Source: a virus
Virus record (IMG/VR): IMGVR_UViG_3300017769_000082
Location: 1 to 29,547 of that record
Reading direction: 5' to 3' (one strand)
DNA: 29,547 nt
The position numbers and the translations under genes are program-made. Positions 1 to 29,547 of this stretch are shown here, in pieces. The notes beneath the pieces are model-generated. The model had not been told where the DNA came from. It searched no databases and worked only from the letters and a program-made list of their open reading frames with translations. Position 1 is the stretch's first letter; every line of letters begins with the position of its first letter.

Positions 1-1
1 A

Positions 2-124
2 GCGTCTAATCTTGATTGGTTCTATCATCTCACTGGGGGTCACACTCACACTGACTTTTTTGCGATTAGGCCAACTGATTACAGTAAAGCAAACGAAAAT
101 GAAGATTTTGAAGACATTTGGTAG
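2..124 (+). CDS. nrdB: C-terminal end of a gene running in from the left, probably class I ribonucleotide reductase beta subunit
   Basis: An open frame enters from the left edge and stops at TAG 122-124, giving 40 residues. It contains TDFFAIRPTDYSKA and ends EDFEDIW. A 'FF..R.TDYSKA' segment followed by an acidic tail with a terminal aromatic residue is how many class I RNR beta subunits end: a mobile tail with a conserved Tyr that passes the radical to NrdA and docks in it. nrdA lies 0.7 kb downstream on the same strand, which supports the call. The first 98 bases are otherwise unexplained, and the next gene starts inside this one at 99. The diiron-site part of the protein is outside the window, so the identification rests on the tail and context. 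The alternative is an unrelated acidic C-terminus. Confidence 0.55.
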   Translation, partial: ASNLDWFYHLTGGHTHTDFFAIRPTDYSKANENEDFEDIW

Positions 125-347
125 TATACCAAACGACAAATTATTACACTTCTTTTATGGATCAATATTAAGTTTTATATTTTTGTTCATACTAGGAGTA
201 GACGGTTTATGGTTGACAGTATTAATTGCTGCGGCTAAAGAGTTAGTTTATGATTTATACTTAGACAAAGGTAATCCAGAAGTTATGGACTTTGTTTATA
301 CATGTATACCAGCAGGTATGTTTTTAATAATGCATTATATGATATGA
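99..347 (+). CDS. Small integral membrane protein of unknown function
   Basis: This 82-aa protein starts at ATG 99. A TTG at 12 opens the frame further, but it would run deep into the preceding nrdB-like frame, so 99 is preferred. It has hydrophobic stretches at about residues 20-34 and 37-47 and near the C-terminus. Polar motifs lie between them: NDKLLHFFYG, AAAKELVYD and MDFVYTCIPAG. The pattern of DK..H, KE..YD and DF..T..G is shared by small YfiM-like or phage membrane proteins of unknown role; that likeness is recalled, not computed. The gene overlaps its upstream neighbour by 26 nt and its downstream neighbour by 4 nt (ATGA), so it is translated as part of the nrd operon. No signal peptide or catalytic residues are evident. 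Confidence 0.75.
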   Translation: MKILKTFGSIPNDKLLHFFYGSILSFIFLFILGVDGLWLTVLIAAAKELVYDLYLDKGNPEVMDFVYTCIPAGMFLIMHYMI

Positions 348-577
348 TGAATTTTTTTAAATACACAAATAAACTAACCAGTTATCAAAAGTTCGCGTCA
401 CGTATAGGATATATGGGCGCGGCTTTTTTAATGGCTGGACAATGGACGCTTGAACCTATATTATTTATAATAGGTTTTCTATGTGTTATAATACAAGTGT
501 CATCACGTAAACAATGGAACTTAGTAGCTTTAAACTTAAATGGTTTAGCTGCTTGGATAAATCACTTTATAAAATGA
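344..577 (+). CDS. Small two-helix membrane protein of unknown function
   Basis: This 77-aa protein starts at ATG 344, whose ATGA overlaps the stop of the previous gene. An in-frame ATG at 302 lies within that gene, and a second ATG at 347 is equally possible. A basic N-terminus (NFFKYTNKLTSYQK) is followed by two hydrophobic segments: IGYMGAAFLMAG, and one after WTLEP that includes FIIGFLCVIIQ. The C-terminus reads RKQWNLVALNLNG then AAWINHF, which looks like an amphipathic re-entrant helix. The family is not known to me by function. Size and topology would fit a holin or other small pore, but the position inside the nrd operon gives no support for lysis. Confidence 0.72.
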   Translation: MMNFFKYTNKLTSYQKFASRIGYMGAAFLMAGQWTLEPILFIIGFLCVIIQVSSRKQWNLVALNLNGLAAWINHFIK

Positions 578-822
578 AAGAAAATAAAATATTTAGTAAA
601 ATAAATGAGTTGCAAAAAAAATGCGACGCTATAACTAACGTTATGCAAAACCTTATTCATGAAATTCAAAAAAATGCTAGTATGGCAGGTGGTACATTAA
701 CCGCTTTACAGCTACACGTTGGAGAAAAAGAATGGGAAAAAATTATAGACGAATTAAAAGATAAAGAAAAACGCTTATTAACAGAAAAAGATGTGGAAAA
801 AGGAATGGAAAAAAGGAGTTGA
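574..822 (+). CDS. Small charged helical (coiled-coil) protein of unknown function
   Basis: This 82-aa protein starts at ATG 574, overlapping the preceding stop by ATGA. An upstream ATG at 514 would lie inside that gene. The sequence is mostly predicted helix with many Lys and Glu residues. There are two helical stretches, roughly residues 5-33 (KINELQKKCDAITNVMQNL) and 48-80 (GEKEWEKIIDELKDKEK), joined by a turn at MAGGTLTAL. No cysteine pair, metal site or DNA-binding motif stands out. It overlaps the start of nrdA by 32 nt, so its translation is tightly coupled to the RNR large subunit. A role as an RNR-associated adaptor is possible but unsupported. Confidence 0.72.
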   Translation: MKENKIFSKINELQKKCDAITNVMQNLIHEIQKNASMAGGTLTALQLHVGEKEWEKIIDELKDKEKRLLTEKDVEKGMEKRS

Positions 823-2485
823 TTACCCTGATTGGGGTGATACAGAAGTATATAAGAAAACTATTGGTGGAGGTTATTTATATAATGGAGAAACACCACG
901 TGACGCTTATATGCGTGTTGCTACTACTGTAGCTAAAAGATTAAAAAAACCAGAATATGCTAAAACATTTTTTGATTACATATGGAAAGGCTGGCTTTGC
1001 TTGGCTTCGCCAGTTCTTAGCAACACTGGTACAGATCGCGGCTTGCCTATTAGTTGCTTTGGTATTGATGTTGCTGATTCAATTATAGATATTGGACAGA
1101 AAAACTTAGAGATGATGCTACTCGCTAAGCACGGCGGTGGAGTTGGTATCGGTATAAATCAAATCAGACCCGCTGGCGCTAAAATAACAGGTAATGGAAC
1201 AAGCGACGGAGTTGTGCCTTTTTGTAAAATATACGATAGCACAATACTTGCCACTAATCAAGGATCTGTCAGACGAGGAGCTGCATCAGTTAACATTAAC
1301 ATTGACCACCCCGATTTTGAAGAGTGGCTCGAGATTAGAGAACCTAAAGGAGACATTAACAGACAATCGCTTAACTTACATCAATGCGCTGTCGTCGGCG
1401 ATAAATTCATGCGAAGACTTGAAGCTGGAGATTCAGAAGCTAGAAAGAAGTGGGGAAAGTTATTACAAAAACGTAAAGCGACTGGAGAACCTTATATACT
1501 TTTTAAAGGTAACACTAACAAACAAAATCCACCGGCTTACAAAGACAACGCTTTAAAAGTACATATGACAAACATCTGTAGTGAAATAGTTTTACACACA
1601 GATGAAAACCACAGCTTTGTATGTTGTCTATCTAGTTTAAATCTAGCTAAATATGAAGAGTGGAAAAATACAAATATTATTTATGATTCAATATGGTTCT
1701 TAGACGGAGTACTTGAAGAGTTTATACAAAGATCTAAGTATAGAAAAGGTTTTGAAAACGCTGTAAGATCTGCTGAAAAAGGTAGGGCATTAGGTTTAGG
1801 TGTACTCGGATGGCATACTTATTTACAAGAAAAAGGTTTACCATTTGAAGGTTTATTATCACAATATGAAACAAGAAGAATTTTTAGTCAAATCAAAATC
1901 GAATCTGAACGAGCTAGCATGGCTCTTGCAGATGCTTTTGGAGAACCTCTTTGGTGTGTTGGTACTGGTATGCGTAATACCCATCTTCGCGCTATTGCTC
2001 CCACTGTTAGTAATTCTAAACTTTCTGGAAACATATCTCCCGGGATTGAACCCTGGGCGGCTAATGTATTTACAGAGCAGTCAGCTAAAGGCACGTTCAT
2101 TAGGAAAAATCCTACGCTGGTTAAAGTTTTGGAAGAGATAGGAATTAATAATAAAGAAACATGGGACAAAATATTAGCAGATGGTGGTTCGGTTCAAGAT
2201 ATAAAAGAATTAGACGAAGATACCAAAGAAATATTTAAAACATTTAAAGAAATAAATCAACTAGAGTTAGTTAGACAAGCTGGAGTTAGACAGCAATATA
2301 TAGATCAAAGTGTAAGTTTAAATTTAGCTTTTCCATCAGAAGCAAATCCTAAATGGATTAATCAAGTTCATCTTGATGCTTGGAAAAAAGGTATTAAAAC
2401 ATTATACTATATGAGAACCGAATCAGTACTACGTGGAGATATAGCAAGTAAAGCTATGGAAGACTGTGTTGCTTGTGACGGATAA
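791..2485 (+). CDS. nrdA: Ribonucleoside-diphosphate reductase, alpha (large) subunit, class I
   Basis: NrdA reduces ribonucleotides to deoxyribonucleotides in the cytoplasm together with NrdB and feeds phage DNA synthesis. The 564-aa chain shows the full catalytic set: Cys89 in LPISCFGID and Cys278 in VCCLSSLNL are the redox pair; Asn261, Cys263 and Glu265 in TNICSEI are the thiyl-radical site; Tyr539-Tyr540 in LYYMRTES is the radical-transfer pair; Cys559 and Cys562 in CVACDG are the C-terminal shuttle. The Tyr pair marks class I rather than class II. It is short compared with cellular NrdA (about 700-800 aa) because the N-terminal ATP-cone is absent, so dATP shut-off through that domain is unlikely. 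The ATG at 791 lies inside the preceding gene; no later start would keep the N-terminal helical region. A terminator follows directly. Confidence 0.95.
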   Translation: MWKKEWKKGVDYPDWGDTEVYKKTIGGGYLYNGETPRDAYMRVATTVAKRLKKPEYAKTFFDYIWKGWLCLASPVLSNTGTDRGLPISCFGIDVADSIIDIGQKNLEMMLLAKHGGGVGIGINQIRPAGAKITGNGTSDGVVPFCKIYDSTILATNQGSVRRGAASVNINIDHPDFEEWLEIREPKGDINRQSLNLHQCAVVGDKFMRRLEAGDSEARKKWGKLLQKRKATGEPYILFKGNTNKQNPPAYKDNALKVHMTNICSEIVLHTDENHSFVCCLSSLNLAKYEEWKNTNIIYDSIWFLDGVLEEFIQRSKYRKGFENAVRSAEKGRALGLGVLGWHTYLQEKGLPFEGLLSQYETRRIFSQIKIESERASMALADAFGEPLWCVGTGMRNTHLRAIAPTVSNSKLSGNISPGIEPWAANVFTEQSAKGTFIRKNPTLVKVLEEIGINNKETWDKILADGGSVQDIKELDEDTKEIFKTFKEINQLELVRQAGVRQQYIDQSVSLNLAFPSEANPKWINQVHLDAWKKGIKTLYYMRTESVLRGDIASKAMEDCVACDG

Positions 2486-2486
2486 T

Positions 2487-2519
2487 AAAAAAGGGAGGCG
2501 TAATGCCTCCCTTCTTGTT
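2487..2519. terminator. Bidirectional intrinsic terminator between convergent operons
   Basis: A perfect 7-bp stem (GGGAGGC at 2493-2499, GCCTCCC at 2505-2511) closes a 5-nt loop (GTAAT). It is preceded by A6 and followed by TTCTTGTT. Read on the - strand, the stem is followed by TTTTTTATT, a strong U-tract. Read on the + strand the tract is weaker but T-rich. It lies between the nrdA stop at 2485 and the last stop of the - strand operon at 2573, where a shared terminator is expected. Confidence 0.88.
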
Positions 2520-2572
2520 ACAGGATCTTTGGGTATGGTACGCCCATTATATTTTGATCCTATTTATTATAA

Positions 2573-3106
2573 TTATTGTTGTAATGGATTTCTTAAGTAT
2601 GATGGTACATTCGCTAACTCTTCTTCACTAGCGGCACCGTCTCCACTAGAACTTACCACGTCTTCTATTTCTCCTGTTCTAGTATTAAATTTAGTAGAAT
2701 AACTTTCATTAAAAAATTCTCTTTCAGCTTGCTCTTTAGTTTGTGCAGGTAGCATAGGATGTTTCTTTTTACCCACCATGCTCATATAGTCATCATATCT
2801 TTTACTGTAGGCTTGCTTTACAAGATCTTCTACTGGCTTATCTTCAATATCGTAAGTTAATTTTGTACCATCTGAATAAATTGGTCTGTTTGATAATACT
2901 CCATCTTCAGGATCTACATTAACTCCAAACTTAGGGCTAAAGTACGGTTTGTCAAACTTCATAGCCTGTGCTTGTAAACTGTCTTTTTGTTTTTGAGTCA
3001 AGGCTTGAAATGCTTTTTTGTCAGCTGGATCATATTTAAATCTTTGATTGTTGTTTAGTGGACCCATGTATGGTAGTTTGTAGTTACCTATGTTAAATTT
3101 TTTCAT
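2573..3106 (-). CDS. Unknown phage protein, last gene of the late operon
   Basis: This 177-aa protein is not recognised. The N-terminus is basic and Pro/Asn/Tyr-rich (MKKFNIGNYKLPYMGPL), the middle has many Lys and Asp residues, and the C-terminal 30 residues are Ser/Gly/Glu-rich and probably disordered (VSSSGDGAASEEELAN). It has no signal peptide, membrane segment or obvious enzyme motif. It overlaps the M15 peptidase gene by ATGA, so the two are probably translated together. The bidirectional terminator lies about 60 nt beyond its stop. It could be a minor virion protein or an accessory of lysis; neither is supported by a motif. Confidence 0.75.
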   Translation of the reverse strand: MKKFNIGNYKLPYMGPLNNNQRFKYDPADKKAFQALTQKQKDSLQAQAMKFDKPYFSPKFGVNVDPEDGVLSNRPIYSDGTKLTYDIEDKPVEDLVKQAYSKRYDDYMSMVGKKKHPMLPAQTKEQAEREFFNESYSTKFNTRTGEIEDVVSSSGDGAASEEELANVPSYLRNPLQQ

Positions 3107-3564
3107 ATTACTTTGTATTTAGTTCTACCCATATCATCTTTATAGGCTTTTAAACATTTATTTCTATTATCTTCTTCTGATACATATGATACATGCACCC
3201 AGTTTGGTTGTGTATCTGTTCCAAACTCCCAAATCATTTGATCAAAATCTAAATTTTCTTTTATCCAGTGGTACATTTCCGCATTAGTCTTACAACCATA
3301 CACATCGTCAATATCAATTGCTTGACCTTTACAATGTTGACTGGTTTTACTTCCGCCAATTGCTTCGTTAAGTTCTGGAGATCTAAAAAATGAATTAACT
3401 TTTATTGGTCCACCAACCCATTCTCTTAATGGTTGAAATACTTTTTCAGCTATTAATTTCATAGCTTCTATTTGTGTTGGGTTTGGCGTGTTGTCTATTC
3501 CTTTACGCTTTGCAGTTTCAGAGTGTATTGCTTCAGCATAAGTTATGTTACGACTTATTTTCAT
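3103..3564 (-). CDS. Peptidase M15-family endolysin (zinc D-Ala-D-Ala peptidase fold)
   Basis: This 153-aa protein is the probable endolysin, cutting peptide bonds in host peptidoglycan at the end of infection. The M15 zinc signature is present: SQHCKGQAIDID gives His77 and Asp84, and WVHVSY gives His124, the usual His/Asp/His ligands. Glu113 in DQMIWEFG is a candidate general base. The substrate-side motif VNSFFRSPELNEAIGG is also typical of the YcbK-like M15_3 group. The protein has only the catalytic domain, with no wall-binding domain and no signal peptide, so it needs a holin or another exit route. It overlaps its neighbours on both sides by ATGA. The 96-aa one-TM protein upstream in the operon is a possible partner. 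Confidence 0.9.
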   Translation of the reverse strand: MKISRNITYAEAIHSETAKRKGIDNTPNPTQIEAMKLIAEKVFQPLREWVGGPIKVNSFFRSPELNEAIGGSKTSQHCKGQAIDIDDVYGCKTNAEMYHWIKENLDFDQMIWEFGTDTQPNWVHVSYVSEEDNRNKCLKAYKDDMGRTKYKVI

Positions 3565-3977
3565 TTTTTGCTTTTATTTTTTTGACAAAAGTTTCTAGCA
3601 GATTCAACACTACCGAAACCCCATTTTTTTAAAGCCATAGCTTTCTTAGTTGGTTCACCCTTAGCGTCTTTCATAGCACCTTTCATACCAGCAAATCTAC
3701 ATGCAAAAGAAACTCTACGTTTGTTTTTACCTGACGTTAATCTTTTACCTAATTTTTTACCTGTTTCAGAAGTATATTCTGATCTCATTTTTTTATTCTG
3801 CTTTTCATAAGCAGCTTCTTTAATAGCAAGTGGAGCTTTACGTTTAGCTTGAGCCGCTTTAACAGATACATCATTACCTGTTCCTCTACCTGATATAGGT
3901 GCTTGCCTATTTCTTATACCGTTCCATGACTTAGTGTGCATGACAGCAGCGTTGCAATGTTTAATTGGTGTGCTCAT
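3561..3977 (-). CDS. Small basic Cys-containing phage protein, family unknown
   Basis: This 138-aa protein is taken to start at the ATG ending at 3977. That ATG forms a TAATG overlap with the preceding stop, as in neighbouring genes; the longer start at 3989 would add MRRI from inside that gene. Lys/Arg content is very high. The N-terminal segment KHCNAAVMHTKSWNG leads to a GRGTGND turn, then a long basic helix. The C-terminal block is RRVSFACRFAGMKGAMKD, then KKAMALKKWGFG and ARNFCQKNK. Similar 'SF-CR--GM-G ... LKKWGFGS' blocks occur in small proteins of marine phages and large viruses with no known function (recalled). A nucleic-acid-binding role is inferred from charge only. Confidence 0.78.
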   Translation of the reverse strand: MSTPIKHCNAAVMHTKSWNGIRNRQAPISGRGTGNDVSVKAAQAKRKAPLAIKEAAYEKQNKKMRSEYTSETGKKLGKRLTSGKNKRRVSFACRFAGMKGAMKDAKGEPTKKAMALKKWGFGSVESARNFCQKNKSKK

Positions 3978-4342
3978 TATTCTCCGCATTTTTTTGATGG
4001 ATCATCTACTCTTCTCCAGTCTTCTTTTTCAAACCAGTCACGTAGTGTAGCCCCTTTTTTACGAGCTCCTTTTACGTTTGTTTTAGATGATCGTTTATAT
4101 TTACCTTTTGCACCAGCTGATTTTTTAGAATTAACTAGCTTTTGTCTTTGCTCTTTACTCATGCTTCTTATTTTAGAAGCTGGTAAACAAGTTTTAGTTG
4201 TGCCTCCACCTTTTTGTTTCGTCAAAGCTGAATCACTTTTAGATACACAATTAGGAACTCTTCTTCCATCTTTCATTTTAGTTCCTTGTTGCCTGTGTGT
4301 TTTCCAACAAGTAAAAGGTGAATTATTTTGTATATAAGCCAT
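3977..4342 (-). CDS. Small basic Cys-containing phage protein, family unknown
   Basis: This 121-aa protein is strongly basic with five scattered cysteines. The order of blocks is: FTCWKTHRQQGTKMKDGRR with VPNCVSK at the N-terminus; GGGTTKTCLPASKIRSMSKE; a Lys/Gly-rich linker AKGKYKRSSKTNVKGARKKG; and a C-terminal LRDWFEKEDWRRVDDPSKKC. The 'KMKDGRRVPNCV' and 'LRDWFEKEDW' blocks recur in small phage and giant-virus proteins (DUF5872-like, recalled and not verified). It uses a TAATG junction with both neighbours. Possible roles are DNA condensation or a virion-internal protein; no motif decides between them. Confidence 0.8.
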   Translation of the reverse strand: MAYIQNNSPFTCWKTHRQQGTKMKDGRRVPNCVSKSDSALTKQKGGGTTKTCLPASKIRSMSKEQRQKLVNSKKSAGAKGKYKRSSKTNVKGARKKGATLRDWFEKEDWRRVDDPSKKCGE

Positions 4343-4494
4343 TACTTTTTACCTCCTCCAAATTTACTTGGACCACCTGCTTTAGTACATCTCACACCCC
4401 AACCTGAAGCGTATGCGCTTGGCCAAACTTTAAACTTTCTTTTTGCAGCTGATTTACAAGCTGAACTTATTTTTCCGTATAATGGTGAACTCAT
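4342..4494 (-). CDS. 50-aa basic protein with WPSAYASGWGVRC motif
   Basis: This is a very short gene with ATG ending at 4494 and TAA at 4342-4344 that overlaps the next ATG as TAATG. The product begins MSSPLYGKISSACKSAAKRK and ends GGPSKFGGGKK, with WPSAYASGWGVRCTKAGG between. It has about 11 Lys/Arg residues and no Asp or Glu. The block KVWPSAYASG-GV-C resembles the conserved core of DUF5872-like viral proteins (recalled). It lies between two other small genes in the same operon with the same junction style, which argues that it is real despite its size. Function is unknown; the charge suggests contact with nucleic acid. Confidence 0.75.
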   Translation of the reverse strand: MSSPLYGKISSACKSAAKRKFKVWPSAYASGWGVRCTKAGGPSKFGGGKK

Positions 4495-4499
4495 AATAA

Positions 4500-4646
4500 T
4501 TAGTTTTCGCCAAACACCGCGTAAGCATAAACTTTACGTTTCTTGCCAAAAGGTATTGTAGCTATTAATTCTCTTCTTTCTTTTACCAGATCCTCTTCAA
4601 CTGGATAATACTTAGGATTTTTACTATTTAATTTTCTTTTTTTCAT
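4500..4646 (-). CDS. 48-aa unknown protein, translationally coupled small gene
   Basis: The ATG ends at 4646, where TAATG overlaps the stop of the thioredoxin-like gene. The TAA is at 4500-4502, 5 nt from the next start. The product runs MKKRKLNSKNPKYYPVEEDL then VKERRELIAT, IPFGKKRKVY and AYAVFGEN. It is basic at the N-terminus with a short acidic helix and a probable two-strand C-terminal hairpin around the GKKRK turn. I do not recognise it. Its position in an unbroken chain of coupled genes, with no spare spacing, supports that it is expressed. Confidence 0.68.
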   Translation of the reverse strand: MKKRKLNSKNPKYYPVEEDLVKERRELIATIPFGKKRKVYAYAVFGEN

Positions 4647-5056
4647 TAGAACTGACTTGCAGTGTTAATTTCGTTTATTGCTTCTTGTATTTCATTTAAA
4701 TTAGCAGGTAACATAAGATCTAATCCTGCTTTAAAAACTGTTTCTTTAATTCCATTTTTAAATATTATTAAAGTTGGAGCCATACGAACTCTATATTTCT
4801 TTTTTGCTTCAGGTGCTTTAGCTATATCTACTCTATAATAAATTACATCTTCTAATTTACCCCAATCAGCAAAGCAATTTACTTCGTTAAACTTAGCCCA
4901 AAACTCTACGATAACAGGTTTTGTTTGGTCATCACCAAAAGCTTCATTAGTGTTTATAGCTTTTTCAAAGCCGCTATCATCTATCCAATATTTTTCTGGA
5001 ACATCTTGTTGACTAAATGATAAAAATGGTATTAAAATTAAAATTAAGTATTTCAT
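4646..5056 (-). CDS. Exported thioredoxin-fold protein lacking the CxxC active site
   Basis: This 136-aa protein has a signal peptide (MKYLILILIPFLSFSQQ, cleavage near residue 16). The mature part has the thioredoxin layout: strand VIVEFWA (48-54), then a strand with YYRVDIAK (73-80), then RMAPTLIIFKNG (91-102) with the expected cis-Pro94. The active-site loop that normally reads WCGPC is FNEVN here, with Asn57 and Asn60 in place of the two cysteines and a single Cys61 just after. It therefore cannot act as an ordinary dithiol oxidoreductase. It may work as a binding or chaperone-like fold in the periplasm, or use Cys61 alone. It sits between a one-TM coiled-coil gene and a run of small basic genes, with TAATG junctions on both sides. 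Confidence 0.8.
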   Translation of the reverse strand: MKYLILILIPFLSFSQQDVPEKYWIDDSGFEKAINTNEAFGDDQTKPVIVEFWAKFNEVNCFADWGKLEDVIYYRVDIAKAPEAKKKYRVRMAPTLIIFKNGIKETVFKAGLDLMLPANLNEIQEAINEINTASQF

Positions 5057-5346
5057 TATCTTTGTCTTTGTATATCGTATAATCTTTCATCTATTTTTTT
5101 AAGATCTTCTAGTATCTTATCTACATCATCTTGTGTATCCATAATTGTTTGACGAATTAATTCATCTTTCAAATCATATTCTACTCTATCAATAACAGGT
5201 TCAGGCATCTGCATAGCAAGAGCAATATCGGATTGTAAAGCAAACCACATAGTTGTTAACGATACAACTCCTCCAATTATTAAACCTATTGTCTTAAGGT
5301 CAAGTGTTACCTTAGTATTTTCTCCAATTTGCGGTGCGCCTGCCAT
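5056..5346 (-). CDS. Single-TM protein with C-terminal coiled coil
   Basis: This 96-aa protein has a soluble N-terminus (MAGAPQIGENTKVTLDLK), one membrane helix at about residues 19-37 (TIGLIIGGVVSLTTMWFAL), then a mostly charged helix from about residue 55 to the end with heptad-like spacing (DDVDKILEDLKKIDERLYDI). The topology fits an inner-membrane anchor with a rod in the periplasm or cytoplasm, as seen in i-spanins and some holin-associated proteins. The M15 endolysin is in the same operon, which makes a lysis role plausible but unproven. The alternative is a membrane tether for the neighbouring exported proteins. The stop overlaps the thioredoxin-like start (TAATG). Confidence 0.78.
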   Translation of the reverse strand: MAGAPQIGENTKVTLDLKTIGLIIGGVVSLTTMWFALQSDIALAMQMPEPVIDRVEYDLKDELIRQTIMDTQDDVDKILEDLKKIDERLYDIQRQR

Positions 5347-5347
5347 T

Positions 5348-6526
5348 TTATTTTAGTGTTATGTTTAATCCTACTGAGCCGTTATATATTTTACTATCCC
5401 AAAACTTAGTGTATTCACCTTCAACAAACAAACCTATATTTTTACTAAGTTTCCAACCAAACTGTACGCCAGCTTGGTAATCTTCCCATTGTTTTTTATC
5501 TGCATCTTGTATTAATCCTCCGAGACCCCAATTATCTCTATTAAAATAACTAAAAGCTTCATCACCTTTTATATAGTTATGAAACCCCGGTAAATAAGAC
5601 CCATACGCGTGAAGCCAGAAATTATTTTTATAATGGTAATAATCAAAACCGATGATAGGAGATATTACACCAAATGCATCTATCTCACTCCACACTTCGT
5701 TGTTATAACGATTCATCAGATCAGTAAACACTGTCTGTCTAAACTGTAAATCTGTATAAGCTACAGTTTCACCTTCTTCATTTATCCAGTACCAATCAGA
5801 TACTGTTTCACCTGAATAATCATCTTCGTATGTATAATATATATCATCATATCCATAATAAAAACCTAAAGTATACCATGGGTTCACAGCATAACCGTCC
5901 TCGTTAGTTTCATTTAGCCATATTTCTACAGGATTATAACCATAAGGACGATCATGAGTTCTATAAATAGCGCCTGCACTCAGAGAGAATTTTTTACCAA
6001 TTGGAAGCTTAGCTCTTAGTTCCGCTGATTTATAATCAAAGTTTATTTTACCTTGTTTTCTACTTTCTATTTTTACCATGTGGTATTTACCACTATGTTT
6101 TAAGAAATATCTGTGATTTTTAAATACATCATCTCTTGATCTTTCTTTTTCAGTATGAAATACATATTCAAAACCTTTAACAGCTGAATTAGGAGCAACC
6201 ATAGACACGTTAGATTCAGTGCCATCATAGTATTGTTTACCTTTTATTTCATAATCGAACCTTGCTACTTTACGAATACCAAAACCATAACGATAATCAT
6301 AGTCATAATAGTCAGTACCATCTACTACAACAGGCACATCATATAAGCTACCGTTAGGATTTGTTCTTACAAAATAGCTAGGAGCATTTTCTTTAGAATT
6401 TTTAATATCACCAGACACGTATACCGTACTGTATTTTAAAAAGTCTTTAAATAATTTCTTTTTATCCTGAGCGTTAGCAGATACCGCAATAACCACCGCA
6501 AATAGCGCAAATAGTATTTTTTTCAT
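5348..6526 (-). CDS. Signal-peptide-bearing, outer-membrane beta-barrel-like protein
   Basis: This 392-aa protein begins with a clear Sec signal peptide (MKKILFALFAVVIAVSANAQ, cleavage after ANA). The mature part is rich in Tyr, Asp, Asn and Gly, with repeated short amphipathic strands such as KKFSLSAGAIYRTHD, YTLGFYYGYDDIYYTY, NFWLHAYGSYLPGF, AGVQFGWKLSKNIGLFVEG and NGSVGLNITLK at the C-terminus. That alternation is typical of porin-like beta-barrels. The last residue is Lys rather than the aromatic seen in classical OMPs. Exported outer-membrane proteins are unusual among phage late genes. It could alter the host surface, block superinfection or take part in lysis. An exported beta-rich adhesin cannot be excluded. 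Barrel assignment is by pattern, not model. Confidence 0.75.
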   Translation of the reverse strand: MKKILFALFAVVIAVSANAQDKKKLFKDFLKYSTVYVSGDIKNSKENAPSYFVRTNPNGSLYDVPVVVDGTDYYDYDYRYGFGIRKVARFDYEIKGKQYYDGTESNVSMVAPNSAVKGFEYVFHTEKERSRDDVFKNHRYFLKHSGKYHMVKIESRKQGKINFDYKSAELRAKLPIGKKFSLSAGAIYRTHDRPYGYNPVEIWLNETNEDGYAVNPWYTLGFYYGYDDIYYTYEDDYSGETVSDWYWINEEGETVAYTDLQFRQTVFTDLMNRYNNEVWSEIDAFGVISPIIGFDYYHYKNNFWLHAYGSYLPGFHNYIKGDEAFSYFNRDNWGLGGLIQDADKKQWEDYQAGVQFGWKLSKNIGLFVEGEYTKFWDSKIYNGSVGLNITLK

Positions 6527-6532
6527 TTTTCA

Positions 6533-6610
6533 TTATTTGTAATTTTTAAACATTAATTTATAAAGCAATTTGTTCCAAGCTTGCTGCAACTTGTCAATAA
6601 ATTTTTTCAT
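6533..6610 (-). CDS. Possible 25-aa amphipathic basic peptide
   Basis: A short frame fills the only gap between the giant protein gene and the beta-barrel gene. The ATG ends at 6610, one base after the preceding stop, and the TAA is at 6533-6535. The product begins MKKFIDKLQQAWNKLLYKLM and ends FKNYK, a strongly amphipathic basic helix that could sit on a membrane. Its junction with the previous gene is as tight as those of real neighbours. Its size means it may also be chance. No family is recognised. Confidence 0.42.
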   Translation of the reverse strand: MKKFIDKLQQAWNKLLYKLMFKNYK

Positions 6611-6611
6611 G

Positions 6612-9600
6612 TTATGGTTTTTTATAGTATTGTATTAACCCGTCGTATCTCTCTATAGCTAAATAATCAACGCCTAATTTACCATTTGGTTTACCAGATT
6701 TTGGTCCTGTAAATGGTATACGTTTTGTGAATCCCATAGTTTTTGCTTTACGCACGTCTTCTTTAAATTTTTCTTTTACTTTTTCTTCGTCTTTAGCTTC
6801 TTTATCTATTGTGCTTTGTCTTCCCCAATATGGTAATCCAAAGTTCCAACCTGACCAACCTAATGCTAAAGCAACTCTTTGCCATGTCTTAGTTTCTTCA
6901 TCAGTAGCTTGTCTTAAGTTGTTAAGCTTTTGCAAAGCTCTATCAATAGGTAAGTTTGTAGTTGCAGATATTATTTGTGCTACAGCTAAATAAGCTGGGT
7001 TATCTATACTCCAACCTCTTTTCTTAATCTCTTTCATGTTCCAGTCAAAAGTCTTAAAAGCAGTTCTTAACTTACGAACTTTAGAATCTAGCACTGGTGA
7101 TATATCAAACACGTTCCACACTACATCTCTGTACTGTGTTGTTTTCTTTTCAGACTCACTAGCTATTCTCATTAAAACATTTTTAACAGTAGATATTATA
7201 GCTCCACCAAAACCAAGACCGAATAATAAAGAATCAGCCATACCATTTACTATATTTGCAGCTTTATCTTTTTCATCTTCATCTGGTTCGTCATCAAATG
7301 CTAAGCCAAATAAAGCTTGTTGCATTGCGTTAAATATTAAGTTTTGAACACTTACGTAATATATAATACTAGATAAATTACTAAGATCACTTTCACGCTG
7401 TGTCATACCCGGTTTTGCACGTCTATTATAAAGATCTTGTATAGATTTTTTAGTTTTTCTATTATACTGCATCGTAACATTTTGAAACGATAATATAATA
7501 CGACCAGCAAAACTAGCTTGTTGAGTTGAGATTCTACTTGGATTACTTGACTGCTGTGTTTCTTCTGCTATTGCATAGAAATCATCAAACGCTTGTTGTT
7601 CTGCTTGAGCTTCAGTATATAGCTTACCAGTATCTTTATTGACCCTATTTTGTAAAGATTTTTTTCTATTTATAAAAAATGTAGCACCACCTGTAGCAAT
7701 AGCTACACTATCCATAATTCTTGTAATCGCAAATCCTTTATCAAGAAGATAATTGATCATACCTTTTACACCACCTTTTCTACCAGCATCAGTTAATTCA
7801 GCTTCGTTTACATTAATCTTTAGACCATCACGTCTATTAACCAAGTAATCAGAGTTTATTAGTTTTAATACTGTTGGAAAATAATCCTTACTAACAAACG
7901 CTTTAGCGGCATCATATATATTATTATCACCCCAATTTATAAAATTTACATTAGATATTAGCTGAAGTAATCCAGATCTCATGTTGAAGAACATAACTGC
8001 ACCAACAGAAGAGTTAAGCCAATCAAGCATTTCATTAACAATACGAGCTCCACCACCCACAAAAACAGGTCTGTTACTACCAGTTTTCATTCTACGTAAA
8101 GAATCCTCTAATGCTTCTCTAAATTTACTACCGTATATAGCTTCAATCTTATTTAAATTTTCTTTAGAAAATATAATATCTGCGTTTTCATTAAACTCAG
8201 TCATTAGTTTCTTTCTAAATCCAGTTTTTAAACCTTGCATTATGTCTGAAGCAATATTACCTGCTAACCAAGTTTGAGTTGGAGCTGGATATTGTTCTCC
8301 TTTTTGTATTAAAGCAACTTCATCAGCAAATACATTTAACTCGTTATCCGCTTCAACAGCTTTAACTAAATCGTTTACATCTCTTTGAGACATGCCTGGT
8401 ATATCCATACCTTGCTTATTCCACATGTAAACTCTAATTGCTTGTGACTTTGTATAAGGACCAACACCTATTTCTTCTAGTAACGGGTTTTTACCACGTT
8501 TGCTTTTTAAATTAGGAAATTGTTTTTTAAGTTCAGCAAAATCATTAGCAACAGATACTTGAGCCGATATTAATTCTTGCTCAGCTTTATTATAAGGATC
8601 CATTAAGTTTTCTTTTATAAACTTAGCGTGAGCATTACCTTGAGTTCCTTTACCCATAAACGCATACATAAGACCCATAAAGTCTTCGGCTGATGGTGTA
8701 ATTGTGAATTGTTTTAAAAATCTTTTAAAAGTACCTTTATCTTTTTGCTGTCCTTCTAATCTTCCTCTAGCATCAGAATATTTTTTAAATGCTTCTTTAC
8801 CAGTAACTTGTTCTAACTGTCTATTAAAATCTTTACCTAAGTTTCTACGCTTACTAGCTTTTGCTTGTTGTACTTTATTTTTTACATCAACAGCATCTAA
8901 TATTTGACTAACTGCTTTAACATTTGCAAATGAATCATCGGCAAAATAAAAATCATTATAACCTTCATCTGTTTTATTTAATACAAAATCTACTTTAGCC
9001 TGTGGTGATCCATCAGCTAAACCAGTTATATTAGATAAAGGTATATTTATTCCAATGCTTTTTAAGAACTGTTGTATTGCAGGACCAGCACTATTAGGTC
9101 TTGCTGTTAAAACAAATATATTACCACTACCAAATTTACCTTGACGTTTTCTAGCAAGATCTGCCAACGGTCCTTCAGCTGTATCAGATGATACATTTTC
9201 AAAATTACTAAAATCAAACTGTGCGCCTGCTTCGGTAAGATTACCTGCTTCTCTAGCAAATTCTGCAGCGCTTATTTCATTAATAGAACCATCAGGCATA
9301 TTAACTATAACTTTTTCTTTTGTGTTAGCAAGTGTATCATCAAAATCAAATATACTTATACCTTTTTGCTTAGGTGTTATTTTACTAGCTTGAACTTTAG
9401 TTTCTAACGAATTAACCATTACAGTTTTTTGTTGCTCGCTAGTCATGTTATCTGTAACTATAGTACTACCTTCATTTTTTGCAAACTTTATAGAGTTTTT
9501 TGCTTTAGCGTTTTGAATTGGTAAACTTTTATCTAATCTTATTTTAGCATCACCTATAGTTAAATCACCTTGCGCTACGTCAACTAATAATTTATTTTGA

Positions 9601-12600
9601 TAATTAATTGACTCTAAATTAATATCTGCTTTATTTTTTATAGGTAAACCCACTTCTTCAGCAAGAGTTTTACCATTTGTAGGATTAACGATAGAGTTTA
9701 AATCAATACCAGCAGCTGCTAATCTTACAGCTGCTACGTTAGAAGTTAAAATACTAGTACCTTCAGGTAAAATGCTATCAAGATTAGCTTCGTCTAATTT
9801 AGTGTCATCTTTTTTAGATAACTGTGTTTGATAATAATTATTTTTAATAGCTTTTATTATTGGAGACATTTTATTATTAGCAATACCATATATTAAATTA
9901 GCCCCAATTACTGAAGCAGGTGGATTATGCTCTTCTCTAAATTTTTCACCTGTTCTTTGACTTGGTTTACCAGTTTTAGCATGTTCAAATTTTTTAGATT
10001 TATATTTAAACGGCGCGGATATTTTTATTAAACCAGTAGTCGCTTGATAACCAGAAGAGATAAACAAAGCCGCTATCTCAGCGCTCATTTGTTTTTTCTC
10101 AACCGCATTAGTTAATTTGTTAGCAACAAACTCTAAAGCTTTAATATTTTCTTCAGACTGTTTAACACCTTTATTAGTAAAAGCTTTTTTAACACTAACT
10201 CTTTTAGGAGGTTTTATTTTATATTTGTCATCATTTTTTGTAGCCAATTGTAAAGCTTTTTTATAAGCTGGATCACTTTTACCATAATACAAACCTCCTC
10301 GTGCTGGTAAATTTACATATTTTCCATCTACTTTTCTTCTAGCAAAATTACCAAATTTAGAACTTTCAAACATCCAGCTTGGTATTGAAGCATCTATTAT
10401 TGCTTTTTCCATTTGCTTTATTTTTTCGGCTCTATTATTATCATTAATAGTTACTTTACCTTCTATGCCCGATAATTTAATTGCTTCGTTTATATTTTTG
10501 GCAACTGCTAATTCTTTTAAAACATTTATATCTTTTTCTGTTAAAGATTTTTTAACATCAGGTTTTTTAGATGTAGGTTTTTTAGGCGTAGACTTTTTAA
10601 CTGCAGGTTTTTTAATAAAGTCTTTTATTGATTTTGTAAAATCTTTAATAGCAGAGGCTAAAGATCTACCAGCATTTCTAGCGGCTCTAAGTGTTCTAAG
10701 CCCAGCTTCAACAACACCAGCTAAAGCATTCATAGATAAATTTGTTTTTCTAAATGTCTCTAGTTTTGATATAGCCTCGCTTAAAACATCTACTTGTATA
10801 TCATTTACACTATCCTCTGTTATCATTTCATTAACAACTGAGTCAACAGTACCTTCTACAACATCTAAAGACTTATCCTCTAAATTTCTTTTATCTAAAT
10901 TAAACTCTACTTCATCTAAAAACTGCTCTGCTGTTAAATCAGATCCTTTTAATTCTAATCTACCTTGTAAATCAGTCACAAAAGCTTGGTCACCTTTAAG
11001 TTCTTGCATCTGCTCTATAGCAATACCTTCACCTAAAACTTCCATTAAAGATTGATGACGCTTTTCGTTATCTTTAAAATATTCTTTTATAGTTTCTAGC
11101 TTAGCATCGGTAATAGCAGGTATTTTATAAACTGGTTTTTTAAAGTCAGTTCTTTTACCATCTTCTATTTTAACTGTTGGAACTCGGTCAATTACTTCTA
11201 TTTCAAATAATCTAGGGAATCTTCTTTTTAACTGAGCAACAGGTATTGTAGCAATAAAATCTTTTGTAATTAAACGATCTACATTATTATTGTATTGATC
11301 GCTATTCCATTTACCAAGTTTATTTTTTAAAAGCTGTCTATATTCTTTTGTTTTAATTTGATCAACTAAATTCTTAGCTACAACTTTTGGTGATGTACTA
11401 ACAGTAGCTACAGCTCTGTTAATATCATCTTTAACCATTACTGTTTGTTCTGATCTTACTTCTGGTGTAATATTTTCTGTAACAACTTCTAGCGTAGCAG
11501 GATATACTTTTGCTCTACCAGTTTCTTGAGGTGTAACATCTACCTCAACTTCTTCAGCTACAACTTCTCTAGCTTCAGGTCTATCTAAAGTAGTTGCATC
11601 TTTTTGACCAATGTATTTATCATATATACTTTGTGCTTTTGGAGCAATGTTAGCAGTTACAAATGTAGAAAAAGATCCTTTATCTGGTGACCATCTATTC
11701 ATTATACCTGCAAACTCTTTATTTATTTCAGCTACAGCATCTTCTCTAGCCATATCACCTTTACGAGTATCAAACTTGATTGCAGCTAAACCTATTTTGT
11801 TGTATTGATCTAATAAAGCTTCTACATCTACAGCAGAAGGATCTTGCTGATATTGAGTAGCTAATTCATCTGCTTTAGGTAATGATTTCCTAGTTGGTAA
11901 AATACTCATACCTACGACATTAGCTTTTTCAATTTTAGCGTCTGCTGCTAATTCGCTTAGTCTTGTGTTTATTTCGTTTACTCTAACTGTTTCTTCTTGA
12001 GTCAAAGCAGAGTCATTAACTTGTTTTACCACATTGTTTAGTTTATTTTTTTCTTTAACTAAACTAACCGCTTCTGTATTATCTGAAAGATTTACAGGTT
12101 TTAATTTATCTACAGCACTTTGAGTATCAATATAATTTTTTTTAATTTCATCAGCTTTCTCAACTGTTATTTCTCCTTGTGAAACTTGTTTATCCACCTG
12201 ATCATTTAATCTTTGTTGGACTATTGGTATTTGAGTTAATTCTATTGATTGAGGTGTTACTTCGCTTATACTAAAAGTTTCACCTAAAGTTTTATAATCA
12301 GTTTCTTTTAATATACTGTTTATTCTTGAATTATTTACACCTCTTGAAATTATATTAGGCACAGCGCCAGCTGTAGTTACTGTTTTACCAGAAACACCAC
12401 CTATTATAAAAGTATCTATATACTCTTTTAATTTACCAACAAATGCGTTTTCATCTCCAAGAACTAAAAATTCTGAAGCATCTTGTAATACAGATGTTGC
12501 TGCTTCTGTTAAACCTTCACCACCAAAGCCTTTGATAATTTCAACACCCCATTGTTTTAAAGATTTATCTGCTATGTTTTTAGAAACACCAAATAAATTT

Positions 12601-13754
12601 TTAAACATACTTTTTCCAAGACCAGCAGAGAATCTATCTAAAGTTGCTTCAAAACCACCAACAAGATTACTATGAAGCATTAATTTACCACTTATATCTC
12701 CTTTTTCAATAATTTTTTGTAGCTCAGCTTTTTTAGTGTCATAATCTGGATCTTGCACGCTAAGTTGATCTAATAATCTTTTTGCTTCATACGCTTCATC
12801 TTGTTTAGCGCCGCTTTCACTAGCTGCTGTCCCAGCAAATAAAGAAACTAAACCAACATAAGGAGTTGTTGCTTGAGCCATATATAATAGAGAAGGTATT
12901 GCTTCTTGATAAGCCTGAGAAGTAGCTTGTAAAGCTTTTTTACCAGCTTCACCAAAATTTCCTTTTTTTAATTCTTCCCAACCATCTACAAAACTATCAC
13001 TTATTCCTGTTTCAAATTTGTAAATACTAGAATCTATTTCATCAATTTGTTTTTCTGCTTCATTTCTCATTTTTAATAAATAATTAGAAAAAGCACCCCA
13101 ATTTCCACCCCCTGCTAAAACAGCTGCTCTAGCATTAGGATTTAATTGATTTATTTTTTCTAATTCTTCATCTGTTAAAAGCATTGTTGCTTTTTTTTCA
13201 TTTAAAAAAGTAGGTAATCTTAATAAACCAGAAGATATAGATCTTAAAGTTGATTGTGTTTTTTTAGATATTTGCTCGCTAACACCTTCTCCTTTAGTAT
13301 AATATTCTAATTCTTTTTCTTTTTCTTTTTCAATAGTAGGTTTTAGCAAAGTATTCAACCTATCTAATTCATTTTGTAAAACAGCGTTATCAGGATCCAT
13401 TATACTTTTAGTTTTTGATAATGCTTTTTTAACATCAGCTATTTGTTGTGATATATTTTTAGATTCATTGTAAAAATCACCACTAGCTAATCTTAAATTT
13501 TTTTCTACATTTGATTGTGGTTTTATTTTTTCTTTTAATATATCATTAACAGTTTTAGACGGGTATTCTGGCTCTATAGGTTCTGTAGCTGAAGCAATAG
13601 TTAAAGGTATAGGTTTTTCTTCTACAACTTCTTCAACTTCCTCTTCAACTTGTGGTTGAGGATTATTTTTCTTCCATTCCTCTACTTTAGTATATATCTC
13701 TTCTTGAGATAAATTCTGATTCTGTAAAGAAATAACGTATTCTTGTAGAGTCAT
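6612..13754 (-). CDS. Giant ejection/internal virion protein with embedded HAD phosphatase-like domain
   Basis: This 2380-aa multidomain protein comes last among the virion genes, where podoviruses encode proteins ejected with the DNA. The N-terminus is coiled and Glu/Lys-rich. Residues about 283-307 are hydrophobic (IPSLLYMAQATTPYVGLVSL). About 655-735 form a helical block that ends SPDKGSFSTFVTANI. A Lys/Pro linker lies near 1050-1070 (KKSTPKKPTSKKPDVKKS). A HAD-type domain spans about 1465-1625: FDFDDTLANT with nucleophile Asp1470 and acid Asp1472, Thr1550 in FVLTARP, and the metal-site acids Asp1606/Asp1607 in FADDS. The C-terminal third is helical, resembles 'large polyvalent protein' domains (recalled), and has hydrophobic helices near 2134-2158 and 2171-2191. 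The start at 13754 directly follows the stop of the previous gene. Confidence 0.82.
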   Translation of the reverse strand: MTLQEYVISLQNQNLSQEEIYTKVEEWKKNNPQPQVEEEVEEVVEEKPIPLTIASATEPIEPEYPSKTVNDILKEKIKPQSNVEKNLRLASGDFYNESKNISQQIADVKKALSKTKSIMDPDNAVLQNELDRLNTLLKPTIEKEKEKELEYYTKGEGVSEQISKKTQSTLRSISSGLLRLPTFLNEKKATMLLTDEELEKINQLNPNARAAVLAGGGNWGAFSNYLLKMRNEAEKQIDEIDSSIYKFETGISDSFVDGWEELKKGNFGEAGKKALQATSQAYQEAIPSLLYMAQATTPYVGLVSLFAGTAASESGAKQDEAYEAKRLLDQLSVQDPDYDTKKAELQKIIEKGDISGKLMLHSNLVGGFEATLDRFSAGLGKSMFKNLFGVSKNIADKSLKQWGVEIIKGFGGEGLTEAATSVLQDASEFLVLGDENAFVGKLKEYIDTFIIGGVSGKTVTTAGAVPNIISRGVNNSRINSILKETDYKTLGETFSISEVTPQSIELTQIPIVQQRLNDQVDKQVSQGEITVEKADEIKKNYIDTQSAVDKLKPVNLSDNTEAVSLVKEKNKLNNVVKQVNDSALTQEETVRVNEINTRLSELAADAKIEKANVVGMSILPTRKSLPKADELATQYQQDPSAVDVEALLDQYNKIGLAAIKFDTRKGDMAREDAVAEINKEFAGIMNRWSPDKGSFSTFVTANIAPKAQSIYDKYIGQKDATTLDRPEAREVVAEEVEVDVTPQETGRAKVYPATLEVVTENITPEVRSEQTVMVKDDINRAVATVSTSPKVVAKNLVDQIKTKEYRQLLKNKLGKWNSDQYNNNVDRLITKDFIATIPVAQLKRRFPRLFEIEVIDRVPTVKIEDGKRTDFKKPVYKIPAITDAKLETIKEYFKDNEKRHQSLMEVLGEGIAIEQMQELKGDQAFVTDLQGRLELKGSDLTAEQFLDEVEFNLDKRNLEDKSLDVVEGTVDSVVNEMITEDSVNDIQVDVLSEAISKLETFRKTNLSMNALAGVVEAGLRTLRAARNAGRSLASAIKDFTKSIKDFIKKPAVKKSTPKKPTSKKPDVKKSLTEKDINVLKELAVAKNINEAIKLSGIEGKVTINDNNRAEKIKQMEKAIIDASIPSWMFESSKFGNFARRKVDGKYVNLPARGGLYYGKSDPAYKKALQLATKNDDKYKIKPPKRVSVKKAFTNKGVKQSEENIKALEFVANKLTNAVEKKQMSAEIAALFISSGYQATTGLIKISAPFKYKSKKFEHAKTGKPSQRTGEKFREEHNPPASVIGANLIYGIANNKMSPIIKAIKNNYYQTQLSKKDDTKLDEANLDSILPEGTSILTSNVAAVRLAAAGIDLNSIVNPTNGKTLAEEVGLPIKNKADINLESINYQNKLLVDVAQGDLTIGDAKIRLDKSLPIQNAKAKNSIKFAKNEGSTIVTDNMTSEQQKTVMVNSLETKVQASKITPKQKGISIFDFDDTLANTKEKVIVNMPDGSINEISAAEFAREAGNLTEAGAQFDFSNFENVSSDTAEGPLADLARKRQGKFGSGNIFVLTARPNSAGPAIQQFLKSIGINIPLSNITGLADGSPQAKVDFVLNKTDEGYNDFYFADDSFANVKAVSQILDAVDVKNKVQQAKASKRRNLGKDFNRQLEQVTGKEAFKKYSDARGRLEGQQKDKGTFKRFLKQFTITPSAEDFMGLMYAFMGKGTQGNAHAKFIKENLMDPYNKAEQELISAQVSVANDFAELKKQFPNLKSKRGKNPLLEEIGVGPYTKSQAIRVYMWNKQGMDIPGMSQRDVNDLVKAVEADNELNVFADEVALIQKGEQYPAPTQTWLAGNIASDIMQGLKTGFRKKLMTEFNENADIIFSKENLNKIEAIYGSKFREALEDSLRRMKTGSNRPVFVGGGARIVNEMLDWLNSSVGAVMFFNMRSGLLQLISNVNFINWGDNNIYDAAKAFVSKDYFPTVLKLINSDYLVNRRDGLKINVNEAELTDAGRKGGVKGMINYLLDKGFAITRIMDSVAIATGGATFFINRKKSLQNRVNKDTGKLYTEAQAEQQAFDDFYAIAEETQQSSNPSRISTQQASFAGRIILSFQNVTMQYNRKTKKSIQDLYNRRAKPGMTQRESDLSNLSSIIYYVSVQNLIFNAMQQALFGLAFDDEPDEDEKDKAANIVNGMADSLLFGLGFGGAIISTVKNVLMRIASESEKKTTQYRDVVWNVFDISPVLDSKVRKLRTAFKTFDWNMKEIKKRGWSIDNPAYLAVAQIISATTNLPIDRALQKLNNLRQATDEETKTWQRVALALGWSGWNFGLPYWGRQSTIDKEAKDEEKVKEKFKEDVRKAKTMGFTKRIPFTGPKSGKPNGKLGVDYLAIERYDGLIQYYKKP

Positions 13755-14858
13755 TTAACTTAATTTATTATCTTGTAAGAACTTATTAGCTTTTGCTTTT
13801 TTACCTTCTTCTAGATCAAACACAGCCGCGTCCGCTTGTACTGTTGGTATTTGATTAGTAGTAAATTGTTTTAAATAGTTATTCATAAAGTACTCTTTAT
13901 ATTTAACCATAAATAATTCTTTTTTATCTTGCATTAATGGCAAGTCTTCTTCATATGACCAAGCTACAAAACCAGCATTAGCGTTTTGAGCCATTTGATC
14001 GTCTTCTGATACACTAGTACCAGCGCCAATAAACACGTTCCATGCAGCAACTACTGATTGCTCAGAGCTTAGCATACCTGCAACCTCAGCATTTATAAAT
14101 GGAGTTACTTTTCTTTCAATTTTATCTAGATCAAATTTAAGTAAGTTTCTACCCTTACCCATACCTATATCTACAATTTCATAATCATAACTACCATCAG
14201 AATTTTTTAATACAAATTCATCTGCTATTTTAGCACCTGGCATTAGTTCACCCGTTTCAGGATTACTAGATCCACCAGCCATAACACCAACTTCACCTAA
14301 TAATCTTAACATGTCTTTATTTATGTTAGGAGTTGTAGCTACTATATCTGTCCCTGACTCCATTAGAGCATCTAGAGCGTCACTATTTATCACAAATGGT
14401 TTATCTAGCATAGGACCTTCAAAAATCATCCTCTGTGATCCGTTTTCTAGTAGCTGTAAAGAAGCATTATAACCATCACTTTTAGCAAATGTAGGTTTAC
14501 CAGTTAGTATCGCGTTAGCTACAGCGTAAGCATAGTTTTGATTAACATCATAGTACATGTCATTAGTAACTATAAGTTGAGATCCAATATTAGTTAAAAA
14601 TTCTAATGATTTATTTGGAGCTTCCATTAAAAATTTTAATCTATCTGTTTCGTATTTACAACCAGGCTCAATACATTGATTATTGTTTAAAGCTGTTTTT
14701 AACTCAGCATATACTTTACCTGTATTTTCATAAGCTCTATCTAATATAGCAAAGTTATAATCGGCTGTACTAGCTATATAAGCAGGGTTATAACCTAAAG
14801 CATTGCTTTGATTTAATTGTTTTATAAACAGATTGATTTTTATATTTTTATCTTCCAT
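13755..14858 (-). CDS. Unknown virion-associated protein
   Basis: This 367-aa protein is not recognised by family. It is soluble, without signal peptide or membrane segment. The N-terminal third is helical (INLFIKQLNQSNALGYNP, then ILDRAYENTGKVYAELK), with an isolated Cys pair in NNQCIEPGCKYET. The middle is mixed alpha/beta, and the C-terminus is helical and charged. It sits between an Ala/Gln-rich internal-protein candidate and the giant ejection-type protein, with its stop touching the giant gene's ATG (TAAATG). That place in podovirus gene order suggests a second ejected or internal virion protein. There is no sequence motif to confirm this. Confidence 0.7.
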   Translation of the reverse strand: MEDKNIKINLFIKQLNQSNALGYNPAYIASTADYNFAILDRAYENTGKVYAELKTALNNNQCIEPGCKYETDRLKFLMEAPNKSLEFLTNIGSQLIVTNDMYYDVNQNYAYAVANAILTGKPTFAKSDGYNASLQLLENGSQRMIFEGPMLDKPFVINSDALDALMESGTDIVATTPNINKDMLRLLGEVGVMAGGSSNPETGELMPGAKIADEFVLKNSDGSYDYEIVDIGMGKGRNLLKFDLDKIERKVTPFINAEVAGMLSSEQSVVAAWNVFIGAGTSVSEDDQMAQNANAGFVAWSYEEDLPLMQDKKELFMVKYKEYFMNNYLKQFTTNQIPTVQADAAVFDLEEGKKAKANKFLQDNKLS

Positions 14859-14871
14859 TGTAATTTATTTA

Positions 14872-15531
14872 TTAACCCCAATCAGCACCACCTAGTATAC
14901 CAGCCGCGGCACCAATACCTCCTGTTAATGCCGCAGTTGAGTCAGCACTTGCTTGAGCTGCTGCTCCACGTAAAGCACCAATTTGATTAGATAATCTATT
15001 AAGTTGTTGCATGTCTCTAGTTTCTTGAGCTTGAAACATGTATTGCTCGCCTTGAACATCAGCCATTTGTTGCCTTTGAGCTTCTGCCATTTGTTGTCTT
15101 TGTAGTGTAGCTTCACCAGCGGCTCTTTGCTTTTCATTAGCAGCTTCTTGTGATTCAATATTAGCGGCTATATTTTTTTTACTTTGCAAAGCAGCTTGCG
15201 CTAAAGCCGTAGCACCACCAGCACTACCACCGGTAGCTCTAATTGTGTCTAATGTATTTGCTAAAGCTATATCAGTTTGTTCCATTTGTATTTCAGTAGC
15301 TTTTGTAGCTACAGATAGATTAGCAAAAGGATTTGAAAGCATACTACTTAAATCAGTTATATTAGCATAAGGATCTGTTATCTCTTGTCTATTTTCTTCT
15401 AATTGATTTAGTTTATATTCTAAACCACGAGCTTGTATCTCTCTATTTCTAGCCTCTCGCCTAGCTCTACTAGAACCGATAATACCACCGACTAAGCTTA
15501 TTGCTCCACCTATTATTGCTGCTGCTGGCAT
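14872..15531 (-). CDS. Ala/Gln-rich internal virion (DNA-ejection-type) protein
   Basis: This 219-aa protein has a hydrophobic glycine-rich N-terminus (AAAIIGGAISLVGGIIGSS) immediately followed by a basic segment (RARREARNREIQARG), a long coiled-coil body rich in Ala, Gln and Glu, and a second hydrophobic Ala/Gly tail (LTGGIGAAAGILGG). This layout matches small ejected proteins of podoviruses, such as P22 gp7 or T7 gp14 types, which insert in the host envelope. The resemblance is in architecture only. It lies directly after the tail propeller genes and before two further candidate internal proteins. A shorter frame inside it (14925-15158) is a shadow. Confidence 0.7.
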   Translation of the reverse strand: MPAAAIIGGAISLVGGIIGSSRARREARNREIQARGLEYKLNQLEENRQEITDPYANITDLSSMLSNPFANLSVATKATEIQMEQTDIALANTLDTIRATGGSAGGATALAQAALQSKKNIAANIESQEAANEKQRAAGEATLQRQQMAEAQRQQMADVQGEQYMFQAQETRDMQQLNRLSNQIGALRGAAAQASADSTAALTGGIGAAAGILGGADWG

Positions 15532-15549
15532 AATGTTAAATTTTTATTA

Positions 15550-17040
15550 TTAATATCCATTGTTTGAATCAAATTTTGCTCCTACTGAAAATAATACTTT
15601 TGCACCACCAAGGTTTGTTACATTATCAGTTGAAAAAGTTGCTGTGGTATAATAACCTTTTATACCACTTATTGCGTCTCCAAATATTATTTCACCACTA
15701 CTTGGAGCTGAGTTGTTTATTACATTTGCTACGTAAGCATTTTCTTTTCTATTAAATCCAGCATAATATCTTGGTAGCGCTGGGTCACTAGTTCCTAAAG
15801 TTACAGCGTAATTTGCTCTTGTAACAGGAGCACCACCAGCTGGATTAAAAACGTATTCACCACCATAATAACTTAATATAGATGTTATAGTGTCATTATT
15901 GTTTTGATAAGTACTAGTTGAAGGGTTTATATCTTCACCAGTAGCTGTTGAAATCAAAGATCTTACTTCCCAACCATTGCTTCCTTCGTAACTTATTGTA
16001 CTAAAAGTTTTAGATACTAATGGTTCAGGATTAAATATAACTGTTATAGTACTTGCAAATGGAGTTGCTGATCCATAGAAAACACCTCTTAAAACAGTTG
16101 GGTCGTAATGTTTATATAAACCTGTAGAATTAGTACTATAAAAATTATTTCTAATACTCATCATTTGATCTGGTCTATAATCAAACAAACTAGTCCAACC
16201 TTGAACACCTTCATCATAAGTAACGGTGTTAAAATTTGGAGTAGGTGTATATAAATCACTTTGTTGAGTAGATAAAACATATTGATCATTATAAATATCC
16301 CAACCACCTATAGCAAAACCAGAACTACCACCTAAATCTAAGTTGTTTAACTCATCTCTAAAGAAGTCTCTCATGCCTAATTGTGATATTTCAATTATGC
16401 TACTACCTCTTAAAGATAAAACTACATTATTATTTTTATCTGTAAAATATTTATTATTACCGTATACAGCAAAACTTTCTGGGTTTTTACTAATACCGTA
16501 TTTACCTGGTATTGGTTGTATAACACCTATAACTAAATTGCTAGATGTAACAGCACCTCCACCTTCTGCAGAATATATAGCGTCTTTATCTATTAAAGCT
16601 CTACTAATTTTACTTTCTTGAAATACAAATAAATTTGTATCTTCCGCGTATAATCTTTGAATTGATCCATTTGCTGGATCTGCTGCTTTTTCAATATCAT
16701 CAGCTGTTGAAAACACATTTGTGTTATTTATTCCTGTTCTAGAGTTGTATACGCCAGAATATATTAATGCGTTAAATCTTCTATAACCAGCAGGTTCTGC
16801 TTCTACTAAATAAGCTTTTGCTCCATAATCTACAGATGTATTATTAAAACCACCTCTAATTCTAGATTCTTCTAAGACATAATCATCTTCATCTGGACTA
16901 CCAATAACTGTATTAGGATATGATCCATTTAAAGAAGATGGTATTCCAAAAGAACCATTCCATATAGGATCGTCGCTTCCATCACTTACCTTCTTTAATA
17001 TAAAAGAGTTAAAATATTTTATTTCAATAGTTGCGCCCAT
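15550..17040 (-). CDS. Tail beta-propeller structural protein, second member of a pair
   Basis: This 496-aa beta-rich protein reads like repeated propeller blades: AYLVEAEPAGYRRFNALIYS, then LYAEDTNLFVFQESKISRAL, SFAVYGNNKYFTDKNNNVVL, FAIGGWDIYNDQYVLS, and GWTSLFDYRPDQMMSIRNNF followed by YKHYD. The C-terminal strand region is GYYTTATFSTDNVTNLGGAK. These blocks are familiar from structural proteins of marine podoviruses and from P22 gp10/crAss 'muzzle'-like chains (recalled). The gene follows the 1450-aa protein by 18 nt, so the two probably sit together in the tail. In related phages they may be parts of one longer assembly or chain. There is no signal peptide and no enzymatic motif. Confidence 0.72.
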   Translation of the reverse strand: MGATIEIKYFNSFILKKVSDGSDDPIWNGSFGIPSSLNGSYPNTVIGSPDEDDYVLEESRIRGGFNNTSVDYGAKAYLVEAEPAGYRRFNALIYSGVYNSRTGINNTNVFSTADDIEKAADPANGSIQRLYAEDTNLFVFQESKISRALIDKDAIYSAEGGGAVTSSNLVIGVIQPIPGKYGISKNPESFAVYGNNKYFTDKNNNVVLSLRGSSIIEISQLGMRDFFRDELNNLDLGGSSGFAIGGWDIYNDQYVLSTQQSDLYTPTPNFNTVTYDEGVQGWTSLFDYRPDQMMSIRNNFYSTNSTGLYKHYDPTVLRGVFYGSATPFASTITVIFNPEPLVSKTFSTISYEGSNGWEVRSLISTATGEDINPSTSTYQNNNDTITSILSYYGGEYVFNPAGGAPVTRANYAVTLGTSDPALPRYYAGFNRKENAYVANVINNSAPSSGEIIFGDAISGIKGYYTTATFSTDNVTNLGGAKVLFSVGAKFDSNNGY

Positions 17041-17058
17041 ATTTTATGATTACATGTT

Positions 17059-20000
17059 TTATATTATTTCTACTGCATAAGCAGATATGTCTTCAGCTGC
17101 AAATGTTCCAAGACCAGTGTCTCCACCTTCAGATGGCATTAGACAATCATTACCTGAAAAAGGAGGTTGTGCTAAATATAAAGCTTCAGCTGCAGCAAAA
17201 CTAGCTGCTGAAAAATACAAGGCATTACCTTGTCCACCACCACTAGCTGGGTTAGCATTAGTTTTATCTATAGTTATAGTTGTAGTACCATTAGATAATT
17301 GTTGAGTTGCATCATCTGGGTTTGTACATGGTATCGCTCCGTAATAATAATATCCATTTTCAGCACCTATAGGAGAACTTGATATTCTAAATCTAACAAC
17401 AGATTGCTCATTACAGTTATCTGGACTATCACAGTAATATGTTGTTTTTTCGTAATTTGAAACATTACCAGCTCTATTTAAATTAACCTCATAAACTGAA
17501 TTTATAGATTCACCAGCATCTGCAAATTGCAATGTTATATCGTAATCAGCTACGTCAATTGTAGGACTTGCTATAAACAGTTTTGTTTGTATTTGATTAG
17601 CAACAACATTATTTGTTATAGTAAAATAATCACTTAGTAATTCACCCTCTTCCAAAGCGCTACTATTTTTAGTTATATTTGTTATTGCAACATTATAATC
17701 TAATGTTCTTAGGGCAGTGTTATTAGCTCCATTGTGAGAATCAATAGTTGTTAAAGCTGTTGTAATTGTTCTATTTGTTGTCACAGGATTAGTACCTGCA
17801 GATGTTATTACAGGTTGAACATTACCTGGACCCACCGCATTGTTAGTTGCAGAAACAAAAACTTCAGATGTAACACCGTTATAAGTTGTTACAATTTTAA
17901 AAATAAAATTAAACAACCTAGCATTTTCATCATTGCCAAAATAAACGTCTGAGTAATAATCAGCAGTTGTTGCTACCATAAAAGTAACAACAGTTGAACC
18001 TGGTGTTCCTGTTCTAGTTAACGTAAAATAATCACTTACATCATTTCCAGGGTTATTATTATCTGTAACGCTGTCTATAGTTACATCTAACTGTGTTAAA
18101 TTAATATCTACTGGATCACTTATATCTACACCAAATTGATCAACTACTTTAAAAGCATTAGCTAAAATATTACTTGTTGTTGCTAAACCTTCTGTCCAAC
18201 CAGCTGTGTCAAAAGAATCTATACCCGCGCCACCAGAACTCTCAGATAATATTAAAGAATTTAAATCTGATATTAAACCACTAGTTGTAGTTTCCCAATA
18301 TATATCTAAACTAGATACTGTAGGAGTTGTTTCATATACACTCAAGTATTGTAAACCAGGAGTAGATAATGTTCCTCTATTGAAGGGTGCATAACCAGGT
18401 ACTAATTCTATTAATTGATCTGTAGATAAAGTTACAGCTTGATTTAACTGTATAGTGTTTACAGGTGGACCTCCTAAAACATTTGTCACAGCTAAGCCGT
18501 CTGGCAAACCAGAACCTCTTACTAACATGTTAACAGCTGGTGTTCCATTTAAATTTTTAAGAACTATGCTAGCGCCTATAGCAAAAGAACCTCCAGCGTT
18601 TACTAATCCACTAGCTACAGCGTAGTTTGTAGAAGCTATTTGTCCTATTTGATTTTCTGTACTTATTCTTGATATTAAAGGATTAGATTCATCTAAATAA
18701 AACTGTGGAAAATAATTTGGTCTAGGTGGATCAGTAGGATCGTAATCAAATAAATCTGCAAGTGTAGATATTGTTGAAACTGTATCTGCTGTTCTACCTG
18801 GGTTATATTGAGTATTTGCTTTACCTATATTAGTTGCAAAAATAAAACCAGCTGTACTTGTATCATAAGTTATACTTGTAGCAGTGTTTTGAACTCTACC
18901 AAACAATCTAACTGAACTTCTATACTGTTTTTGATCAGGACCAACTTCAGTTAAATCTCTTGGTACTTTGTTTATATTGTCATTAATTAACACAGCGTGT
19001 GAAGTACTTGTTACTTCTTTTGTAAGATCTTCTGGGTAAGCTGCCATTATACCAGGTAAATAAACATTGTAATATTCTTGCTCTGTTTGTTTAACTACTA
19101 TTTTATATGAATACCAACCTAATGGGTTATAATCAACACTGCTAGTATCATTATTATATAGACCTGGTGAATTAGCGTAACCGCCACTTATAGGATTGTT
19201 AAATCTAATTTTTAAAGAATCACCTGGGAAACTTTCTTGAGTTGCACTATCTTCTAAATACGCGGAATAAACTGTATCTCCAATAAAAGTTGAAGAACCA
19301 ACAGTAACAGATTCTTTGTTGTTTGACAGTATAACAGAAGACTGTCTACCATATCTATCAGATAAAACAATACCTACTTGGTAATTTCTATTTTGTTTTA
19401 AAGAAGAGTTAGGGTATTCTACTTTACTAGTATTATCAGTTTCTGTTCCAGTATCTTGAAAAACTAAAGCTTGACCAGTTACTAAAGTTACATTTTTATC
19501 TAATTTAATATTAGGTGCAGAATAACTAGTTACTTGACCTAAAGGAAAACCATTATAATCACCTGAGTTTGTAGTTGACGATGTCCAACCATACATTACA
19601 TCTCCAACGCTAGGTGTTTCAGTACCAACTAATGTTACTGGAATGTTTGTGCCGGCAGAATAAAAAGCACTAGCTGTAGACGTTGCTTTTGCGTTTATTA
19701 CTTGAAAATTATTTTTATCACTAGCTTGTACATTGTAATCTAAAGAACTTGGAGGTGTGTGCTTGTTTTCAAAGTTAGCATATATAACTCTATTTCCAGA
19801 TATTTCTTGAGCTAAAGCTTTAACAGGTGTTTTATCAAAAACTCTTAACAACTCACTGTCTGGTAATGTTCTAAATGGTTTTATAGAATTGTATTTATAC
19901 TCATATACTGATGGATTACCTATGTAAACATATTGAGTATATACAGCGGGTGGAGAAGCTTGGTTTTTACTACAAGTTAAAACACTAGTAGCAGTGTCAT

Positions 20001-21411
20001 AACTATTAACAAAAGAAAAATTAGCAACACCTGGTCCACTTATTAATTCACCTGTTTTAACTGTTCCTACTACGTTTATTAGGTTTAGTTTATTAGGTGC
20101 TGTAACTGGAGGATTTCCTAACTGAGCTCGTGCAGATGAATTAACTATGTCTTCTATAGGTATTGTATCAATAACTCTAACAGCTGTGCCATCTGATTCT
20201 TTATATAATATATCTATTTCTTTAATTTTTAATTTATCTTGTAAACTAAATTTATTAAAAGGTAAAGGAATTATAAGCTTTATTTCATCAACTTTATTTT
20301 CTACAAATTCCACTATAGTAGATCTATAAGCGGCTGATTGGTCGTCTTTGTCTATAGCAGGGGTTTCTTGTCTTATATACATGAAATAACCATCTTGCTT
20401 TGGTATAAAAGCAACTTGAGTAAACGGAGCCATTACAGAATATTCATTATCGTCAAACCTCCATCTATAGCTAAATCTTACAAACTTATCTTCTAAATAA
20501 GCTGGATCACCTGCAAAATCAGGATTATAATAAGGATTTCCGTCAAAAACTAATTCAACACCTGTATTTAAAGCTGGAAGAAAAGGAGCGCTAACCGTTA
20601 AACTACTTGTTGTTGTGCCAGTGTCTACGCTTGCCCCGGTAGAAACTAAAAAACCAGTACTAGAGTCTACATAATAAACTAGTTGACCAATTTTTGGATT
20701 AACACCTTGTAAGCTGCCTATAGGTATAGTAGCAACACCAGCGCCGGTAGAAGAAGTAGTTAAAGCGGTTCCACCACCAGGAAGAAACTTACTAGTAACA
20801 TCTTTCATAGTAGTTTCATACTGATCTGTGTTTATTGCTGTGAAATTATTTTCATCTCTTTGTTGCCAAAGCTGTATAGCTTGGTAAGGATTATATTTTG
20901 CTACAGATATTTGATCTTCTGTAGTATAATATCTAGTATTATTTACAGCTCTTTCAATATTTATTTTTCTAGGTTGGTTGCGATTATCTGTCCAAAACAA
21001 TAAATTTTCTACTAAATTAATACCGTATATAGGATATAATTGTGAAAAATTTAAAAAAGTATTAGAAAGAATTAAATCAACAAAGGTGTCTGTTAAAACA
21101 TTATACTGATATATATGGTGATTAGAACCAATACCAGTTGGAACATAATCTTCTGTTTTATTATCTGTTACAAATAAATAAATAAAATTATTAGCATCAT
21201 CAGTAACCCAACCAATACACTTGCTATTTGCTGGAAAAGTTAAACCTGTTATTTTATTACCTAAAACGTTTTCTAGTTCACCTACATCTGGACCTTCAGA
21301 TTTACTAACCTGAACATTTCTTGCATCTCTATATTCTCCGTTTGGTACTAAACGAGCATCTAGGTCTTTGTTTAATTTACCTTTAACAAAGGTGTTAACA
21401 ACTTTTGCCAT
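17059..21411 (-). CDS. P22 gp10/crAss muzzle-like tail needle-hub propeller protein
   Basis: This 1450-aa structural protein opens with VNTFVKGKLNKDLDARLVPN, then GEYRDARNVQVSKSEG and LENVLGN, a typical start of the tail-stabilisation (gp10-like) family. Propeller-type segments follow (WVTDDANNFIYLFVTD, NLLFWTDNRNQPRKINIERA). Later blocks include FVRFSYRWRFDDNEYSVMAP and RNYQVGIVLSDRYGRQSSVI. Short beta-rich inserts occur near residues 225-290, 444-484, 587-654 and 937-1005. Two Ig/cadherin-like repeats sharing a SDYFT motif lie near 1127 and 1261. It probably forms the tail collar or muzzle that closes the channel, and the inserts may contact the host surface. It is much longer than P22 gp10 (472 aa). 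It starts 6 nt after the previous stop. Confidence 0.78.
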   Translation of the reverse strand: MAKVVNTFVKGKLNKDLDARLVPNGEYRDARNVQVSKSEGPDVGELENVLGNKITGLTFPANSKCIGWVTDDANNFIYLFVTDNKTEDYVPTGIGSNHHIYQYNVLTDTFVDLILSNTFLNFSQLYPIYGINLVENLLFWTDNRNQPRKINIERAVNNTRYYTTEDQISVAKYNPYQAIQLWQQRDENNFTAINTDQYETTMKDVTSKFLPGGGTALTTSSTGAGVATIPIGSLQGVNPKIGQLVYYVDSSTGFLVSTGASVDTGTTTSSLTVSAPFLPALNTGVELVFDGNPYYNPDFAGDPAYLEDKFVRFSYRWRFDDNEYSVMAPFTQVAFIPKQDGYFMYIRQETPAIDKDDQSAAYRSTIVEFVENKVDEIKLIIPLPFNKFSLQDKLKIKEIDILYKESDGTAVRVIDTIPIEDIVNSSARAQLGNPPVTAPNKLNLINVVGTVKTGELISGPGVANFSFVNSYDTATSVLTCSKNQASPPAVYTQYVYIGNPSVYEYKYNSIKPFRTLPDSELLRVFDKTPVKALAQEISGNRVIYANFENKHTPPSSLDYNVQASDKNNFQVINAKATSTASAFYSAGTNIPVTLVGTETPSVGDVMYGWTSSTTNSGDYNGFPLGQVTSYSAPNIKLDKNVTLVTGQALVFQDTGTETDNTSKVEYPNSSLKQNRNYQVGIVLSDRYGRQSSVILSNNKESVTVGSSTFIGDTVYSAYLEDSATQESFPGDSLKIRFNNPISGGYANSPGLYNNDTSSVDYNPLGWYSYKIVVKQTEQEYYNVYLPGIMAAYPEDLTKEVTSTSHAVLINDNINKVPRDLTEVGPDQKQYRSSVRLFGRVQNTATSITYDTSTAGFIFATNIGKANTQYNPGRTADTVSTISTLADLFDYDPTDPPRPNYFPQFYLDESNPLISRISTENQIGQIASTNYAVASGLVNAGGSFAIGASIVLKNLNGTPAVNMLVRGSGLPDGLAVTNVLGGPPVNTIQLNQAVTLSTDQLIELVPGYAPFNRGTLSTPGLQYLSVYETTPTVSSLDIYWETTTSGLISDLNSLILSESSGGAGIDSFDTAGWTEGLATTSNILANAFKVVDQFGVDISDPVDINLTQLDVTIDSVTDNNNPGNDVSDYFTLTRTGTPGSTVVTFMVATTADYYSDVYFGNDENARLFNFIFKIVTTYNGVTSEVFVSATNNAVGPGNVQPVITSAGTNPVTTNRTITTALTTIDSHNGANNTALRTLDYNVAITNITKNSSALEEGELLSDYFTITNNVVANQIQTKLFIASPTIDVADYDITLQFADAGESINSVYEVNLNRAGNVSNYEKTTYYCDSPDNCNEQSVVRFRISSSPIGAENGYYYYGAIPCTNPDDATQQLSNGTTTITIDKTNANPASGGGQGNALYFSAASFAAAEALYLAQPPFSGNDCLMPSEGGDTGLGTFAAEDISAYAVEII
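17470..18120 (-). repeat. Two Ig/cadherin-like repeats coded inside the muzzle-like protein
   Basis: Two successive beta-rich units share the pattern 'V.I..(I/V)T.N......SDYFT(L/I)T......T...'. The first includes DVTIDSVTDNNNPGND then SDYFTLTRTG; the second includes NVAITNITKNSSALEEG then SDYFTITNN. A strand with ADY follows each: TADYYSDVYF and VADYDITLQF. The similarity is at protein level and was found by eye. Boundaries are approximate. Such repeats are common in surface-exposed adhesive proteins. Confidence 0.5.
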
Positions 21412-21417
21412 TAAATT

Positions 21418-22650
21418 TTAGTGTTTTATCCATTTAGATTTACCTCTCATAACTTGAGTTATTTCTTCAAGTTTAATATTTGATAATCTTATTTTAGCAT
21501 TACGCAAAGCTGCGTATCTATCTTTTTTATATCTTTGAACCACGCCTTCTGATACATTAGCTCTTGTAGATAATATGTTATATGATATACTTTTATACAT
21601 AGCTTCTTCAGCCATTTTAGGAACTTTAGTATCTAAGTCATAAGCAAGACCATCTGATATATATTCAAATACAATTAATCTACCTGCTAAATTACTAGAA
21701 AAACTAAATTTACCTTCTCTTTCATTTATACCAAACCAACCATTTACTTGTGATCTTTGTGGATCAAGACCGTATAATCTACCCCAGTTCCATGGTCCAT
21801 TTAAACTGTATAAATCTTGATTAGCAAAACCAAAATATTCAAAATCTGAATACCAACTAGAATTTAATAATCTAGTGTTATTGCTTTTCCATCTTGATTC
21901 TGTTATCGATGTTCCTTCTAGATCTTCACCAAAGTTATCTTGTGTTGGCACTCCTGTTCCGTCTTGTAATAAACTAGAATATGGATCAATAGTTAAATTA
22001 TTAGCTGGATAAATAGGTCTTTTAACACCTAGTTCATCTATCCAAGATAAGCTAACATAGTTAACATAGTCTTGAGGTATAATTAAAGACAAACTACTAG
22101 GTATTGTTAACTCTTGAGATCTAATGCTTTTTAATGTATCATAACTAAATTCTTGTAGTGATCTTTTAGCAAAAAAAACAACATCAGACTTTTTGCATGT
22201 CTGAATTAATTTACCATCACCAACGTAACCAACCATGTAGTTGTTTACTATATCGTTTAGTTTTAAATACTGGTAACCACCGTAATTATCTTCTACAGCT
22301 TGACCATAAGCTTTTTCAGCAGCAGTAGTTCCGTACTTACCACCGTCTAATATTTTAAGTTGTACTACTATAAAAACACTTGCGCCAGGGTTACCTGTTA
22401 TAGTTATTATGTTATTAACTACTGTGTAAGCAGATGTATATTCTGTAAAAGTACCTGGTAAACCAGTAACGCTTGTATATACTTTAAAATTGTTTTTAGC
22501 ATAATTTTCATTAGTAGGATCATAGCTACCAAAAACTAAATCAGTATTGAAAGTTGTAGTAAATGCCTGCCCAGCTGTATTACCTACATCTCCTCTAAAG
22601 CCTTGTGAACCTTGATAATATTGCGCGTTAGTTTCTGTTATTTGTGACAT
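21418..22650 (-). CDS. Head-tail adaptor/tail tubular (P22 gp4-like) protein with extra N-terminal beta domain
   Basis: In this 410-aa protein, the C-terminal two thirds match the adaptor style: LNDIVNNYMVGYVG, SDVVFFAKRSLQEFSYDTLK, LSLIIPQDYVNYVSLSWIDE, and a final helical tail (MAEEAMYKSISYNILSTRAN, then RYKKDRYAALRNAKIRLSNI). Such proteins bind below the portal and connect to the tail. The first 120 residues are different: a Gly-rich start (YYQGSQGFRGDVGNTAGQ) and a beta domain (NNFKVYTSVTGL, TSAYTVVNNIITITGNPGAS) resembling the N-terminal domain of T7-type tail fibres. The gene overlaps the end of the ring-protein gene by one base. The function is inferred from position and blocks, not structure. 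Confidence 0.68.
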   Translation of the reverse strand: MSQITETNAQYYQGSQGFRGDVGNTAGQAFTTTFNTDLVFGSYDPTNENYAKNNFKVYTSVTGLPGTFTEYTSAYTVVNNIITITGNPGASVFIVVQLKILDGGKYGTTAAEKAYGQAVEDNYGGYQYLKLNDIVNNYMVGYVGDGKLIQTCKKSDVVFFAKRSLQEFSYDTLKSIRSQELTIPSSLSLIIPQDYVNYVSLSWIDELGVKRPIYPANNLTIDPYSSLLQDGTGVPTQDNFGEDLEGTSITESRWKSNNTRLLNSSWYSDFEYFGFANQDLYSLNGPWNWGRLYGLDPQRSQVNGWFGINEREGKFSFSSNLAGRLIVFEYISDGLAYDLDTKVPKMAEEAMYKSISYNILSTRANVSEGVVQRYKKDRYAALRNAKIRLSNIKLEEITQVMRGKSKWIKH

Positions 22651-23408
22651 TATGATTTTTCGTTTTGTTCAACCTTAGCAGCGTCTTGTGTAGCTACTTG
22701 AATTATTTCAGGATCTCTTATAATAACACCTGCGTATTTTAATATTCCTATAATTATATTAGTTTGTTCCGATGTGTCTAGTTGAAAATCAACTGAAGTA
22801 GCGCTATTATATAGGTATTGACCTAGCGTACCAGTTGTAAAAGCCCAATTAGGATTTGTTGGGTTTACTATACAATTAGTTTTTACTACATCTGGTTTAG
22901 GTGATATTTTTAATAACACCTGTGGAGATGAGCCTACTGTTACTACAGCATTAGTTATATAAGCTAGAGGATATTGATTAGTAGGACTAGTTAGTTTTGA
23001 TTTACTGACTTCAGTATATTCTTTTTTACTAGATACTTGAGTTACGGAATCGTATTGAGGATTTGTTGTATTGTAAGTAGATATTATTTCACCTATTCTA
23101 TATAATGGTCTTGAACCACCATATATCCAACCTGTATTAGCTACATTATAGGTGAAACTAGTTTCTTCTTCAAAAGGATACAGCTTGTAAGCATTGTCTT
23201 TAAACATGTTAAAAAACTCTGTATCGTTTTGTGTATTGTTTTGATTTTGACGATTTAATTGATTGCCGTCAGGAAAATAAGATTCAAATATTTCTTGTTG
23301 TACCTGTACTGCTAAACTATTAAATTCAGCTGGTGGAATATAACCTCTTTGTTCTTTGTTTAAAATGTACAAGACTGTTGTGTATACTGTATTTATATTT
23401 ACCGCCAT
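22650..23408 (-). CDS. Connector/ring-type structural protein
   Basis: This 252-aa protein begins with INTVYTTVLYILNKEQRGYI, then PPAEFNSLAVQVQQEIFESY. This conserved block is one I recall from structural proteins of crAss-like and marine Bacteroidetes phages next to the portal-adaptor genes. The remainder is beta-rich (TSFTYNVANTGWIYGGSRPL, PLAYITNAVVTVGSSPQVLL) with a short helical C-terminus (IIIGILKYAGVIIRDPEIIQ). It probably forms one of the rings between portal and tail. The stop is shared by one base with the adaptor start. Upstream lies a 22-nt hairpin with a GAAA loop. No enzymatic residues are apparent. Confidence 0.72.
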   Translation of the reverse strand: MAVNINTVYTTVLYILNKEQRGYIPPAEFNSLAVQVQQEIFESYFPDGNQLNRQNQNNTQNDTEFFNMFKDNAYKLYPFEEETSFTYNVANTGWIYGGSRPLYRIGEIISTYNTTNPQYDSVTQVSSKKEYTEVSKSKLTSPTNQYPLAYITNAVVTVGSSPQVLLKISPKPDVVKTNCIVNPTNPNWAFTTGTLGQYLYNSATSVDFQLDTSEQTNIIIGILKYAGVIIRDPEIIQVATQDAAKVEQNEKS

Positions 23409-23429
23409 TATATTTTTTTATTATAACAC

Positions 23430-23451
23430 AGAGGTGACTTTCGCCACCTCT
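23430..23451 (-). promoter_or_regulatory. RNA hairpin with GAAA tetraloop between two structural genes
   Basis: On the - strand transcript the arms AGAGGUGGC and GUCACCUCU pair over 9 bp (one G-U) and close a GAAA tetraloop. The hairpin lies between the 273-aa gene stop and the ring-protein start. No U-tract follows (GTGTTATAATAAA), so it is unlikely to be a strong terminator. RNA processing or mRNA stabilisation is more likely. A TATAAT follows it and could be a -10 element by chance. Confidence 0.6.
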
Positions 23452-23467
23452 ATATTATTATCACTTG

Positions 23468-24289
23468 TTAATTAAGTTTTTTATCTATAGATTTATAGAT
23501 TTCTACACCTTCATCTGTTTTTAAGAAAGCAGCAAAGGCTGAATATGGATTTTCATCAAATGGAACATTCATAAGTTTTCTATTATTAGATCCCCACGTA
23601 AATGTTCTTTGGTCTTGAGATAATAGAATAATACCTTCTTCACTAGCTCTAATAGCTATATTTCTAAGCATTACATTTTCATCTTTTGCTAAGTCCATGA
23701 ATAATTTTGGATCTTGTTTAGCAAATAATAATATATCTCTTTTTAATTCTTTAGAACTCATAGCGTTAACTTCAGAACCTTTTTCAACTCTTAAAATAGC
23801 TTCTGCTTGGTCAATATCTATGCTTCTTGCAGCGTTTAATGCTTCTATCTCCATTTCTAAATCAACTAATTCATCTTGCGCTACAGCAACCGGTTTAAAT
23901 TCATAATATATCTTGTTTTTCAACGGATGATATAAACTTAATAGTTTTTGTAATGCAATGTTTTTAGCAGGTACTCTTAACTCACCATCTTGAAATCTAA
24001 TGTGACCAAGAGTTACTTCACCTTTTTGTTCATCTACAAATGGACTACTCATATTTGTAGCATATCTTAATTCTCTTTGACTTTGAGTTTCAGAATCAAA
24101 ATATAGTAATGAGTGTTTTCTAGTATGTTTACCTGGTATAGTAAGTGTTAACGGTGATTTGTTACCTACTAAAAAGTAAATTCTATCTTTAACTTCCCAA
24201 CCTTGTTTTTTAATTGGTTGTTCTTTTACTTGTGGTTTTTCTACCACTGCTACTGTTTCTTCAACAACAGCTTTTTCTTTTTTTGCCAT
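23468..24289 (-). CDS. Unknown structural-region protein downstream of the capsid gene
   Basis: This 273-aa protein has a low-complexity acidic/basic start (AKKEKAVVEETVAVVEKPQV), then a beta-rich domain (DRIYFLVGNKSPLTLTIPG, RKHSLLYFDSETQSQREL, ATNMSSPFVDEQKGEVTLG, GHIRFQDGELRVPAKN) and a helical second half (LEMEIEALNAARSIDIDQAE, LKRDILLFAKQDPKLFMDLA). The C-terminus has a turn-rich block (QDQRTFTWGSNNRKLM). I do not recognise the family. Its place right after the capsid gene suggests a head-completion, decoration or head-fibre role. It follows the capsid terminator, so it should be made in smaller amounts unless it has its own promoter. Its leader shares 22 identical bases with that of the scaffold gene. 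Confidence 0.7.
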   Translation of the reverse strand: MAKKEKAVVEETVAVVEKPQVKEQPIKKQGWEVKDRIYFLVGNKSPLTLTIPGKHTRKHSLLYFDSETQSQRELRYATNMSSPFVDEQKGEVTLGHIRFQDGELRVPAKNIALQKLLSLYHPLKNKIYYEFKPVAVAQDELVDLEMEIEALNAARSIDIDQAEAILRVEKGSEVNAMSSKELKRDILLFAKQDPKLFMDLAKDENVMLRNIAIRASEEGIILLSQDQRTFTWGSNNRKLMNVPFDENPYSAFAAFLKTDEGVEIYKSIDKKLN

Positions 24290-24308
24290 AATATAATATA
24301 ATTAAATA
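24287..24308 (-). repeat. 22-nt leader sequence at the start codon, copy 1
   Basis: The 22 bases that end with the ATG and include TTAATTATATTATATTATG just before it are identical to those at 27066-27087, which lead into the scaffold-like gene. No other gene in the window has this leader. The tract is pure A/T apart from the start codon G, so chance similarity is possible, but both copies abut a start codon exactly. It may be a translation-enhancing leader or part of a late promoter. Confidence 0.6.
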
Positions 24309-24312
24309 GTTT

Positions 24313-24347
24313 AAAAAAATAATTACCCCTGCCCGAAGACAGGGATA
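24313..24347 (-). terminator. Intrinsic terminator after the major capsid gene
   Basis: On the - strand, CCCTGTC (24344-24338) and GGCAGGG (24333-24327) pair over 7 bp with one G-U and close a UUCG tetraloop set on a C-G pair, an exceptionally stable loop. Three outer pairs extend the stem to 24324-24347. A run of seven T follows (24319-24313) a few bases after the stem. It lies 19 nt past the capsid stop codon. Confidence 0.9.
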
Positions 24348-24365
24348 GTTATTATATTTGAATCA

Positions 24366-25835
24366 TTAGATTCCTTTGAATAATACAAAGTTGTTAGCAG
24401 CTTGAGTTACTAAACATCTTTCTGATAGGAAGTTAATTTCCATAGCATCAAGAGTTGATGTAAACGCACCACCAGCAGAACCAGTTACCCAAGACTTCAT
24501 TCTTCTGTCGTCAGCTTGAGAAGCTCTATAACGAACGTGTAAGAAAGGTCTTCTGATATTAGTTCCTAAGATTTGATCGTAAACAGTAGATGTTCCAGCA
24601 GGTACTAATACACCTTCGATTGAATTGATACCGTTGATCGCACCTCTTGTAGAAGCATCGTTTAAGTATTTCCAATCAGTTTTGTAAAAGTCATAAGAAC
24701 CTCTTCTGAATCCAGAGAAACCTAAGTTAAGTGCCATTTCTTCTGAGTTTTCAAATAAACCAAAAGCAACACCACCATTAAATCCTGCAGATATACCAGC
24801 TAGCATATCATCAAAATCTAAAGCTGTTTGTCTTTGTAAGAAAAGCATGTTTTCTTCAATAGCACCTTGAGTATCTAGGTTTTTAAGGATAGCATCAAAA
24901 TCAGTGATACCAGCAGCGGCAGTAAATCCTACTTCTACATTACCTCTTCCTGCGATAGCAGCAAATAAACCTTCAGTACCTGGTAATTTCAAGTTTCCGT
25001 AATCCCCAGCAGCGTGAGCATTCTTTTCACCTTCAACACATACCATTTCTAGGTAGTCTTCGAATCTTAATCTAGTTTCAGATTCAGCTTTTAAATACCA
25101 TAAGTATCCAGAAGCACCATCTTCAGTAGCAACTTCAACCCATCCGATTTGAGCCATATCAGAACCATTAACGATGTATTGGTCTCTAATAATAACTGGA
25201 GAGTTGTTGTATTGAGTAAATGCAGGCTCAACACTAATTCTTACAGAATCAGCACCAGTACCAGCAGTACTTCTACCTTTGCTATATGCAGAACCGTAAA
25301 CAAATACTTTTAATCCAGTAGCTGTAAAACCTTGAGCGATCAAAGTAGTTACAGGATCAAAACATTGTACTACAACATTACCACCAGCACCTGGTGTAGT
25401 TGCTAATACGATACATTTAGCTTCTTTTCCTGTAGCAGGATCTAAAACTACGATTGTATCGTTTACGCTCATTACGTTGTTTGCACCACCCGCAACTGTA
25501 AGAGTTGTAGGGTTTGTACCTACAGCACCTGCAGCAGCAGCACCTACGCCGTCATATGCAATATGTAATCTATTTTGTTCTGACCAGATTACTTGATCAC
25601 TTGTCATTGGCATTTCAGCGCCAACCATTCTTAAAAATCCAGATAATGTTCTATTACCATAACGCTCTACTTCTTGTTCGTAAACCTCTGGTAAATATTG
25701 AGCAGCGAAATCTGAAAAGTTGTCTGGAACTGCACCACCACCACCATTGTTAGTAAACTGTAAATAATTACTGTTTAGCAACTCTTGTTTTTGCGATGGT
25801 ATAATTGATCCAAACTGTGGAGTTAATGTACCCAT
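24366..25835 (-). CDS. Major capsid protein
   Basis: This 489-aa protein is the probable HK97-fold shell protein. The N-terminal arm (FSDFAAQYLPEVYEQEVERY, then GNRTLSGFLRMVGAEMPMTS) and the C-terminus (LDAMEINFLSERCLVTQAAN, then NFVLFKGI) are as I recall them from marine Bacteroidetes podovirus and crAss-like capsid proteins. A beta-rich insertion runs at about residues 105-175 (NNVMSVNDTIVVLDPATGK). The length is close to the 490-500 aa of crAss-like capsids. Position supports the call: portal, scaffold-like, capsid, then a strong terminator. Codons are richer in C-ending choices than in neighbouring genes, as expected of the most expressed protein. The leader has no Shine-Dalgarno and reads AAAATTAAACAATT before the ATG. 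Confidence 0.88.
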   Translation of the reverse strand: MGTLTPQFGSIIPSQKQELLNSNYLQFTNNGGGGAVPDNFSDFAAQYLPEVYEQEVERYGNRTLSGFLRMVGAEMPMTSDQVIWSEQNRLHIAYDGVGAAAAGAVGTNPTTLTVAGGANNVMSVNDTIVVLDPATGKEAKCIVLATTPGAGGNVVVQCFDPVTTLIAQGFTATGLKVFVYGSAYSKGRSTAGTGADSVRISVEPAFTQYNNSPVIIRDQYIVNGSDMAQIGWVEVATEDGASGYLWYLKAESETRLRFEDYLEMVCVEGEKNAHAAGDYGNLKLPGTEGLFAAIAGRGNVEVGFTAAAGITDFDAILKNLDTQGAIEENMLFLQRQTALDFDDMLAGISAGFNGGVAFGLFENSEEMALNLGFSGFRRGSYDFYKTDWKYLNDASTRGAINGINSIEGVLVPAGTSTVYDQILGTNIRRPFLHVRYRASQADDRRMKSWVTGSAGGAFTSTLDAMEINFLSERCLVTQAANNFVLFKGI

Positions 25836-25847
25836 AATTGTTTAATT

Positions 25848-27068
25848 TTAATTGTTAAATTTTCGTGTTTTAATTTTAAGTCGCGTAGAGTCTGCACCAC
25901 TAATTGATTTTACTTTCAAGCCACCAACGAAAACTTCACCTGTATTACCTTCTCTTGCTTTCACATTAGAAAGATTTTTAGATTTGTTTACTACATCCTT
26001 TACGGCATCGGCTTTACCTTGTTCATAAAAATGATTAGCGATCTTATCTACATTTTCAGCGGCATACATTGCTTTATGATAACCAGCTGGGTCTACCACA
26101 TTACCATCGCCATCAAGGAACTTCCCTATGAGATTGTTAATATTTGACTGGTTCTCTGCAACTTTATCACGATTTTGTATATTATACTTATACCTCTTTT
26201 CTCCAACTTGAAAATCAAAACCTTTGAAATCTTCGCTAAATAATTTTTTAGTTTTAAGTTTAAAATCTTCGTGTAATTGCTCAGCTTGTTCTTGCTGCTT
26301 GTTGTAACGGTTGAAAAAGTCAACTGCTTTTTGTTGTTCTTGATTAACACCCGGTCTCATCTTGATCTCGTCGTAATACTTTTGTTTCAAGTCCTCTAAA
26401 TAGTCTTTGGCTTTCGCAACTTCTTCTTTAAACGCAATTTTCTTTTTGCGTATATCTCTTTCCTCATCAACTTCTGAATCCCATGCAAAATCTTCTAAAA
26501 TAAGATTTACATCTTCAGAATCTAAATGAGGTTTATTTTTTCTGTAATATTCTTTCAACAATGCTTTCTCATCTACATTAGAGTAGTCAGCGTTTAACCT
26601 AACATAATCTTCTACAGTACCTCCAGTTTCTTCCATAAATGAAACTAGTTTTTCTACATTTTCAGGTAATTGCTTACCAAGTACTTTTTCATCTCTAATA
26701 GCTTCTTTAACTTCTGCTTCAACTTCTTTAACTTCTGCTTCAGTTACTTCTTGGATCGGAGAAAACCCTTCAGTAGTCTCGTTGGACTCTTGTACAGGTT
26801 CTCCCACCTCTGCGCTATCTCCGGATGGTTCGCCCACAGGTACCTCCTTTGTTTCTCCGATTTGAATGGCATCGTCTTCTTGTTTTACTTCTTCTTTTTT
26901 AATTTCAACCTTTGTTATATTAGGCTCTACATCTACTAACGGTTCTTTTAAATTAACCTTTGTTATTTCTTGTTCTTTGTTACCTAATTGTTTTGGTTTT
27001 TTTGGTTTTGACTTTATTTTAAAGTCACCTTCCTGTTTAACAGGTTCATTTGTTTTTACTTCTGACAT
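25848..27068 (-). CDS. Scaffold-like protein between portal and capsid genes
   Basis: This 406-aa, very hydrophilic protein has an N-terminal 140 residues that are Glu/Lys/Val/Pro-rich and probably disordered (KEVEAEVKEAIRDEKVLGKQ). The middle is a long coiled-coil (RDIRKKKIAFKEEVAKAKDY, then LEDLKQKYYDEIKMRPG). The C-terminus ends basic (STRLKIKTRKFNN). A disordered, helical, acidic protein with a basic tail located between portal and capsid is typical of phage scaffolds, which bind the inner face of the capsid protein during assembly. No protease motif is seen, so scaffold removal would not be by self-cleavage. The gene ends 12 nt before the capsid start and carries the 22-nt leader. Confidence 0.8.
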   Translation of the reverse strand: MSEVKTNEPVKQEGDFKIKSKPKKPKQLGNKEQEITKVNLKEPLVDVEPNITKVEIKKEEVKQEDDAIQIGETKEVPVGEPSGDSAEVGEPVQESNETTEGFSPIQEVTEAEVKEVEAEVKEAIRDEKVLGKQLPENVEKLVSFMEETGGTVEDYVRLNADYSNVDEKALLKEYYRKNKPHLDSEDVNLILEDFAWDSEVDEERDIRKKKIAFKEEVAKAKDYLEDLKQKYYDEIKMRPGVNQEQQKAVDFFNRYNKQQEQAEQLHEDFKLKTKKLFSEDFKGFDFQVGEKRYKYNIQNRDKVAENQSNINNLIGKFLDGDGNVVDPAGYHKAMYAAENVDKIANHFYEQGKADAVKDVVNKSKNLSNVKAREGNTGEVFVGGLKVKSISGADSTRLKIKTRKFNN

Positions 27069-27087
27069 AATATAATATAATTAAATA
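27066..27087 (-). repeat. 22-nt leader sequence at the start codon, copy 2
   Basis: This is identical in all 22 bases to 24287-24308 and also ends in the ATG. It precedes the scaffold-like gene, 10 nt after the portal stop. Since the two copies lead two structural genes separated by the capsid gene and its terminator, they may mark separate late transcription units or translation starts. Confidence 0.6.
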
Positions 27088-27097
27088 ATTAATAAAA

Positions 27098-29485
27098 TTA
27101 GATAGAAGGCAGTAAGCCTGTCATATCTTTTTCTTTAAAATTTATAGGAAGACCATCTGTTTTTCTTTGTTGAATCATTTCACTTTGTTGTGTTCCTTCT
27201 ATTTTTATTCTATCGTCTTTACGATTTTCTCTTTGTTGTTCTCTTTTATTGATACCTTGCTCTTCTAGTTTTTTAAGCTCCATATCATTTTGATGTTGTT
27301 GCATCATTTTTTGTTGATCTAGCTGAGCTTGCAATTGCATACGATCTTTTTCAAATTCACTCTTAGCTTTTTCATATTCTACATTAGCACCAGATATAGC
27401 CTGTTGTTTTTGTACTTCTGCCATAGCTGTTTTCTCTGCAGTTTCTGCTTGCGCTGCTGCTTGAGCTTGTATATTAGCTTGTTGGTTAGCTTGATCTTGT
27501 TTAGCTTTTTGCTTACGTTTTACTTTTAACATTTGATTAGCTAACTTAAGATTTTTAATTTGTCTTAAATCAATAGCATCTTCAACATCAATATTTTTAG
27601 CTTGTAAAGCTATTTGTATATTTGCTTCTAATTGTTGTTTTTCTTCTTCATCTGGTTCTAATTCTAAGAATATACCAAAATCATGTAAGTTTAAATTAAC
27701 AATTTCTTGTAATGTTTTAATATTAAAAGTTGATATAGAGTTTTGTAAAGCAGCTTTTGTAAGCGGAAACTCCAATGCATCAGCTACTTTTAAGCTAATA
27801 TTTTCTGCTAGTTTAAGAGTTAAAAATAAACTAGATTGTACAATATGTCTTGTAGCCACATTAGATGCGTTAGCGGCTAACTTCTGTAATCCTACAAGCG
27901 TGTTACGATCAGGTAAACTACCATCTCTAGCTTCATTTAACCCTGTCACATCACGTATCATTTGTAAATAGTACTGATATGTACTTATTAATGCTTGTAT
28001 CTTAGCTTGACCACTACCTGATTGTAATTCTTGTATTGGTACTTTACCAGGATTCATATCACCTTCTTGTGTAAGAGATCTACCAACAATACTACCAGTT
28101 TGGAAATACATATTTAACGCTTCTGCTGGATTATAATTTGTACCGTTACCAAGATCAACCTCAGCAAGTCCGTCCATATCTAAATACACACCATCTGGAA
28201 CTACACGTGATATTACTTGCTGTAGTTTTAAATGCGTTAATTGAATCATATCTGCAAAACCTACACATTTACTAACAATAGATTCTATTCTACCTTTGTA
28301 AATTCTAGGTGCGCAAATAGCATAATTCATTTTTACTTTAGTGGTATCAGCTAACGGTCTAGACATGTTTTCAGCTAGCTCCCATTTTAACATTGTATTA
28401 GTTCCTAATACTTTAGCACCACTATATAAAACCTCTATAGATCTTGACACTCTTTCAAAGTTATCGTTTTCTGGTGGATTAAATGTGTCTGGCTTTTCAA
28501 TAGCTTTCATTAATCCTTGATCTGTTTGCTTTATTTTAAATACTTGGTTGTGATATGTTTTATAATCAAAATATAAAACCTGTACTGTATTAGCATCATA
28601 ATCACCCCAACCTGTAATATAAGATCTATTACCAGGCATTGCCTGTATTCTTTTTAATTCTTCTTCAGTTATACCTGGAAACTCTTTTTTAAGTTCTGGT
28701 ATTGTAATGGCTTTTAATTCACCAACGTAATATATATCTTCAAAGTTTGGATCCTCTGTATAAGAATAAACCATATAAGCTGGATCTACGTAATCTACAG
28801 TAATACCTTCAGCTGTATTAAAATTAGTTTTAGCAGCTGCAATACCGCAAACTGTTAAATCCATATTTAATCTACGCTTAACTAAATCATATTTATTTTG
28901 AGCAAGTACAGATGATATAGCTTCTTCTTCTGCTATTTCTACACTTTGCTTGTATGATAGTTGCATGTGTAACTCTAGTTCTTCTGGTGTTTCTGGTACA
29001 ACTGTTGTGCTAGGTGTTTGATATAAATCAATACCTAAAGTTTGTTTTAAGTTATCTAAATATTCTTGAGATAACATGTCTTCATAAATTTTTGAAGCGT
29101 ACTCAGTTCTTTTCTTTATAGAACTAGGATCTTGAGCATAAGCTTTTATATCATAAGTTTTAGAAGATATACCATTTACAACTATGTCAACAAATTTAGA
29201 TAATATAGGTACAGGTTTCCAGTCTAAGTTTAAATAAGATAAATCACCATTTATAGCTAATTCATCTTTATACTTTTGTATTGACTGCTCACCTCTAGCA
29301 TATAATCTTAACTGATGAAAATTATTCCAGTTAGTTAAGTATCTATTACCACTAGTCCTACCTTGTGAAAACCACTCTTGTTCAATAGCTTGAGCAACTT
29401 GCGTTCCATACTCTAAACTAGCTTTCTCTGCATCGCTCACTACCTGGCTTGGAAAAGGACTATTAGTATTACTATATATATTCAT
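27098..29485 (-). CDS. Portal protein
   Basis: The 795-aa portal forms the dodecameric ring through which DNA enters the head. The core shows portal-like segments: VDIVVNGISSKTYDIKAYAQ near residue 100, MNYAICAPRIYKGRIESIVS near 400, and LKLQQVISRVVPDGVYLDMD. The wing/stem region follows (QALISTYQYYLQMIRDVTGL, then NEARDGSLPDRNTLVGLQKL). This last block is as I recall it from portals of crAss-like and marine Bacteroidetes phages. The C-terminal 150 residues are a Gln/Glu/Lys-rich coiled-coil with barrel-like repeats (QLQAQLDQQKMMQQHQNDME). Its length is close to the 790-800 aa of crAss-like portals. The gene starts immediately after the stop of an upstream gene (TAAATG), which in this order is likely to be the large terminase. 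Confidence 0.85.
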   Translation of the reverse strand: MNIYSNTNSPFPSQVVSDAEKASLEYGTQVAQAIEQEWFSQGRTSGNRYLTNWNNFHQLRLYARGEQSIQKYKDELAINGDLSYLNLDWKPVPILSKFVDIVVNGISSKTYDIKAYAQDPSSIKKRTEYASKIYEDMLSQEYLDNLKQTLGIDLYQTPSTTVVPETPEELELHMQLSYKQSVEIAEEEAISSVLAQNKYDLVKRRLNMDLTVCGIAAAKTNFNTAEGITVDYVDPAYMVYSYTEDPNFEDIYYVGELKAITIPELKKEFPGITEEELKRIQAMPGNRSYITGWGDYDANTVQVLYFDYKTYHNQVFKIKQTDQGLMKAIEKPDTFNPPENDNFERVSRSIEVLYSGAKVLGTNTMLKWELAENMSRPLADTTKVKMNYAICAPRIYKGRIESIVSKCVGFADMIQLTHLKLQQVISRVVPDGVYLDMDGLAEVDLGNGTNYNPAEALNMYFQTGSIVGRSLTQEGDMNPGKVPIQELQSGSGQAKIQALISTYQYYLQMIRDVTGLNEARDGSLPDRNTLVGLQKLAANASNVATRHIVQSSLFLTLKLAENISLKVADALEFPLTKAALQNSISTFNIKTLQEIVNLNLHDFGIFLELEPDEEEKQQLEANIQIALQAKNIDVEDAIDLRQIKNLKLANQMLKVKRKQKAKQDQANQQANIQAQAAAQAETAEKTAMAEVQKQQAISGANVEYEKAKSEFEKDRMQLQAQLDQQKMMQQHQNDMELKKLEEQGINKREQQRENRKDDRIKIEGTQQSEMIQQRKTDGLPINFKEKDMTGLLPSI

Positions 29486-29545
29486 TTAACTTATAATTTT
29501 TGATGTCGTTCCTTTGTTGTTGTATCTTTTTATACCTAAATCAAC
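29486..29545 (-). CDS. C-terminal end of a gene upstream of the portal
   Basis: The last 19 codons of a frame enter from the right edge (VDLGIKRYNNKGTTSKIIS, then TAA), and the stop is directly followed by the portal ATG. The other two frames on this strand are closed near the edge. Gene order in podoviruses would make this the large terminase subunit. The tail is too short to identify. Confidence 0.5.
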   Translation of the reverse strand, partial: VDLGIKRYNNKGTTSKIIS

Positions 29546-29547
29546 AG

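Follow-up and report, generated by a model that had tools for sequence, protein, structure and literature searches.

The 29.5-kb window, by which we mean the whole stretch of DNA analysed, is a fragment of a virus record whose minus strand carries a late operon. The operon runs in the order portal, scaffold-like, major capsid and tail genes, a gene for a 2380-aa protein, a trio of genes that we refer to as BB, TMCC and TRX, genes for several small basic proteins, and a gene for an M15 endolysin (Table 1). An earlier note on this DNA had proposed that three adjacent genes encode an outer-membrane-type protein, an inner-membrane anchor with a coiled coil and a periplasmic protein, and the three open reading frames (392, 96 and 136 aa) were found on the minus strand at the positions it gave. 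A gap of 1 nt separates BB from TMCC, and TMCC shares 1 nt with TRX. The gene for the giant 2380-aa protein is replaced or unrecognisable in some relatives that carry the trio. At the edge of the window (3-347) a partial small membrane protein with a DKLLHFFYG motif is encoded, which resembles the product of a gene between BB and the endolysin gene in another locus (L205:6227-6460); in many loci, small proteins related to it are encoded close to the trio.

Table 1. The trio and two further genes of the window's late operon.
Feature	Position	Strand	Evidence
BB, 392-aa predicted outer-membrane beta-barrel protein	5348..6526	-	Sec signal, AlphaFold, Foldseek
TMCC, 96-aa single-TM coiled-coil protein	5056..5346	-	ORF and alignment of members
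TRX, 136-aa predicted periplasmic thioredoxin-fold protein	4646..5056	-	PF00085 HMM, Foldseek
Endolysin, peptidase M15, same operon, downstream of the trio	3103..3564	-	PF08291 1e-16; PHROG endolysin 3e-31
2380-aa protein, directly upstream of the trio at the end of the structural operon	6612..13754	-	Context gene

The portal, capsid and tail genes of the window are related to those of the Flavobacteriia phages elemo, Panino, phi38:1 and Gundel, and this kinship makes a bacterium of the marine Bacteroidetes the probable host. The phages carrying the trio form an abundant, uncultured marine group. BB, and TMCC of the type found in the window, were absent from the isolated phages in INPHARED at tblastn sensitivity, and TRX as a query gave only generic thioredoxin matches among these isolates. 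Host assignment from GTDB is unreliable, since the contigs matched by BB there look like phage DNA that was binned in metagenome assemblies. Members of this phage group were seen in genome assemblies of unrelated prokaryotes, namely a GTDB Woesearchaeota assembly (L164, L165, L169) and Alphaproteobacteria, Maricaulis (L166, L168). A 77-kb contig of the group (G011) has similar, non-identical TRX-endolysin stretches at both ends (L264, L261), which suggests a circular genome assembled through two strains.

BB, TMCC and TRX are real genes, with hundreds of relatives and dN/dS values of 0.03-0.21 in comparisons of the three genes with five relatives. The identities that the earlier note had read from the letters, an outer-membrane-type barrel, a transmembrane coiled coil and a pseudo-thioredoxin, agree with structure prediction and Foldseek, with the alignment of family members and with the PF00085 profile, respectively. 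BB starts with a typical Sec signal peptide (aa 1-20, MKKILFALFAVVIAVSANAQ), a region more variable than the mature part of the protein. The AlphaFold (AF2) model is a 12-strand barrel of moderate model confidence (pLDDT 72). A Foldseek search with this model gave NanC as the best match (3e-6), followed by OmpT, EspP, PorB and Flavobacterium BamA, and all PDB matches at E<=0.001 are outer-membrane or outer-membrane-type barrels. BB is recognised by no Pfam or PHROG family. A homologue is present in BFVD (A0A516LKJ4, 24 percent identity, TM 0.65-0.74). Given the Sec signal and an antiparallel barrel that matches known outer-membrane proteins, BB is predicted to be an outer-membrane beta-barrel protein. 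Its predicted periplasmic turns are mostly 2-4 residues long, the single exception being 31 residues (aa 87-117), and on the extracellular side long loops with good conservation are predicted (aa 43-76, 192-284 and 313-348). Such loops on an outer-membrane-type barrel encoded late in an operon would also suit receptor shielding or superinfection exclusion, in which BB would occupy or block a surface receptor late in infection and TMCC and TRX would help to place it. Phage T5 provides an example, its Llp protein acting in this way on the FhuA receptor. We regard shielding or exclusion as distinctly unlikely here, as it explains neither why an inner-membrane coiled coil and a partner in the periplasm are obligate, nor why the trio is linked to an endolysin gene, nor why TMCC relatives lie beside endolysin genes without BB.

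TMCC has a single N-terminal transmembrane segment (approximately aa 20-37), and its C-terminal part (aa 56-96) is a coiled coil. One transmembrane segment followed by a C-terminal coiled coil was seen in all 26 aligned members, with strong conservation of the coiled coil, and TMCC contains no cysteines. Its orientation is probably N-in/C-out, although the distribution of charges makes this a weak call (KR 2.5 on the N side versus 1.5 on the C side). Similarity to PHROG 1009 (4e-4) was dropped as a functional clue because this family assigns no function, and a synthetic consensus TMCC used as a query gave zero matches. A tandem TMCC paralogue lies between BB and TMCC in 16 loci (including L062:9233-9538 and L069:9188-9490) and is closer to the type found in pelagiphages.

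TRX carries a Sec signal peptide (aa 1-16) and is a thioredoxin homologue by both profile (PF00085, 6e-7, 29.8 bits against a gathering score of 23.5) and structure (Foldseek matches to thioredoxins, 2e-7). The WCGPC site of thioredoxin is replaced by EFWAKFN-x-x-N-[C/A/K/S]F and the CxxC pair is lost in 35 of 35 aligned members, whereas the cis-Pro loop, RMAPT, and a KAGLDL-x-x-P motif vary little or not at all. TRX mostly has one cysteine. Sequence comparison thus identifies TRX as a true thioredoxin homologue that has lost its redox pair, and since the CGPC site is replaced in every aligned member while the cis-Pro loop is kept, we consider it a candidate redox-dead binding fold. With PF00085 thioredoxins it shares the fold and the cis-Pro loop, and it differs from them in lacking the CxxC pair, in being exported according to its signal and in the unusual KAGLDL-x-x-P motif. 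Thioredoxin folds without cysteines serve elsewhere as binding modules, which would also fit a different late function in the envelope, such as chaperoning in the periplasm or remodelling of the outer membrane for virion assembly or egress without lysis. As the linkage of the trio is to an endolysin gene and no linkage to assembly genes is seen beyond the position in the operon, we consider such a function very unlikely.

The predicted compartments of the three proteins are the inner membrane (TMCC), the periplasm (TRX) and the outer membrane (BB), in line with the span of the envelope envisaged in the earlier note. One protein per compartment, encoded after the last large structural-type gene, is also what might be expected of ejected virion proteins that form a trans-envelope channel for DNA, similar to T7 gp14/15/16. 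BB and TRX carry typical cleavable Sec signals, and proteins of this kind are exported by the cell that makes them instead of being packaged. The signals argue strongly against virion components, which the earlier note had named among the findings that would speak against its reading; a virion role of the trio is unlikely and was rejected on these grounds, and an ejected channel in particular is extremely improbable.

Searches with BB and TRX in the viral contigs of one viral database yielded at least 559 stretches encoding BB. The earlier note had treated the three genes as one module, and in related phages they are indeed kept together: the full trio lies within 3.4 kb (median 1.9 kb) in 145 of the 160 distinct BB sequences read, and the remaining 15 are found no more than approximately 1.7 kb from a contig end. 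TRX was seen without BB only in loci that begin within approximately 0.7 kb of a contig end. Two gene orders were found, BB-TMCC-TRX as in the window and TMCC-TRX-BB (23 loci); TRX of the latter order is strongly diverged and was found by HMM only. In L057-L061 and L073 the trio is intact while the giant protein and the endolysin of the window lineage are unrecognisable nearby. As the trio is kept in two orders and amid unrecognisable neighbours, its linkage is more than the synteny of a late operon, and the trio is an obligately linked module.

Within the module, the gap between TMCC and TRX is mostly -4 to +2 nt across loci, and BB and TMCC often have a further gene between them, which is the TMCC paralogue in the 16 loci mentioned above. 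Mirror-tree distances pooled over lineages gave r 0.84 for TMCC and TRX and approximately 0.3 for BB with either of them, a pattern that arises because two lineages carry different TMCC-TRX versions with similar BB. Within the main gene order BB, TMCC, TRX, the endolysin and RNR co-diverge similarly (r 0.35-0.70) and there is no signal for a specific partner. The pooled value was therefore rejected as a sign of specific co-evolution, and we limit the claim to the following: TMCC and TRX change as a unit between lineages, and BB occurs with different TMCC-TRX versions.

Of the 145 loci, 117 have, within 4 kb of the trio, a gene for an M15 endolysin of the family found in the window. The trio adjoins other endolysin types as well: in L063 an amidase together with a holin with three transmembrane segments, and in L254 a different endolysin type, again beside a 3-TM holin. 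TMCC homologues were also detected without BB and TRX directly before an endolysin (M15 or amidase) and a holin (L310, 3e-9; L334, 4e-14; both at Z=1000). The TMCC paralogue links the family to Pelagibacter phages (1e-8). In Pelagibacter phage HTVC027P the TMCC relative, gp15, is encoded two genes upstream of an M15 peptidase, and in HTVC121P, HTVC041P and a MedDCM T7-like phage the TMCC relative lies just before the terminase genes, which is the position of Rz/Rz1 in T7. In these four phages an overlapping or abutting gene for a protein of 70-74 aa follows (L274:5980-6610, L275:6995-7533, L276:5995-6593 and L277:3995-4593, from Pelagibacter and related marine phages), and this protein has at least two cysteines in all three phages, of the four, whose sequence was read. 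The two genes just before an endolysin or terminase gene are a candidate for an unannotated spanin pair.

In the stretches read of the cultured phages elemo, Panino, phi38:1 and Gundel and of MW202828, all of which share capsid and portal genes with the window, the trio was not detected by HMM. Each of these five relatives encodes a protein of 181-215 aa with an N-terminal transmembrane segment, near the endolysin gene or upstream of the terminase gene (L163:15970-16515, L161:15850-16452, L162:13227-13850, L271:9065-9664 and L272:25109-25756). Judged by eye from the sequence, its C-terminus resembles approximately four outer-membrane-type strands in four of the five (elemo, Panino, phi38:1 and MW202828), which suggests contact with the outer membrane. 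The phi38:1 protein (gp84) belongs to PHROG 25644, a family of unknown function, and that of Gundel weakly resembles DUF6549. These proteins share with the trio their placement near an endolysin or upstream of a terminase; unlike the trio they are single proteins, and they show no homology to it. We consider them candidate spanins of an unrecognised kind, made of a single protein whose end is of outer-membrane type. An uncultured relative without the trio encodes a 171-aa protein with a lipobox and a C-terminal transmembrane segment, the architecture of a u-spanin (L304:1084-1599); its gene overlaps an endolysin-like gene and is preceded by a multi-TM holin-like gene. Beside the lysis genes of three further relatives (L294, L307 and L324) no outer-membrane component is visible, so such a component is not always needed or not always visible, which limits the argument that other genes replace the trio.

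Neither the N-terminal-TM type nor a full-size u-spanin-like gene was found in eleven trio-bearing records of 56-77 kb, one of which (G002) encodes a 70-aa lipoprotein with a C-terminal transmembrane segment. Five of the eleven encode a lipoprotein of 124-147 aa with a Pro/Asn-rich tail, beside the endolysin gene or between BB and TMCC, and six do not; in the records with neither lipoprotein, no set of genes other than the trio is thus evident that would be aimed at the outer membrane. Across all loci, an open reading frame with a lipobox lies within 4 kb in 45 of 145, mostly encoding the Pro/Asn-rich lipoprotein. This protein (approximately 124-151 aa, with a THVLAxTxxGDTL motif and the Pro/Asn-rich tail) was seen in 42 of the 145 loci, either between BB and TMCC or next to the endolysin gene (e.g., L123:9248-9652 and L005:9086-9529), and could itself be an o-spanin. 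A lipoprotein embedded in the trio as a hidden o-spanin was sought in all frames and rejected: no plausible lipobox open reading frame is present in any frame of 2400-6700 of the window, nor elsewhere in its late operon.

An o-spanin-like lipoprotein in approximately 30 percent of the loci, the occurrence of TMCC without BB and TRX, and the pooled distances that set BB apart from TMCC and TRX would all fit a division of roles, in which TMCC is a lysis protein (holin-associated or an i-spanin) and BB and TRX, although in the same operon, form a pair of their own that acts late on the outer membrane, for example on its permeability. Such a division is unlikely, as BB without TMCC and TRX was seen only at contig ends and as the versions of TRX switch together with those of TMCC and not with BB.

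The definitions of two-component and unimolecular spanins used here were taken from PMC6139136. Like Rz of the lambda Rz/Rz1 pair, TMCC is predicted to be an inner-membrane protein with an N-terminal transmembrane segment and a periplasmic coiled coil, within the weak call of its orientation; an overlapping gene for an exported protein follows, an endolysin gene is near and late expression is probable for the trio. In contrast to Rz/Rz1 the trio has no lipoprotein partner and comprises a soluble thioredoxin fold and a predicted 12-strand outer-membrane barrel instead. The periplasmic cysteines that form an intermolecular disulfide in two-component spanins are not matched either, with none in TMCC and mostly one in TRX; approximately 4 percent of known spanins also lack cysteines (PMC6139136). 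The periplasmic helix of TMCC is short for a span of the envelope, which counts against a spanin-like reading. With unimolecular spanins such as T1 gp11 the trio would share the proposed role of linking or disrupting both membranes after the wall has been cut, but it consists of three proteins, none of which combines a lipobox with a C-terminal transmembrane segment. Because both the lipoprotein of two-component spanins and the u-spanin architecture are missing, we do not file the trio as a spanin: it is not a member of the known spanin families and is spanin-like in its working at most. Lambda Lom and porin-like BFVD proteins are phage-encoded outer-membrane beta-barrels, as is predicted for BB; no common sequence family with BB was found, and BB, unlike these, is always accompanied by TMCC and TRX and is mostly encoded close to an endolysin gene.

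The earlier note had left the choice between lysis, exclusion and a change of the cell surface. Lysis is favoured because an endolysin gene is adjacent, because TMCC relatives occur in lysis positions and because relatives without the trio have putative spanin-type genes; exclusion and surface change are less favoured by this context. We propose, at about even chances, that the trio is a spanin-like module for disruption of the outer membrane, with a barrel where spanins use a lipoprotein. It would be a late lysis module that acts across the envelope in the role of a spanin. TMCC would be anchored in the inner membrane and extend its coiled coil into the periplasm, and TRX, exported to the periplasm, would have kept the thioredoxin fold only for protein binding and would pair with TMCC. 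This pairing is proposed because the two genes overlap, are always adjacent and change together between lineages. BB would be inserted in the outer membrane by the BAM machinery of the host and serve as anchor or target there. As long as the peptidoglycan is intact, the parts would be held apart or immobile. Once the wall has been cut by the neighbouring M15 endolysin, released by a holin, TMCC-TRX could reach BB, the membranes would be pulled together or the outer membrane destabilised, and virions would be released. More tentatively, and at somewhat less than even chances, the trio may represent a new class of phage machine for outer-membrane disruption, in which an inner-membrane coiled coil and a redox-dead thioredoxin act on a phage-encoded barrel after the endolysin, and its users would be among the more abundant uncultured phages of the sea.

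How Bacteroidetes phages break the outer membrane is largely unannotated. A survey of flavophages gives no spanin for Calle or Gundel (PMC8776804), and in a general survey no spanin was found in 91 of 677 phages (PMC6139136). The trio is one small, testable gene set. If the proposed function is true, it would be a third architecture for the last step of lysis, with a barrel as the outer-membrane element, present in at least 559 database stretches.
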